DNA of 64,000 nt. Source: Corynebacterium sphenisci DSM 44792. Lineage in GTDB: Bacteria; Actinomycetota; Actinomycetes; Mycobacteriales; Mycobacteriaceae. The notes below the pieces were generated by a model. That model searched no databases. It saw only the letters and a list, made by a program, of their open reading frames with translations, and was not told where the DNA came from. Positions 1 to 64,000 of the stretch are shown piece after piece. The DNA is taken from positions 248,001 to 312,000 of the forward strand of contig NZ_CP009248.1 of the NCBI RefSeq assembly GCF_001941505.1, given 5' to 3'. Position 1 is the stretch's first letter, and the number at the start of each line of letters is the position of its first letter. A program made the position numbers and the translations under genes.

Positions 1-470
1 TGCTGCTCGGCGCCGGCCGGCTCACCCACGAGTGGTTCGACACCGATCCGCCGGACCGGAAGAAGATCGCGCTGCTGCGCGACTACATCGACGCCGAGCT
101 GGTCGCCCCGGCGAAGCACCTGCGCGCGCTCGGCGAGGCGGATCTCGCCGTGGCCACCTCCAAGACCTTCCGCACCCTGGCGCGGCTCACCGGCGCCGCG
201 CCGAGCTCCGCGGGCCCCCGGGTGCGGCGCACCCTCACCGCCCCCGGCCTGCGGCAGCTCATCGCCTTCATCTCCCGGATGACCGCCGCGGACCGGGCCG
301 AACTGGAGGGCGTGAGCGCGAACCGCTCGCACCAGATCGTCGCCGGTGCCCTTGTCGCCGAGGCGAGTATGCGATCATTGGGCCTGGAACAAGTGGAGAT
401 CTGCCCCTGGGCACTGCGGGAGGGGATCATCCTCCGCCGCCTGGACGGCGATCTCGACGGGAAGGGATGA
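1..470 (+). CDS. Exopolyphosphatase, Ppx/GppA family (C-terminal part only)
   Basis: The gene enters from the left edge; the reading frame starts at base 3 and ends with TGA at 468-470, so only about 155 C-terminal residues are seen. They begin LLGAGRLTHEWFDTDPPDR, which matches the linker after the first ASKHA lobe of Ppx/GppA phosphatases, and continue with the second lobe (a run near SANRSHQIVAGALVAEA is typical). Family members cleave terminal phosphate from polyphosphate or pppGpp in the cytosol. The catalytic N-terminal half lies outside the window. In mycobacteria the equivalent gene (Rv0496) also sits just upstream of a membrane protein gene and proC, which supports the call. The next start codon follows after one base, so the two are probably co-transcribed. 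Confidence 0.85.
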   Translation, partial: LLGAGRLTHEWFDTDPPDRKKIALLRDYIDAELVAPAKHLRALGEADLAVATSKTFRTLARLTGAAPSSAGPRVRRTLTAPGLRQLIAFISRMTAADRAELEGVSANRSHQIVAGALVAEASMRSLGLEQVEICPWALREGIILRRLDGDLDGKG

Positions 471-471
471 G

Positions 472-1761
472 ATGAGCGAAGAGAAGCTCACCGTCGCCGA
501 GCTGCTGGCCCGCGCCGGCCGCGAGGCCGAGCCGACCGACGGCCGGCGCCGGCGCCGCCGGCGCAGCCTGGAGGAGGGCGGCATCTCGGTGGCCGACCTC
601 ACCGGCAAGCACCGCCGGGTCGAGGCCGAGGGCCCGCGCCGGGCCGCGCACGCCGCCCCCGAACCGGAGGCCGAGCAGCCCGCGCCCGCGGCACCGGCCC
701 CGGAGCCCGCCGAGCCCGCACCCGCGCCCGCACCCGCGCCCGAGCCGGCCGCCCCCGCGGAACCGGCCGAACCCGAACCCGCACCCGAGCCCGCGCCGGT
801 CGCCGAGGCCGCCCCCGCGGAACCGCCCGCCGCGGCCGCGCCCGCGGCCCCGGCCGCCCCCGCGGCGGGGGAGCGGACCCCCGACATCGGCGTGCCCGAG
901 GCGATCCCGGTTGCCCCGGAGCCGGTGCTCGCCGCCCCCGGCGGCGAGGAGATCACCTTCACCTTCACCGCGCTGCATGACGCGGACACCGCCTCCACCC
1001 CGGTGGCCGAGCCGGGCCCGCTGGCCCGCGAGGCCCTCGGCGAGCCCCCCGCCCCGACCCCGACCCCGGCCGCGGCGGACGCGGCCCCGGGCGAGCCCGC
1101 GGTGCCCTCCTTCGCCGCGCACCGGCCGGCGGCGCCGGCCGCCCCCGAGGCCCCGGAGGCCCCGGAGGAGCCGGAGCCGGCCACCCCCGCCGATGCGCGC
1201 ACCGACGTGCAGCCGGTGATCCGCGATGACGCCGACTACCCCCCGGCCCGCCCGGAGGCCCCCGAGGCCCCCGAGGCCGAGGAGGTCCCGGAGGCCCGGG
1301 CCTTCGCCGGCGGCTCCGCGCCGCTCGGCCGCGCCGCGGCCGAGGCCCCGGTGCGCGAGGAGCGCCCCGACCCGGACGCCGGGGTCGCCGCCGCGCGCAC
1401 CCCGGGCGTCGAGGCGGACGGGGAGGCGACCACGTCCGCCGCCCCGGTGAAGGCGACGAAGGCGACGAAGGCCGATCGCGCCGAGCCGGTGGAGCTGGAG
1501 GACAACTCGCTGAGCATCGCCCTGCTCATCGTGCAGGTCATCGTGGGCCTCATCGCCGGGGCCTTCCTCTTCCTGGTGTTCAGCTTCCTGTGGACCGCGA
1601 TGCCGCCGATCGCGGTGGCGCTCATCGCCGCCGCGGTGGTGATCGGGATGGTCGCCCTGGCCAATGCGCTGCGCCGGCGCCGGGACCGGTTCACCCCGGT
1701 GCTCGCCGGGATCGTCGGCCTGGCCCTGACCTTCGGGCCCTACGTGCTCACCCTGCTCTGA
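472..1761 (+). CDS. Pro/Ala/Glu-rich membrane protein (Rv0497-like)
   Basis: 429 residues. The N terminus (MSEEKLTVAELLARAGREAE, then an Arg-rich patch and SLEEGGISVADLTGK) is the conserved head of a family found after ppx in mycolata. Residues about 65-330 are low-complexity, with EPAPEP/APAPEP-type repeats and no recognisable fold. The last 95 residues hold three hydrophobic helices (starting near LSIALLIVQVIVGL, IAVALIAAAVVIGM and VLAGIVGLALTFG), so the protein is anchored by its C terminus with a long cytosolic or periplasmic arm. The function is unknown. The ATG at 472 lies one base after the ppx stop and is preceded by a GGGATGAG purine stretch; it gives the conserved head, so no longer start is preferred. 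Confidence 0.8.
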   Translation: MSEEKLTVAELLARAGREAEPTDGRRRRRRRSLEEGGISVADLTGKHRRVEAEGPRRAAHAAPEPEAEQPAPAAPAPEPAEPAPAPAPAPEPAAPAEPAEPEPAPEPAPVAEAAPAEPPAAAAPAAPAAPAAGERTPDIGVPEAIPVAPEPVLAAPGGEEITFTFTALHDADTASTPVAEPGPLAREALGEPPAPTPTPAAADAAPGEPAVPSFAAHRPAAPAAPEAPEAPEEPEPATPADARTDVQPVIRDDADYPPARPEAPEAPEAEEVPEARAFAGGSAPLGRAAAEAPVREERPDPDAGVAAARTPGVEADGEATTSAAPVKATKATKADRAEPVELEDNSLSIALLIVQVIVGLIAGAFLFLVFSFLWTAMPPIAVALIAAAVVIGMVALANALRRRRDRFTPVLAGIVGLALTFGPYVLTLL

Positions 1762-1785
1762 GCCGGCGGCCCCGCCGCCGCGAAA

Positions 1786-1819
1786 AGCGCCCCCGCCCTC
1801 GCGTGCGGGGGCGCTCTTT
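1786..1819 (+). terminator. Rho-independent terminator
   Basis: A perfect 11-bp stem (1786-1796 with 1805-1815, arms AGCGCCCCCGC / GCGGGGGCGCT) with an 8-base loop, preceded by AAAA and followed by CTTT. It ends the ppx / membrane-protein transcript, and lies only 17 bases before the proC start codon. Confidence 0.85.
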
Positions 1820-1835
1820 GGCACTATGGCGCCCT

Positions 1836-2651
1836 ATGACACGGATAGCGGTAATCGGCGGCGGCAAAATCGGCACCGCCCTCATCGGCGGCCTCATCGA
1901 CGGCGGGCACGCCCCGGACCGGGTGAGCGTCGCGGACCCGGCGCAGGAGGCCATCGCCCGGCTGCGCGGGGACTTCGGCGTGGTCGCCGCCGAGGACGCC
2001 CCCCATGCGGTGGAGAACGCCGACGTGGTCTTCCTCTGCGTCAAACCGCACCAGGTGGTCGGGGTGCTGGAGGAGATCGCGGACACCCTCGACGACTCCG
2101 ACGGCAACCCGGTGGTGGTGTCCATGGCCGCCGGGATCACCCTGGCCACCCTGGAGCCGGCGGTGGGCGCCGGCACCCCGGTGGTGCGGGTGATGCCGAA
2201 CACCCCGATGCTGGTCGGCCGGGGCGTCGCCGCGATCGCGCCGGGGCGCTACGCCACCGCCGAGGTGCTCGACCTGGTCGCCGGGCTGCTCGAGCAGGTC
2301 GGCGTCGTGGAGCGGGTCACCGAGGCGCAGCTGGACGCGGTGACCGCCATCTCCGGGTCCGGGCCGGCCTACTTCTTCCAGTTCGTGGAGGCCATGTGCG
2401 ATGGCGGGGTGAGCCTGGGGCTGACCCGGGAGCAGTCGCTGCGGCTGGCCGCGGAGACCATGGCCGGCGCCGCGGAGATGCTCTCCCGGCCGGGGGCGGA
2501 CCCGGTGCGGCTGCGCGCGGACGTGTCCTCCCCGGGCGGCACCACCGTGCACGCCACCCGGGCCCTGGACGAGGCGGGGCTGCGCGGGGCGGTGTACGCG
2601 GCGATGCAGGCCTGCCACGACCGTTCCGCGCAGCTGGGCCGGGCCGACTGA
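1836..2651 (+). CDS. proC: Pyrroline-5-carboxylate reductase
   Basis: 271 residues, the usual ProC length. It reduces pyrroline-5-carboxylate to proline with NAD(P)H, the last step of proline synthesis, in the cytosol. The N terminus IAVIGGGKIGTALIGGL is the Rossmann dinucleotide-binding loop; VVRVMPNTPMLVGRG and AISGSGPAYFFQFVEAM are family signatures, and the C-terminal dimerisation/active-site stretch DVSSPGGTTVHATRALDEAG is intact. ATG 1836 gives the canonical MTRIAVIGGG start. No Shine-Dalgarno sequence precedes it and a strong terminator ends 17 bases upstream, so the message is probably leaderless or depends on readthrough. In mycobacteria proC is followed by the same small HTH gene as here. 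Confidence 0.96.
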   Translation: MTRIAVIGGGKIGTALIGGLIDGGHAPDRVSVADPAQEAIARLRGDFGVVAAEDAPHAVENADVVFLCVKPHQVVGVLEEIADTLDDSDGNPVVVSMAAGITLATLEPAVGAGTPVVRVMPNTPMLVGRGVAAIAPGRYATAEVLDLVAGLLEQVGVVERVTEAQLDAVTAISGSGPAYFFQFVEAMCDGGVSLGLTREQSLRLAAETMAGAAEMLSRPGADPVRLRADVSSPGGTTVHATRALDEAGLRGAVYAAMQACHDRSAQLGRAD

Positions 2652-2752
2652 GGCCACCCCCGCAGGGGGCCCCGCGGCCCGGTCCGCGGAGGTCACTCGG
2701 GCAACTTCGACCCCTTTCCCCTCTCGTATCGCATTTGCCCCATCGTTAACGC

Positions 2753-2758
2753 TAAGGT
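2753..2758 (+). promoter_or_regulatory. Putative -10 box of the small HTH gene
   Basis: TAAGGT fits the actinobacterial TANNNT -10. No convincing -35 is seen at the right distance. A start near 2765 would give a 5' leader of about 70 bases. Confidence 0.45.
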
Positions 2759-2834
2759 GGGGAACGCACGCGCGTGTCACATCACCGCAGGAGGGGAAGC
2801 CTGCGGCGCGGAGCGTGCGCGAAGGGAATGGATA

Positions 2835-3026
2835 ATGGCGAACAGCGATAACGGCACGTTTCTCACGGTCGCGGAGGTCGCGGACATCATGCGCGTGTCC
2901 AAGATGACCGTCTACCGGCTGGTGCACTCCGGCGAACTGCCGGCGGTGCGCGTGGGCCGCTCCTTCCGGGTCCATGAGAAGGCCGTCGCGGAGTACCTGG
3001 AGTCCTCCTCCTACCAGGCCGGCTGA
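2835..3026 (+). CDS. Small excisionase/MerR-type HTH DNA-binding protein (Rv0500A-like)
   Basis: 63 residues. Almost the whole protein is one winged helix-turn-helix of the excisionase/HTH_17 type: FLTVAEVADIMRVSKMTVYR forms the HTH and ELPAVRVGRSFRVHEKAVAEYL the wing and last helix. Such proteins bind DNA without an effector domain; the target is not evident. ATG 2835 is chosen because GAAGGGA at 2821-2827 is a good ribosome binding site at 7 bases; an ATG at 2828 is out of frame. The order proC, HTH, bS22 is conserved in mycobacteria. Confidence 0.88.
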   Translation: MANSDNGTFLTVAEVADIMRVSKMTVYRLVHSGELPAVRVGRSFRVHEKAVAEYLESSSYQAG

Positions 3027-3048
3027 GCGGCACCCGGGCGCGGGCCGT

Positions 3049-3079
3049 TTGACCGGCGCCCGCCCCGCCCCGCTATGAT
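3049..3079 (+). promoter_or_regulatory. Promoter of the bS22 gene
   Basis: TTGACC (3049-3054) and TATGAT (3074-3079), 19 bases apart. This is the closest match to the housekeeping consensus in the left half of the window. Transcription would start near 3086, leaving a leader of about 114 bases before the bS22 start. Confidence 0.65.
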
Positions 3080-3199
3080 TGGCCCATTGCGCGCGCCCGG
3101 CCGACGCCGTGCGACGGGCCGCCCCCGGCCCGCGTGCGGACCCCCGCCCGCGGGCGCGGGCCGCACGCATACGACGACGAAGGAAGCGAGGACGCCCCG

Positions 3200-3301
3200 A
3201 TGGGTTCCGTCATCAAGAAGCGCCGCAAGCGCATGTCGAAGAAGAAGCACCGCAAGATGCTCCGCCGCACCCGGGTGCAGCGCCGGAAGCTCGGCAAGTA
3301 G
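3200..3301 (+). CDS. Ribosomal protein bS22 (AURKAIP1/COX24-type, 33 aa)
   Basis: A 33-residue, extremely basic peptide starting [20 protein letters not shown] and ending RRKLGK; about half of the residues are Lys or Arg. This matches the small actinobacterial protein (Rv0500B in M. tuberculosis) seen as bS22 in mycobacterial 70S ribosome structures. It binds rRNA in the small subunit near the inter-subunit face. The start is fixed by AGGAAGCGAGG at 3181-3191. It has its own strong promoter and a hairpin terminator, as expected for a highly expressed single gene. Confidence 0.93.
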
Positions 3302-3314
3302 CCCCGGCGAGCAT

Positions 3315-3350
3315 CGCCCGCCCGTCCCGCAGCCCGCGGGGCGGGCGTTC
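3315..3350 (+). terminator. Terminator after bS22
   Basis: CGCCCGCCC (3315-3323) pairs with GGGCGGGCG (3339-3347), 9 bp with a 15-base loop, followed by TTCGCGTTC. The T tract is weak. Confidence 0.55.
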
Positions 3351-3367
3351 GCGTTCCCGGGGCGCGG

Positions 3368-3373
3368 TAGGGT
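3368..3373 (+). promoter_or_regulatory. Leaderless-type -10 box, acyltransferase gene
   Basis: TAGGGT ends 7 bases before ATG 3381 and no ribosome binding site is present, so transcription should begin at the start codon. Confidence 0.6.
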
Positions 3374-3380
3374 CGGGCGC

Positions 3381-4427
3381 ATGAGCGACGGCCCGGACAT
3401 GGACTTCGTCGAGGCGGCGTGGCTGCCCGGCCTCGCGCCCCTCTACGACTCCTGGTTCCGGGTCGAGGTCACCGGCGCGGAGCGGATCCCGCGCACCGGC
3501 GGGGCGCTGCTGGTGGGCAACCACTCCGGCAATCTGCCGGTGGACGCGCTGATGACCCAGGTGGCGGTGCACCGGGCCACCGGGCGGTGGACCCGGCTGC
3601 TCGCCGGGGACGTCGCCTGGGCGGTCGGCCCGGTCGCCGAGCTGGCCGGCCGGCTCGGCGCGGTGCGCGCCGACCCCGCCAACGCGCACGCCCTGCTGCG
3701 CGCCGGCTGGCTGGTCGGCGACTACCCGGAGGGCTACCGGGGCCTGGGCAAGCCGTACTCCCGCCGCTATGAGCTGCAGCGCTTTGGCCGCGGCGGCTTC
3801 GCCGCCCTCGCGCTGCGCCATGACGCGCCCATCGTGCCGGTCGCGGTGACCGGGGCGGAGGAGATCTACCCGCAGCTCGGGGCGCTGTTCCGCGGCGCCG
3901 AACTGCTCGGCGGGGACGCGGTGGACCGCGTCGGCGGGGTGCGCGCCGCCGGCGCCGCCGGCATCGACGAGGCCCTGGAGGCCCTGGTGCTCGGGGTCGG
4001 GGACCTGCTCGCCGACTCCACGCGCACCCCGCCGGCCCGGCTGCCCGGGTTCCTGCTCGGCGAGGACGGCCGCAAGCGCCGCGCCGCGCTGGTGGCCATG
4101 CTGCGGGACCTGGTGCTGGCCACCGCCCGCGGGCTCGGCGTGCCCTATGTGCCGATCACCCCCTTCTTCCCCTGGCTGGGCGCCCTCGGCGCGGTGCCGC
4201 TGCCCTCGAAATGGCGGATCGACGTCCTCGAGCCGGTGGACGCCCGCACCTGGGCGGCGGCGCACCGGGAGCGGGTGATGGAGCCGGGGGCCAACGCCCC
4301 CGGGCCGCGCGGCGCGGAGCTGGCCGCCGACCCGGTGAGCGTGCTCGGCCTCACCGAGGAGGTGCGCTCCCGGATCCAGGACCGGCTCCTGGAGCGGCTG
4401 CGCACCCGGCCCAGCGCCTTCTACTGA
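3381..4427 (+). CDS. PlsC-like lysophospholipid acyltransferase (Rv0502-like)
   Basis: 348 residues. A glycerolipid acyltransferase fold is shown by GALLVGNHSGNLPVDAL at 41-57: the catalytic His is H48 and the paired Asp is D55 (NH-X6-D, the spacing of this subfamily rather than the common HX4D). DYPEGYRGLGKPY near 120 replaces the usual EGTR phosphate-binding motif. Such enzymes transfer an acyl chain from acyl-CoA or acyl-ACP to a lysolipid at the membrane. The substrate cannot be told from the sequence. M. tuberculosis has a similar gene in the same place. It converges on the HAD phosphatase gene with 7 bases between stop codons. Confidence 0.85.
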   Translation: MSDGPDMDFVEAAWLPGLAPLYDSWFRVEVTGAERIPRTGGALLVGNHSGNLPVDALMTQVAVHRATGRWTRLLAGDVAWAVGPVAELAGRLGAVRADPANAHALLRAGWLVGDYPEGYRGLGKPYSRRYELQRFGRGGFAALALRHDAPIVPVAVTGAEEIYPQLGALFRGAELLGGDAVDRVGGVRAAGAAGIDEALEALVLGVGDLLADSTRTPPARLPGFLLGEDGRKRRAALVAMLRDLVLATARGLGVPYVPITPFFPWLGALGAVPLPSKWRIDVLEPVDARTWAAAHRERVMEPGANAPGPRGAELAADPVSVLGLTEEVRSRIQDRLLERLRTRPSAFY

Positions 4428-4434
4428 GCCGGGC

Positions 4435-5568
4435 TCACCGGCCCGGGCCGCGCCCGCGCCGCCGGTCCGCCCGGCCCGCGGCGAGCGCCGCGCCGAGCAC
4501 CCCCGCTCCGGCGACCCCGGCGGCCCCGGCGGCGGCCACCGCCCCGGCCGGGGTGGCCGCCGCCGCCCGGGCCCGCCGCACCAGCCGGGGGCCGTGATCC
4601 AGGGCGGCGGTGGCGGTGCGGCGCAGCCGCCGGTAGTCGCGCACCGGCCAGCCCCGCTCCCGGGCGGCCCGGCGCAGCCGCCGATCCGGGTTCACCGCCA
4701 CCGCGGTGCCCACCATGGTCAGCATCGGCAGATCGTTGGCGGAGTCGGAGTAGGCGGTGCACCGGGCGAGATCCAGGCCCCGGGAGGCCGCCAGCGCCGC
4801 CACCGCGTGCTTCTTGCCCGGCCCGTGCAGGATGTCGCCGACCAGCCGGCCGGTGAACAGGCCCCGCTCGTCGACCTCGGCGACGGTGCCCAGCGCCCCG
4901 GTGAACCCGTGCCGGCGGGCGATGATCTGGGCCAGCTGCACCGGGGTGGCGGTGACCAGCCACACCTCCTGTCCCGCGGCCAGGTGCAGATCCGCCAGCT
5001 CCCGGGTGCCGTCGTAGATCCGCTCGCCCATCGACTCCTCGAAGATCTCCTCCGCCAGGGCGACGACCTCGCTGACCCGGTGGCCCCGGATGAACTCCAG
5101 GGCCTGCTCCCGGCCGGCCGCCACGTCCCGGGGGTTCTCCGTGCCGGAGATCCGGAACTTCAGCTGCTTCCAGGCCATGGAGGCGATGTCGCCGGGGGCG
5201 AAGAAGCCGCGCCGGGCCAGTCCCGCCCCGAAGAGCACGATCGAGGCGCCCTGGATGAGGGTGTTGTCCACGTCGAAGAAGGCCGCCGCCCCCGGATCCG
5301 GCGGGATCGCCGGATCCGCCGGGGCCGGGGCCTCCCCGGCGGCGGCCCGCGCCCCGGCCACCGAGCGGTACCCGGCGGCCAGCTCCTCCCCGGCGACGTC
5401 GTAGTACGCGCCGAGGGCGGCCAGCGCCGCGGCCTCGCCGGCGGCCCGCTGCGATTCCGGGCCCAGCGGGCGCAGCGCCACGTTCTCCAGGAAATTGCGC
5501 ACCGCGCCGTGGGAGGGCACCAGATCGTTGAGGATCGCGCCGGTGGGCACGGGATCGGGGTGGGGCAC
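4435..5568 (-). CDS. HAD-IB family phosphatase (SerB1-like)
   Basis: 377 residues from GTG 5568. All four HAD motifs are present: [11 protein letters not shown] (D99 nucleophile, D101 general acid), VTATP, the Lys of GPGKKHAV, and [11 protein letters not shown]. It should be an Mg-dependent phosphomonoesterase in the phosphoserine-phosphatase-like IB group; M. tuberculosis SerB1 (Rv0505c) occupies the same place, but the true substrate is uncertain. The last 45 residues are Ala-rich, then Arg-rich, and could associate with the membrane. GTG 5568 is preferred because AAAGGA lies 5 bases upstream of it; an in-frame ATG at 5607 has no ribosome binding site but would suit a leaderless message (390 residues). 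Confidence 0.85.
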
Positions 5569-5727
5569 GCGGGGTCCTTTCGGCTGCCGGGTGAGGCTGC
5601 GGTTCATGGTAGGCCCGTCGCGCCCGCCGCGCCCGGCGGGCGCGGGCCGGCCGCGCCCACCGGGTAGGATGCGCCCCGGCGCGGGTTCCCGCGCGCGGGA
5701 TGCGGGATAGGGGAAGGAGCCTCCGCG

Positions 5728-5976
5728 ATGATCACGGTGACCCTGCTGACCCGGGCCGGCTGCGGCTCCTGCGATCGGGTGGCGGCGCAGATCCGCCCGG
5801 TGGTCGCCGCCGAGGCCGCCCGGCTGGAGATCCGCGACGTCGACGCCGGCGACGGCGCCGAGGCGGTGGAGTTCGGCGACCGGGTGCCGGTGGTGCTCGT
5901 CGAGGACGAGGAGATCGCCTGCTGGGAGATCGACGACGAGGAGCTCGTCGAGGCGATCCGGGGCGCCCGCGGCTGA
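5728..5976 (+). CDS. Glutaredoxin-like thiol protein (DUF836 type)
   Basis: 82 residues with a thioredoxin fold: [20 protein letters not shown] has the redox pair C12-G-S-C15 after strand 1, and the cis-proline turn is [13 protein letters not shown]. The family is a short glutaredoxin relative; in mycobacteria (Rv0508) it also sits just before hemA. It is expected to be a cytosolic dithiol reductase with an unknown partner. GGGAAGGAG about 9 bases before ATG 5728 sets the start. Confidence 0.88.
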
Positions 5977-6302
5977 ACCGCGGCGGCGGCTGCGCGATCG
6001 GCGCGCGCGGCGGGGCCGATCCGCGCATCGGCGGGGCCCCGGGCGGGGGTGCGGTGGTGGTCGCGGCGGGTGCCGGGCGGCGGCGGGGGGTGCGCGCGCG
6101 TTTGTGGAATGCGCCCGGGCACCACTAGCGTGGATGGGAGCCAGCCCGGACTGCAGCGGGCCCACGATCCTCGCCCCCGACGATAGGGCATGGCGGTTCA
6201 CCCATCCGCACCGGGTCGCGGTTCCGCCGGCAGTCACGGAAAACCCGCCCGCCCACAGTCACGTGCGCGGGCTTTGAAGGAACGGATAGCGGTGGTAGCT
6301 CC
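5977..6302 (+). other. Intergenic region upstream of hemA, no protein gene
   Basis: 326 bases. It holds a small hairpin (6015-6020 with 6027-6032) that may help end the upstream message, a good promoter at 6102-6131 and about 165 bases of hemA leader. The leader ends with a Shine-Dalgarno stretch GAAGGAA (6276-6282) followed by a four-codon open frame (GTG 6292 to TGA 6306) that overlaps the hemA GTG. No riboswitch class was recognised. Confidence 0.6.
6102..6131 (+). promoter_or_regulatory. hemA promoter
   Basis: TTGTGG (6102-6107), an 18-base spacer and TAGCGT (6126-6131). The start would be near 6138. It presumably drives the hemA-hemC-hemD run. Confidence 0.6.
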
Positions 6303-7733
6303 GTGAGTGTTCTGCTCGTCGGGATGTCGCATAGATCCGCCCCGGTGCCCATGCTCGAGCGGGTCACCGTGGCCGAGGGGGACTGCCCCGGCACCCTCGC
6401 CCGGCTCCTCGCCGAGGACGCCGTCGCCGAGGCGATGCTGCTGTCGACCTGCAACCGGGTCGAGTACTACGTGGCCTGCCGGGGCTTCCACGCGGGCCTG
6501 TCCGCGGTGATGCGCGAAATCGTCGGCCGCACCGGCTTCGACGTCGACGAGCTCACCCCGCACCTCTACGTCCGCTACGCCGAGGGCGCCGCCGAGCACA
6601 TGCTCTCCGTGGCCTCCGGCCTGGACTCCATGGTGATCGGGGAGCAGCAGATCCTGGGCCAGCTGCGCGCCGCCTACACCCTGGCCGACGACTGCGGCAC
6701 CACCGGCCGCACCATCCACGATCTCGCCCAGCGCGCCCTGCACACCGGCAAGCGGGTGCACGCCGAGACCAGCATCGACGACGCCGGGGCGTCCATGGTC
6801 TCCGTCGCCGTGGACGAGGCGATCCGGGCCCTGGTCGACGAGGACCGGGCCCGCTCGGCGGCGCCCCTGGCCGGGCGGAGCGCCCTGGTGCTCGGCGCCG
6901 GGGCGATGAGCTCCCTCGCCGCCACCCACCTGGGCCGGGCCGGGATCTCCCGGATCACCGTGGCCAACCGCAGCCTGGGCCGCGCCGAGGCGCTGGCCCG
7001 GCACTCCATCGAGGCCGGGGTGCCCGCCGAGGCGATCGCCCTGGCCGACTACGCCGCGGCCATCGACGCCGCGGACATCCTGGTCACCGCCACCGGGGCG
7101 GTGTCCCCGGTGGTCTCCCGGGCCGACGTCGCCGCGGCGATGCGCCGCCGCGGCGGGGCGCCGCTGGCCGTGGTGGACCTCTCCATGCCCCGCGACGTCG
7201 CCGACGGGGTCGGCGAGATCCCCGGGGTGGCGCTGCTGGACATCGAGCACCTCCAGCTCAGCGCCACGCACCGGCTGGGCCGCGATGACGAGGCCGCCGC
7301 CCGCGCCATCGTGGACGCCGAACTCGACGCCTACCTGCGCGACCAGCGCGCCCTGGAGGTCGCGCCCACCGTCAAGGCGCTGCGCGAACGCGCCGGGGAC
7401 GTGGTCTCCGCGGAGCTGATCCGCCTGGAGGCGAAGACCCCGGGGCTCACCGAGCGGGAGCGCGCGGAGGTCGCCCGCACCGTGCGCCGGGTGGTGGACA
7501 AGCTGCTGCACGTGCCCACCGTGCAGGTGAAGAAGCTCTCCTCCGCCCCCGGCGGCGCCTCCTACGCCGCCGCCCTGCAGCGGCTCTTCGACCTGCCCCT
7601 GGAGACCCCCGGCGGGCTCTACGGGGACACCGACATCCCCGCCGATCTGATGGTCGGCGACCGGATGGGCGGATTCACCGCACACGACTACGGCGCCATG
7701 CTGCGCCCCGGAACAGGAGGAACCCGTGGCTGA
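6303..7733 (+). CDS. hemA: Glutamyl-tRNA reductase
   Basis: 476 residues. It reduces Glu-tRNA(Glu) to glutamate-1-semialdehyde, the first committed step of C5-pathway tetrapyrrole synthesis. The nucleophile is C50 in [11 protein letters not shown], at the canonical position. The NADPH domain starts at [18 protein letters not shown], and the C-terminal dimerisation helices follow [15 protein letters not shown] 6303 gives the canonical [15 protein letters not shown] start. Its own ribosome binding site is poor; the good one at 6276-6282 serves a four-codon open frame that ends in GTGA overlap with hemA, so initiation may be coupled. The 3' end overlaps hemC by 8 bases. Confidence 0.96.
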
Positions 7734-8664
7734 GACCGCCCGCCCCGGCGAATCCGGGCAGGTGATCCGGATCGGCACCCGCGGCTCGGAGCTGGCGACC
7801 ACCCAGTCCGGGCACGTCCGCGACGCGCTGACCCGCAACGGGCACCCCGCGGAGCTGACCATCGTGAAGACCGCCGGGGACCACAACCGGCATGACCCGG
7901 TGGAGAAGATCGGCATCGGCGTGTTCACCCAGGCGCTGCGCCATGCGCTGCGTACCGGGGTGTGCGATATCGCGGTGCACTCCTTCAAGGACCTGCCCAC
8001 CGCCGAGGAGGAGGACCTGGTCCTCGCCGCGGTGCCGGCCCGGGAGGACCCCCGGGAGGTGCTGGTCTCGCGCACCGGGGCCACCCTCGCGGAACTGCCC
8101 GCCGGGGCGAAGGTGGGCACCTCCGCGCCGCGGCGGGTCGCCCAGCTGCGGGCGCTGCGCCCGGACCTGGAGATCCGGCCGCTGCGCGGCAACATCGAGA
8201 CCCGGATGTCCCGGGTGCGCGAGGACCTCGACGCGGTGATCCTGGCCCGCGCCGGGCTGGCCCGCACCGGCCGGCTGGCGATGGCCGCCCAGTCCCTGGA
8301 CGTCACCGAGCTTATGCCCGCCCCCGCCCAGGGCGCCCTGGCCGTGGAATGCCGGGCCGATGACGTGGAGCTGGCGCTGGCGCTGCGCCGGGTGGACCAC
8401 CGGCCCACCCGGGTGCGCGCCATCGCCGAACGCACCATCCTGGAGGTGCTGCAGGCCGGCTGCACCGCCCCGGTCGGGGCGCACGCCACCCTCACCGGCG
8501 GGGTGCTGCACCTCACCGCCGGAGTGTTCGGCCTGGACGGCGGGCGCCGCCTGGTGCGCGCCGCCGCCGGCGACCCGGATCGGCCCCGCGATCTGGGCCG
8601 GGAGGTCGCCGGGGCGCTGCTGGCGGCCGGCGCCCACGAGATCATGGGCGACACCCTGCGGTGA
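7726..8664 (+). CDS. hemC: Hydroxymethylbilane synthase (porphobilinogen deaminase)
   Basis: 312 residues. It polymerises four porphobilinogens to hydroxymethylbilane. Seen: [18 protein letters not shown] at the N terminus, [28 protein letters not shown] for the Arg-rich substrate contacts, and [16 protein letters not shown] carrying the Cys that binds the dipyrromethane cofactor. GTG 7726 follows AGGAGGA at 7716-7722 and lies within the end of hemA, so the two are translationally coupled. No missing residue was noticed. Confidence 0.96.
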
Positions 8665-8741
8665 GCCCCGCCCCGGCCCGCCGGCCCCGCCGCCCCCACG
8701 ACCCCATCCCGAAGAACCGATAGAGAAGCAGACACCGACAC

Positions 8742-10406
8742 ATGAGCACCGCCCGCACCACGCCCGCTGGGCGCATCCTGTTCGTCGGCGCAGGCCCCGG
8801 TAACCCGGATCTGCTGACCCTGCGCGCCCGCGAGGTGCTGACCACCACATCCGTCGCCTACGTCGACGACGCCGTGCTGCCCGGGGTGCGCGACCTGGTC
8901 GCCGCCGAGCTGCCCGTGCCCGAGGAGAAGATCGAGGCCGCCGAGGAGGCCTACCGGCGGCTGTGCGAGGACACCCGGGCCGCCGGGGTCCGGCGCAAGC
9001 CCCCGCGGCCGGCCCCGCCCACCGCCGCGGAGCTGCGCGCCCCGCTGGCCGACCCCCGGGAGATGAGCCGGGAGCTGGTCGCCGAGGCCCGCCGCGGCCA
9101 TGACGTGATCCGGCTGGTCGCCGGCAACCCGCTCACCGACGACCGGGTGCTCGCCGAGATCACCGCGGTGAGCCGGTGCAGCGTGGAGTTCCAGATCGTG
9201 CCCGGGATGAGCGTGCCCTCCACGGTGCCCGCCTTCGCCGGGATCGCGCTGGGCTCCACCTACACCGAAACCGACCTGGGCCGGGCCGACGTGGACTGGG
9301 ATGAGCTGGCCGCCGCCCCGCAGCCGCTGGTGCTGCAGGCCGTCGCCGACGATCTCGGCGCCATCGTCGGCGAGCTCTCCGCCCGGGGGCTGCCGGCGAG
9401 CCTGCCCGCCTCGGTGACCGTCAACGGCACCACCCGGCTGCAGCGCACCTACGACGTCACCCTGGGCACCCTCGCCCAGCTCGACGGGGACCTCTCCGGG
9501 CCCCTGGTGGTCACCCTGGGCAAGGGCGTGGACGGCCGCTCCAAGTACTCCTGGTGGGAGAACCGGGCCCTCTACGGCTGGAACGTGCTGGTGCCCCGGG
9601 CCAAGGGCCAGGCCGGGCCGATGAGCGCCCGGCTGGCCGCGCATGGCGCGATCCCGGTGGAGGTGCCGACCATCTCCATCGAGCCGCCGCGCAGCCCCGC
9701 CCAGATGGAGCGCGCGATCAAGGGCCTGGTGGACGGCGACTACCAGTGGGTGGTGTTCACCTCCGTGAACGCGGTGACCGCGGTATGGGAGAAGTTCACC
9801 GAATTCGGCCTGGACGCGCGCAGCTTCGCCGGGATCCGGATCGCCGCGGTCGGGCACAAGACCGCCGAGGCGATCCGGGAGCTCGGCATCGTCCCGGAGC
9901 TGCTGCCCGACGAGTCCCGGCAGAACGCCGCCGGCATCGTCGACGTCTTCCCCGAGTTCATCGAGGGCATGGACCCGGTGGACCGGGTGCTGCTGCCCCG
10001 GGCCGACATCGGCACCGACGTGCTGGTGGAGGGCCTGCAGGAGCTCGGCTGGCAGGTCGACGACGTCACCGCCTACCGCACCGTGCGCGCCGCCCCGCCC
10101 AGCGCCGACATCCGGGACATGATCAAGACCGGCGGCTTCGACGCGGTGTGCTTCACCTCCGGGTCCACGGTGAAGAACCTCATCGGCATCGCCGGCAAAC
10201 CGCATGCCCGCACCATCATCGCCTGCATCGGGCCGATGGCGGCGGCCACCGCCCGCGAATACGGGCTGCGCGTGGACGTGCAGCCGGAGCGCGCCGGGGT
10301 GGTCGACCTGGTCGACGCGCTCGCCGAGCACGTCGCCGCGCTGCGCGCCGCCGGGCAGCTGCCCCCGCCGCGGAAGAAGCGCCGGCGCAAGGCCGCGGGC
10401 CGCTGA
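8742..10406 (+). CDS. hemD: Uroporphyrinogen-III synthase fused to a SUMT-like methylase domain
   Basis: 554 residues in two parts. Residues about 8-250 resemble uroporphyrinogen-III C-methyltransferases (ILFVGAGPGNPDLLTLRAREVL), but the conserved RLKGGDPFVFGRGGEE loop reads RLVAGNPLTDDRVLAEITAV, so methylase activity is doubtful. Residues about 275-540 are HemD (MSARLAAHGAIPVEVPTISI, WVVFTSVNAVTAV, FDAVCFTSGSTVKNLIG), which cyclises hydroxymethylbilane to uroporphyrinogen III. The basic tail RKKRRRKAAGR is typical of actinobacterial members. The same fusion is known in mycobacteria (Rv0511). ATG 8742 has a weak purine stretch (AGAAGC) upstream. Confidence 0.92.
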   Translation: MSTARTTPAGRILFVGAGPGNPDLLTLRAREVLTTTSVAYVDDAVLPGVRDLVAAELPVPEEKIEAAEEAYRRLCEDTRAAGVRRKPPRPAPPTAAELRAPLADPREMSRELVAEARRGHDVIRLVAGNPLTDDRVLAEITAVSRCSVEFQIVPGMSVPSTVPAFAGIALGSTYTETDLGRADVDWDELAAAPQPLVLQAVADDLGAIVGELSARGLPASLPASVTVNGTTRLQRTYDVTLGTLAQLDGDLSGPLVVTLGKGVDGRSKYSWWENRALYGWNVLVPRAKGQAGPMSARLAAHGAIPVEVPTISIEPPRSPAQMERAIKGLVDGDYQWVVFTSVNAVTAVWEKFTEFGLDARSFAGIRIAAVGHKTAEAIRELGIVPELLPDESRQNAAGIVDVFPEFIEGMDPVDRVLLPRADIGTDVLVEGLQELGWQVDDVTAYRTVRAAPPSADIRDMIKTGGFDAVCFTSGSTVKNLIGIAGKPHARTIIACIGPMAAATAREYGLRVDVQPERAGVVDLVDALAEHVAALRAAGQLPPPRKKRRRKAAGR

Positions 10407-10413
10407 CGGGCCG

Positions 10414-10419
10414 TATCGT
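10414..10419 (+). promoter_or_regulatory. Leaderless-type -10 box, hemB
   Basis: TATCGT, 7 bases before ATG 10427, with no Shine-Dalgarno sequence. hemB may therefore be transcribed separately from hemACD. Confidence 0.6.
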
Positions 10420-10426
10420 GGGGGCC

Positions 10427-11452
10427 ATGAACGACTTCGCCACCGCAGACCCCGCCCCCGCCCCGGTGCGCCGGCCGCGCCGGCTGCGCGCCACCCCGGT
10501 GCTGCGCCGGATGACCGCGGAGACCTCCCTGGAGCCCCGGCACCTGATCCTGCCCATGTTCGTCGCCGACGGCATCGACGAGCCCAGGCCCATCTCCTCG
10601 CTGCCCGGGGTGGTGCAGCACACCATGGACTCCCTCGTCGCCGCGGTCGCCGAGGCCGTCGAGGCCGGGGTGCCCTGCGTGGACCTCTTCGGGGTGCCCC
10701 GCCCCGGGGACAAGGACGCCGAGGGCTCCGCCTCCTGGGACCCGGAGGGGGTGCTCAACCGGGCCCTGGCCCGGCTGCGCCGCGAATTCGGCGATGCGGT
10801 GGTGCTGATGGCCGACACCTGCCTCGACGAGTTCACCGACCACGGCCACTGCGGGGTGCTGCGCGACTCCCGCGGCGGCACCGTGGTGGACAATGACGCC
10901 ACCCTGGTCAACTACCGGCGGATGGCGCTGGCCCAGGCCGAGGCCGGGGCGCACGTGGTCAGCCCCTCCGGGATGATGGACGGCCAGGTCGAGGCGATCC
11001 GGGACGCCCTCGACGCCGGCGGCCACACCGACACCGCGATCATGGCCTACTCCGCGAAATTCGCCTCCGCCTTCTACGGGCCCTTCCGGGAGGCGGTCGG
11101 CTCCAGCCTGCGCGGCGACCGGCGCACCTACCAGCAGGACCCGGCCAACCGCCGGGAGGCGCTGCTGGAGGCGGAGCTCGACGTCGCCGAGGGCGCCGAC
11201 TTCGTCATGGTCAAACCCGCCATGGCCTACCTCGACGTGCTGCGCGAGGTCGCCGACGCCTCCCCGGTGCCGGTGGCCGCCTACCAGGTCTCCGGGGAGT
11301 ACGCGATGATCTGCGCCGCCGGGGAGCGCGGCTGGATCGACCGGGACGCCGCCCTCGCCGAGTCGGTGCTGGCCATCCGCCGCGCCGGCGCCGACCAGGT
11401 GCTCACCTACGCCGCGGTGGAGCTGGCCCGGCGGCTGCGGGGGGACCGGTGA
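10427..11452 (+). CDS. hemB: Delta-aminolevulinic acid dehydratase (porphobilinogen synthase)
   Basis: 341 residues. It condenses two 5-aminolevulinates to porphobilinogen. The two Schiff-base lysines lie in MAYSAKFASAFYGPF and DFVMVKPAMAYLDV. The metal loop reads ADTCLDEFTDHGHCGVL: two of the three Cys of Zn-dependent enzymes are present and the middle one is Asp, a mix between the Zn type and the Asp/Mg type, so the metal is open. It follows hemD by 20 bases and ends in a GTGA overlap with the next gene. Confidence 0.95.
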   Translation: MNDFATADPAPAPVRRPRRLRATPVLRRMTAETSLEPRHLILPMFVADGIDEPRPISSLPGVVQHTMDSLVAAVAEAVEAGVPCVDLFGVPRPGDKDAEGSASWDPEGVLNRALARLRREFGDAVVLMADTCLDEFTDHGHCGVLRDSRGGTVVDNDATLVNYRRMALAQAEAGAHVVSPSGMMDGQVEAIRDALDAGGHTDTAIMAYSAKFASAFYGPFREAVGSSLRGDRRTYQQDPANRREALLEAELDVAEGADFVMVKPAMAYLDVLREVADASPVPVAAYQVSGEYAMICAAGERGWIDRDAALAESVLAIRRAGADQVLTYAAVELARRLRGDR

Positions 11453-12060
11453 GCGGCGCCGCCGGGCGGCCGGCGCGGGCGCCGGAGGAGATCGGCGGCG
11501 CCCGGCAGGCCTGGCTGGCCACCTGCGCGCTGCAGGCCGCCGGGGCGGCGACCACCGCCTGGGTGGGCCTGGCCGATCCGGCGGCGGTGGCCGCCCGGGT
11601 GCGCGAGCAGGGCCTGCTGGGGGAGTGGTTCGCCGGGATCGGCCCCGCCGAGCTCATCGCCGCGGCCCGCTCCGCGGCCGTGCTCTCCCTCGCCACCACC
11701 CTGGTCTTCTGCGCCTTCTTCGCCTTCGCGGTGTCCCGGATGGCCCGCGGCGCGGCCTGGGCGCGCACCGTGCTCATCGCCGGCAGCGTCTTCCTGGTGC
11801 TGCAGGCCGCCCTGCTGCTGCTCGGCGCGGAGGGGGAGCTGCCCGCCCCGGCGGTGCCGGACTGGCTGCGCTTCCTCGACGGGGGCCTGGCCATCGCCTC
11901 GGCCTGCGCCGCCGCCGCGGGGCTGGTGCTGGCCTCCACCGCCGCCGCCCGCGGCTGGTGCACCGGCGACCGGGGCCGGCGCGGGGGCGAGGGGGAGCGG
12001 GACCGGCCCGCCGGCGGCGCCGGCCCGGACCGCGGCGATGACGGGGGGAGCGCGCGATGA
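11449..12060 (+). CDS. Four-helix membrane protein, unknown function
   Basis: 203 residues. Four hydrophobic segments are seen near WLATCALQAAGAATTAWVG, AAVLSLATTLVFCAFFAFAV, TVLIAGSVFLVLQAALLLLG and LAIASACAAAAGLVLASTAA, followed by a hydrophilic Gly/Asp/Arg-rich tail. No domain is recognised. GTG 11449 overlaps the hemB stop (GTGA) and its own stop overlaps the next ATG (ATGA), so it is translated together with hemB and the next gene. M. tuberculosis also has a small membrane protein gene after hemB. Confidence 0.75.
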   Translation: MSGAAGRPARAPEEIGGARQAWLATCALQAAGAATTAWVGLADPAAVAARVREQGLLGEWFAGIGPAELIAAARSAAVLSLATTLVFCAFFAFAVSRMARGAAWARTVLIAGSVFLVLQAALLLLGAEGELPAPAVPDWLRFLDGGLAIASACAAAAGLVLASTAAARGWCTGDRGRRGGEGERDRPAGGAGPDRGDDGGSAR

Positions 12061-12425
12061 GCGCCCCCGGTGGCGGGGCCGGCTGGTGGCGGCCGATGCT
12101 GCTGCTCGGCGCCTGGGCGGCGCTGGCGGCGTCCACGGTGCTCCTCGCCGGCGATCTCGGCGCCGCCCCCGCCGCGGTGGCCCGGGACATCCGGATCGTC
12201 GGCGGCGCCGGGATCCTCGCCGCCGCGGCCACCATCGCCTTCCTGCCCCGGGCGGGGCGGGCGGGACCGCGCCGCTGGTTCACCGCCGCGCTGGCGCTCT
12301 ACGCCCTCGCCGCGGTGCTCGGCATGATCTCCGGGGCGGTGCGGCCGGTGGCCGGGCTGCCGCTCGTCCCGCTCGCCCTCGGCCGCTACGGCCTCGCCGT
12401 CGCCGGCACCGGAACCAGGAGGTAG
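12057..12425 (+). CDS. Small membrane protein, unknown function
   Basis: 122 residues with three or four hydrophobic segments (MLLLGAWAALAASTVLLAG, VGGAGILAAAATIAFLP, FTAALALYALAAVLGMISGA, and a weaker C-terminal one). No known domain. It overlaps the preceding gene by 4 bases and ends 3 bases before the next start, so it belongs to the same translation unit as the P-type-ATPase-like gene. Its topology resembles the preceding protein, so the two may form a membrane pair. Confidence 0.7.
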   Translation: MSAPGGGAGWWRPMLLLGAWAALAASTVLLAGDLGAAPAAVARDIRIVGGAGILAAAATIAFLPRAGRAGPRRWFTAALALYALAAVLGMISGAVRPVAGLPLVPLALGRYGLAVAGTGTRR

Positions 12426-12428
12426 GGG

Positions 12429-15053
12429 ATGGAACGCGAATCCACCGGGGTGCCCGAACTCGACGCGCGGGTGCGCGAACTCGACGAAATCGACGACCGG
12501 GTGACCATCGCCATCCAGGAGGCCAAGGCCGCCGCGGCGAAGATCCGCTCCTCCCGCTCCTCCGCGGAGGAGGAGAGCGCCGGGCAGCGCCTGGCCCGGC
12601 GCACCGGGATCGCGCGCACCTCCTTCGGCATGGTGCTCTACGGCCTCGACGAGGTCACCGACGCCGCCGACGCGGAGGAGGCGCTGCAGTCCATCCCCGG
12701 GGTGATCGCCACCGTGGTGTACCACACCGGCCGGGCCTGGATCACCGCCCCCGATGACGTCACCCCGGACCAGCTCATCGACGTGCTCGCCGAGATCGGC
12801 ATCGACGCCGGGCTCACCCGCTCCTCGCTGCGCCGCCGCGCCACCCGGCTGGACACCCGGCCCCGGCGCCGGCCCGCGGTGCCCGCGGCCGCCCAGCAGC
12901 TCGCCGAGGCCCGGGCCCGCCGCCAGGAGGCGGCGCTGCGCGAGGCCGCCGGGGACGGGGAGGTGCTCTTCACCGCCCGGGAGCTGGTCACCCGGCTGCG
13001 CTTCTGGGTCTCCCTGGTGCTCGCCGTGCCGGTGATCGCGCTGAGCCTCAACGAGGCCTGGCAGTTCCCCGGCTGGCAGTTCCTCGTCGCCGCGCTCTCC
13101 ACCGTGGTGGTGCTGTGGGGGGCCTGGCCCTTCCACCGGGCGATGGCCGGGGCGCTGCGCCGCCGGATGTCCGCCCTGGACGGGGCCAGCGATGTCGCGA
13201 TCCTGCTGTCCTGGGGCTGGTCCATGGCGGAGCTGGGCTTCGGCGCCCCCCGGCACCTGGGCTTCACCACCGCCCCGACCTGGTTCGCCTTCAACTACGA
13301 CCCGGCCGCGCCCGCGGAACTGTACTTCGACGTCGCCTGCGGCGTGACCGTGCTGCTGCTCGGCGGCCGGCTGCTCACCCGCTACAACCGGGTGCGCTCC
13401 GGGGCCCTGATCCGCAAACTGCGGATCCCCTCCGACCGGCTGGTCACCGTGGTGCGCAAAACCGGGCCCTCGGCCACCCCGGTGAAGCGCCGGGTGCCGA
13501 TCGCCGAACTCAACATCGGCGAGGACCTGCTGGTGCCGCCCGGGCAGGTGATCCCGGTGGACGGCTCCGTCATCGGCGGCTCCTCCCCCGTGGACGCCGC
13601 CATCGTCGACGGCCCCCCGGAGCCGGTGGAGGTCAAGGTGGGCTCCCGGGTGTGGGCGGGCAGCGTCAACCACGGCGCCACTCTGAAGATCCGGGTCGCC
13701 CGCACCGGCTCGAAGACCCGGGCGGCGACCCTGCTGCGCTGGGTGCGCCGGGCGATCCGGGAGGAGGACGCCGCCCACCAGACCGCGATCCGGGCCGCCT
13801 CCACCCTGGTGCCGGTCACCCTGGGCCTGGCCCTGGTCGCCTTCGGGGTGTGGTGGCTGGTCACCGGCACCCCCGGCGGGGCCTTCTCCGTGGCCCTGGC
13901 CATGCTCTCCTGCGTCGCCCCGGTGGCGCTGGCCATGTCCACCTCCATCGTGCTGCGGCTGGGCATCCTCACCGGCGCCGGGCACGGGCTGCTGCTGCGC
14001 AACGCGGACACGGTGCGCACCCTCGCCGACGTGGACGCGGTGCTGTTCAACCGGGTGGGCACCCTCACCGAGGGGGAGATGCACGTCGTCGCGGTGGCCC
14101 CCGCGGAGGGGGAGAACGCGGAGCTGGTGCTGCGGGTCGCCGGGGCGCTGGTGATGGAATCCGACCACCCCATCTCCAACGCGATCACCCGGGCCTGCCG
14201 GCAGGCCCGCGACTCCGGCGCCGGCGGCGAGGACGTGCCGCACTGGATCGAGGTCGGCCACGCCGGGATCGCCGCCGACGGCGCCTTCACCGGGCAGATC
14301 GAGATCCCGGTGCGCGCCGAGGACGGCACCCGGGAGACCCGCAGCGTGGAGGCCCGGCTGTGGCGGCCCCGGGAGCTCACCGAACTCGACGAGCGGATGG
14401 CGGTGGCCGCCCTCGCCGGGGGCGCTCCGCTGGTGGTCAGCTGGCGGGGCCGGGTGCGCGGGGTGATCACCGTCGCCGAGGACATCAAGCCCGACGCGGT
14501 CGAGGGCGTGGACCGGCTGGAGGAGATGGGGGTGACCACCATCATGGTCACCCGGGACGCCTACCCGGTGGCCCGCCGCTTCGCCGACCGGCTGGGCATC
14601 TCCCGGGTGGTCGCCGGGGTGGTGCCCGCCGGCAAACCCGGGGCGGTGCGCGCGGTGCGCACCGGCGGGGAGGCGGTGGTCATGGTCGGCGGCCCCGACG
14701 TGGTGGAGTCGCTGCGGGTCGCCGACGTGGGCATGCTGATGAACGAGGCCGACGCCGCCGGCGGGCTGGAGCTCGACGCGGTGGACGTGGTCTCGCTGCG
14801 CTCCCGGGTCACCGGGGTCGCCGAGGCGATCGGGCTGGCCCGGCAGATCCGCCGGATCATGGACTCCAACATCATGATCGCCTGGATCTACAACGCCGCG
14901 GCGCTGCTGCTGGCCCTGGTCGGCCTGCTGCACCCGCTGATGGCGGCGGTGCTCATGGTCGCCTCCGGGCTGCTCATCGAATGGCGCTCCCGCTGGATGC
15001 GCCGGCCCAGGCTGGCCCACCTGGGCGGGCCTTCCCTACGATGGTGGCCGTGA
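12429..15053 (+). CDS. P1B-type ATPase-like protein lacking the catalytic residues
   Basis: 874 residues, full length for a heavy-metal P-type ATPase and free of frameshifts. Order: charged N-terminal helix (1-55), an HMA-like domain without CxxC (about 65-135), membrane helices from about 195, an A-domain-like segment, core helices, P/N-like domains and two last helices. Every key motif is changed: the phosphorylated Asp of DKTGT is N541 ([12 protein letters not shown]), TGES is DGPPEPV at 394-400, the membrane CPx site is [11 protein letters not shown], and GDGxND is GGPDVV at 754-759; only the HP of [10 protein letters not shown] remains. It therefore cannot work as a normal ion pump. A sensor, scaffold or lipid role is possible. 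It is coupled to the two small membrane proteins and to hemL. Confidence 0.8.
15037..15042 (+). promoter_or_regulatory. Leaderless-type -10 box, hemL
   Basis: TACGAT ends 7 bases before GTG 15050. The box overlaps the alternative ATG at 15041, which favours the GTG as the start used. Confidence 0.5.
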
Positions 15054-16375
15054 CCGACACCGCAGACACCGCCGCCCAGCCCACCGCCGCCTCCGCCGAC
15101 TGGTTCGACCACGCCCGCCGGGTCACCCCCGGCGGGGTGAACTCCCCGGTGCGCGCCTTCGGCTCCGTCGGCGGGGTGCCCCGCTTCATCGCCTCCGCCG
15201 CCGGCTCCCGGCTCACCGACGTCGACGGCAACGAGTACGTCGACCTGGTGTGCTCCTGGGGGCCGATGCTGATGGGGCACGCCCACCCCGAGGTGGTCGC
15301 CGCGGTGCGCGAGGCCGCCGGCCGGGGCCTGTCCTTCGGCACCCCCACCACCGGGGAGGTGGAGCTGGCCGAGGAGATCATCGCCCGCTCCTCCGCCGAG
15401 GAGGTGCGCCTGGTCAACTCCGGCACCGAGGCCACCATGTCCGCGGTGCGGCTGGCCCGCGGCGCCACCGGCCGGTCCAAGATCATCAAGTTCGCGGGCT
15501 GCTACCACGGCCACGTCGACGCGCTGCTCGCCGCCGCCGGCTCCGGGGTGGCCACCTTCGGCCTGCCCGATTCGCCCGGGGTGACCGGGGCGGCCGCGGC
15601 GGACACCATCGTGGTGCCCTACAACGACCTCGACGCCGTCCGCGCCGCCTTCGAGGCGCACCCCGGGGAGGTGGCCTGCGTCATCGCCGAGGCCGCCGCC
15701 GGGAACATGGGCGTGGTCGCCCCCGCGCCGGGCTTCAACGCCGCGCTGCTCGAGCTCGCCCACGACCATGGCGCGCTGCTCATCCTCGACGAGGTGATGA
15801 CCGGCTTCCGGGCCTCCCGCACCGGCTGGTACGGCGTCGACGGGGTCGCCGCGGACCTGGTCACCTTCGGCAAGGTGGTCTCCGGCGGGCTGCCCGCGGC
15901 CGCCTTCGGCGGGCGCGCCGAGATCATGGAGCGCCTCGCCCCGAACGGGCCGGTGTACCAGGCCGGCACCCTGTCCGGGAACCCGGTGGCCGTCGCCGCC
16001 GGGCTGGCCAGCCTGCGCGCCGCCGATGACGCGGTCTACGAGAGGGTCGCCGCCAACGCCGACCGGCTGGACCGGATCCTCTCCGGGGCGCTGGCCGCCG
16101 CAGGGGTGGCGCACCACATCCAGCGCGCCGCGACCATGCTCTCCCCCCGCTTCGCCGAGGGGGAGGGGCGGAACTTCGCGGACATGCAGGCCGCGGAGAC
16201 CTTCCGCTACCCGGCCTTCTTCCACGCCCTGCTCGAGCACGGGGTCTACGCCCCGCCGAGCTGCTTCGAATCCTGGTTCGTCTCCTCGGCGCTCACCGAG
16301 GAGGACTTCCGGATCATCGAGGCCGCCGCCGGGCCCGCCGCCGAGGCCGCCGCCGCGGCCGTCCCGGGGGCCTGA
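15050..16375 (+). CDS. hemL: Glutamate-1-semialdehyde 2,1-aminomutase
   Basis: 441 residues from GTG 15050, or 444 from ATG 15041. It converts glutamate-1-semialdehyde to 5-aminolevulinate with PLP. Motifs: [14 protein letters not shown] at the N terminus, the cofactor loop [27 protein letters not shown], and the PLP lysine in [18 protein letters not shown]. The GTG is preferred because it overlaps the preceding stop codon as GTGA and is placed for a leaderless transcript from TACGAT. It works directly after HemA, whose gene lies 8.7 kb upstream. Confidence 0.95.
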
Positions 16376-16376
16376 G

Positions 16377-17003
16377 ATGGCCGCCGGCGGGGACGCCCCG
16401 CGCACCATCGTGCACCTGGTCCGGCATGGCGAGGTGCACAACCCGGACCGGATCCTCTACGGCCGGCTGCCCGGGTACCGGCTCTCCGCCCGCGGCCGGG
16501 CGCAGGCGGCGGCCACCGCCGCCTCCTTCGCCGGGCACGACGTCGCCGCGCTCTACGTCTCCCCGATGCTGCGCACCCGGCAGACCGCCGAACCCATCGC
16601 CGAGGTCACCGGCTGCGCGCAGCGGGTGCGCGGGGACCTCATCGAGGCCGGCAACGACTTCGAGGGCCTGCACGTCCGGGGCCCGCGCTCCGATCTGTGG
16701 CACCCCCGGCACTGGCCGCTGCTGCGCCGCCCGGGTGTGCCCAGCTGGGGGGAGCCCTACACCGCGATCGCGGACCGGATCGGGGCGGTCATCGCCGAGG
16801 CCCGCGCCGCCGCGGCGGGCCGGGAGGCGGTGCTGGTCACCCACCAGCTGTGCGTGGTCGCCGCCGCCCGCCGCGCCCGGGGGCTGCGGCTGGCGCATAA
16901 CCCGGCCCGGCGGCAGTGCGAGCTGGCCTCGGTGACCTCCCTGCTGTTCACCGGGGAGCGCCTGGACGGGGTCCGCTACGCCGAACCGGCCGCCGGGGTA
17001 TAG
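16377..17003 (+). CDS. Histidine phosphatase (phosphoglycerate mutase-like)
   Basis: 208 residues. The phosphohistidine motif is LVRHGEVHNP; the second His lies in VLVTHQLCVVAAARR and Arg contacts are in YVSPMLRTRQTAEP. This is the 2-His phosphatase fold, too short and divergent to call a glycolytic mutase. M. tuberculosis has the same gene after hemL (Rv0525). It starts one base after the hemL stop and its stop lies inside the promoter of the next gene. The substrate is unknown. Confidence 0.85.
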   Translation: MAAGGDAPRTIVHLVRHGEVHNPDRILYGRLPGYRLSARGRAQAAATAASFAGHDVAALYVSPMLRTRQTAEPIAEVTGCAQRVRGDLIEAGNDFEGLHVRGPRSDLWHPRHWPLLRRPGVPSWGEPYTAIADRIGAVIAEARAAAAGREAVLVTHQLCVVAAARRARGLRLAHNPARRQCELASVTSLLFTGERLDGVRYAEPAAGV

Positions 17004-17006
17004 GTT
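17001..17006 (+). promoter_or_regulatory. Leaderless-type -10 box, TlpA-like gene
   Basis: TAGGTT, 8 bases before ATG 17015; TATAGG overlaps it two bases upstream. No Shine-Dalgarno sequence is seen. Confidence 0.5.
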
Positions 17007-17014
17007 CGACCACC

Positions 17015-17623
17015 ATGGACATGCGCACCCCCCTCGCCCTCGCCGCGGCGGCCGCCCTCGCCCTGGGCCTGGCCGGCTGCGGGGAGGACGCCACCGCCGG
17101 CCATGACGCGGTGGCCATCGGCGGCCAGTTCGAGTTCGTCTCCCCCGGGGGGCAGACGGTCATCGAGTACCCGCCCGCCGAACGCGCCCCGGTCGGCGAG
17201 GTCTACGGCCCCGACCTGCGCGATGAATCGGAGGAGATCCGGCTGGCCGACTTCGCCGGCCAGATCGTGGTGCTCAACGCCTGGGGCCAGTGGTGCGCCC
17301 CCTGCCGGGCGGAGAGCGATGATCTGCAGCGGGTGCACGAGTGGATGCGGGGGGAGGGCATCGGCACCGTGCTCGGCATCAACGTCCGCGATGACGTGAT
17401 CACCGCCCCCCGGGACTTCATGGCCGATAACGGGCTGAGCTACCCCTCCATCTACGACCCGCCCTTCATCAACGCCGCCGCCCTCGGCGGGATCCCCGCC
17501 TCGGTGATCCCCACCACCGTGATCCTGGACCGGCGGCACCGCCCCGCGGCGGTGCTGCTCAAGGGCGTCGACGACCGGGAGCTCACCGAGCTGGTGCGGA
17601 AGATCGCCGCGGAGGAGCCGTGA
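17015..17623 (+). CDS. TlpA/ResA-like thioredoxin lipoprotein
   Basis: 202 residues. A lipoprotein signal peptide ends in LALGLAGC, with C22 as the lipidated residue, so the protein sits on the outer face of the membrane. The thioredoxin domain has the redox motif WCAPC in NAWGQWCAPCRAE and a cis-proline turn SVIPTTVILD. It should keep apocytochrome c haem-binding cysteines reduced, with electrons from CcdA, whose gene overlaps by 4 bases. The set TlpA, CcdA, ResB, CcsB is the System II cytochrome c maturation unit and matches Rv0526-Rv0529. Confidence 0.92.
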   Translation: MDMRTPLALAAAAALALGLAGCGEDATAGHDAVAIGGQFEFVSPGGQTVIEYPPAERAPVGEVYGPDLRDESEEIRLADFAGQIVVLNAWGQWCAPCRAESDDLQRVHEWMRGEGIGTVLGINVRDDVITAPRDFMADNGLSYPSIYDPPFINAAALGGIPASVIPTTVILDRRHRPAAVLLKGVDDRELTELVRKIAAEEP

Positions 17624-18426
17624 GCGCCCTCGCCGCCGGCGGCGATCTCGGCGCCGCCTTCGCCGATGCCGCGGCCTCCGGGCCGCTGCTGCTGGCCCTG
17701 CTCGCCGCCGCCGCCGCCGGGCTGGTGTCCTTCGCCAGCCCCTGCGTCATCCCCCTGGTGCCCGGCTACGTCTCCTACCTCACCGGGATCGCCGGCGCCG
17801 CCGGCGCCGAGGACGCCCCGGGTGGCCGCCGCGCCGGGGCCCGGGTGCGCGCCGCCGGGGCCGCCGGGCTCTTCGTCGCCGGGTTCACCCTCGTCTTCGT
17901 GCTCGGCTCGGCCTCCGTGTTCGGCATGATCTCCGCACTGCGGGTCAGCCAGCGCGCGCTCACCCTCGGCGGCGGGGCGGTCACCATCGTGATGGGCCTG
18001 GCCTTCCTCGGCTTCATCCCCGCCCTGCAGCGCGACACCCGCCTGGCGCCCCGCAAACTCGCCACCTGGGTGGGCGCCCCGGTGCTCGGCGGGGTCTTCG
18101 CCCTGGGCTGGACGCCCTGCCTGGGGCCCACCCTGATGGGCATCATGAGCGTCGCCGCCGGCACCACCGGGTGGACCGCCGCCCGGGGGGTGGCGCTCAT
18201 CATCGCCTACTGCGCCGGGCTCGGCCTGCCCTTCGTGCTGGTCGCCCTGGGCTCGGCCTCCGCGATGCGCGGGGTGGCCTGGCTGCGCCGGCACTCCCGG
18301 GCGATCCAGTTCGCCGGCGGGGCGATGCTCATCCTCATCGGCCTCGCCCTGCTCACCGGCACCTGGGACGGGTTCGTATCCTGGGTGCAGTCCCGGTTCA
18401 TCAGCGACGCGGCCACCCCCATCTAG
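17620..18426 (+). CDS. ccdA: Cytochrome c biogenesis thiol transporter CcdA
   Basis: 268 residues with six or seven hydrophobic helices. It carries reducing power across the membrane from cytosolic thioredoxin. The paired cysteines lie in VSFASPCVIPLVPGYVSYL and LGWTPCLGPTLMGIMS, the two signature sites of the DsbD/CcdA membrane domain. GTG 17620 overlaps the TlpA-like stop (GTGA). The extra-membrane loop after helix 1 (AEDAPGGRRAGARVR) is longer than in some relatives. Confidence 0.94.
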   Translation: MSALAAGGDLGAAFADAAASGPLLLALLAAAAAGLVSFASPCVIPLVPGYVSYLTGIAGAAGAEDAPGGRRAGARVRAAGAAGLFVAGFTLVFVLGSASVFGMISALRVSQRALTLGGGAVTIVMGLAFLGFIPALQRDTRLAPRKLATWVGAPVLGGVFALGWTPCLGPTLMGIMSVAAGTTGWTAARGVALIIAYCAGLGLPFVLVALGSASAMRGVAWLRRHSRAIQFAGGAMLILIGLALLTGTWDGFVSWVQSRFISDAATPI

Positions 18427-18490
18427 CCCCCGCCGACACCCCGCCCGGCGGGCGGGACCCGCACCCCTGACCGAGAAAGGCGCGACCCCC

Positions 18491-20128
18491 ATGGCAGCCC
18501 CCACCCGAGCGAAGCTCATGCGCCCCGCGCGCGCGGCCTGGCGCTGGCTGACCTCCATGCGCACCGCCCTGATCCTGCTGTTCCTGCTGGCCTTCGCGGC
18601 GATCCCGGGGGCGCTGCTGCCGCAGCGCTCCCTGAACAAGGCCAAGGTCATCGAGTACCTGGCGAACAACGGGCGGATGGCCGAGATCTTCGACCGGCTG
18701 CAGCTGTTCGACGTGTTCTCCTCGGTGTGGTTCACCGCCATCTACGTGCTGCTCTTCGTCTCCCTGGTCGGCTGCATCCTGCCGCGCTCCGCCGAGCACT
18801 GGCGGGCGATGCGCACCCCGCCGGCCCGGGCCCCGCGCAACCTCGACCGGCTGCCGCTGCACGACGCCGGGGACCTCGACCGCGGCGTCGACGAGATCGC
18901 CGGGGAGGTGCTCGGCCGGCTGCGCGGCTGGCATGTCGCGGACACCCCCGCCGAGGACGACCGGGCCGGGTCCCGGTCCATCTCCGCCGAACGCGGCTAC
19001 CTGCGCGAGGCCGGCAACCTGGTCTTCCACCTGGGCCTGGTGGCGCTGCTGGTCACCGTCGCCCTGGGCCGGCTGACCTACTACGAGGGCCAGGTGATCC
19101 GGATCACCGACACCGGGGCGGAGATCGCCGACGAGGCGGTCGCCGGGGCGGTCAACCAGCCCTTCTGCAACACCGCCGGGGCGAACTACGACTCGCTGCG
19201 CTACGGCAACCTCTTCGACGGCACCGGGCTGCACCCCTTCTGCGTGCAGGTGCGCGACTTCGTCGCCGACTACCTGCCCAACGGGCAGGCGAAGATGTTC
19301 CGCTCGGAGATCCGCTACGCCGGGGCGGCGGACATCCGCCGCCCGGTGGCGGAGTGGACCGAGGGCGAACTGGAGGTCAACCACCCGCTGCGCCTGGCCG
19401 GGGACCGGGTGTACCTGCAGGGCCACGGCTTCGCCCCCGCCTTCCGGGTGACCTGGCCGAACGGGGAGTCGCGCACCGGGATCGTGCAGTTCCGCCCGGA
19501 TGACCCCACCTTCTTCCTCTCCTCCGGGGCGCTGCGCTTCGACCCGCCGCCCGGGATGTACCCGGACCTCTACGAGCGCCGGCAGCACCAGATCGCCATC
19601 GAGGGCCTCTTCGCGCCCACCGCCGCCTGGGGCGGGGAGACCGGGGAGCTGCTCAGCTCCGCCCATCCGCAGATGAAGGACCCGGCGGTGGCCATCGACG
19701 TCTACCGCGGCGACGCCGGCCTGGACAGCGGCCGCAACCAGGACCTGTTCAGCCTGGACCGCTCCCTGATGCACTCCGGGCAGCTGGAGAAGATCTCCCG
19801 GGTCAACCTCGCCGCCGGCGAATCCGTGGAGCTCGACGGGGGGCTGCGCCTGGAGTTCCTCGGCGCCAAGGAGTTCGTCAACCTGCAGGTGGCCCACGAC
19901 CCCACCCAGGGGTTCGTGCTCGGCTCCGCGATGGCCATGCTCGCCGGGCTGGTGGTCTCCCTGGCGGTGAAGCGCCGCCGGCTGTGGGTGCGCCTGGTCG
20001 AGCTCGGCCCCGGCCGCACCCGGGTGGAGTTCGGCGGCCTGGCCCGCACCGACCGGGCCGGCTGGGGCGACGAGTTCGACGAGTTCGTCCGGGCCGTGCT
20101 GGGCCGCCCGGAGCCGGCGGAGGACTGA
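18491..20128 (+). CDS. resB: Cytochrome c biogenesis protein ResB
   Basis: 545 residues. ResB works with CcsA/CcsB as the System II haem-handling and cytochrome c synthetase complex. Three N-terminal hydrophobic helices are seen (ALILLFLLAFAAIPGALLP; VWFTAIYVLLFVSLVGCILP; NLVFHLGLVALLVTVALG), then a large extracytoplasmic domain, and a last helix (AMAMLAGLVVSLAVKRRR) before a cytosolic tail. LTSMRTALILLFLLA at the start is a family signature. GAGAAAGG about 10 bases before ATG 18491 serves as the ribosome binding site. Confidence 0.93.
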   Translation: MAAPTRAKLMRPARAAWRWLTSMRTALILLFLLAFAAIPGALLPQRSLNKAKVIEYLANNGRMAEIFDRLQLFDVFSSVWFTAIYVLLFVSLVGCILPRSAEHWRAMRTPPARAPRNLDRLPLHDAGDLDRGVDEIAGEVLGRLRGWHVADTPAEDDRAGSRSISAERGYLREAGNLVFHLGLVALLVTVALGRLTYYEGQVIRITDTGAEIADEAVAGAVNQPFCNTAGANYDSLRYGNLFDGTGLHPFCVQVRDFVADYLPNGQAKMFRSEIRYAGAADIRRPVAEWTEGELEVNHPLRLAGDRVYLQGHGFAPAFRVTWPNGESRTGIVQFRPDDPTFFLSSGALRFDPPPGMYPDLYERRQHQIAIEGLFAPTAAWGGETGELLSSAHPQMKDPAVAIDVYRGDAGLDSGRNQDLFSLDRSLMHSGQLEKISRVNLAAGESVELDGGLRLEFLGAKEFVNLQVAHDPTQGFVLGSAMAMLAGLVVSLAVKRRRLWVRLVELGPGRTRVEFGGLARTDRAGWGDEFDEFVRAVLGRPEPAED

Positions 20129-20201
20129 GCCCGGGCCACGCGGCCGGCCCCTCCCGGGGCGCCGGGTGGGCCCGCGCTTTGGGTTGGCTGAGCGGGCGGA
20201 C

Positions 20202-20207
20202 TACCGT
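20202..20207 (+). promoter_or_regulatory. Putative -10 box upstream of ccsB
   Basis: TACCGT. A start near 20214 would leave a leader of about 35 bases. Confidence 0.4.
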
Positions 20208-20248
20208 TGGCGGGGATCGCCGCCCACACCTTCACCTGCGGAGTGCAT

Positions 20249-21277
20249 ATGCCCGTCAACCACACGCTCGCGGATGCCTCGGACCTCGCGTTCAAGACCT
20301 CGTTCGTGGTCTACGCGGTGGCCCTGGTGCTCTTCATCGCCTTCTACACCCGGCAGAAGGCGGTGCTGGAGGCGCGCGCCGAGCTCGCCGAGGCCGGCGC
20401 CCGCCCGGATGCGCTGGTCCGGGTCGGCGGCGCCGCCGAGCCCCCGGCCCGGCCCGCCGGCCCCGTGGAGGGCCGCGGCACCGGCCCCGACGCCGCCGGG
20501 GTGGACCGCCGCGCGGCGACCGCCGACCGGCTCGGCGGCATCGCCGAGATGGCCATGTACCTGGGCGTGGCGGTGCACCTGGCCTCGGTGGTGCTGCGCG
20601 GGCTCTCCGCGCACCGCTTCCCCTGGGGCAACCTCTACGAGTACATCGCGATCTTCACGCTCATCGCCATGGTCGTCGCCGCCGGGGTGCTGCGCCGGCC
20701 GGAGCTGCGGGTGTTCTGGCCCTTCCTGATCACCCCGGTGCTGGGGCTGATGTTCTACGGCGGCACCAAGCTCTACGCCGCCTCCCAGCCGGTGCAGCCG
20801 GCGCTGCAGTCCTTCTGGTTCCCGATCCACGTCTCCACCGTCGTCGCCGGGGCCTCGATCTTCCTCATCTCCGGGGTCGCCTCGGTGCTCTACCTGGTGC
20901 GGATGCGCCAGCCCCGCGGCCGGGAGACCGGCCGGCTGGGCGCGCTGGCCCGCCCGCTGCCCAGCGCCCGCGCCCTGGACACCATCGCCTACCGCACCGC
21001 CATCTGGGCCTTCCCGATCTTCGGGCTCGGCGTCATCTTCGGCGCCATCTGGGCCGAGGCCGCCTGGGGCCGGTTCTGGGGCTGGGACCCGAAGGAGACG
21101 GTCTCCTTCGTCACCTGGATCCTCTACGCCGGCTACCTGCACGCCCGGGCCACCTCCGGCTGGCGCAACCACATGGCCGCCTGGGTCAACGTGGTCGCCT
21201 TCGCCACCATGGTGTTCAACCTGTTCTTCGTGAACATGGTGGTGTCCGGCCTGCACTCCTACGCGGGGCTGAACTGA
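20249..21277 (+). CDS. ccsB: Cytochrome c biogenesis protein CcsB (CcsA-type haem handler)
   Basis: 342 residues with about eight hydrophobic helices. The haem-binding tryptophan-rich motif is WGRFWGWDPKETVSFVTW, and conserved histidines occur in FPIHVSTVVAGA and GWRNHMAAWVN. It exports haem and, with ResB, joins it to apocytochrome c. ATG 20249 is chosen; an in-frame TTG at 20207 would only add residues without similarity to the family. Residues about 45-95 are an insert-like hydrophilic loop rich in Pro, Gly and Ala. Confidence 0.93.
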   Translation: MPVNHTLADASDLAFKTSFVVYAVALVLFIAFYTRQKAVLEARAELAEAGARPDALVRVGGAAEPPARPAGPVEGRGTGPDAAGVDRRAATADRLGGIAEMAMYLGVAVHLASVVLRGLSAHRFPWGNLYEYIAIFTLIAMVVAAGVLRRPELRVFWPFLITPVLGLMFYGGTKLYAASQPVQPALQSFWFPIHVSTVVAGASIFLISGVASVLYLVRMRQPRGRETGRLGALARPLPSARALDTIAYRTAIWAFPIFGLGVIFGAIWAEAAWGRFWGWDPKETVSFVTWILYAGYLHARATSGWRNHMAAWVNVVAFATMVFNLFFVNMVVSGLHSYAGLN

Positions 21278-21648
21278 TGGGCCGGTCCACCTTCACCCTC
21301 GCCGCCTTCCTGATCGCCGTCGGGGTGCTGTTCACCCTGATGGCCCCCGGCGGGCTCGGCGAGCCCACCATCGGCCTCGGGGTGCTCTTCGCGCTCTCCG
21401 CGCTGCTGCCCGAGGAGTGGGTGCGCCACCTGGCCACCCGCGGCGCCCGGGTCGCCGCCACCGCGCTGCTCGCCCTCGGCGCGGTGCTCACCATCGTCGA
21501 CTGGCGCCTGGGCTTCGGCCACGGCTGGGACGCGACCGCGGTGCTGCTCTTCTTCGGCGGGTTCCTGGTGCTGGTGCTGCACGTGGTCGTCGGCTGGCGG
21601 CTGCGGGAGACCGCGCCGCGGCCCCGCACCGCCGATGCCCGGCGCTGA
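21277..21648 (+). CDS. Small membrane protein after ccsB
   Basis: 123 residues with four hydrophobic segments (FTLAAFLIAVGVLFTLMAP, IGLGVLFALSALLP, VAATALLALGAVLTIVDW, AVLLFFGGFLVLVLHVVVGW). The ATG shares one base with the ccsB stop (TGATG), so it is translated with it. The domain is not recognised. Position suggests an accessory to cytochrome maturation, but this is inference from context only. Confidence 0.75.
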   Translation: MGRSTFTLAAFLIAVGVLFTLMAPGGLGEPTIGLGVLFALSALLPEEWVRHLATRGARVAATALLALGAVLTIVDWRLGFGHGWDATAVLLFFGGFLVLVLHVVVGWRLRETAPRPRTADARR

Positions 21649-21742
21649 ACCGCCCCGGGCGGCGCCCGCCGCCCCCGGGTAGCCGCCCCGCCCGGGGGCG
21701 GGCGGCCCCGACGAGCCCGACGGGGGCGGGGCGCCCGGCCGA

Positions 21743-21748
21743 TAGGGT
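21743..21748 (+). promoter_or_regulatory. Leaderless-type -10 box, rmlB
   Basis: TAGGGT, 6 bases before ATG 21755. Confidence 0.6.
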
Positions 21749-21754
21749 GGGGGC

Positions 21755-22762
21755 ATGCGCATCCTGGTCACCGGCGGAGCCGGCTTCATCGGCTCCAACT
21801 TCGTCCGCCGCACCCTGGCCACCCGGGACTCGGTCACCCCGGTGGTGCTCGACGCCTTCACCTACGCCGCGCACCCGGACAACCTGCGCGACGAGCGCGG
21901 GGCGGAGCTGTGCGAGGTCGTCCGCGGCGATGTGCGCGACGCCGAGCTGGTGGACCGGCTGGTCGCCCGGGTGGACGCGGTGGTGCACTTCGCCGCGGAA
22001 TCCCACAACGACAACTCGCTGCTCGACGCCGACCCCTTCATCGGCACCAACATCACCGGCACCGTCACCGTGGCCCGGGCCTGCACCCGGCACGGGGTGC
22101 GGCTGCACCACGTCTCCACCGACGAGGTCTACGGGGACCTGGCCCTCGACGACCCGGCCCGGTTCACCCCGGAGACCCCCTACCGCCCGTCCAGCCCCTA
22201 CTCGGCCTCCAAGGCGGCCGCGGACCATTTCGTGCGGGCCTGGGAGCGCTCCCACGGGCTGGCCGCGACCATCTCCAACTGCTCCAACAACTACGGGCCC
22301 CGGCAGCACCCGGAGAAGCTCATCCCCCGCCAGATCTGCGGGCTCATCGACGGCCGCCGGCCCCGGGTGTACGGGGACGGGGCGAATGTGCGCGACTGGA
22401 TCCACGTCGACGACCACAATGACGCGGTGTGGGCGGTGCTCGACCGGGGCGAACCGGGGCGGACCTACCTCATCGGCGCCGAGGGCGAGCGCGCCAACGT
22501 CGACGTGGTCGGCGATCTGCTGGAGTGCTTCGGCCGGGACCGCGGCGACTTCGACCGGGTCACCGACCGGCCCGGCCACGACCGCCGCTACGCCATCGAC
22601 CCGGCCTCCACCCGGGCCCTGGGCTGGGCGCCGCGGCACCCGGACCTGCGCGCCGGGCTGGCGGAGACGGTGGCCTGGTACCGGGCCCACGAGGACTGGT
22701 GGCGGCCCGCGGCCGCGGCCGCGGAGGCCCGCTACCGGCGCCGGGAGCGGACCCTGGGCTGA
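21755..22762 (+). CDS. rmlB: dTDP-glucose 4,6-dehydratase
   Basis: 335 residues, an extended short-chain dehydrogenase. The NAD loop is [17 protein letters not shown]; the catalytic YxxxK is [23 protein letters not shown] carries the Thr/Asp/Glu active-site set of RmlB. It makes dTDP-4-keto-6-deoxyglucose, the second step to dTDP-rhamnose, needed for the arabinogalactan linker in mycolata. The rml genes are not at this place in M. tuberculosis, and rmlD is not in the window. Confidence 0.94.
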
Positions 22763-22774
22763 GCCGGCGGCCGG

Positions 22775-22780
22775 TACCCT
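22775..22780 (+). promoter_or_regulatory. Leaderless-type -10 box, rmlC
   Basis: TACCCT, 6 bases before ATG 22787. Confidence 0.55.
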
Positions 22781-22786
22781 GGGCCC

Positions 22787-23434
22787 ATGAGCACCCGCGG
22801 CAGCTACCGGCCCCTGGACATCGACGGCGTCCACCTCTTCGAGCCCGTGATCCACGGCGACGCGCGCGGCTCCTTCCACGAGTGGTTCAAGGCCGACGCC
22901 TTCGCCGAGGCGCTGGGCCACCCGCTCATCCCGGAGCAGGCGAACATGAGCGTCTCCGCCGCCGGGGTGCTGCGCGGGCTGCACTACGCCGATGTGCCGC
23001 CCGGCCAGGCGAAGCTGGTGTGCTGCCCCGCCGGCCGGGTCGCCGACGTGGTGGTGGACCTGCGCCGCGGTTCGCCGACCTTCCTGGAGCATCTCGTGGT
23101 CGAACTCGACGACGTCGACCGCCGGGTGCTCTACCTGCCGGTGGGCGTCGGCCACGGCTTCGCCGCCCGGGCGGAGGGCTCGGTGGTGTGCTACCTGACC
23201 AGCGCCGCCTGGGACCCCGCCGCCGAGCACGCGGTGTCCATGGCCGACCCGGCGCTGGGCCTGGACCTGCCGGCGCTGCTGGAGGGCCGGGAGCCGATCC
23301 TCTCGGACAAGGACCGGGCCGCCCCCGCCCTGGCGGAGGTCCGGGAGTCGCTGCCGGACTACGCCGACTGCCGCGCCGCGGAGGCGGAGCTGCGGGACCT
23401 GTGGGCGGCGGCGAACGGGGAGGCCGGCCGATGA
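22787..23434 (+). CDS. rmlC: dTDP-4-dehydrorhamnose 3,5-epimerase
   Basis: 215 residues, a cupin of the RmlC family: [40 protein letters not shown] (catalytic His in RGLHY), [21 protein letters not shown] and the jelly-roll strand [13 protein letters not shown]. It epimerises carbons 3 and 5 of the RmlB product. The C-terminal 30 residues ([22 protein letters not shown]) extend past the usual end. Its stop overlaps the rmlA start as ATGA. Confidence 0.92.
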
Positions 23435-24306
23435 GGGGGATCATCCTGGCCGGGGGCACCGGCTCCCGGCTGCGCCCGATCACCGACGGGCTGAGCAAGC
23501 AGCTGGTGCCGGTCTACGACAAGCCGATGATCTACTACCCGCTGTCCACCCTGATGCTCGCCGGGATCCGGGAGATCCTGATCATCACCACCCCGGTGGA
23601 CGCCGCCCAGTTCCGGCGGCTGCTCGGCGACGGCTCCCGCTTCGGGGTGCGGCTCAGCTACGCGGTGCAGGAGGCCCCCCGCGGGCTGGCGGAGGCCTTC
23701 CTGCTCGGCGCCGGGCACATCGGCGATGAGCCGGTGGCCCTGGTGCTCGGCGACAACATCTTCTACGGCCCGGGCCTGGGCACCCGGCTGCGCCGCTTCC
23801 GCGACGTCGACGGCGGCGCGATCTTCGCCTACCGGGTCGCCGACCCCTCCGCCTACGGGGTGGTGGACTTCGACGCCGAGGGCCGGGCCACCGCCATCCA
23901 GGAGAAGCCGACCCGGCCCCGCTCCGATTTCGCGGTGCCCGGGCTGTACTTCTACGGCCCGGACGTCGTGGACATCGCCGCGGGGCTGACCCCCTCGGCC
24001 CGGGGGGAGCTGGAGATCACCGACGTCAACCGGGCCTACCTGGAGCAGGGCCGGCTGCGGGTGGAGATCCTGCCCCGCGGCACCGCCTGGCTGGACACCG
24101 GCACCGTGGACACCCTGATGGCCGCCGGGGACTTCGTCCGGGCCATCGAGAGCCGGCAGGGGCTGAAGATCGGCTGCCCCGAGGAGGTCGCCTGGCGGAT
24201 GGGCTACCTCGACGACGCGGAGCTGGCCGCCGCGGGCCGGGAGCTGCGCGCCTCCGGCTACGGCGATTACCTGCTCGGCCTGCTGGAGCGCGGTCGCGGG
24301 GCCTAG
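23431..24306 (+). CDS. rmlA: Glucose-1-phosphate thymidylyltransferase
   Basis: 291 residues. It joins glucose-1-phosphate to dTTP, the first step of the pathway. Motifs: [20 protein letters not shown] with the pyrophosphorylase loop, [29 protein letters not shown] for the metal Asp, and [18 protein letters not shown]. It is coupled to rmlC by a 4-base overlap. Its TAG stop sits in a CTAG palindrome shared with the TAG stop of the convergent small gene, so the two messages overlap by four bases. Confidence 0.94.
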
Positions 24307-24584
24307 CCCCCGTCGCCGGCGGCCCCGCCCTCCCCGCGGCGGCGCTCCTGCTCCCGCTCGGCCCGGCGGCGGCGCTCGAAGGCCTCCTTCTCCAGCCGCC
24401 ACAGGAAATCCTCGTCGTCGTCCGGGCCCCGCGGCGCGGGCGGCCGCGCCGGGCCGCGGCCCGGGATCGGCCGCGGCACCGGCACCCGGACCAGCCCGGA
24501 CCGGCCCGCGGCACCGGGCCCGAAGGCCCGCCACAGCAGCACGATCGCCGCGATGATCAACACGATGATGAGCAGTCGACCCAC
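24303..24584 (-). CDS. Small single-pass membrane protein
   Basis: 93 residues from GTG 24584, set by GGAGG six bases upstream. One N-terminal helix ([18 protein letters not shown]) is followed by a Pro/Arg-rich stretch and a charged tail ([20 protein letters not shown]) that may form a cytosolic helix. The domain is not recognised. It converges with rmlA and is divergent from the DUF4229 gene. Confidence 0.65.
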
Positions 24585-24614
24585 CTGGCACCTCCTCGCC
24601 GGATCCAGGATACG

Positions 24615-24620
24615 TAGACT
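24615..24620 (+). promoter_or_regulatory. Leaderless-type -10 box, DUF4229 gene
   Basis: TAGACT, 6 bases before GTG 24627. Confidence 0.55.
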
Positions 24621-24626
24621 GGCCGC

Positions 24627-24971
24627 GTGAGCATCGACGCAGACCATTCCTCGGCGCCGGCCGGCGGCTCCCGCCGGGTGCGCGCCACCCGCGGCCGCGC
24701 GCTGCGGGACGTGTTCCGCTACGCCGTCGCCCGCCTGGTGCTGCTGGCCATCCTCACCGGGGTGCTGCTGGTGGTGTCCATGCTGATCGGCGCCGCGGTG
24801 CCGGTGCCGGTGCTGTTCGTGCTGGCCCTCATCATCGCCATGCCCGCCGCGGTGTTCGTGTTCCCGCGGATGCGCGCCGAGGCCAATGAGGGCATGGCCG
24901 AATGGGCCGAGCAGCGCCGGGCGCACCAGGCCTACGTGCGCGCCGAACTCGCCGAACGCGAACTGGAGTAG
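24627..24971 (+). CDS. DUF4229-type membrane protein
   Basis: 114 residues: a basic N terminus, then two adjacent helices (LVLLAILTGVLLVVSMLIGAA and VPVLFVLALIIAMPAAVFVF) and a charged helical tail rich in Glu and Arg. This size and layout, and position next to menA, fit the actinobacterial DUF4229 family. The role is unknown. It converges on menA with 11 bases between stops. Confidence 0.75.
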   Translation: MSIDADHSSAPAGGSRRVRATRGRALRDVFRYAVARLVLLAILTGVLLVVSMLIGAAVPVPVLFVLALIIAMPAAVFVFPRMRAEANEGMAEWAEQRRAHQAYVRAELAERELE

Positions 24972-24982
24972 CCCCGCGCGGC

Positions 24983-25912
24983 TCAGGCCGGCAGCGGGAG
25001 CGCCTGGTGCAGCGCCGCCGCGGTGAGCAGCAGCGCCGACCAGGCGAGCATCGCCCGGCCCACCCCGCCGAGCACCGGGATGAGCGCCGCGCCGCCGGCG
25101 CCGCGCAGCACCGGCCGGGCCGCCCGGGCCAGCGCCGGGGCCACCGCCAGGCAGCCCAGCGCCCACCAGGTGCCCAGCACCGCCAGCACCGGGGCTGCGG
25201 CCAGCGGGGCGGCGGCGAGCACCGGCCACAGCCGGCGGGTGCCGGCGTCGCCGAGGGCCACCGCCAGGGTGCGTTTGCCGGCCGCGGCGTCGGAGGGGAT
25301 GTCCCGCAGGTTGTTCACCAGGTTCACCGAGGCCGAGATCGCGCCCACCGCCACCGCGGCGACCAGACCCGCCGGGCTCACCCGGCCGGCCTGCACGAAT
25401 TCGGTGCCGCAGACCGCGACCAGGCCGAAGAAGACGAACACCGCCGCCTCGCCGAGGCCCCGGTAGCCGTAGGGGCGGCGGCCCCCGGTGTAGAACCAGG
25501 CGGCGAGGATGCACACCGCGCCCAGCGGGATGAGCCACCAGGCCGCCAGCGCCGCCAGCGCGCACCCGGCCACCGCGGCGAGGCCGAAGGCGGCGAAGGC
25601 GGCGGCCTTCACCCGCCCCGGGGCGACCAGCCCGGAGCCGGTGATCCGCAGCGGCCCGGACCGGTCGTCGTCGGTGCCCCGGATGCCGTCGGAGTAGTCG
25701 TTGGCGTAGTTCACGCCGATGATGAGCGCCCAGGCGACGATCCCGGCGAGGACGGCCCGGCCGGGGCGGGCGCCGTCGCCGAGCATGGCGGCGGCGGTGC
25801 CGGCCAGGACGGGGGCGAAGGCGTTGGCCCAGGTGTGCGGGCGGGCGGCCTCCAGCCAGTCGGCTGCGGTGGCGGTGCGGGTTCCCTCGGTCACCGGCCC
25901 ATCATCCCCCAT
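24983..25912 (-). CDS. menA: 1,4-dihydroxy-2-naphthoate polyprenyltransferase
   Basis: 309 residues from ATG 25912, or 303 from GTG 25894. A UbiA-family membrane prenyltransferase with eight or nine helices; the first Asp-rich motif is NYANDYSDGIRGTDDD and the second lies near NLVNNLRDIPSDAAAGKRT. It joins the polyprenyl chain to dihydroxynaphthoate to give demethylmenaquinone. The ATG overlaps the end of menE by 11 bases while the GTG would leave a gap of 7; either way the two are coupled. Confidence 0.94.
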   Translation of the reverse strand: MGDDGPVTEGTRTATAADWLEAARPHTWANAFAPVLAGTAAAMLGDGARPGRAVLAGIVAWALIIGVNYANDYSDGIRGTDDDRSGPLRITGSGLVAPGRVKAAAFAAFGLAAVAGCALAALAAWWLIPLGAVCILAAWFYTGGRRPYGYRGLGEAAVFVFFGLVAVCGTEFVQAGRVSPAGLVAAVAVGAISASVNLVNNLRDIPSDAAAGKRTLAVALGDAGTRRLWPVLAAAPLAAAPVLAVLGTWWALGCLAVAPALARAARPVLRGAGGAALIPVLGGVGRAMLAWSALLLTAAALHQALPLPA

Positions 25913-27086
25913 CGGCGGCCGCGGCGAGCAGCCGGGCGACCGCGCGCCGGTCCACCTTGCCCGAGGCGAGGGTCGGCAGCGCCGCGGCGGCGGCGAGCAC
26001 CCGGGGCCGGGCGTGCCGGCCCAGCCGGGCCGCGGCGGCGGCGATCGACGCGGCCAGCGCCGGATCCACCCGGCCGCCGGCGGCCCGGGCCGGGTCCGCC
26101 GGCACCACCAGCGCCGCCACCGCCTGGCCCAGCCGGGCGTCCGGCACCCCGGCCACCGCCACCGCGGCCACCCCCTCGGCGGCGGCGATCGCCTCCTCGA
26201 TCGCCCGGGGATGGTGCTTCAGCCCCCCGGAGAGGATCATGTCGTCGACCCGGCCGAGCACCCGCACCGCCCCATCGGCGCCGATCTCCCCGGCGTCGGC
26301 GGTGCGGAACACGCCCCCGCGCAGATCCGGCGAGTCGAGGTTCCGGTAGCCGCGGGCCACCATCGGCCCGGCCAGGGTCAGCCGGCCCTCCTCGACGGTG
26401 ACCCGCACCCCGGCCAGGGGGCGGCCGTCGTAGACCACCCCGCCGCAGGTCTCCGAGGAGCCGTAGGTGGTCACCGCCGGGATCCCGGCGGTCCGGGCGG
26501 CGGCGAGCACCGCCGGGTCGGTGGCCTGCCCGCCGACCAGCACCGCGTCCAGCTCCGCCAACGCCGCCGCGGCCGCCGGCTCCGCCAGGGCGGCGGCCAG
26601 CTGCAGCGGCACCAGGGAGAGGTAGCGGCGGGGGCCGGCCATCGACCGGATCGCCGCGGCCAGCCGGGTCGGGTCGAAGCCGCCGGCCGGATCCAGCACC
26701 GCCGGGGCGTACCCGGCCCGGATGCTGCGCAGCAGCACCTGCAGCCCGGCGACGTGATCGGCGGGGGTGGCCAGCAGCCAGCGGCCCGGCCCGCCGAGCC
26801 GGGCGTGCGTGGCCTCCGCGCTGGCGGCGAGGTTCGCGCAGCCCAGCAGCGCCCCCTTCGGCGCCCCGGTGGACCCGGAGGTGCAGGCCACCACCGCGAC
26901 ATCGGCCGGGGCGGGCGCCCCGGCGCGCTGGGTGCGGCGCAGCAGCGCCGCCCGGTGCGGGTCCGCGGCGGGCACCGGCAGCACCGGGGCGCCGCCGGCC
27001 AGGGCCCGCTCCAGCCGGGGCAGCAGATCCAGCACCGCCGCCCCGCGCGGCATCGGCAGGGCCTCCAACGGCGCAGTCGACTCCAT
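25902..27086 (-). CDS. menE: o-Succinylbenzoate-CoA ligase
   Basis: 394 residues, an AMP-forming acyl-CoA synthetase of the short actinobacterial MenE type. The P-loop is VACTSGSTGAPKGALLG; VTTYGSSETCGGVVYDG is the adenine/substrate motif, and GRVDDMILSGGLKHHP the hinge region; the C-terminal Lys is in LPTLASGKVDRRAV. It activates o-succinylbenzoate with CoA before MenB. ATG 27086 has a leaderless -10 box 8 bases upstream. Confidence 0.94.
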   Translation of the reverse strand: MESTAPLEALPMPRGAAVLDLLPRLERALAGGAPVLPVPAADPHRAALLRRTQRAGAPAPADVAVVACTSGSTGAPKGALLGCANLAASAEATHARLGGPGRWLLATPADHVAGLQVLLRSIRAGYAPAVLDPAGGFDPTRLAAAIRSMAGPRRYLSLVPLQLAAALAEPAAAAALAELDAVLVGGQATDPAVLAAARTAGIPAVTTYGSSETCGGVVYDGRPLAGVRVTVEEGRLTLAGPMVARGYRNLDSPDLRGGVFRTADAGEIGADGAVRVLGRVDDMILSGGLKHHPRAIEEAIAAAEGVAAVAVAGVPDARLGQAVAALVVPADPARAAGGRVDPALAASIAAAAARLGRHARPRVLAAAAALPTLASGKVDRRAVARLLAAAADGG

Positions 27087-27094
27087 GGCCGGCC

Positions 27095-27100
27095 AGCCTA
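27095..27100 (-). promoter_or_regulatory. Leaderless-type -10 box, menE
   Basis: TAGGCT on the minus strand, 8 bases before ATG 27086. Confidence 0.5.
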
Positions 27101-27189
27101 CCGCCGGCGCCGCCCGCGGCGGTGCCCGGGCGGGCGGCGCCGGGGCCCCGGCGGGGGCGGCGGCGGGGGTGCGCCGATGGGGATCCGAC

Positions 27190-27208
27190 TTAGGATAGGC
27201 CCGTCTTA
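27190..27208 (+). promoter_or_regulatory. DtxR/IdeR-like iron box over the protease promoter (candidate)
   Basis: TTAGGATAGGCCCGTCTTA agrees at 14 of 19 positions with the DtxR box recalled as TWAGGTTAGSCTAACCTWA; the left half has one mismatch, the right half four. A TAGGAT -10 (27191-27196) lies inside it, so a bound repressor would block RNA polymerase. One degenerate half makes this a candidate only. Confidence 0.35.
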
Positions 27209-27240
27209 CCTACCGTGATCATTCCGAGGAAGGGACCCCC

Positions 27241-28119
27241 ATGCTCCGTCGAACCACCTCCGCCGCCGCCGGCGCCGCACTCGCCGCGGCCCTCGCGGCG
27301 GGCGCCGCCGCCGAGGCCGGCGCCCTCGTCCTGGCCCCCTTCGCCCCCGCGGACGACGCCGCGGCGGCGGCCGTGGTGCGGCTGCAGCTGCCCGCCGGCG
27401 AGGAGGGCGCCTACGCCGAATGCACCGGCACCGCCGTCGGCGCGCGCTGGGTGCTCACCGCCCGGCACTGCGTCGAGGAGTCCCCGGTCGCCGCCGGGGC
27501 GGTGCTCATCGGCCAGGGCGCCGACGTCACCGTCGCCCGGGTCAACGACTGGGCCCTCGCCCCCGCCGGGGACCTCGCCCTGGTGCACGTCACCTCCGAC
27601 CTGGGCGTGGCCGCGGTGCCGGTGTCCGGGGCGGCCCTCGCCGAGGGCGACCAGGTCCTCGGCTACGGCTGGTCCTCCCTCGGCCAGGGCGCGCTGGGCC
27701 GGCTGCCGCGCACCGGGCTCACCGTGCGCGACACCGGGGAGCAGGCCGACTACGGCGGGGACCTGGCCTACCTGACCAAGTCCGATTTCCCGGCCTCCCT
27801 GCAGGAGGGCGACTCCGGCGGGCCGATCCTCGCCGGGGGGGAGCTCGTCGGCGTGCTGTCCATGGGCGTGTCCTTCACCCCGCCGATCCCCCCGGAGCTC
27901 ACCGGGCTCTACGTCCATGCCGCGGTGTCCACCCAGCTGGACTGGATCCGCTCCGTGCTGGCCACCGACCCGGCCGGCCCCGCCCCCGACGCCCCGGGCG
28001 TGCCCGGCGCCCCCGGCGGGTCCGGGTCCGCGGTGTTCCCGATGCCGCTGCCCGGCCTCGACGCCATCGCCGGATCCTTCGGCTCCCTCGGCTCCGACCG
28101 GCTGCTGCCTGCCCGCTGA
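27241..28119 (+). CDS. Secreted trypsin-like serine protease 1
   Basis: 292 residues. A basic start and Ala-rich helix (residues 1-28) form a signal peptide. The S1 triad is H76 (WVLTARHCVEE), D111 (GDLALVHV) and S192 (EGDSGGP), with C61-C77 as the conserved disulfide around the His. The tail after about 240 is Pro/Gly/Ala-rich with no anchor, so it is probably secreted. AGGAAGG, 8 bases upstream, sets ATG 27241. A near neighbour at 28246 is its paralogue. A role in the cell envelope or in nutrition is possible; the substrate is unknown. Confidence 0.9.
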   Translation: MLRRTTSAAAGAALAAALAAGAAAEAGALVLAPFAPADDAAAAAVVRLQLPAGEEGAYAECTGTAVGARWVLTARHCVEESPVAAGAVLIGQGADVTVARVNDWALAPAGDLALVHVTSDLGVAAVPVSGAALAEGDQVLGYGWSSLGQGALGRLPRTGLTVRDTGEQADYGGDLAYLTKSDFPASLQEGDSGGPILAGGELVGVLSMGVSFTPPIPPELTGLYVHAAVSTQLDWIRSVLATDPAGPAPDAPGVPGAPGGSGSAVFPMPLPGLDAIAGSFGSLGSDRLLPAR

Positions 28120-28124
28120 GCCCC

Positions 28125-28152
28125 GGGGCCGGGCCCGCCCGGGCCCGGCCCC
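28125..28152 (+). terminator. Hairpin after protease 1
   Basis: A perfect 12-bp stem (28125-28136 with 28141-28152) and a 4-base loop. No T tract follows. Confidence 0.5.
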
Positions 28153-28166
28153 GCCCCACCCGCGCG

Positions 28167-28180
28167 TAACGCGTTAGGGT
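28167..28180 (+). promoter_or_regulatory. -10 box with overlapping palindrome, protease 2
   Basis: TAGGGT (28175-28180) overlaps the perfect 10-base palindrome TAACGCGTTA (28167-28176). Transcription would start near 28187. The palindrome could be an operator. Confidence 0.4.
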
Positions 28181-28245
28181 GGCCGACGATAGTCCCCGTG
28201 ACCCGCCGCATCCGGCGGCACGCACCCCGAACGGAAGTTGACCGC

Positions 28246-29142
28246 ATGCTCCGCAGAATCGCCGCCACCGCCGCGGCCGCCGCCGCCTCCCTCGCCCTCG
28301 CCGCCGCCCCCGCCGGCGCGCTGGCCTTCGCCGGCTGGGCCGAGGGCCCCGACGCCGACGCCGTGGTCCGGCTGCAGATCGCCACCGACCAGGAGGGCGC
28401 CTTCGCCCAGTGCACCGGCACCGCCGTGGCCCCGCAGTGGGTGCTCACCGCGCACCACTGCATCGAGGACTCCCCCTCCCCGGCCGGCGCGGTGCTGGTC
28501 GGCCAGGGCGCCGATGTGCGCACCCACATGATCAACGCCTGGCGCACCCCCGCCAGCGGGGATCTCGCCCTGGTGCACGTGACCACCCCGATGAACCTGG
28601 CGCACTACCCGGCCGTCTCCGGGGCGGTCGCCCCGCGCGGCGCCGCGGCCACCGTCTACGGCTGGTCCGGGCTGGGCCAGGGCGCCACCGGCGATCTGCC
28701 GGTCGCCCCGGCCACCGTCACCGGCTACCAGGACGAGCCCGAGTTCAACGACGGCGCGGCCTACATCACCCGCACCGAGCTGCCCACCCTGCTGCAGCAG
28801 GGCGACTCCGGCGGGCCGCTGTTCGTCGGCGGCAAGGTCGCCGGCGTGCTGTCCATGGCGATCACCGAGCTGCCCGCGGTGCCGCCGGTGCTCACCGGCT
28901 ACTACCTGCACGCGCAGACCGCGCCGCAGGCCGGCTGGATCGCCTCGGTCATCGCGACCAACCCGACCGCCCCGGCCGCCCAGGTCGAGGTGCCGCCGGC
29001 CGGGTCCGCGATCATCCCGGTGCCGCTGCCCAGCATCAAGCAGTTCACCCCGGGCGGGCTGAACCCGGCGGACCACATCGGCGAACTGCCGGTGGGCCCC
29101 TCGGATCTCGTCGACGCGATCGGCGCCGCCCCCCGGGGCTGA
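28246..29142 (+). CDS. Secreted trypsin-like serine protease 2
   Basis: 298 residues, a paralogue of the preceding gene in tandem. The signal peptide is MLRRIAATAAAAAASLALAA and onward. The triad is H71 (WVLTAHHCIED), D106 (GDLALVHV) and S188 (QQGDSGGP). Large parts align without gaps, for example CTGTAV, GAVLVGQGADV and YGWSGLGQGA. The C terminus (after about 245) differs from the paralogue and ends in a Pro/Gly-rich tail. ATG 28246 is chosen over an upstream in-frame GTG at 28198 because it begins the signal peptide and is preceded by CGGAAG. Confidence 0.9.
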   Translation: MLRRIAATAAAAAASLALAAAPAGALAFAGWAEGPDADAVVRLQIATDQEGAFAQCTGTAVAPQWVLTAHHCIEDSPSPAGAVLVGQGADVRTHMINAWRTPASGDLALVHVTTPMNLAHYPAVSGAVAPRGAAATVYGWSGLGQGATGDLPVAPATVTGYQDEPEFNDGAAYITRTELPTLLQQGDSGGPLFVGGKVAGVLSMAITELPAVPPVLTGYYLHAQTAPQAGWIASVIATNPTAPAAQVEVPPAGSAIIPVPLPSIKQFTPGGLNPADHIGELPVGPSDLVDAIGAAPRG

Positions 29143-29160
29143 GGCCCCGACCCCGCGCAG

Positions 29161-29205
29161 GACGGGGCCCCGCCGCCGGCCATGGGCCGGGGGCGGGGCC
29201 CCGTC
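29161..29205. terminator. Bidirectional hairpin between protease 2 and menB
   Basis: GACGGGGCCCCGCC (29161-29174) pairs perfectly over 14 bp with 29192-29205; the 17-base loop itself holds a CCGGCC/GGCCGG pairing. It lies between convergent genes and can serve both, although T tracts are lacking. Confidence 0.6.
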
Positions 29206-29228
29206 GTCGGTTGCGCCCGCGGGCGGGG

Positions 29229-30176
29229 TCAGTAGTAGAAGGGGAAGTCCTCCCAGCGGGGTTCCCGCTTCTCCAGGAAGGCCTCCTTGCCTTCCACCGC
29301 CTCATCGGTCATGTACGCCAGCCGGGTGGCCTCCCCGGCGAAGACCTGCTGGCCCATCAGCCCGTCGTCGACCAGGTTGAAGGCGAATTTCAGCATCCGC
29401 TGCGCGGTCGGCGACTTGCCGTTGATCGCCCGCGCCCACTCCACCGCGACCTCCTCCAGCTCCGCGTGCTCGGCGACCTCGTTGACCGCGCCCATCCGGT
29501 GCATGGTCTCCGCGTCATAGGACCGGCCCAGGAAGAAGATCTCCCGGGCGAACTTCTGGCCCACCTGGCGGGCCAGGTAGGCCGAGCCGTAGCCGGCGTC
29601 GAAGCTGCCCACGTCCGCGTCGGTCTGCTTGAACCGGGCGTGCTGCCGGGAGGCGATGGTCAGATCGCAGACCACGTGCAGGGAATGGCCCCCGCCGGCG
29701 GCCCAGCCGCCGACCACGGCGATCACCACCTTCGGCATGGTGCGGATGAGCCGCTGCACCTCCAGGATGTGCAGCCGGCCGCCCTCCGCCTTCGCCCGGG
29801 CCGCGTCCACAGAGGACTCGTCGGCGGCGGCGACGTCGGCGTCGTGGGCGGTGGCGTACTGGTAGCCGGAGCGGCCCCGGATCCGCTGGTCCCCGCCGGA
29901 GCAGAAGGCCCAGCCGCCGTCCTTCGGGGAGGGCCCGTTGCCGGTGAGCAGCACCACGCCCACATCGGGGCTGCGCCGGGCGTGGTCGAGCACCCGGTGC
30001 AGCTCGTCGACGGTGTGCGGCCGGAAGGCGTTGCGCACCTCCGGGCGATCGAAGGCCACCCGGACGATCCCGTCGGCGCGGGAATCGCCGACATGGCGGT
30101 GGTAGGTGATGTCGGTGAGGTCCCCGAACCCGGGCACCTCGCGCCACTGGTCGGGGCGGAAGGGGTTGTCGCTCAT
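29229..30176 (-). CDS. menB: 1,4-dihydroxy-2-naphthoyl-CoA synthase
   Basis: 315 residues, a crotonase-fold enzyme that closes the naphthoate ring. Family marks: AFDRPEVRNAFRPHTVDEL, WAFCSGGDQRIRGRSGYQY, VVIAVVGGWAAGGGHSLHVV for the oxyanion hole, TDADVGSFDAGYGSAYLARQ and the end WEDFPFYY. ATG 30176 gives MSDNPFRPDQW; no ribosome binding site precedes it and a TACCCT box lies 7 bases upstream, so the mRNA is probably leaderless. It is divergent from menC with 37 bases between start codons. Confidence 0.96.
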   Translation of the reverse strand: MSDNPFRPDQWREVPGFGDLTDITYHRHVGDSRADGIVRVAFDRPEVRNAFRPHTVDELHRVLDHARRSPDVGVVLLTGNGPSPKDGGWAFCSGGDQRIRGRSGYQYATAHDADVAAADESSVDAARAKAEGGRLHILEVQRLIRTMPKVVIAVVGGWAAGGGHSLHVVCDLTIASRQHARFKQTDADVGSFDAGYGSAYLARQVGQKFAREIFFLGRSYDAETMHRMGAVNEVAEHAELEEVAVEWARAINGKSPTAQRMLKFAFNLVDDGLMGQQVFAGEATRLAYMTDEAVEGKEAFLEKREPRWEDFPFYY

Positions 30177-30183
30177 GGACGCC

Positions 30184-30189
30184 AGGGTA
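30184..30189 (-). promoter_or_regulatory. Leaderless-type -10 box, menB
   Basis: TACCCT on the minus strand, 7 bases before ATG 30176. Its -35 region would lie over the menC start. Confidence 0.6.
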
Positions 30190-30200
30190 GTTCCCGCGCC

Positions 30201-30206
30201 TATCCT
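30201..30206 (+). promoter_or_regulatory. Leaderless-type -10 box, menC
   Basis: TATCCT, 7 bases before ATG 30214. Only 11 bases separate it from the menB -10 box, so polymerase can probably hold only one of the two at a time. Confidence 0.6.
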
Positions 30207-30213
30207 GGCGGCC

Positions 30214-31254
30214 ATGGACGGCCAGCCGCGAACCCCCGATCACCCCGACCCGCGCCCGGCGGCCCCCGCCCCCGGGGCGGAGGAGATCCTGGAGCGCGCC
30301 CGGGTGCTGCTGCTGCCGCTGCGCACCCGCTTCCGCGGGATCGAGGTCCGGGAGGTGCTGCTGGTCGAGGGCCCCGCCGGCTGGGCGGAGTTCTCCGCCT
30401 TCCCCGAGTACCCGCCGGCGGAGGCAGGCCGCTGGCTGGCCAGCTGCGTGGAGATGGGCTGGACCGGCCCGCCGCCGATGCTCCGGGAGCGGGTGCCGGT
30501 CAACGCCACCGTGCCCGCCGTGGCCCCCGGCGAGGTGCCGGAGGTGCTCGCCCGCTACCCGGGCTGCACCACGGTGAAGGTGAAGATCGCGGGGGAGAGC
30601 GGCCTCGCCGAGGACGTGGCGCGGGTCGCCGCGGTGCGCGCCGCCGCCCCGGGCGCGGCGGTGCGCTGCGACGCCAACGGCGCCTACGACGTCGCCGGGG
30701 CCCTCGCCGCGGCCCGGGCGCTCACCGCCGACGGCCCCCTGGACTACCTGGAGCAGCCCTGCGCCACGGTCGCCGAACTCGCCGAGGTGCGCCGCCGGGT
30801 GCGCGCCGCCGGGCTGCCGCTGCGGATCGCCGCCGACGAGTCGATCCGGCGCGCCGCCGACCCCTGGGCGGTGGTGCGGGCCCGCGCCGCCGACGCCGCG
30901 GTGGTCAAGGCCGCCCCCCTCGGCGGGCCCCGGGCGCTGGTGGCGCTGGCCGGGCGGCTCGCCGCGCGCGGGCTCACGGTCACCGTGTCCAGCGCCCTGG
31001 AATCGGCGGTGGGCATGTACGCCGGCCTGGCCGCGGCCGCGGCGCTGCCGGAGCCGGTGCCCGCGGGCCTGGCCACCGGCAGCCTCTACGCCGCCGACGT
31101 CGCCGCCCCCCGCGAGATCGTCGACGGCACCCTGGCGGCCGTCCCGGTGACCCCGGATCCGGACCGGCTGGCGGCGCTGGCCGCCCCGGCCGCGGTGCGG
31201 GACCGGTGGTTTTCCCGGGTGCGCGAATGCGTCGCCGCGGGCGCGCTGAACTAG
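30214..31254 (+). CDS. menC: o-Succinylbenzoate synthase
   Basis: 346 residues, enolase superfamily. It dehydrates SHCHC to o-succinylbenzoate. The catalytic lysines are in TVKVKIAGE (KxK) and AAVVKAAPLGG; metal ligands are the Asp of VRCDANGAYD, the Glu of YLEQPC and the Asp of IAADESI. ATG 30214 is placed 7 bases after a -10 box. menD follows after 10 bases. Confidence 0.94.
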   Translation: MDGQPRTPDHPDPRPAAPAPGAEEILERARVLLLPLRTRFRGIEVREVLLVEGPAGWAEFSAFPEYPPAEAGRWLASCVEMGWTGPPPMLRERVPVNATVPAVAPGEVPEVLARYPGCTTVKVKIAGESGLAEDVARVAAVRAAAPGAAVRCDANGAYDVAGALAAARALTADGPLDYLEQPCATVAELAEVRRRVRAAGLPLRIAADESIRRAADPWAVVRARAADAAVVKAAPLGGPRALVALAGRLAARGLTVTVSSALESAVGMYAGLAAAAALPEPVPAGLATGSLYAADVAAPREIVDGTLAAVPVTPDPDRLAALAAPAAVRDRWFSRVRECVAAGALN

Positions 31255-31257
31255 CCT
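31252..31257 (+). promoter_or_regulatory. Leaderless-type -10 box, menD
   Basis: TAGCCT, 7 bases before ATG 31265; it contains the menC stop codon. Confidence 0.55.
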
Positions 31258-31264
31258 GAGCACC

Positions 31265-33031
31265 ATGCCCGACACCACCAGCGCCCCGGCCGCGGTCGCC
31301 GCGGCGGTCATCGTCGACGAGCTCATCCGCGCCGGGGTGCGCGAGGCCGTGCTCTGCCCCGGCTCCCGCTCGGCGCCGCTGGCCCGCGAGCTCCTCCGCG
31401 CCGAGGCCGCCGGCCGGCTGCGGCTGCATGTGCGCCTCGACGAGCGCTCCGCGGCCTTCCTGGCGCTGGGCCTGGCCGCCGGCACCGGCCGGGTCACCCC
31501 GGTGCTCACCACCTCCGGTACCGCGGTGGCCAACCTCGCCCCGGCGATGGTGGAGGCCACCTTCTCCGCGATCCCGCTGCTGGCGCTCACCGCGGACCGG
31601 CCCGCCGGCCACCGGGGCACCGGGGCGAACCAGACCATCGTGCAGGACCGGCTCTTCGCCGACGCCTCCGCGGTGCACCGCGACGTCGACGCCACCGCCG
31701 GCCTGGACGCCGCCGGGCAGGCCCGGCTGCGCGCCCTGGTGGACCGGGTCGCCGCGGCGATGCGCGCCCCCGGCCTCGGCGGGGCCGGGCACCTCAACGT
31801 GCGCCTGGCGGAGCCGCTGGTGCCGGCGGCGGATCTGCCCGCGGCCATCGCCCCGGGCCGGCCCGGCGGGGCCACCTGGACCGAGGTGCGCCATCTGCAG
31901 CCCCCGGCCCGGCCGGCGGCCACCGCCACCGTGGACCTGAGCCGGCGCACCCTGGTCATCGCCGGGGCCGGGGCCCGGCCGGCGCCCGCCCTGGCCGGGG
32001 TGCCCACCATCGCCGAACCCGGGGCGCCGGCCCCGGACGTCCCCGTGCACCCGCTGGCCGCCGGGCTGCTCGGCGCCGGGCCGCTGCTCGGCGCCGCCGG
32101 GGTCGCCGACCCCCGCCCGGAGCAGCTCATCGTGCTCGGCCGGCCCACCCTGCACCGGCCGGTGGCGGCGCTGCTGGCGGACCCGGGCATCGACGTCACC
32201 GTGGTCACCGGCGGCGGGCTGCCCGGGATCGCGGACTACCCGGACGTCGCCGCCAACGCCCGGCGCACCACCGCCGCGGTCGAGGTGCGCGGAGAACCGG
32301 ACCGGCGGTGGCTGCGCACCTGCGCCGCCGCCTCCGAGATCGCCGCCGAGGCGGTGCGCGACACCCTGGCGGCCGGCGCCGCCGCCCCCGGCGGGCTGCA
32401 CGTCGCCGCCGCGGTGACCGACTCCCTGCGCACCGGGGATCTGCTGGTGCTCGGCTCCTCCTCCCCGGTGCGGGACTGCTCCCTGACCGGCCTGCCCTTC
32501 CCCGGGGTGGACGTGCACGCCGGCCGCGGCGCCGCCGGCATCGACGGCACCGTGGCCACCGCCGTCGGCCTGGCCCTGGCCCGGGACCGGGCGCACCCGC
32601 ACGACACCCGGCCCCCGCGCACCCTGGCCCTGATGGGCGATCTCACCTTCCTGCACGACGCCGCCGGGCTGAACATCCCCGCCGGGGAGCCCCGGCCCGG
32701 CAACCTCACCATCGTGGTGGCCAACGACTCCGGCGGGGCGATCTTCGAGACCCTGGAGGCCGGGGCGCCGGGGCTGCGCGCCGGGTTCGAGCGGATCTTC
32801 GCCACCCCCCAGGACGTGGACATCGCCGCCCTGTGCACCGCCTACGGGGTGGCGCACCGGCGCCTCGACGATCTCGGCGAGCTGGTCGCCGAACTGCACC
32901 CGGACACCGACGTCGACGGCATCCGGGTGCTGGAGTTCCGCGCCGACCGGGCCGGCCGCCGCGATCTGCACGCCGAACTGGCCCGGCGCACCGGCGCCGG
33001 CGCCGCCGCGGCGGACGGGGCGGGGGAGTAG
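31265..33031 (+). CDS. menD: SEPHCHC synthase (2-succinyl-5-enolpyruvyl-6-hydroxy-3-cyclohexene-1-carboxylate synthase)
   Basis: 588 residues, a thiamine-diphosphate enzyme that adds 2-oxoglutarate to isochorismate. The N-terminal Pyr domain starts VIVDELIRAGVREAVLCPGS with the catalytic Glu region LDERSAAFLALGLA; the PP domain has the metal motif LMGDLTFLHDAAGLN with the Asn in VVANDSGGAIFETL. Length and motifs are normal. No ribosome binding site precedes ATG 31265. menF and menH are not in this window. Confidence 0.95.
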   Translation: MPDTTSAPAAVAAAVIVDELIRAGVREAVLCPGSRSAPLARELLRAEAAGRLRLHVRLDERSAAFLALGLAAGTGRVTPVLTTSGTAVANLAPAMVEATFSAIPLLALTADRPAGHRGTGANQTIVQDRLFADASAVHRDVDATAGLDAAGQARLRALVDRVAAAMRAPGLGGAGHLNVRLAEPLVPAADLPAAIAPGRPGGATWTEVRHLQPPARPAATATVDLSRRTLVIAGAGARPAPALAGVPTIAEPGAPAPDVPVHPLAAGLLGAGPLLGAAGVADPRPEQLIVLGRPTLHRPVAALLADPGIDVTVVTGGGLPGIADYPDVAANARRTTAAVEVRGEPDRRWLRTCAAASEIAAEAVRDTLAAGAAAPGGLHVAAAVTDSLRTGDLLVLGSSSPVRDCSLTGLPFPGVDVHAGRGAAGIDGTVATAVGLALARDRAHPHDTRPPRTLALMGDLTFLHDAAGLNIPAGEPRPGNLTIVVANDSGGAIFETLEAGAPGLRAGFERIFATPQDVDIAALCTAYGVAHRRLDDLGELVAELHPDTDVDGIRVLEFRADRAGRRDLHAELARRTGAGAAAADGAGE

Positions 33032-33034
33032 CCG

Positions 33035-33574
33035 ATGGCCGCCGCCGCGCAGGACGCCCCCGCCCCCGACCCGGCCGCGCCCCGGCGGCGGCGCCGGCGG
33101 CGGCCGCGCGGCGGCGCCCGCCGGCCCCGGCTGGCCGTGCCCGGGGTGGACTGGCCCCGGCGGGCCCGCCAGCTCATCCTGCTGCTGCTGCTCGGGCTGG
33201 GGGTGTCCTGCACCGGGCTGGTCTTCGGCGCCTTCGCCGACGGCCGGGCCATCGAGGCGGACACCGGCCGGGCGGTGGCGGTGGTGCGCAGCGTCAGCCT
33301 GCTGCGCACCAGCGTGGAGTTCACCGACCACGAGGGCGAGTACCGCTCCCCGCCGACCGGGGTGCTCTTCCCGGTGGGCCTGGCCGAGGGCCAGCGGGTG
33401 CGGGTGGAGTTCGACCGCGCCGACCCGGACCGGGTGCGCGTCGCCGGCCGGCGGTGGACCCTGGCGGTGGTGCCGGCGGCCAGCGTGTTCGCCGCCGGGG
33501 CGGCGCTCGCCGCCGGGCCCTGGTGGTGGTCGGTGCGGGCCAGCCGGCGCGCCGCCGCCGGCGGAACGGGGTAG
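33035..33574 (+). CDS. DUF3592-type membrane protein
   Basis: 179 residues. A long Arg-rich N terminus is followed by one helix (LILLLLLGLGVSCTGLVFG), a small beta-rich domain (RAVAVVRSVSLLRTSVEFTDHEGEYRS, with VRVEFDRADPDRVRVAG) and a second helix (ASVFAAGAALAAGPWWW). This is the DUF3592 plan. M. tuberculosis has a membrane protein (Rv0556) in the same place between menD and mgtA. It starts 3 bases after menD. The function is unknown. Confidence 0.75.
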   Translation: MAAAAQDAPAPDPAAPRRRRRRRPRGGARRPRLAVPGVDWPRRARQLILLLLLGLGVSCTGLVFGAFADGRAIEADTGRAVAVVRSVSLLRTSVEFTDHEGEYRSPPTGVLFPVGLAEGQRVRVEFDRADPDRVRVAGRRWTLAVVPAASVFAAGAALAAGPWWWSVRASRRAAAGGTG

Positions 33575-33622
33575 GGGCGCGCCCGACGCGCGGGATCGGC
33601 GCGGATGTGCCACCCTGGGCGC

Positions 33623-34810
33623 ATGCGCGTGGCGATCGTGGCGGAGTCCTTCCTGCCGAACATCAACGGCGTGACCAATTCCGTGCTCCGGGTGCTCGAC
33701 CACCTCGCCGAGCACGGCCACCGGGCGCTGGTGATCGCCCCCGGCGGCCGGGAGCACCAGGAGGAGATCCCCCGCTACCGGGGCTTCCGGATCGCCCGGG
33801 TGCCCACGGTGATGATGCCGCTCATCGACTCGCTGCCGATCGGGGTGCCCAATCCCACGCTCACCCGGGAGCTGCGCGCCTTCCGCCCCGATGTGGTGCA
33901 CCTGGCCAGCCCCTTCGTGCTCGGCGGGGCCGGGGCGGTGGCCGCCCGGGCGCTGCGCATCCCCGCGGTGGCGGTGTACCAGACCGATGTCGCCGGCTTC
34001 GCCCACGACTACCGGCTCACCGCCCTGTCCGAGGCCGCCTGGGCGTGGACCCGCACCGTGCACAACCTGTGCGCCCGCACCCTGGCGCCCTCCAGCCCCA
34101 CCGTGGCGGACCTCGCCGCGCACGGGGTGCGCCGGATCCACCGCTGGGGCCGGGGCGTGGATCTGGGGCGCTTCCACCCCGACCGCCGGGATCCGGCGCT
34201 GCGCGCCGCGTGGAGCCCGGCCGGTGCGCCGATCGTCGGCTACGTGGGCCGGCTGGCCGCGGAGAAGTCGGTGCACCGGCTGGCCGCCCTGGCCGGCCCG
34301 GCGGCCGCCGGCCGGCTGCGCCTGGTCATCGTCGGCGACGGCCCGGAGCGCGGGGAGCTGGCCCGCCGGCTGCCCGGGGCGGTGTTCACCGGGGAGCTGC
34401 GCGGCACGGCGCTCGCCGCGGCGATGGCCAGCCTGGACCTTTTCGTGCACACCGGCCGGCACGAGACCTTCTGCCAGACCGTGCAGGAGGCGCACGCCAG
34501 CGGGGTGCCGGTGATCGCCCCCGACGCCGGGGGCCCGCGGGACCTGGTGGCGCCGGGCGTGGACGGGGAGCTGCTCCCCGTCGACGGTTTCGAGGAGCAC
34601 CTGCCCGCGGCGGTGGCCCGGTGGACCGCCCCGGCCGCGGGCGACCCCGCGGCCGCGGCGGCGCTGCGCCGGACCTGCCGGGCCGCGGTGGCCGGGCGCG
34701 GCTGGCCGGCGGTGTGCGCGGAACTGCTCGACCACTACGCCGCGGTGGCCGGGGCGGGCGCCCCCGCGGCGGCGGGCGCGCGCGCCGGGCGCCGGGGGGC
34801 CGCCGTGTAG
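33623..34810 (+). CDS. mgtA: GT4 alpha-mannosyltransferase, MgtA-like
   Basis: 395 residues, a GT-B glycosyltransferase. The N-terminal acceptor loop is [20 protein letters not shown]; the donor domain has [19 protein letters not shown] and the EX7E-type motif in [18 protein letters not shown]. In C. glutamicum and M. tuberculosis the gene between menD and menG (MgtA, formerly PimB) uses GDP-mannose to mannosylate a glucuronyl-diacylglycerol for lipomannan-like lipoglycans; synteny supports the same role here. ATG 33623 is chosen over 33605 as it begins the family start MRVAIVAE; a weak CACCCT box lies 6 bases before it. Confidence 0.85.
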
Positions 34811-34813
34811 CCT
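34808..34813 (+). promoter_or_regulatory. Leaderless-type -10 box, menG
   Basis: TAGCCT, 7 bases before GTG 34821; it contains the mgtA stop codon. Confidence 0.55.
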
Positions 34814-34820
34814 GGCCAGC

Positions 34821-35510
34821 GTGGCACGGGCAGACCTGGACAAGAACCCCACCGAGGTGTCGTCGATGTTCGACGCCGTCGGCGCGCGGTACGACCTCAC
34901 CAACACCATCATGACCGGCGGCCTGGACGCCTACTGGCGGCGCCGGGTGACCCGCCGCCTGGACCCGCTGCCCGGGGAGCGGGTGCTCGACCTCGCCGCG
35001 GGCACCGCGATCTCCACCGCCGCCCTCGCCGCCGGCGGGGCCTGGTGCGTGGCCTGCGACTTCTCCCGGGGGATGCTGCACGCCGGGGCGCACCGGGAGG
35101 TGCCGAAGGTCTGCGGGGACGGGATGGCGCTGCCCTTCGCGGACGGGGTCTTCGACGCGGTGACCATCACCTGGGGGCTGCGCAACATCCAGGACCCGGA
35201 GGCGGGCCTGCGCGAACTGGCCCGGGTGACCAAACCGGGCGGCCGGCTCACCGTCGCCGAGTTCTCCACCCCCGGCAACCGGCTGCTCGCCCGGGTGTAC
35301 AAGGACGTGGTGCTCGCCGCCCTGCCCGCGGTGGCCCGGGCCGCGGCCTCCAATCCCGAGGCCTACGTCTACCTCGCCGAATCCATCCGGGCCTGGCCGG
35401 ACCAGGAGGAGCTCGCCCGGATCATCACCGCCGCCGGCTGGGCGGACTGCGGCTGGCAGAACCTCACCGGCGGCATCGCCGCCATGCACTCGGCGGTGAA
35501 ACCCGGCTGA
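34821..35510 (+). CDS. menG: Demethylmenaquinone methyltransferase
   Basis: 229 residues, UbiE/MenG family. It methylates demethylmenaquinone with S-adenosylmethionine, the final ring step. SAM-binding motifs: [17 protein letters not shown] and [20 protein letters not shown]; the family signatures [20 protein letters not shown] and [21 protein letters not shown] are intact. GTG 34821 is supported by the -10 box and the absence of other starts. Confidence 0.95.
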
Positions 35511-35529
35511 GCCGCCCCGCGCGCCCGGG

Positions 35530-36885
35530 TCAGGCCCAGGGCGGGCGGGACTCCGCCGCCGCGGAGAGCCGGCCGGCGGCCCGCCAGGTGCGCGCCACCA
35601 GATCCCGGTCCGCCTCGGTGACCAGGTTGCCCATCAGCCGGGCGGCGGCGCCCATCAGCGGCCCCGCCCAGGGCGCGCCCAGGGTCAGCGGGCCCGCCGC
35701 GGGCAGGAACCCGGGCCGGGTGAGCAGCCCGGCCAGCCGCCGGGCCAGGGAGAACGACTCCCCGTAGTGCTCCCGCAGCAGCGCCGGCCAGGCGTGGGTG
35801 AGCCCGTCCGGGTCCCCGGGGGCGGCGAGCATCCGGTGCACCGCCAGCCGGGCCGATTCCATGGCGTAGTCGATGCCCTCCCCGTTGAGCGGGTTGACCA
35901 GGGCCGCGGCATCGCCGATCAGCGCCCAGTTCACCCCGGCGACCCCGCTGACCGCCCCGCCCATCGGCAGCAGCGCCGAGGTCACCCGCTCCGGTTCGCC
36001 CAGCCCCCATTCCGCGCGCACCCGCCCCGCGTAGTGGCGCAGCAGCTTCTTCACGTTCGCCCGCGCCGGCCGGCCCGCGGTGGCCAGCGCCCCGCAGCCC
36101 AGGTTCACCCGCTGCCCGCCGCCGCCGTCCGCGCCGAGCGGGAAGATCCAGCCGTAGCCGGGCAGGGTCCGCCCCTCGGCGTCGGTGAGCTCCAGATGGG
36201 AGTGGATCCACTCCTCGGCGCGGCCGGTGGCGCAGTAGGACCGGGCCGCGACCCCGAAGACGTGGTCGCGGTGCCACACCCGGCCGAGCAGCCGGCCCAC
36301 CGGGGAGCGCACCCCGTCGGCGACGAGCAGCCGGTCCACCGCCACCCGGCGCACCTCCCCGTCCGGGCCCCGCAGCAGCGCATGGCTGACCCGGCGCAGG
36401 CTCGGCCGCACCAGGTCCACCACCTCATGGCCGTCCAGGATCCGGGCCCCGGCCGCGGCGGCGTGGTCCAGCAGCAGCCGGTCGAACTCGGCCCGCGGCA
36501 TCGCCGAGCCGGTGGCGGGGAAGGCGCCGCCGGCCGGCCAGGGGGCGGTCACCGAACCGCCGAAGCCGTGCAGCCGCAGGCCCCGGTTGACCACCCGGCC
36601 GGTGACCGCCCCGGCCAGGCCCAGCCGGTCCAGCTCCGCCAGGGCCCGGGGGGTGAGCCCGTCCCCGCAGGTCTTGTCCCGGGGGAAGGCGCGGGCGTCG
36701 GCGACGGCGACCTCCAGCCCGGCGGCGGCGGCGTAGGCCGCGGCGGTGGACCCGGCCGGGCCGCCGCCGACGATGAGCAGGTCCACCCCGGCCGGCACCG
36801 GGGCGGGGCCGGCTCCGGCGGCGCTGGCGGAGGCGGTGGTCGCGGCGGGTCCGGGGGCCCCGGGGGAGTCGGCGGAGAGGGTCAT
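35530..36885 (-). CDS. menJ: Menaquinone reductase, MenJ-like (geranylgeranyl reductase family)
   Basis: 451 residues. The FAD site is DLLIVGGGPAGSTAAAYAAA; KTCGDGLTPRALAEL and the second flavin motif GVNWALIGDAAALVNPLNGEG are typical of geranylgeranyl-reductase-like flavoproteins. The M. tuberculosis protein at this position (Rv0561c, MenJ) saturates one double bond of the menaquinone side chain, and the place between menG and the prenyl synthase supports that role. The first 25 residues are an Ala/Pro-rich extension. It converges on menG. Confidence 0.88.
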   Translation of the reverse strand: MTLSADSPGAPGPAATTASASAAGAGPAPVPAGVDLLIVGGGPAGSTAAAYAAAAGLEVAVADARAFPRDKTCGDGLTPRALAELDRLGLAGAVTGRVVNRGLRLHGFGGSVTAPWPAGGAFPATGSAMPRAEFDRLLLDHAAAAGARILDGHEVVDLVRPSLRRVSHALLRGPDGEVRRVAVDRLLVADGVRSPVGRLLGRVWHRDHVFGVAARSYCATGRAEEWIHSHLELTDAEGRTLPGYGWIFPLGADGGGGQRVNLGCGALATAGRPARANVKKLLRHYAGRVRAEWGLGEPERVTSALLPMGGAVSGVAGVNWALIGDAAALVNPLNGEGIDYAMESARLAVHRMLAAPGDPDGLTHAWPALLREHYGESFSLARRLAGLLTRPGFLPAAGPLTLGAPWAGPLMGAAARLMGNLVTEADRDLVARTWRAAGRLSAAAESRPPWA

Positions 36886-36891
36886 TGGCCC

Positions 36892-36897
36892 AGGCTA
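36892..36897 (-). promoter_or_regulatory. Leaderless-type -10 box, menJ
   Basis: TAGCCT on the minus strand, 6 bases before ATG 36885. Confidence 0.55.
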
Positions 36898-36949
36898 TCC
36901 GACGCCCGCACCGCCCCGCCTGGGGAACCTCGGGCGGCGTCGATTACGG

Positions 36950-36955
36950 TATATT
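36950..36955 (+). promoter_or_regulatory. -10 box of the prenyl diphosphate synthase gene
   Basis: TATATT, the most A+T-rich hexamer of the region. The leader would be about 33 bases and holds the ribosome binding site AGGAG. Confidence 0.6.
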
Positions 36956-36994
36956 CAGCACGAATCCCGGTCGACGAACGAGGCAGGAGTCCAT

Positions 36995-38035
36995 ATGCGT
37001 ATCGGCGGCAGCACCGCGAAGGACGCCCAGCGCACCGCCGGTGCCGTGATCTCCAGCGTCGACCTGGGCGATGCCGGGCTGGAGGCCGACATCACCGCCG
37101 GGATGCGCCGCTGCGAGGAGCTGCTGCTGTCCGAGCTGCGCCGCGGCGAGGACTTCCTCGTCGAGCAGGTCACCCACCTCGCGGCCGCCGGGGGCAAGCG
37201 CTTCCGGCCGATGTTCGCCCTGCTCGCCGCGCAGTTCGGGCCCCGCCCGGAGGCCCCGGAGGTCACCACCGCGGCCACCGTGGTGGAGCTGACCCACCTG
37301 GCGACGCTGTACCACGATGACGTGATGGACGAGGCGGAGCTGCGCCGCGGGGCGCCCTCGGCCAACGCCCGCTGGGACAATTCGGTGGCCATCCTCGCCG
37401 GGGACTACCTGTTCTCCTCCGCCTCCCATCTGCTCGCCCAGCTCGGCTCGGACACGGTGCTGCATTTCGCGCGCACCTTCCGGGACCTCGTCACCGGGCA
37501 GATGCGCGAATCCACCGGCTGCCCCGCCGGGGAGGACCCGGTGGCGCACTACCTGCGGGTGATCCGGGAGAAGACCGGGGTGCTGATCGCCTCCGCCGGC
37601 TACCTCGGCGCCCTGCACTCCGGGGCCGGGGAGGAGGTCATCGAGGCGCTCGCGGCCTACGGGGAGAACGTGGGCCTGGTCTTCCAGATCGTCGACGACA
37701 TCATCGACATCTCCTCCGATCCGGACGAATCCGGCAAAACCCCGGGCACCGATCTGCGGGAGGGCGTGTTCACCCTGCCGGTGCTCTACGCGCTGCGCGA
37801 GGAGGGCCCGGCGGCGGACCGGCTGCGCGAGATCCTCGACGGTCCGGTCACCGACGACGCCCTGGTCGCGGAGGCCCTCGATCTGCTCGCCCGCTCCGGC
37901 GGGGCGGAGCGGGCGATGGCCGATGTGCGCGGCTACCTGGCCCGCGCCGAGGAGGCGATCGCGGAGCTGCCGGACATCCCGGCCAAGGAGGCGCTGCGCC
38001 ACCTCGCCGGGTACACGGTGCGCCGGGTCGGCTGA
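36995..38035 (+). CDS. Long-chain polyprenyl diphosphate synthase (GrcC1-like)
   Basis: 346 residues, trans-isoprenyl diphosphate synthase. The first Asp-rich motif is LYHDDVMDEAELRRG, with GGKRFRPMFALLAAQ before it; the second is VFQIVDDIIDISSDPDESG. It should make the side chain attached by MenA; the chain length cannot be read with certainty. In M. tuberculosis GrcC1 (Rv0562) is in the same place. AGGAG 6 bases before ATG 36995 sets the start, so unlike most men genes here it has a normal leader. Confidence 0.92.
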   Translation: MRIGGSTAKDAQRTAGAVISSVDLGDAGLEADITAGMRRCEELLLSELRRGEDFLVEQVTHLAAAGGKRFRPMFALLAAQFGPRPEAPEVTTAATVVELTHLATLYHDDVMDEAELRRGAPSANARWDNSVAILAGDYLFSSASHLLAQLGSDTVLHFARTFRDLVTGQMRESTGCPAGEDPVAHYLRVIREKTGVLIASAGYLGALHSGAGEEVIEALAAYGENVGLVFQIVDDIIDISSDPDESGKTPGTDLREGVFTLPVLYALREEGPAADRLREILDGPVTDDALVAEALDLLARSGGAERAMADVRGYLARAEEAIAELPDIPAKEALRHLAGYTVRRVG

Positions 38036-38089
38036 GCCCGCGCCGCCGATGCCGGCGCCCGGGGGCGTTCTCCCGCCCGGCCTGGGGAT

Positions 38090-38120
38090 TTGCCTTCCCC
38101 GCGGCGCCCTGGTGTAGCAT
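38090..38120 (+). promoter_or_regulatory. tRNA-Tyr promoter
   Basis: TTGCCT (38090-38095) and TAGCAT (38115-38120), 19 bases apart, 25 bases before the mature tRNA. Confidence 0.55.
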
Positions 38121-38145
38121 GTGGGACGCACCGCATGCGGTGCAC

Positions 38146-38230
38146 GCCAGATTGCCCGAGCGGCCAAAGGGAGCGGATTGTAAATCCGTCGGCATTGCCT
38201 TCGTTGGTTCGAATCCATCATCTGGCACCA
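38146..38230 (+). tRNA. tRNA-Tyr (GTA)
   Basis: 85 bases including an encoded CCA end. Acceptor GCCAGAT pairs with ATCTGGC; the anticodon loop is TTGTAAA with anticodon GTA; the long variable arm is typical of class II tRNA-Tyr. T arm GGTTCGAATCC is intact. Confidence 0.95.
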
Positions 38231-38233
38231 TCC

Positions 38234-38274
38234 GGCCGGCGCCCCGCGGAAGACCATTCCGCGGGGCGCCGGCC
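38234..38274 (+). terminator. Strong hairpin after tRNA-Tyr
   Basis: A perfect 18-bp stem (38234-38251 with 38257-38274) and a 5-base loop. The following GTTCCC is a weak T tract. Confidence 0.75.
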
Positions 38275-38379
38275 GTTCCCGTGCCCGGGGCGGGGGAGGC
38301 CGGCCGCACCGGCGCGGCTGCCGCGGCGGCGGGCGCCGGCGGCGGAAACGGGGCGGGAAAGCCGTGGTGAACAGCCGAT

Positions 38380-38409
38380 TTGCCGAACCGGGTCCGCGTT
38401 GGTTAATCT
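38380..38409 (+). promoter_or_regulatory. tRNA-Thr promoter
   Basis: TTGCCG (38380-38385), 18 bases, TAATCT (38404-38409). It may also drive the following tRNA-Met. Confidence 0.6.
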
Positions 38410-38460
38410 TTCGGAGGCTTCAACGGCGGGCCGGGTTCACCCGGTTCGCCCGGAGGCCGC

Positions 38461-38533
38461 GCCCCCTTAGCTCAGTCGGCAGAGCGTTTCCATGGTAAGG
38501 AAAAGGTCGACAGTTCGATTCTGTCAGGGGGCT
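38461..38533 (+). tRNA. tRNA-Thr (GGT)
   Basis: 73 bases. Acceptor GCCCCCT/AGGGGGC; anticodon stem TTTCC/GGAAA around loop ATGGTAA, anticodon GGT. CCA is not encoded. Confidence 0.93.
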
Positions 38534-38601
38534 CAGTTCTTTTGTGCGGCCCCGGCCGCCGGCCGGAAGGCGGGTGGCCCGGGGCCGGACGACGGAACCG
38601 G

Positions 38602-38675
38602 GGCGATGTAGCTCAGATGGTGAGAGCGCACGACTCATAATCGTGAGGTCGGGGGTTCGATCCCCCCCATCGCTA
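38602..38675 (+). tRNA. tRNA-Met (CAT), elongator type
   Basis: 74 bases. Acceptor GGCGATG pairs with CATCGCT (first pair G-U); loop ACTCATAA with anticodon CAT. The first base pair is not the C-A mismatch of initiator tRNA, so it is an elongator. CCA is not encoded. Confidence 0.92.
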
Positions 38676-38711
38676 CTGGTGACCTGGTCACCACCCTGAC
38701 CGGCCCCGTGC

Positions 38712-38717
38712 TAGGGT
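38712..38717 (+). promoter_or_regulatory. -10 box of tRNA-Trp / secE
   Basis: TAGGGT, 28 bases before tRNA-Trp. It probably also drives secE. Confidence 0.5.
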
Positions 38718-38745
38718 TGGGAACCGCCCGCCGTCGCGCGGGCGA

Positions 38746-38818
<73 letters not shown>

Positions 38819-38853
38819 CAACACCCCCACCGGAGAGCAGCGCGAGGAGAAAC

Positions 38854-39165
38854 GTGGCCGAGCACAACCAGAGCCCCGCCGCGGAGGCCCAGCGCCCCGC
38901 CGGCAAGCGCCAGATGGCGGGCGTCGCCACTCCCGCCGCGGGCCGACCCGCCCGCCGCGCCGAGGACGCCCCCGCCGCCCGCGCCAACCCGGTGACCTTC
39001 ATCAAGCAGGTCCTCGCCGAGCTGCGCAAGGTGATCTGGCCCACCGGCCGGCAGATGCTCGTCTACACCATCGTGGTGATGGCCTTCCTCATCTTCACCC
39101 TCGCCCTGGTGTGGGGCGTGGACACCCTCGCCGGGCTCGGCGTCTCCGCGGTATTCGGGTCCTGA
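38854..39165 (+). CDS. secE: Preprotein translocase subunit SecE
   Basis: 103 residues from GTG 38854, with GAGGAG 6 bases before it. The N-terminal half is hydrophilic and variable; the conserved part is [20 protein letters not shown] followed by one membrane helix ([19 protein letters not shown]). SecE clamps SecY in the Sec channel. Longer in-frame starts run into tRNA-Trp and are rejected. Confidence 0.95.
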
Positions 39166-39178
39166 GCCCCCGCTGGGG

Positions 39179-39184
39179 TATACT
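39179..39184 (+). promoter_or_regulatory. -10 box in the secE-nusG gap
   Basis: TATACT, a near-consensus -10. No clear -35. A start near 39191 would place the terminator-like hairpin at 39203 inside the nusG leader. Confidence 0.5.
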
Positions 39185-39202
39185 CGCCCCCAGTGCACCA
39201 CC

Positions 39203-39240
39203 ATCCCGCCACCGTCGAACGGTAGGCGGGATTGATTTTT
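39203..39240 (+). terminator. Terminator or attenuator in the secE-nusG gap
   Basis: Stem of 12 pairs (39203-39214 with 39220-39232, one bulged A at 39224) and a 5-base loop, followed by TTGATTTTT. It is the most classical intrinsic terminator in the window. It lies downstream of the TATACT box and 51 bases before the nusG start, so it can end the secE message or attenuate nusG. Confidence 0.8.
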
Positions 39241-39290
39241 GGCCCGCCCCGGCACGGGGAAGGGCCCAGCAGCGAAGGAAAGGCAGCCCC

Positions 39291-40127
39291 TTGAACGACG
39301 GGAACAACATCTTCTCCGACGCCGGCGGCGACGGCGCCCCGGCCGGATCCATGGGCGAGGCGCTCATCGAGGCCGCCTCCGAGGCGTACACCCCCCAGCA
39401 GGAGGCCGAGGCCCCCGGCGCCGCCGACCCCGCCCCCGAGCCCGCCGCGGCCGAGGCCGACGCCGCCGCGGAGCCGGCCGAGGAGGTCGACCCGGAGCAG
39501 GAGTACCGCCGCCGGCTGCGCGAGTTCTCCCGGGAGCTCAAGCGGCGCAAGGGCGACTGGTACATCATCCAGTGCTACTCGGGCTACGAGAACAAGGTGA
39601 AGACCAACCTGGAGATGCGCGCCCAGACCATGGGCGTCGACGAGCAGATCCACGAGGTCGTGGTGCCCATCGAGGAGGTCGAGGAGCTCAAGGACGGCAA
39701 GCGCAAGATCGTCAAGCGCAAGCTGCTGCCCGGCTACGTGCTGGTGCGCATGGAGCTCGACGACCCCTCCTGGTCCGTGGTCCGGGACACCCCCGGGGTG
39801 ACCTCCTTCGTCGGCTCCGAGGGCCAGCCCACCCAGGTCAAGATCCGGGAGGTGGCGAAGTTCCTCATGCCCAAGGAGACCGTCGCCGCCGCCGGCGACG
39901 CCGAGGGCACCGCGGTGGCGGTGGCCCCGAAGGCGGAGGAGACCCAGGTCAAGGTGGACTACGAGGTCGGCGAGTCGGTGACCATCCTCTCCGGGCCCTT
40001 CGCCTCGGTGGCGGCCACCATCTCCGACATCGACCCCGCCGCCGGCCGGATCAAGGCCCTGGTGTCCATCTTCGGCCGGGAGACCCCGGTGGAGCTGGGC
40101 CTCGACGAGGTCGAGAAGCTCGACTGA
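39291..40127 (+). CDS. nusG: Transcription termination/antitermination factor NusG
   Basis: 278 residues from TTG 39291. GAAGGAAAGG (39273-39282) lies 8 bases before the TTG, and the next in-frame ATG (39351) has no ribosome binding site. The first 75 residues are an acidic Ala/Glu/Pro-rich extension usual in actinobacteria; then the NGN domain ([56 protein letters not shown]) and a KOW domain ([20 protein letters not shown]). NusG binds RNA polymerase and links it to Rho and the ribosome. Confidence 0.94.
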
Positions 40128-40152
40128 GCCCCGCCCCGGCCCGGCCGCCCGT

Positions 40153-40182
40153 TTGGGCGCCGGGCCGTCGTCGGCGTACACT
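40153..40182 (+). promoter_or_regulatory. rplK-rplA promoter
   Basis: TTGGGC (40153-40158), 18 bases, TACACT (40177-40182). The start near 40189 leaves a leader of about 220 bases before rplK, long enough for RNA control. Confidence 0.65.
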
Positions 40183-40411
40183 GTCCGATCGTGCATGCCC
40201 GCCTCCGGCGGCCCCGCGGGGCCGGCCCGGGCGACGGGACGACCCGCCCGGCCGCGTCCGCCCGGTCCCCGAAAGTCACCGGGGGCCGGTCGCCGGCCGG
40301 GTCGCGTTCCGGGGCATGCGCCACCTTCTCCGCACCGCGGGGCGCCCCGCCGGCCGTACCCGGCGGACGCCACGGCCCCCGCGGTGAAGACAACGAGGAA
40401 TCAGGAAGAAC

Positions 40412-40846
40412 ATGGCCCCCAAGAAGAAGCTTCAGGCAGTCATCAAGCTGCAGATCCAGGCCGGCCAGGCCAACCCGGCGCCGCCGGTCGGCCCGGCCCT
40501 CGGCGCCCACGGCGTCAACATCATGGAGTTCTGCAAGGCGTACAACGCCGCCACCGAGAACCAGCGCGGCGACGTCATCCCCGTGGAGATCAACGTCTAC
40601 GAGGACCGTTCCTTCGACTTCAAGCTCAAGACCCCGCCCGCGGCGAAGCTGCTGCTCAAGGCCGCCGGCGTGAAGAAGGGCTCCGGTGTGCCGCACACCG
40701 ACAAGGTCGGCTCCGTGACCATGGACCAGTGCCGCGAGATCGCCGAGCAGAAGAAGCCCGACCTCAACGCCAACGACGTCGAGGCCGGGGCGAAGATCAT
40801 CGCCGGCACCGCCCGCTCCATGGGCATCGAGGTCACCGGGGCCTGA
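40412..40846 (+). CDS. rplK: 50S ribosomal protein L11 (uL11)
   Basis: 144 residues. [20 protein letters not shown] is the L11 signature; the C-terminal rRNA-binding domain includes [18 protein letters not shown] and the end [13 protein letters not shown]. It forms the GTPase stalk base with L10/L12. AGGAAGA before ATG 40412 is the ribosome binding site. Confidence 0.98.
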
Positions 40847-40918
40847 GCGGCCCCGACCGCGCCGGACGGCGCACCCGCCGGAGCCCGACCGCGGCCCCGG
40901 CGACAGCACACAGACCAT

Positions 40919-40949
40919 TGTGGGAGAGCCAGCTACGGCCCGCACCACA
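40919..40949 (+). promoter_or_regulatory. Hairpin element in the rplK-rplA gap (candidate)
   Basis: TGTGG (40919-40923) pairs with CCACA (40945-40949) around an internal loop and a short GCC/GGC pairing. It lies 27 bases before rplA. L1 represses its own operon in other bacteria, so an L1 site is possible; this is inference. Confidence 0.3.
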
Positions 40950-40976
40950 CCTCCAAGTACGTGATTGGAACGTGAC

Positions 40977-41693
40977 ATGAGCAAGAACTCCAAGGCCTAC
41001 AAGGCCGCGCTCGAGAAGATCGACGCCGGGCGCATCTACTCCCCGCTCGAGGCCGCCGGCCTGGCGAAGGAGACCTCCTCGAAGAACCACGACGCCTCCA
41101 TCGACGTGGCGATCCGCCTCGGCGTGGACCCGCGCAAGGCCGACCAGCTGGTGCGCGGCACCGTGTCGCTGCCCAACGGCACCGGCAAGACCGTGCGCGT
41201 GGTGGTCTTCGCCGCCGGCGAGAACGCCACCAAGGCCGAGGAGGCCGGGGCGGACCTGGTCGGCACCGATGAGCTGATCGAGAAGATCCAGGGCGGCTGG
41301 ACCGATTTCGACGCCGCCATCGCCACCCCCGACCAGATGGCCAAGGTCGGCCGGGTCGCCCGGGTGCTCGGCCCGCGCGGGCTGATGCCGAACCCGAAGA
41401 CCGGCACCGTGACCACCGACGTGGCCAAGGCCGTCACCGACATCAAGGGCGGCAAGATCTCCTTCCGGGTGGACAAGGCCGCCAACCTGCACGCCCTCAT
41501 CGGCAAGGCGTCCTTCACCGCCGAGCAGCTCGCCGAGAACTACGGCGCCCTGATCGACGAGCTGATGCGCCTGAAGCCCTCCGCCTCGAAGGGCAAGTAC
41601 CTGAAGAAGATCACCGTCTCGGCCACCAACGGCCCGGGCATCCCGGTGGACACCACCGTGATCAAGAACTACCTCGGCGAGGCCGAGGCCTAG
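40977..41693 (+). CDS. rplA: 50S ribosomal protein L1 (uL1)
   Basis: 238 residues. Signatures: [41 protein letters not shown] and [19 protein letters not shown]. It binds the L1 stalk of 23S rRNA. ATG 40977 is chosen (GGAA at 40967-40970); an in-frame TTG at 40965 would add four residues. Confidence 0.98.
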
Positions 41694-41703
41694 CTCCGCC
41701 CGC

Positions 41704-41730
41704 GCCCCGGCGGCGATTTGCCGCCGGGGC
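41704..41730 (+). terminator. Hairpin after rplA
   Basis: A perfect 11-bp stem (41704-41714 with 41720-41730), loop GATTT. No T tract; the rplJ -35 box lies in its 3' side. Confidence 0.55.
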
Positions 41731-41747
41731 CGCCGGGGGCGTAGAGT
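41718..41747 (+). promoter_or_regulatory. rplJ-rplL promoter
   Basis: TTGCCG (41718-41723), 18 bases, TAGAGT (41742-41747). The start near 41755 leaves a leader of about 235 bases containing the L10 leader RNA. Confidence 0.65.
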
Positions 41748-41799
41748 CCCCGGTTGAAGTTTGACCGGGGAGGGCGACCTCCCCGATAACCTCAAGTTT

Positions 41800-41875
41800 C
41801 ACCGAAGACCGCCGGTTCCCCGGGCACCCGGGGCGAAGGCCCAGCGACCACGCTGGCGGCCCGCGCAGGGAGCAC
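41800..41875 (+). ncRNA. Ribosomal protein L10 leader RNA
   Basis: Just upstream of rplJ, the segment begins CCGAAGACCGCCGG and holds a CCCCGG/CCGGGG hairpin, a GAAGGCC strand and a second hairpin CCAGCG/CGCTGG (41841-41846 with 41851-41856), ending GCGCAGGGAGC. This order matches the L10-leader family as recalled, in which L10(L12)4 binds its own mRNA and represses it. A covariance search would settle it. Confidence 0.7.
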
Positions 41876-41897
41876 TTGGGGGCACGCCGTGACATGC

Positions 41898-41937
41898 GCG
41901 CCCCGACGCCCCCCGCGTCGGGGCGCTCTCGTCGTCT
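41898..41937 (+). terminator. Attenuator-like terminator between the L10 leader and rplJ
   Basis: A perfect 12-bp stem GCGCCCCGACGC (41898-41909) with 41915-41926, a 5-base C loop, then TCTCGTCGTCT. Placed after the L10 leader and 53 bases before rplJ, it suggests control by premature termination. Confidence 0.7.
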
Positions 41938-41989
41938 CCGGGCCCTCGCGGCGGAACCACGACACCGAAGGAAGGAGGCGAGAGTACCC

Positions 41990-42505
41990 ATGGCAGTCAC
42001 CCCCGCCAAGGAGGCCGCGGTCGCGGCCCTGAAGCAGGACTTCGACGAGTCCAACAACAACGTGGTGCTCACCGAGTACCGCGGCCTGTCGGTCGACGAG
42101 ATCACCCAGCTGCGTCGCGCGCTCGGCGCGGACGTGAAGTACTCCGTCGCCAAGAACACCATGATCAAGCTCGCCGCCGCCGAGGCGGCGGTGGAGGGGC
42201 TCGACGAGCACCTCACCGGCCCGACCGCGGTCGCCTTCATCAAGGGCGAGTCGGTCGACGCGGCGAAGGCGATCAAGAAGTTCGCCGACGAGCACAAGGC
42301 GCTCGTCATCAAGGGCGGCTACGTGGACGGCTCGGCGATCGACGCCGAGCAGTTCCGCGCCCTGGCGGACATGGACAACCGCGAGACCACGCTGGCGAAG
42401 ATCGCCGGCGGGTTCAACGGCGTTCTGGCGAATGTCGCCGGGCTCCTCGACGCGCCCACCTCCTCCGTCGCCCGGCTCGCCGCGGCGCTGGAGGAGAAGA
42501 AGTAG
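41990..42505 (+). CDS. rplJ: 50S ribosomal protein L10 (uL10)
   Basis: 171 residues. VVLTEYRGLSVDEITQLRRAL and SVAKNTMIKLAAAEA are L10 signatures; the C-terminal helix (SVARLAAALEEKK) holds the L7/L12 dimers. GAAGGAGGCGAG upstream of ATG 41990 is a strong ribosome binding site, which in the L10 leader model is made inaccessible under excess L10. Confidence 0.97.
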   Translation: MAVTPAKEAAVAALKQDFDESNNNVVLTEYRGLSVDEITQLRRALGADVKYSVAKNTMIKLAAAEAAVEGLDEHLTGPTAVAFIKGESVDAAKAIKKFADEHKALVIKGGYVDGSAIDAEQFRALADMDNRETTLAKIAGGFNGVLANVAGLLDAPTSSVARLAAALEEKK

Positions 42506-42598
42506 CCGAGGCCCCCGGCCCCAGCACCCCCGAAGACACCAGGCCCGCCCCGCCCCGGGGCGGCCCCCGCAGAAGACACACCCGCAAGGAGAACCATC

Positions 42599-42985
42599 AT
42601 GGCGAAGTACACCACCGAGGAGCTGCTCGAGGCGTTCAAGGAGATGACCCTCGTTGAGCTGACCGAGTTCAAGAAGGCGTTCGAGGAGGAGTTCGACGTC
42701 ACCGCCGCCGCCCCGGTCGCCGTGGCCGCCGCCGGCGCCGCCGGCGGCGAGGCCGCCGCCGCCGAGGAGAAGGACGAGTTCGACGTCGTGCTCGAGGACG
42801 CCGGCGCCAAGAAGATCGGCGTCATCAAGGCCGTCCGCGAGATCGTCTCCGGCCTGGGCCTGAAGGAGGCCAAGGAGCTCGTCGAGTCCGCCCCGAAGGC
42901 CATCGTCGAGGGCGCCAACAAGGACGACGCCGAGGCCGCCAAGGCCAAGCTCGAGGAGGCCGGCGCCACCGTCTCCCTCAAGTAG
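42599..42985 (+). CDS. rplL: 50S ribosomal protein L7/L12 (bL12)
   Basis: 128 residues: N-terminal dimer/L10-binding helices ([20 protein letters not shown]), an Ala-rich hinge ([15 protein letters not shown]) and the factor-binding C-terminal domain ([20 protein letters not shown] and the end ATVSLK). AAGGAGAA before ATG 42599 is the ribosome binding site. Confidence 0.98.
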
Positions 42986-43031
42986 GGTCGACCGCCGCCC
43001 GCCGCGCCGCCGGCGCGGCCGCGCACCGGAC

Positions 43032-43082
43032 ACCCCCGCCCGACCGGGCGCCCCGCACGGGGCCCCGGCCGGCGGGGGTTTT
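43032..43082 (+). terminator. Terminator of the rplJ-rplL operon
   Basis: ACCCCCGCC (43032-43040) pairs with GGCGGGGGT (43071-43079); the interior holds further GC pairing; TTTT ends at 43082. Confidence 0.8.
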
Positions 43083-43143
43083 CCGCATGTCCGGGGCCCC
43101 TCCCGGGCCCGGCCCGGATTCGGGCCCCGCCGGCGGCCCCGGG

Positions 43144-43149
43144 TAGGAT
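43144..43149 (+). promoter_or_regulatory. Leaderless-type -10 box, PorA-family gene
   Basis: TAGGAT, 7 bases before ATG 43157. Confidence 0.6.
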
Positions 43150-43156
43150 TCAGGGT

Positions 43157-44125
43157 ATGCTTCCCCGTTCCCGGATCGTCTCCGTCCTCCTGCTCGGCCT
43201 GGGCGCGGCGCTCATCGTCGCCGGGCTGGCCCTGCCCCGGCTGCTCGACGCCGAGCCCCGGGTGCCGCTGAACCTGCCGGACACCACCCTGCGGCTGCAC
43301 GCCGAGGACGCGGTCACCGCCCGGCTGGGCGAGGACGGCGAGGTCGAGGAGGTGCGCTCCCCGGTGCGCCGGCAGTTCCACGCCGAGTTCATCGAACCCG
43401 CCGACGAGGACACCGTCTCCCTGCGGGTGGGCACCTCCATGACCCGGGAGGGCCCGGAGGCCGCCGCCGATCCGCTGGGCGGGCTGGTCACCGCCAACGT
43501 GTGGACCCTCACCGTGGACCGGCTCACCGGGCTGCCCACCGGCCCGGCCACCCTCAACGACCAGCCCCTGGACATCCGGGAGAAGGTGGACATGGGCGGC
43601 AGCTGGGCGAAGTTCCCGGCCGGCGCCGAGGAGCGGGACTACCCCGTCTTCGACGAGGTGCTGCGCGGGCCGATCACCGCCGGCTTCGTCGCCGCCGAGG
43701 AGCGGCAGGGCCACCGGGTGCTGCACTACCGGCAGGAGATCGCGGAGGTGGACGTGGCCACCCGCTACCAGGGCATGTTCACCGACGGGGTGCTCGACGG
43801 CCGGCCGGTGCACCTGGAGTACTCCGGCACCCGGGACTGGTGGGTGGAGCCGGTCACCGGGCTCATCGTGGACCTGGCCGAGGACCTCGACGCCCGCTGG
43901 GTGGACGAGTCCGGTGAGACGGTGGCGGTGGCCATGGACTTCACCGGGGAGATGCCCCGCGGCGACGCCGAGGCGCAGCTGCGCCAGGCGGTGGCGGTGG
44001 CCGACACGCCCGCCCCGCGCCCCTGGGGCATCGCGCTGGCCGTGATCGGTGCTATCTTGGCGGCCGTCGGGCTGTTCGGGGCGCTGCGCCCCGGCGCGGC
44101 CCGCGGGACCGGCGCGGAGCGGTAG
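43157..44125 (+). CDS. DUF3068 / PorA-family membrane protein
   Basis: 322 residues: one N-terminal helix (RIVSVLLLGLGAALIVAGLALP), a large extracytoplasmic domain (about 30-285) and a C-terminal helix (WGIALAVIGAILAAVGLFGAL). The beta-rich middle with NVWTLTVDRLTGLP, KFPAGAEERDYPVFDEVLRG and HLEYSGTRDWWVEPVTGLIVD fits the actinobacterial DUF3068 family, labelled PorA family in databases. That label need not mean a pore. The function is unknown. A related gene is found between rplL and rpoB in other corynebacteria, from memory. Confidence 0.78.
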   Translation: MLPRSRIVSVLLLGLGAALIVAGLALPRLLDAEPRVPLNLPDTTLRLHAEDAVTARLGEDGEVEEVRSPVRRQFHAEFIEPADEDTVSLRVGTSMTREGPEAAADPLGGLVTANVWTLTVDRLTGLPTGPATLNDQPLDIREKVDMGGSWAKFPAGAEERDYPVFDEVLRGPITAGFVAAEERQGHRVLHYRQEIAEVDVATRYQGMFTDGVLDGRPVHLEYSGTRDWWVEPVTGLIVDLAEDLDARWVDESGETVAVAMDFTGEMPRGDAEAQLRQAVAVADTPAPRPWGIALAVIGAILAAVGLFGALRPGAARGTGAER

Positions 44126-44277
44126 CACGGCACACCCCGTCACCGGCGCACTCCGCCCGGCGCCCCCGCGGCGGCCGCACCCGACCCCGCCCGGCGCCGG
44201 TGCGCCGGGCCAGGGCCCCCGCGCCTGCGGAAGCGGCCCCGATCGACGCTGCCCCGCGCCGCCGGCCGGGTGCCGGG

Positions 44278-44306
44278 TGGACACCGCGCGCGCCGTGATA
44301 TAGCAT
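44278..44306 (+). promoter_or_regulatory. rpoB promoter P1
   Basis: TGGACA (44278-44283), 17 bases, TAGCAT (44301-44306); start near 44313. Confidence 0.7.
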
Positions 44307-44312
44307 GAGCTG

Positions 44313-44341
44313 TTGCGCTGGAATTAGGTGTGTCGTAGTGT
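44313..44341 (+). promoter_or_regulatory. rpoB promoter P2
   Basis: TTGCGC (44313-44318), 17 bases, TAGTGT (44336-44341); start near 44348. It begins where P1 would start transcription, so the two are in tandem. Confidence 0.55.
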
Positions 44342-44501
44342 CTCCAAATTCGCCCCGACCGCATCGGGCCCCCGGGTCCGGGACGGTCGCGGTGCGCTGC
44401 GCCCATCGCCGTTCCGGCAGACCAAACGCTTAAAACCAAGCGGTACGGGGGCTCGCCGAGCGCGGGCGGCCCGTCCGCGTGAGGTGCTGGAAGGACGCAT
44501 C

Positions 44502-47972
<3,471 letters not shown>

Positions 47973-48089
47973 CGCGGGGTCCCGGCGCGGCCCGCCGCCG
48001 CGCCGAGCACACGGAAGAACACGAACAGTCACGCACGACATCCCCCGCCGCGGGCAACGCGCCGGCGCGGGGGGAAAGGGATTACACAG

Positions 48090-52055
<3,966 letters not shown>

Positions 52056-52082
52056 TCCGCCCCACCCGGCGGAGCCCCCCCC

Positions 52083-52121
52083 GGGCCCGGTCGCCGCGCA
52101 TCCCGCGCGGCGGCCGGGCCC
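52083..52121 (+). terminator. Terminator hairpin after rpoC
   Basis: A 17-bp stem (52083-52099 with 52105-52121, one G-U pair) and a 5-base loop. No T tract. Confidence 0.7.
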
Positions 52122-52184
52122 GCGGCGCACCCCGGGTGCGGGCCGCGCCCGGGGGAGTCGCCGCCGCCGCGCCGCGCGGTGCCC

Positions 52185-52190
52185 TAGGGT
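52185..52190 (+). promoter_or_regulatory. -10 box at the head of the vWA/tubulin-like cluster
   Basis: TAGGGT. The start would be near 52197, giving a 40-base leader with AGAGGAGG before GTG 52239. An ATG at 52198 fits the leaderless spacing but opens the wrong frame. Confidence 0.5.
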
Positions 52191-52238
52191 TGGCCCCATG
52201 ACCCCGTTCGGGGGCGGCAGAAGAGGAGGCGCGGCACG

Positions 52239-52745
52239 GTGGCGGAGCATCAGGGACATGCGGAGGCGGGGGCCTACCGGGGCCCCGGCCCCGGCGGCTA
52301 CGGCGGCGGCGCGGCCGCCCCGGCCGGCGGATTCGGCGCCCCCGCCGGGGGCTTCGCCGCCGCCGGGCCCGGCGCCGGCGCCCCGCTGGCCGCCGACCCC
52401 GGCCCCCTCCGGCTGCGCACCGGGCCCTGGCCCTGGGTGCTCGCGGCCACCGCGGCCGCCGTGGCCGGGCTCGCCCTGGCCATCGCCGCGCCGCTGACCG
52501 CCGCGCCCACCGACCCGGCCTGGCCGGCGCTGGCGCTGCCCGGCTGGGCGCTCGGCGGGATCGGCACCTTCGTGCTGCTCGGCGCCCATCTGGTGGCCGA
52601 CACCCGCCGCCAGGCGGCCGGGCCCTACGTCTCCACCCCCGCGCAGACCCTGCTCTACCGGGTGGCCGCCGCCGGCGGGCTGCTCACCGTGGCGGCCACC
52701 GCGATCGAGATCGCGCTGTGGGTCTCCAAGACGGGGGTGCTCTGA
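52239..52745 (+). CDS. Three-helix membrane protein heading the cluster
   Basis: 168 residues from GTG 52239 (AGGAGG 9 bases upstream). Residues 1-62 are a Gly/Ala/Pro-rich, non-helical arm (YGGGAAAPAGGFGAPAGGF), then three helices: WPWVLAATAAAVAGLALAIA, LPGWALGGIGTFVLLGAHLV and VAAAGGLLTVAATAIEIALW. No domain is recognised. Its stop overlaps the vWA start as TGATG, so the two are made together. A membrane partner of the vWA protein is a reasonable inference. Confidence 0.75.
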   Translation: MAEHQGHAEAGAYRGPGPGGYGGGAAAPAGGFGAPAGGFAAAGPGAGAPLAADPGPLRLRTGPWPWVLAATAAAVAGLALAIAAPLTAAPTDPAWPALALPGWALGGIGTFVLLGAHLVADTRRQAAGPYVSTPAQTLLYRVAAAGGLLTVAATAIEIALWVSKTGVL

Positions 52746-55342
52746 TGGCCGCCGGGCGCCCGCCCGCCCGGGCGCGGCGGATGCCGGCGCTGCTCGCCGC
52801 GGCGCTGCTCGCCCTCGCCGCGGCCTGGCCGGGGGCCGGCCCGGCCGCCGCCCAGGAGCCCGCCGCGCCCGCCCCGGAGCGCGCCGCCGCCGGGGACCAG
52901 GGCCATGCCGCGGTCCGCGATTTCGCCGGCTGCATCGCCGGCGCCTCGGCGGCCTCGGTGCTCATCGTCATGGACGAGTCGGCCTCCCTGGTCGGCTTCG
53001 ACGATGAGCCGGCCACCGACCCGGAGGCGCTGCGGGTGGCCGCGGCGCGGGACTTCGCCGGCCGGATGGCCCGGTACGCGCAGCGCTCCGGGGCGGAGAT
53101 CGACGTGGCCCTGGCCGGTTTCGCCGACGGCTACGTCCGCCGCGGGGATTTCACCCCGCTCGGCGTCGACGGCGGCGGCAGCACCCTCGACGAGGAGATC
53201 GGGCGCTTCGCCGACCGCGCCGACGGGTCCTACACGAATTACGAGGAGGGCCTCGACGGGGCCTTCGCCGAATTCGAGGGGATCGGCGACGAGTGCCGGG
53301 CGGTGCTGTTCTTCTCCGACGGCAAGCCCACCTCCTCCAGCTGGGGGTCGCCGATGGACCCGGTGTGCGCCGCCGGCGGCCCGGTGGCCCGGCTGCGCGC
53401 CGGCGGGGTGCGCCTGTTCACCATCGGCCTCGGCGCGGAGACCGACGCCGACCTGCGCCGGATCTCTGAGGGGGAGTGCTCGGCGCAGCCGGCGAACGGC
53501 GCCCATCTGCCGGCCGCCGATGCCGCCGGGCTCTTCGCCGCCTTCCGGGCGATGATCCCCGCCGGGGCGGGCCGCTCCCGGGAGGCCGTGCCCATCGACG
53601 AGCCCTTCGCCTTCACCCTCGACGACACCGTCGCCCCGGTGGAGCTGTCCGCCCAACCCGACCGGCGCACCCCCGCCGGGGCCCTGGTGCCCACCCTCAC
53701 CCCGCCCGGCGGGGAGCCGGTGGACCTCGTCGAGGGCGATACCGCCATCGGCGGGGCGCGGGTGACCACCCGGGCCAACCCGGCGCTGCCCGGGATGGTG
53801 GACGTGAGCATGGAGCGCGCCGGGGAGGGCTTCGCCGGGCGCTGGGCCTTCGGCTACCGCCGGGCCGCCGGGGACGCCGGCGCGGAGAGCTACCGGGTGT
53901 CCCTGTCGATCCTGCCCGGGCTGCGCATCGACCTGCCCGGGGCCCCGGGGCGGGGGCCGCTGAGCCTGTCCACCGGGGACCGGCTGCCGGTGCGCCTGGC
54001 CGGCCCGGACGGCGCCGCCCGGGCCTTCGCCGGGGACGCCCGGCTGCGCGCCGAGCTCCTCCCCGCCGACGGCTCCGCCCCGGTGCCGCTGGCCGCGGAC
54101 CTGGACATCCGCTCCGGGACGGCGGAGGTGCCCCTCGACGCGGTGACCGGCCGCCTGGCGGGCACCCTGCGGATGGCGGCGACCATCACCACCGCCGCCG
54201 CCGGGGACGCCCCCGGCACCGAGCTGAGCCCCCTGACCTACGCGCGGGAGGCCTCCATCGCCGCGCCGACCGCCCCGAAGCTGCCCGGGTCGGTGACCCT
54301 GGAGCTGCGCGGCGGCGCCGGCGCCGCCGAGATCCCGGTCACCGGTCCGGGGAAGGCCTGGGTGGCCCCCGGCGAGTTCGCCGTCGGCGATGCCGTGGTC
54401 TCCTACGCCGCCGACCACGACGCCGCGGACCCCCTGGAGCTCGCCCCCGGCGAGACCGGGGTGATCCGCCTCGAGGCCGAGGTCGCCGACCCGGTGGACC
54501 GCACCTTCGACGCCGTCGCGCTGCCGGTGGGCGTCGCCGACGCCGAATCCGGGGCGGAGGACACCGTGGCGGTGCCGGTGCGCGGCTCGATGAGCGCCCC
54601 GGTGGACGCCGCCGCCTTCGGCCTGGCCCTGGTCGCGGCGCTGCTGCTGGCCCTGCTCATCCCGGCCGCGGTGGTGTACCTGATGAAGTACCTGGTCGGC
54701 CGGATCCCGGCCCGGCCCGGGGTGCTCGCGCTGCGGCTGCCGGTGCGCCTGGACGGCGGGGTGCTGCTGCGCGCGGACCGCGGCGGCGAATTCGACGTGG
54801 ACCATGACGAGGTGCTCGCCGCCCCGCGCACCACCTCCCGGGGCCGGTCCATCGATCTCGCCGGGATCCGGGTGGCGGTGCGGGTGGGCTGGAACCCGGT
54901 CACCCCGCCGCGGGCGGTGGTCGCCGCCGCCCCCTCCATCTCCGATGACGGCCGCCGCCGCGGCGGCGCCGCGGAACTGCCCCCGGCGGTGCAGGACCGC
55001 TGGTTCGTCCTCGGCGGGGGCGGGGACCCGGATGCCGCGACCGTGGTGCTGGCCCTGGATGAGCGGGTGACCCGGGCCCGGCTCGCCGGGATCGTCGCCG
55101 CGGTGCGCCGCGACGGCCCGGCCCGGGTGCGCGCCCTGGCCGAGGAGGCCGGCGCCCCGCCGCCGGGCGGGCCCGCCGCGCCGGAGCACCCGGCGGCCCC
55201 CGGCGGCCCGGTGCCCGGCGGCGGCCCCGGGGAGGCCGGCGGCGGCTCCTTCGGCGGCCCGGACGGGCCGGTGTTCGGCGACGGCGGCTCCCCCTACCGC
55301 GGGGGATTCGGGCCCTTCGGCGACGGCCCCCGCGATGGCTGA
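52745..55342 (+). CDS. von Willebrand factor A domain membrane protein
   Basis: 865 residues. Residues 1-37 are a signal peptide ending PAAAQEP. The vWA domain (about 65-275) starts ASVLIVMDESASLVGF: D77-x-S79-x-S81 is an intact MIDAS metal site; YTNYEEGLDGAFAEF and VLFFSDGKPTSS supply the Thr and Asp positions. A beta-rich region (about 290-610) follows, then one membrane helix (about 622-648, AFGLALVAALLLALLIPAAV), a small cytosolic beta domain and a Gly/Pro-rich tail. So the metal-binding head faces outward and a tail reaches the cytosol, where the tubulin-like protein would be. The ligand is unknown. Confidence 0.85.
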   Translation: MAAGRPPARARRMPALLAAALLALAAAWPGAGPAAAQEPAAPAPERAAAGDQGHAAVRDFAGCIAGASAASVLIVMDESASLVGFDDEPATDPEALRVAAARDFAGRMARYAQRSGAEIDVALAGFADGYVRRGDFTPLGVDGGGSTLDEEIGRFADRADGSYTNYEEGLDGAFAEFEGIGDECRAVLFFSDGKPTSSSWGSPMDPVCAAGGPVARLRAGGVRLFTIGLGAETDADLRRISEGECSAQPANGAHLPAADAAGLFAAFRAMIPAGAGRSREAVPIDEPFAFTLDDTVAPVELSAQPDRRTPAGALVPTLTPPGGEPVDLVEGDTAIGGARVTTRANPALPGMVDVSMERAGEGFAGRWAFGYRRAAGDAGAESYRVSLSILPGLRIDLPGAPGRGPLSLSTGDRLPVRLAGPDGAARAFAGDARLRAELLPADGSAPVPLAADLDIRSGTAEVPLDAVTGRLAGTLRMAATITTAAAGDAPGTELSPLTYAREASIAAPTAPKLPGSVTLELRGGAGAAEIPVTGPGKAWVAPGEFAVGDAVVSYAADHDAADPLELAPGETGVIRLEAEVADPVDRTFDAVALPVGVADAESGAEDTVAVPVRGSMSAPVDAAAFGLALVAALLLALLIPAAVVYLMKYLVGRIPARPGVLALRLPVRLDGGVLLRADRGGEFDVDHDEVLAAPRTTSRGRSIDLAGIRVAVRVGWNPVTPPRAVVAAAPSISDDGRRRGGAAELPPAVQDRWFVLGGGGDPDAATVVLALDERVTRARLAGIVAAVRRDGPARVRALAEEAGAPPPGGPAAPEHPAAPGGPVPGGGPGEAGGGSFGGPDGPVFGDGGSPYRGGFGPFGDGPRDG

Positions 55343-55363
55343 GCCGGCCCCGCCCCCGCCGAC

Positions 55364-55384
55364 GGCCCCCCGCACGCGGGGGCC
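55364..55384 (+). terminator. Hairpin between the vWA and tubulin-like genes
   Basis: GGCCCCC (55364-55370) pairs with GGGGGCC (55378-55384), 7-base loop, no T tract. A GATACT stretch (55395-55400) just after it may be a -10 box for the next gene. Confidence 0.45.
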
Positions 55385-55426
55385 GGGCGTGGGCGATACT
55401 GGATCACGGTGAAGGGAAGGATTGTC

Positions 55427-58400
55427 ATGCAGAAGTACCTCGTGGTCGGCTGCGGCGGCTCCGGCGCGAAAACCCAGGCCTACATGATCGACCAGCTCCT
55501 GGCGCATCTGCGCCGGGTCGACCCGGAGCGCGCCGAACTGCCCGCGGCATGGCAGTTCGTCACCATCGACGTCCCCCTGGAACCGGAGCCGGGCCCCGAC
55601 GGGCTGGCCAACGTCGCCCAGGCCGGGGGCCGGTACATCCCCATCGGCAACCGGCTGCACTACAACCGCTTCGACGCCGGGCTCAGCCACCAGCTGGCCC
55701 GCAGCGGGGCGCTCGGCGAAATCGCCACCTGGGCGCCCCGGGACCCGGAGCACCTGAACACCCCGATCAGCGACGGCGCCGGGCAGTACCGGGCGATCGG
55801 CCGGATGCTCACCATCCAGCACCTGGAGACCATCCACGAGGGCCTGCGCGCCGCCATCGACCGGCTCAACCTGGTGGAGACCACCATCGAGCTCAACGAG
55901 CTCAACCACCGGATCACCGGCCGGCACTCCGACTCCGCCGACGATCAGCCGGTGGTGCTCATCATCGGCTCCATGGCCGGCGGCTCCGGGGCCTCCATGG
56001 CCTTCGACGTCGCCCGCCTGCTCTCCGCGATGCCGCTGGTCAAACCCGCGCACACCGCGGTGTTCATGCTCACCCCGGAGGTCTTCGAGGCGATTCCCGA
56101 GGACCGGATGCCCGGGGCGTGGGCGAATTCGCTGGCCATGTTCGGCGAGGCCTTCGCCGCGCAGACCGGCGCCGGCGCCGGCCACGACGTGGCCCTGATG
56201 CGCGCCATGGGCCTGGCCGGGGCCCCGCAGGACACCACCTTCGGCCGGCTGTTCCCGATCGGCGCCCGGATGGGCGGCACCCGCTCCCGCTTCGGCGACG
56301 GCACCCCCACCGCGGTGTTCCGCGGCCTGGCCCGGGCGCTGGCCGCCCTGATGAGCTCGGAGAAGGCCTCCGGCGACTTCAAGTCCTACACCCTGGCCAA
56401 CACCGGCTCCCGGGTCGGCGACCGGTCCATCCTGGGCTGGGCCTCCCCGGAGCAGGTGCGCTGGGATGACGTGCCCTGGGGCTCCATGGGCTACGCCCAG
56501 CTGTCCATGGGCCGGGACCGCTACGCCGAGTACGCCGCGCAGCGGCTGGCCCGCACCGCCTTCGACCGGCTGCTCGCCGGGCACGTCGACCCCGCCGAGG
56601 AATCCACCGGCAAGGAGCAGCTGGACCGGCGGCTGCGGGAGCGGCTGCCCGGGACGCTGCACCGGATGGGGCTGCCCCGGGATCTCGCCGCCGGCTTCGG
56701 CCCCGAGCAGGTCGGCGCCTGGCTGGGCTGGCTCTTCGGCAACCACTCCGCCGCCGCCGGGGACGCCGCCGCGGCCTGGTTGCGCGGGCAGCTGCCGCCG
56801 GGGGAGGGGATGCGCTCGGCGGACTGGGCCGCGCTGGTGCGCACCCGGATCCGCGATGCCGGGGCGCCGCTGGCCGAGCGCCTCGGCGAGGAGGCCTACG
56901 CCATCGCCCGCGATTTCGCCGACCACTTCACCGACGCGGTGATCGGCGAGGTGGAGGCCGCCATCGCCGCCCTGGGCCTGCCCTACGCCGAGGAGCTCAT
57001 CGACCGGGTCGGCGAGCTCATCCAGGAGCGGCTCGCCCCGGCGCTGCGCGCCCACGTCGACGGGCTGCGCGGCCGGGACCCGGTGGCCGCCCCGCCGCAG
57101 CTGGAATCGCTGCTGCAGCCGCTCGGCGGCCGCGGCACGGTGAAGTCCGCGGAGCAGATCGCCGACCAGGTCGCCGAGGTCTACCGCGCCCAGTTCGCCG
57201 CCCACCACCTCGGCCTGGTGGCCGCCCGGCTGCAGCCGGCGCTGGCCGACTTCCGCGCCGAGGTGCTGGTCCGGCTGCGCCGGGAGCTGGAGTCGGCGCA
57301 CCGGGACCTGGAGCGCGCCGGGCAGATCCGCGATGCCGCGGTGCACCTCGCCGACGTGGCCACCGAGGAGCCCACCGCCTGGCCCGCGGACGCCGATGAG
57401 CGGATCGACGAGCGCTTCGCCGGCTCCGCCAACGAGATCGTGATCACCGACGTGGATCGCTTCGCCGCGGACTACGAGGCCCATCTGCTGGCCACCATGG
57501 CCGCCGGCGACCCGCAGCTGCGCGCCGCCGACCAGGCCTCCGCGGCGGCGGCCGCCGAGATCCTCGCCGGGCGCTGGGACACCCAGGGCGGGTCCCCCGC
57601 CCCGGCGGACACGCTGTGCCCCCCGACCACCGGGGAGGCCGGCGGCAACCGGGCCGGCTGGGTGTCCCGGCACCTCGCCGCCGCCCCCCGCGGCGGCGCC
57701 GACCGGGAGGCCCGCCCGGCGGTCTTCCGGGTGCGGCTGCGCCCCGCGGAGCTGATGGCGCGCACCCGGGCCTGGATCGCCCGGCCCGCGAAGCCCTTCA
57801 GCGACTTCATCGACGTGGACCTGCGCACCTACCTGTCCCCGGCGGCGGCGGAGAGCCGCGCCGAGCACGCCGAGCGGGTGGCCCGGCTGCGCTCCGCCTT
57901 CACCCGGGCGCTGCGCCTGGCCCGGCCACTGGCCGCGGTGAGCACCGAGATGCTCGGCCTGGTCTACGGCGGCCAGGGGGCGGAGGAGTACCACTTCAAC
58001 TTCTCCGAGATCCCCTTCGAGGGCACCGGGGCGAAGGAGGAGCTGGAGGCCATCCTGGTCGGCGACCGGTACCGCGACGCCGCCACCCTGGGCACCTTCG
58101 AGGCGGCCTGCACCACCGACCGGCGGGTGTTCGCGATCGACGTGTTCGGCTCCTACCCGAACTACTCCCCGGTGGTGTTCAGCTCCCTGTTCCCGCATAT
58201 CGCCGAGGATTGGGCGGCCCGCGCCGGGGCGGTGCAGGGCTTCTGGCAGCTGCGCCGGGCCCGGCCGCTGCCGGCGGCGCTGCCGCTCACCGAGGAGGAG
58301 CGCCGGGCGATGGTCGGCGGCTGGCTGATCGGCGTGGTCACCGGGCGGATCCACATCGCCGACCGGGGCCGGGCGGAGGCCTCGGCGCATATCCACGACG

Positions 58401-59065
58401 ACCGGGCGCGCACCTGGGTGCCCTTCCCGCACCCGATGCTCACCCCGCCGAAGGACTTCCGCACCGCCCTGGACTGGATGCCCGCGGTGATCGAGTCGGT
58501 GCTGCTGGCCTACGCCATGGTGCAGACCGCCCCGCCCGGCGGGGCGCCGGGGGATTCGCTGCGCCCCTACCGGCTGCTGCGCGGGCTCTACGACGACGGC
58601 GACCAGGGCCCCACCACCGGGGCGGTGCAGCATCCGGCGACCCGGGCGCTGGCGCAGTGGCTGGCCGAGGGCGACGACCCCGCCCACGGCGGCACCCGGA
58701 TCGGCGCGGCCGGGGCCGCCGGGATCGGCGAGCGCCGCCGGCACCTGGCGGAGGCGCTGGCCGGGGCCCGGGAGAAGGCGGCGCTGTTCCTGCCCCGCCG
58801 CGGCTCCGCGGCGCTGCCCGGCGCCGCCGCGGAGGACCGGCCCTTCGCCCACGTCACCGACCGTCGGGCGGCCTCCCGGATGCCGCTGTACCGGGATCTC
58901 GCCGCCGACGTCGACGAGGTCGCCGCGGAGCTGCTCGGCCGCCTCGACGAGGCCCAGGCGCTGGCGGAGAACCCCGCCGAGCCGGCGGCGGCGCCGTGGA
59001 CCAGCCCCGCCGATGACCTGGACACCGCACCGCAGCTGCCGGATCTCGGCGGGGGCGTCATCTGA
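55427..59065 (+). CDS. Tubulin/FtsZ-superfamily-like protein, 1212 aa
   Basis: 1212 residues, about three times the size of FtsZ. The N terminus MQKYLVVGCGGSGAKTQAYM has a Gly-rich nucleotide loop after strand 1 (residues 8-13). Residues 176-190, VVLIIGSMAGGSGAS, match the tubulin signature (GGGTGSG-like, here AGGSGAS) after a hydrophobic strand. I therefore place it in the Tubulin_2-like group, probably a GTP-binding protein. The remaining 900 residues are largely helical, with a charged helical stretch near 590-680, and have no other fold I recognise; there is no membrane helix. ATG 55427 is chosen over an in-frame GTG at 55409 because GGGAAGG lies 7 bases upstream. The next gene overlaps by one base. 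Confidence 0.75.
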   Translation: MQKYLVVGCGGSGAKTQAYMIDQLLAHLRRVDPERAELPAAWQFVTIDVPLEPEPGPDGLANVAQAGGRYIPIGNRLHYNRFDAGLSHQLARSGALGEIATWAPRDPEHLNTPISDGAGQYRAIGRMLTIQHLETIHEGLRAAIDRLNLVETTIELNELNHRITGRHSDSADDQPVVLIIGSMAGGSGASMAFDVARLLSAMPLVKPAHTAVFMLTPEVFEAIPEDRMPGAWANSLAMFGEAFAAQTGAGAGHDVALMRAMGLAGAPQDTTFGRLFPIGARMGGTRSRFGDGTPTAVFRGLARALAALMSSEKASGDFKSYTLANTGSRVGDRSILGWASPEQVRWDDVPWGSMGYAQLSMGRDRYAEYAAQRLARTAFDRLLAGHVDPAEESTGKEQLDRRLRERLPGTLHRMGLPRDLAAGFGPEQVGAWLGWLFGNHSAAAGDAAAAWLRGQLPPGEGMRSADWAALVRTRIRDAGAPLAERLGEEAYAIARDFADHFTDAVIGEVEAAIAALGLPYAEELIDRVGELIQERLAPALRAHVDGLRGRDPVAAPPQLESLLQPLGGRGTVKSAEQIADQVAEVYRAQFAAHHLGLVAARLQPALADFRAEVLVRLRRELESAHRDLERAGQIRDAAVHLADVATEEPTAWPADADERIDERFAGSANEIVITDVDRFAADYEAHLLATMAAGDPQLRAADQASAAAAAEILAGRWDTQGGSPAPADTLCPPTTGEAGGNRAGWVSRHLAAAPRGGADREARPAVFRVRLRPAELMARTRAWIARPAKPFSDFIDVDLRTYLSPAAAESRAEHAERVARLRSAFTRALRLARPLAAVSTEMLGLVYGGQGAEEYHFNFSEIPFEGTGAKEELEAILVGDRYRDAATLGTFEAACTTDRRVFAIDVFGSYPNYSPVVFSSLFPHIAEDWAARAGAVQGFWQLRRARPLPAALPLTEEERRAMVGGWLIGVVTGRIHIADRGRAEASAHIHDDRARTWVPFPHPMLTPPKDFRTALDWMPAVIESVLLAYAMVQTAPPGGAPGDSLRPYRLLRGLYDDGDQGPTTGAVQHPATRALAQWLAEGDDPAHGGTRIGAAGAAGIGERRRHLAEALAGAREKAALFLPRRGSAALPGAAAEDRPFAHVTDRRAASRMPLYRDLAADVDEVAAELLGRLDEAQALAENPAEPAAAPWTSPADDLDTAPQLPDLGGGVI

Positions 59066-61887
59066 TGGCGGACACGGTGATCCTGCTCGGCGCCGGGCCC
59101 GGGCCGGAGGCGATCCGCGGCAACCTCGTCGACCTGGCCGCCCTCGGCCTGGTGCACCGGGTGCTGTGGGCGCCGGCCACCCCGGCGGCGGCCCGCGCCG
59201 GCCGGCTCACCGAGATCACCGCCGGGCACCCGGTGACCCGCGACCTCGGGGTGGCCGACGCGCTGCGCGGGGCCGCCGGGCGGGTGCTGCTCATCGCCCT
59301 GGACGAGCCGGACGCGGCCGGGTCCACCCTGGACGCGGCGGCGACCGCGGCGTGGACCGACGCGGTGGACCGGGTCGGCCCGGCCGCCGCGCACCGGGTG
59401 CACCTGGTGCTGCCCCGGCTGCCGCTGCCCGCCGCGGCGCCGGCGGCGATGCCCGGCTGGACGATGCTGGCGCTGTCCCCGGAGGACTCCGACGCCCCCG
59501 GCGACGCGGTGCTGGAGCAGCACCGCGCCGACGGCCCGGCGGCGCTGGCCCGCTACGCCGCCCCGGCGGTGGCCGGGCTGGCCGGGCTGTGGGCGGACGC
59601 GGCCGGGGTCCCGCTGCTGGACGGCCCCGATGGCCCGGTCGGCGGCGGCGGGCCCGGCCGGCTGCGCCTGGTGCGGGTGCACCACCGCCGGATCGACGTC
59701 GCCGACCTGGAGGACCGGCTGCGCCGCCGCGCCCTGGACGTGCGCGCGGCCACCCCGCAGCCGCGGCTGCCCGGTGGCGCCCGGGTGGTCGCCGGCGGCG
59801 ATGACGGGGACCTGGTGGCCCGCGCCGCCGGGGCCTTCGCGGACCGGGCCCGGGCCCGCCTGGTGCCCGCCCCCGCCCCGCCCCCGCCGGCCCCGCCCGC
59901 CCGGATCGGGGCGGTGCGGGCGCTGCGCCGCTTCCTCGCCTTCTTCGCCCGCTGCGTGCTCGGCACCCCCCGCACCTGGTACGCCGCCCAGGTGCACGTG
60001 GTCCAGTCCACCCTGGCCCGGGCGGTGCAGGCCGCGCTCTACGGGGCCGACTCCGATGTGGAGGTGGTCTGCGGCGATCACTCCGGGATCCGCCGCCGGG
60101 AGGGCATCGCCGAACTCACCGGGGCCTCCGCGGCGCTGCGCGAGCGGCTGGACCGCGACCCGGCCGCGCCGGTGGGCCCGCCCCCGGCGCTGGCCACCCT
60201 ATGGCGTGGCTGGACCGGGGTGGCCCTGGGCCTCGTCGACGGCGCGGACCGGGCCGAGGCCCCGGCGGCGCGGGACCACTACGGCAACCCGATGGTGCTC
60301 AGCCGGCCCGCGCTGGCCGTCCCTGACGTCGCCGACTCCTTCGACGGGGCGCATCCCACGCTCACCGCGCTGCTCGGCGACTCCCTGGGCGGCACCCGGA
60401 TCGCCCCCTTCGACCCCTACGGGGCCCGCGCCTACGGGGAGGCCCTGGATCTGGCGGTGCGGCAGACCACGGACCGCTCCGTGGCCCGGCTGCGGGAGGA
60501 CTTCCGCACCTGGCGGGCCGCCCGCTCGGCGAGCTTCGCCTGGCGCACCGGGGAGGCGATCGCCGGCTTCGTCGAGGAGTCCCGGGACCGGGCCGCCGCC
60601 GCCGGGGAGCGGCTGCACCGGATCCGCGCCGAACGCGCCGGGCTCGGGGAGCCGGACCCGGCCGCCGGGGACCGGCTGGTGCGCACCCTGCGCCGGCTCA
60701 CCCTCGGCTGGGCGCTGCTGCAGGCGGCGCTGATCTACCTCATCGTCTGCGGCATCGCCCCGGGGGCGCGGCTGGCCGACTGGGGCCCGGCCCTGTCCTG
60801 GGGGCGCGGGCTGCTCGCCATCGCGGTGACCACCCTGGCCGCCCTCGGCGCCGGGTTCGCGGTGTTCGCCCGCGCCCAGCGCGGGGTCCTCGAACGCGCC
60901 GCCGCCGCCCGCCGGATCGCCGCGGAGGAGGAGGCCGCGGTCCGCGACCTGGTCTCCGCGGTGGCCCATGTGGAGCGCGCCGGGCTGGCCTACGGCCAGC
61001 ACCAGGCGTGGTCGGCGATCCTCGGCCGGGCGCTCGCCGCGCCCTTCGGCGCCGACCCCGCCCGGGTGCGCGGCACCCGGATCCCGGAGGCCGGGATGCC
61101 CCGGGCCGCGGTGATCGCCGAGGCGGTGGCCGAGGAGGCGGAGCTGGGCCGGGCGGTGTCCGCGCTGCGGGACCGGCTCTTCCCCCCGGCCTGGGCGGAC
61201 GCCGCCGTGGACCGGCTGCTCACCGCCGCCCGGGAGGCCGCGGAGCGGTCCGGGGACCGGGTGCCGGAGCCCGGGCAGCTCTACGGCCAGGCCGGGGCGG
61301 GCAGCGCCTCCCCCCTGGACCGGCTCGCCCGGGGCGCGGTCGCCGCGGACCTGCCCCGCGGCGGGGCCGCGGAGGCGGCCTGGGCCCCGGCGATCGCCGC
61401 CCTCGCCGACTCCGCGGCGGCCGGGCCGCTGCTCGCCCGGCTGCGCAGCTGGGAGGACGGGGAGGAGCGGATCCGGGGCAGCGCGGACCTGCTCGCCGGG
61501 CTGGACGGCGGCGCCGCCGGCGCGGCGCCCCGGTTCACCCCGGCGGCGCTGGCCGCGCAAGGCGTCAACCGGGGCGGCACCGAGGTCGACCCCGCGGTCG
61601 GCGGCGTGTTCCGCGGCCCCGGCGAGGGCGCCGCGGGCACCCTGGGGCGCACCCTCACCCTGGTGCACTACGGCCGGGTCGCCGACGCGGCCTGGTTGGC
61701 CGAGGCGGCCGCCGCCGAGCCCGCCGACCCGGCCGCGGCGGAGTCGGCGCGGGCGGTGCTCGAGCGGCCCTGGCCGCCGGAGCCGCCCGGCTCCGCCGCA
61801 CCGGGGGCGCCGCCGGGCGGGGGCCGGCACCGCCGCCCCGGCGGATCCGGCCCGGCGCTGCCGGAGTTCGGCGAGGATCTGATGTAG
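59065..61887 (+). CDS. Large two-helix membrane protein of the cluster
   Basis: 940 residues, coupled to the tubulin-like gene by TGATG. The N terminus MADTVILLGAGPGPEAIRGN looks like a Rossmann-type strand and Gly-rich loop, perhaps a second degenerate nucleotide fold. A hydrophilic region to about 540 includes a Pro-rich linker (PAPAPPPPAPPARIG). Two membrane helices follow (about 545-566, LGWALLQAALIYLIVCGIA, and 578-600, LLAIAVTTLAALGAGFAVFA), then a helical cytosolic domain and a Pro/Gly-rich tail. Both ends are therefore on the same side. No family is recognised; it may tether the tubulin-like protein to the membrane. Confidence 0.75.
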   Translation: MADTVILLGAGPGPEAIRGNLVDLAALGLVHRVLWAPATPAAARAGRLTEITAGHPVTRDLGVADALRGAAGRVLLIALDEPDAAGSTLDAAATAAWTDAVDRVGPAAAHRVHLVLPRLPLPAAAPAAMPGWTMLALSPEDSDAPGDAVLEQHRADGPAALARYAAPAVAGLAGLWADAAGVPLLDGPDGPVGGGGPGRLRLVRVHHRRIDVADLEDRLRRRALDVRAATPQPRLPGGARVVAGGDDGDLVARAAGAFADRARARLVPAPAPPPPAPPARIGAVRALRRFLAFFARCVLGTPRTWYAAQVHVVQSTLARAVQAALYGADSDVEVVCGDHSGIRRREGIAELTGASAALRERLDRDPAAPVGPPPALATLWRGWTGVALGLVDGADRAEAPAARDHYGNPMVLSRPALAVPDVADSFDGAHPTLTALLGDSLGGTRIAPFDPYGARAYGEALDLAVRQTTDRSVARLREDFRTWRAARSASFAWRTGEAIAGFVEESRDRAAAAGERLHRIRAERAGLGEPDPAAGDRLVRTLRRLTLGWALLQAALIYLIVCGIAPGARLADWGPALSWGRGLLAIAVTTLAALGAGFAVFARAQRGVLERAAAARRIAAEEEAAVRDLVSAVAHVERAGLAYGQHQAWSAILGRALAAPFGADPARVRGTRIPEAGMPRAAVIAEAVAEEAELGRAVSALRDRLFPPAWADAAVDRLLTAAREAAERSGDRVPEPGQLYGQAGAGSASPLDRLARGAVAADLPRGGAAEAAWAPAIAALADSAAAGPLLARLRSWEDGEERIRGSADLLAGLDGGAAGAAPRFTPAALAAQGVNRGGTEVDPAVGGVFRGPGEGAAGTLGRTLTLVHYGRVADAAWLAEAAAAEPADPAAAESARAVLERPWPPEPPGSAAPGAPPGGGRHRRPGGSGPALPEFGEDLM

Positions 61888-61930
61888 GCCGCCGCCGGGT
61901 GCCACCCGGCGGCGCGGAAGGGAGAGGCGG

Positions 61931-64000
61931 ATGCCGATGGGCGAGGCCGAGGGGCTGACCCGCGAGATCGCGCAGGTGCCGGAGTACATCCTGCGCGCCA
62001 TCATCCGGGAGGGGGAGCCGGACGAGGGCACCATCCGGCGGATGCTGCCCACCCGGCACCGGCACCTCGCCGCGGAAATCCGCCGTCGCCTGGTCGGCGG
62101 GCCCGCCGAGCCCGCGGCCGGCGCCGCGGACCCGGCGGGGGGGCCCGAGCCCGATCCCGCCCCGGCCCCCGCGCCGGCGGGGTTCACCGCCCGCCGCCCG
62201 GCGGAGCCGCCCGCGGAGGCCGCCGCGGAGCCGCCGGCCGGGGAGGCCGCCCCGGCGCCCGCGGCGGCGGCCCCGGACCCGGCCCGGCCGGTGAACCCGG
62301 TGGTCGCCGAATTCGACGAGCTCACCGCCGGCGGCGCCGCCGATGCCGCGGTGATGGACCCGGCCGATGCGCTGCCCGCCACCGGGGAGCACTTCGCCCA
62401 GTACCTCGGCGGGGCCGCCGAGCCGATCGGCGAGGTGCGGGTGCGCCGCCGCCCGGTCGCCGGCGGCGCCCGGATCGAGCTGACCTGGGCGGACCCGCCC
62501 GGGGTGGCGGAGCCGGTGCGGATCTACCGGGTGATCGCCGCCGACGGGGAGGCCCGGCCGAACCCGGACGAGGGCCCGCTGGCGCTGACCACCGTCGGCC
62601 ACGGCTACGTGGAGGCGGAGCGCGAGGGGGTGGCCTTCCGGCACTACCAGGTGTGGCTCAACGCCGGGGCGGACCTGCGCGCCGCCCTCGACGCGCAGCC
62701 CCGGCTGGTCGGCGAGGACATCGCGGTGGCCCCGGTGCCCGGGTTCGTCACCCGGGTCTCCCAGGGCGTGGTGGAGGGCACCTGGGCGACGGTGCCCGGC
62801 TACGCCGGGATCCGGGTCTACGCCGCCCCCGCCGCCGACCCCGGCCCCCTGGAGGTGCCCGGCAACCTGCTCGCCGAGGGCGTCACCGCCCGCGGTTTCG
62901 AGCACCGGGCCCCGGTGCGCGGGGCGGCGATGCGCTACCGGCTGGTGCCCGAGGTGGAGTTCCGGGGCCGCCGGGTGGTCGCCGCCGCCGGCGGCCGGGT
63001 CGCCGAGGTGCACGTGCCCGCGGAGCTCGCCGCCGTGGAGCTGCAGCTGTGCGAGCGCTTCACCGACGCCGGCGGGGACGACCGGATCGCGCTGAGCTGG
63101 TACGCCCCGGCCGCCGGGGTGGTGCGGATCTACCTCGGGGACCGCTCGCCCGCCCCGGACCTGTCCTTCGAGCAGGTGCCGGAGGAGGCCCTGGCCCGGG
63201 ATCCGGCCCTGGCCCCGGCGAACCTGGTGGGCAGCTACGCCCCGGGCCCGGAGGGCGCCCAGCGCGATGAGCGGGTGATGTGGCCCGCCGGCCTCGACGA
63301 GGTGCACCTCACCCCGGTGACCGTGGTCGACGGCCGGGCCGCGGTGGGGGTGACCCGGGTGCTGCAGCGGGTCGCCCCGATCCGGGACGCCGCACTCGCC
63401 GAACGCGGCGCCGGGCAGCTCATCACCTTCGCCTGGCCGGCGGGGGCGGCGATGGTGAAGGTGGAGACCGCGCCCCTGGGCGCCGCGGACGCCGCCGACC
63501 GGGTCTTCCGCGGGGAGCTCGACGAGGCCGGCTACCGCCGGGCCGGCGGGATCCGGCTGCGCCTGGACCCCTTCGGGGCCACGGTGACGCTCACCCCGCG
63601 CAGCATCTACGCCGGGCGGGAGACCGCCGCGGAGCCCACCGTGCTGGCCTACCGGGGGCTGCGCACCTACCGGTGGCGGCTGGAGCCGGACCCGCGGGGG
63701 CTGCTGCTGCGGCTCTGGTGCTCCGGCGCCGAGGACCGCAATCCGCCCCGGTTCCAGCTGGTGCACCACCCCACCCGGCTGCCGCTGTGCCCGGAGGACG
63801 CCGCCGAGGCCGGGGCGGGGGTGCTGCGCACCACCCCGGTGGAGGCCGGCACCGGCCGGGCACTGGCCGAGCCGGGGATCGTGCTCGCCCCGGACGCCCT
63901 CGCCGGCGGCTACGACGCCGCCGCCGCGGGCCCCGCCTGGCTGGTCGCCGCGGGGGAGCTTTCCCGGCTGCGGCCCGGCCAGTGGCTGCGCCCCTTCATC
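61931..64000 (+). CDS. Fibronectin-III-like repeat protein (C-terminal part outside window)
   Basis: Open to the right edge: 690 codons from ATG 61931 (GAAGGGAGAGG upstream; a second in-frame ATG is at 61937). Residues 1-60 are a charged helical head (TREIAQVPEYILRAIIREGE), then a Pro/Ala-rich linker to about 130, then repeated beta modules that resemble FN3 by their Trp-strand and following hydrophobic strand: RIELTWADPPG...RIYRV, RIALSWYAPAAG...RIYLG and LITFAWPAGAA. No signal peptide or helix is seen, so the visible part is probably cytosolic, which is unusual for FN3-type repeats. It begins 43 bases after the preceding stop. Confidence 0.75.
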   Translation, partial: MPMGEAEGLTREIAQVPEYILRAIIREGEPDEGTIRRMLPTRHRHLAAEIRRRLVGGPAEPAAGAADPAGGPEPDPAPAPAPAGFTARRPAEPPAEAAAEPPAGEAAPAPAAAAPDPARPVNPVVAEFDELTAGGAADAAVMDPADALPATGEHFAQYLGGAAEPIGEVRVRRRPVAGGARIELTWADPPGVAEPVRIYRVIAADGEARPNPDEGPLALTTVGHGYVEAEREGVAFRHYQVWLNAGADLRAALDAQPRLVGEDIAVAPVPGFVTRVSQGVVEGTWATVPGYAGIRVYAAPAADPGPLEVPGNLLAEGVTARGFEHRAPVRGAAMRYRLVPEVEFRGRRVVAAAGGRVAEVHVPAELAAVELQLCERFTDAGGDDRIALSWYAPAAGVVRIYLGDRSPAPDLSFEQVPEEALARDPALAPANLVGSYAPGPEGAQRDERVMWPAGLDEVHLTPVTVVDGRAAVGVTRVLQRVAPIRDAALAERGAGQLITFAWPAGAAMVKVETAPLGAADAADRVFRGELDEAGYRRAGGIRLRLDPFGATVTLTPRSIYAGRETAAEPTVLAYRGLRTYRWRLEPDPRGLLLRLWCSGAEDRNPPRFQLVHHPTRLPLCPEDAAEAGAGVLRTTPVEAGTGRALAEPGIVLAPDALAGGYDAAAAGPAWLVAAGELSRLRPGQWLRPFI

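Follow-up and report, generated by a model that had tools for sequence, protein, structure and literature searches.

Behind rpoC, the window (the whole stretch of 64,000 nucleotides that was analysed, G000:C1:248001-312000) encodes a very large tubulin-like protein in the company of a vWA protein, membrane proteins and an FN3-like protein, which raises the question of what kind of system a bacterial tubulin serves here and where the switch of that system lies. The genome is on a single contig of 2,594,799 bases. In a search of 84,980 species genomes, the closest named relatives of the locus were found in Corynebacterium, a genus that is not multicellular. The initial annotation had described a cluster of five genes and proposed an outward-facing, metal-dependent head linked to a GTP-driven polymer. 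When the open reading frames were checked, all five genes proved to be real, but the cluster continues past the window edge at 64000, where three more genes follow; among these, the genes for GAP1 and a DO-GTPase are decisive. The eight linked genes all lie between rpoC and rpsL, the latter at G000:C1:318354, approximately 1.9 kb after gene 8, and genes 6, 7 and 8 join their upstream neighbours by overlaps of 1 to 4 bases. The features are as follows:

52185..52230, + strand: leader, with TAGGGT at 52185 and the Shine-Dalgarno sequence AGGAGG at 52224-52229 ahead of gene 1
52239..52745, + strand: gene 1, small membrane protein, 168 aa
52718..55342, + strand: gene 2, predicted exported vWA protein, 874 aa
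55427..59065, + strand: gene 3, tubulin-superfamily protein (Tubulin_2/FtsZl1), 1212 aa
59065..61887, + strand: gene 4, membrane protein, 940 aa
61931..64138, + strand: gene 5, FN3-like repeat protein, 735 aa, its last 138 bases beyond the window
64138-66516, extrapolated (L002:13139-15517): gene 6, GAP1 (GAP1-N2 + GAP1-M), 792 aa
66513-67502, extrapolated (L002:15514-16503): gene 7, TerF-like vWA protein, 329 aa, MIDAS DCSAS
67499-68497, extrapolated (L002:16500-17498): gene 8, DO-GTPase, 332 aa, with GARASGKS, DVAGED and SKFD

From its sequence, TAGGGT could be a -10 element of the TAnnnT type; a sigma-70 consensus scan of 51950-52800 returned no promoter-like site. None of the eight proteins matched an NCBIfam family. 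Searches of the PDB by sequence (phmmer) with the tubulin, FN3 and TerF-like vWA proteins yielded no credible relative, and the same was true of profile searches of the PDB with the tubulin, gene 4, TerF-like vWA, DO-GTPase and FN3 families.

The product of gene 3 matched PF13809 (Tubulin_2) with 137.3 bits against a cut-off of 27, and comparison of its AF2 model with known folds gave a tubulin fold that is complete apart from an insert. The tubulin-superfamily assignment of the 1212-residue protein, which the initial annotation had itself named as a point on which its interpretation could fall, was thus supported by both family match and predicted fold. In the AF2 secondary structure, an N-terminal FtsZ domain is followed by a long helical region and a C-terminal domain. 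The model indicates, as a new feature of this protein, that the C-terminal tubulin domain is present but interrupted: it would occupy residues ~840-1034, split off by a mainly helical insert of about 480 residues (~363-840). Top matches in comparisons with CetZ, TubZ, tubulin and FtsZ reached 10-12% identity. The superfamily fold is the one feature that would agree with gene 3 encoding the housekeeping cell-division FtsZ or a divisome paralog; because one separate FtsZ_C match lies elsewhere in the genome (G000:C1:1674735-1675019) and 137 of 201 congeners have no match to Tubulin_2, we consider such a role highly improbable.

Among the aligned relatives of gene 3, the T1 motif GCGGSG is invariant (83/83), as are the invariant positions of T4 (84/84), and these two are the predicted GTP-binding loops. 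At the expected place of T7, residues 340-360 before and in strand S7, the alignment contains no invariant Asp or Glu. This combination, together with the large helical insert that splits the C domain, would suit a nucleotide-dependent switch or scaffold that binds GTP, hydrolyses little of it and forms no dynamic filament. The placement of the T7 loop in the alignment is uncertain, however, and after S7 two acidic residues are well kept (D364 in 81/84 and E368 in 83/84 sequences) in a fold that is otherwise complete, so that we hold this alternative to be possible, with the odds against it. For the earlier proposal of a metal-dependent head on a GTP-driven polymer, the invariant T1 and T4 without an invariant acidic residue at the expected T7 leave the polymer part a putative one; the outward vWA part stands.

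The genes beyond the window edge offer a different candidate for the switch. Gene 6 matched PF20013 (E 8.2e-14, 52.3 bits) and PF20014 (E 1.7e-5, 25.4 bits), each with a cut-off of 24, and no match to GAP1-C was reported for it. Gene 8 scored just below the cut-off of 27 against PF19993 (DO-GTPase2; E 2.4e-5, 24.6 bits). This family was matched at E <= 0.01 by 13 of the 17 gene 8 family members, and two DO-GTPase family members from another subfamily reached 32.8 and 41.9 bits. GKS, DVAGED and KFD are invariant in the alignment (17/17), with the Walker B Glu conserved. Zinc ribbons are absent from the N-terminus of the window's GTPase; one CPxC remains in the mycobacterial relatives. With GAP1 and the DO-GTPase encoded shortly after position 64000, the switch is likely to be this second GTPase and not the tubulin alone. 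Between the two, gene 7 belongs to a family in which 3 of 16 members matched PF10138 (vWA-TerF-like; best 1.4e-4), the window's own protein giving no match. In the alignment of this family, 10 of 16 rows have the motif [DN]xSxS at the corresponding position; an unaligned count of 12/17 includes two off-site matches (L008 and L009).

On the other side of the tubulin gene, the protein of gene 2 begins with a signal-like stretch, followed by a vWA domain at residues 81-251 with the MIDAS motif DESAS and by one transmembrane segment at 635-653. Its score against PF00092 (E 9.2e-4, 19.9 bits) is under the curated cut-off of 23.8, and a DxSxS motif occurs in the first 250 residues of 25 of 27 vWA ORFs, the window's gene 2 among them. 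These features suggest that the protein is exported and anchored in the membrane, with a cytosolic C-terminus, in line with the initial annotation's exported, outward-facing vWA head with an intact MIDAS. We judge it to be a membrane-bound vWA protein that probably also carries a beta-rich domain. The product of gene 1 has an N-terminus rich in Gly, Pro and Ala and about three hydrophobic segments (66-84, 97-115 and 138-160), and its relatives take the corresponding position in Corynebacterium and in several mycobacteria. Gene 5 itself gave no Pfam match. Matches to fn3 were found in 5 of 20 members of its family (best 4.9e-4), which share a conserved N-terminal region, and HRDC is absent from the 9 Pfam families matched by these 20 members. 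Judged by identities, GAP1 and the TerF-like vWA protein diverge at about the rate of the FN3 protein; thus the FN3 part is not specially fast-evolving.

Gene 4 comprises an N-terminal alpha/beta domain, a helical stretch that includes a transmembrane hairpin (547-565 and 583-601), and a C-terminal alpha/beta part. One AF2 model and VIA-align, the sole source of a tubulin reading for this protein, suggest that the tubulin fold may occur here a second time, in degenerate form and with the transmembrane hairpin inserted into it. Homology to tubulin at the sequence level was considered and rejected, as neither profile-profile comparison nor Pfam gave any sign of it: hhalign of gene 4 against tubulin profiles (A2 against A1) returned probabilities below 1% each time, five comparisons with enlarged sets of 55 and 84 sequences likewise stayed below 1% each, and Pfam scans of 27 gene 4 relatives gave no tubulin match among the 25 families listed out of 31. 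Foldseek searches of the PDB and viral libraries with gene 4 found no match at E <= 0.001, the hits being mostly long-helix proteins. A T1-like Gly was present in just 33 and 34 of 55 relatives, and the stretch read contained no glycine-rich T4 loop; the protein is therefore not classed as a tubulin and is at best a pseudo-tubulin. In 148 genomes of the class, the gene 4 profile matched the window itself and gave two weak, short matches.

From these models, we tentatively propose, at a little under even odds, that gene 4 is a nucleotide-free tubulin subunit whose helical insert sits near the same point as that of gene 3. The two would then form a hetero-tubulin pair, one subunit GTP-binding and cytosolic and the other built into the membrane, switched by the DO-GTPase and GAP1 and passed between species as a whole. 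If true, a pseudo-tubulin partner embedded in the membrane would give the superfamily an architecture new to it.

Of 33 loci in the 84,980 species genomes, 11 are cut by contig ends; the other 22 are of sufficient length, and all 22 keep the order vWA, tubulin, membrane protein, FN3, GAP1 and GTPase. The genes do stay together in relatives, the second point on which the initial annotation had let its interpretation depend, and this holds for all six larger genes. BLAST found all eight genes in 11 of the 33 loci; the ones missed on sufficiently long contigs were genes 1 and 7, which are short and divergent. In seven loci of tubulin subfamily B (see below) and in G120, all fetched whole, the six larger genes were again in order, and gene 7 was undetected in all eight.

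Within Corynebacterium, Tubulin_2 was found in 64 of 201 genomes and GAP1-N2 in the identical 64 (6 of the 201 genomes have <90% completeness or >5% contamination). This exact co-occurrence is a new observation. GAP1 lies 7.3-8.7 kb downstream of the tubulin gene on the same strand in 60 of the 64 carriers, and in the other 4 the two are on different contigs. A C. glutamicum control genome matched both families. Across the class the coupling is loose: among 148 genomes, Tubulin_2 was found in 8, GAP1-N2 in 10 and both in 2, namely the window's genome and G342, where they lie on different contigs. At seven other tubulin loci of the class, BLAST, which may miss diverged partners, found a relative of the vWA protein in two and a distant relative of the GTPase in one.

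We compared the tubulin and RpoC trees in 40 genomes, the window's and those of 39 relatives (G034, with a truncated RpoC ORF of 595 aa, was left out). The RpoC tree itself covered 40 of the 64 carriers (41 genomes with the window) and 40 of the 137 non-carriers, chosen by available rpoC coordinates. Patristic distances of tubulin and RpoC correlated with r 0.15, which lies among the values from 2000 permutations (maximum 0.20). On the tubulin alignment, the RpoC topology was rejected with a delta lnL of 4456 (AU test with 2000 resamplings, which the program considers few). The tubulins fall into two deep subfamilies, A (19, including the window) and B (22), which are scattered over the species. 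Inside the subfamilies the RpoC topology was still rejected, by 443 log units in A and 434 in B (10,000 resamplings). Close relatives agree in both trees (the window with G079, G123 with G188, and G070/G035/G113), which indicates vertical inheritance over short times.

A close species pair differs in the entire cluster. G098 lacks it and has an RpoC nearly identical to that of the carrier G101. Where G101 has 20.7 kb that contain the cluster, G098 has 178 bases, with the caveat that one flanking gene is just 71% identical. No tRNA was found in the two boundary stretches of G101 that were scanned, and five comparisons of carriers with non-carriers revealed no similarity in the DNA past rpoC. 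Taken together, the tree conflict and the whole-cluster difference in this pair make the cluster look like an exchangeable accessory unit, which has not been its description so far. The tree is that of the tubulin gene only, and it is from the gene order that we infer that all the genes were exchanged together. A possible alternative to exchange is that old paralogs were lost differentially, against which stands the single Tubulin_2 match in every one of the 64 carriers. At the window locus, third-position GC is 96-98%, with no clear sign of recent import. Base composition had earlier been taken to argue against very recent import, and so it does, but the history of the tubulin gene differs from that of the species across the genus.

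The position behind rpoC was examined as a conserved feature and rejected. In 7 of 40 carrier relatives the tubulin gene lies within ~20 kb of rpoC; in the others the two are on different contigs (12) or far apart (21). The cluster stands between rpoC and rpsL in 7 of 12 carriers among 17 genomes that were chosen partly for closeness to rpoC, with subfamilies A and B both represented. The insertion sites of the cluster differ between carriers. In G113 the rpoC-rpsL interval also contains cas genes of type I-E (Cas1e, Cas7e, Cas8e and Cas3e), one of four intervals sampled, with 10 of 37 ORFs listed; of six proteins scanned in the three other intervals, five matched enzyme families and one matched nothing in Pfam.

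With a probability of roughly 60%, we propose that this corynebacterial locus belongs to the actinobacterial tubulin-type GAP1-N2/DO-GTPase systems, in which envelope sensing would act through a GTPase switch on tubulin assembly as an accessory defence. The outward vWA protein (gene 2) and the small membrane protein (gene 1) would watch the envelope, and the FN3-repeat protein and GAP1 would relay a trigger to the DO-GTPase. This switch would license assembly of the nucleotide-bound tubulin, with gene 4 perhaps as its membrane-tethered partner, and the membrane-attached assembly might then seal, remodel or kill the cell.

The patchy pattern of exchanged clusters, with one copy per genome, fits accessory defence somewhat better than housekeeping, and it is mainly the exchange pattern that favours defence over remodelling; distribution and tree conflict speak for a life style that is accessory and defence-like. 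The main point against defence is that the gene set is constant and lacks the variable effectors expected of conflict systems. In addition, close relatives such as the window and G079 share the cluster vertically, and the cas neighbour is one case in the four sampled intervals. The same constancy of the gene set would agree with an accessory, niche-dependent envelope or surface machine, in which tubulin assembly drives membrane or envelope remodelling, vesicle formation or display of a vWA adhesin. An exported vWA protein with intact MIDAS and several membrane proteins also speak for such a machine, and remodelling was predicted for the family in the available text of Makarova and Koonin (PMC2875224). 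A tubulin history discordant with that of the species and presence or absence in a close pair would be unusual for a structural machine, although surface loci can be exchanged as well. We rank remodelling as a serious contender that is clearly less probable than defence.

Defence here would not mean a catalogued system: PADLOC gave no convincing match for the eight proteins (one was at chance level, ZorF, E 0.09), so that we do not count the locus among the known defence systems. The prediction of Tubulin_2/FtsZl1 proteins dates from 2010, and that of the surrounding GTPase system from 2020. Among the matches listed in the open-licence PMC literature, we found no experiment on either, and GAP1-N2 appeared in Kaur et al. 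2020 only. As the genome of C. glutamicum, a species used in the laboratory, matches both families, the role of these bacterial tubulins is directly testable.

The available text of Makarova and Koonin (Biol Direct 2010; PMC2875224) describes the FtsZl1 family with vWA and GTPase partners and proposes membrane remodelling; a reviewer's remark there mentions a C. glutamicum vWA protein, cgR_2627, in a context table. The link to this family made in the initial annotation is supported by the Tubulin_2/FtsZl1 match, the N-terminal FtsZ domain, the long helical middle and the vWA and GTPase partners, all shared with the present locus. In contrast to that text, which leaves T6-H7 unidentified and finds no FtsZ/tubulin similarity in the C-terminal part, our model suggests a split tubulin C domain. 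The text also has actinobacterial FtsZl1 evolving vertically, whereas in Corynebacterium the trees of tubulin and RpoC conflict strongly. From CetZ, TubZ, tubulin and FtsZ, the window protein differs by its 1212 residues, its large insertion and an operon that it shares with vWA proteins, GAP1 and another GTPase; the part of PMC9871819 that was available separates Tubulin_2 proteins from the FtsZ/tubulin family.

The closest likeness is to the systems of Kaur, Burroughs, Iyer and Aravind (eLife 2020; PMC7159879). As far as the text available of that paper goes, GAP1-N2/DO-GTPase systems include an actinobacterial tubulin theme in which a single tubulin, its C-terminal domain helical, is accompanied by an HRDC-FNIII protein and by a vWA protein that is membrane-bound and has a beta-rich domain. 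Most of the partners that had seemed unrecognisable are thus already described there. Of the earlier interpretation, the tubulin fold, the FtsZ-like/vWA link, the outward vWA protein and the linkage of the genes hold; its view of the partners and of the extent of the cluster was wrong or incomplete. According to the same text, GAP1-N2 systems are associated with a multicellular habit, which the present host does not share, and are mutually exclusive with VMAP systems. Relative to the described theme, the locus has as constant extras the small membrane protein, the TerF-like vWA protein and the 940-aa membrane protein; HRDC and GAP1-C were not detected at it, and the N-terminal zinc ribbons usual in the GTPase are absent from the window's. 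Common to both are the DO-GTPase with its Walker B Glu, GAP1-N2 with GAP1-M, a single Tubulin_2 protein in which an alpha-helical part follows, and a membrane-bound, putatively exported vWA protein; a weaker likeness is an FN3-repeat protein whose N-terminal region is conserved. Since its gene content, except for HRDC, GAP1-C and the zinc ribbons, fits the description available in PMC7159879, we file the locus within this known system.

The interval between rpoC and rpsL, measured as the distance between profile matches, ranged from approximately 1.5 to 33 kb across the genomes compared, and it looks like an insertion hotspot. In the Corynebacterium genome G113, this interval carries genes of a type I-E CRISPR-Cas system (Cas1e, Cas7e, Cas8e and Cas3e), which are flanked by rpoC on one side and by the tubulin cluster on the other. 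In C. sphenisci, the gap of about 1.9 kb that separates the DO-GTPase gene from rpsL contains two mutually overlapping minus-strand ORFs of 443 and 471 codons.

L168:1175-9929 (G113, contig C11): type I-E cas genes in the rpoC-rpsL interval
L002:17499-19354 (window coordinates 68498-70353, past the window end): gap between the DO-GTPase gene and rpsL

Alignment of the DO-GTPase family (A4) showed that, of the N-terminal zinc-ribbon cysteines, the mycobacterial relatives retain a single CPxC and the corynebacterial members of the window's subfamily none.

Tubulin_2 proteins were also found in two other actinobacterial genomes, G306 (stretch L199, 2e-39) and G277 (L200, 2e-34), in both of which a gene for a distant vWA relative adjoins the Tubulin_2 gene. 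A search for GAP1-N2 gave no match in either genome, and these loci perhaps represent a simpler tubulin-vWA pair. The Corynebacterium genome G156 possesses, along with the tubulin cluster, a second GAP1-N2 locus (contig C33, L173:8069-14336), which lacks a tubulin match and encodes an FN3 protein (fn3, E = 6.9e-6) and a distant DO-GTPase relative. This second locus is a different theme of the GAP1-N2/DO-GTPase system.
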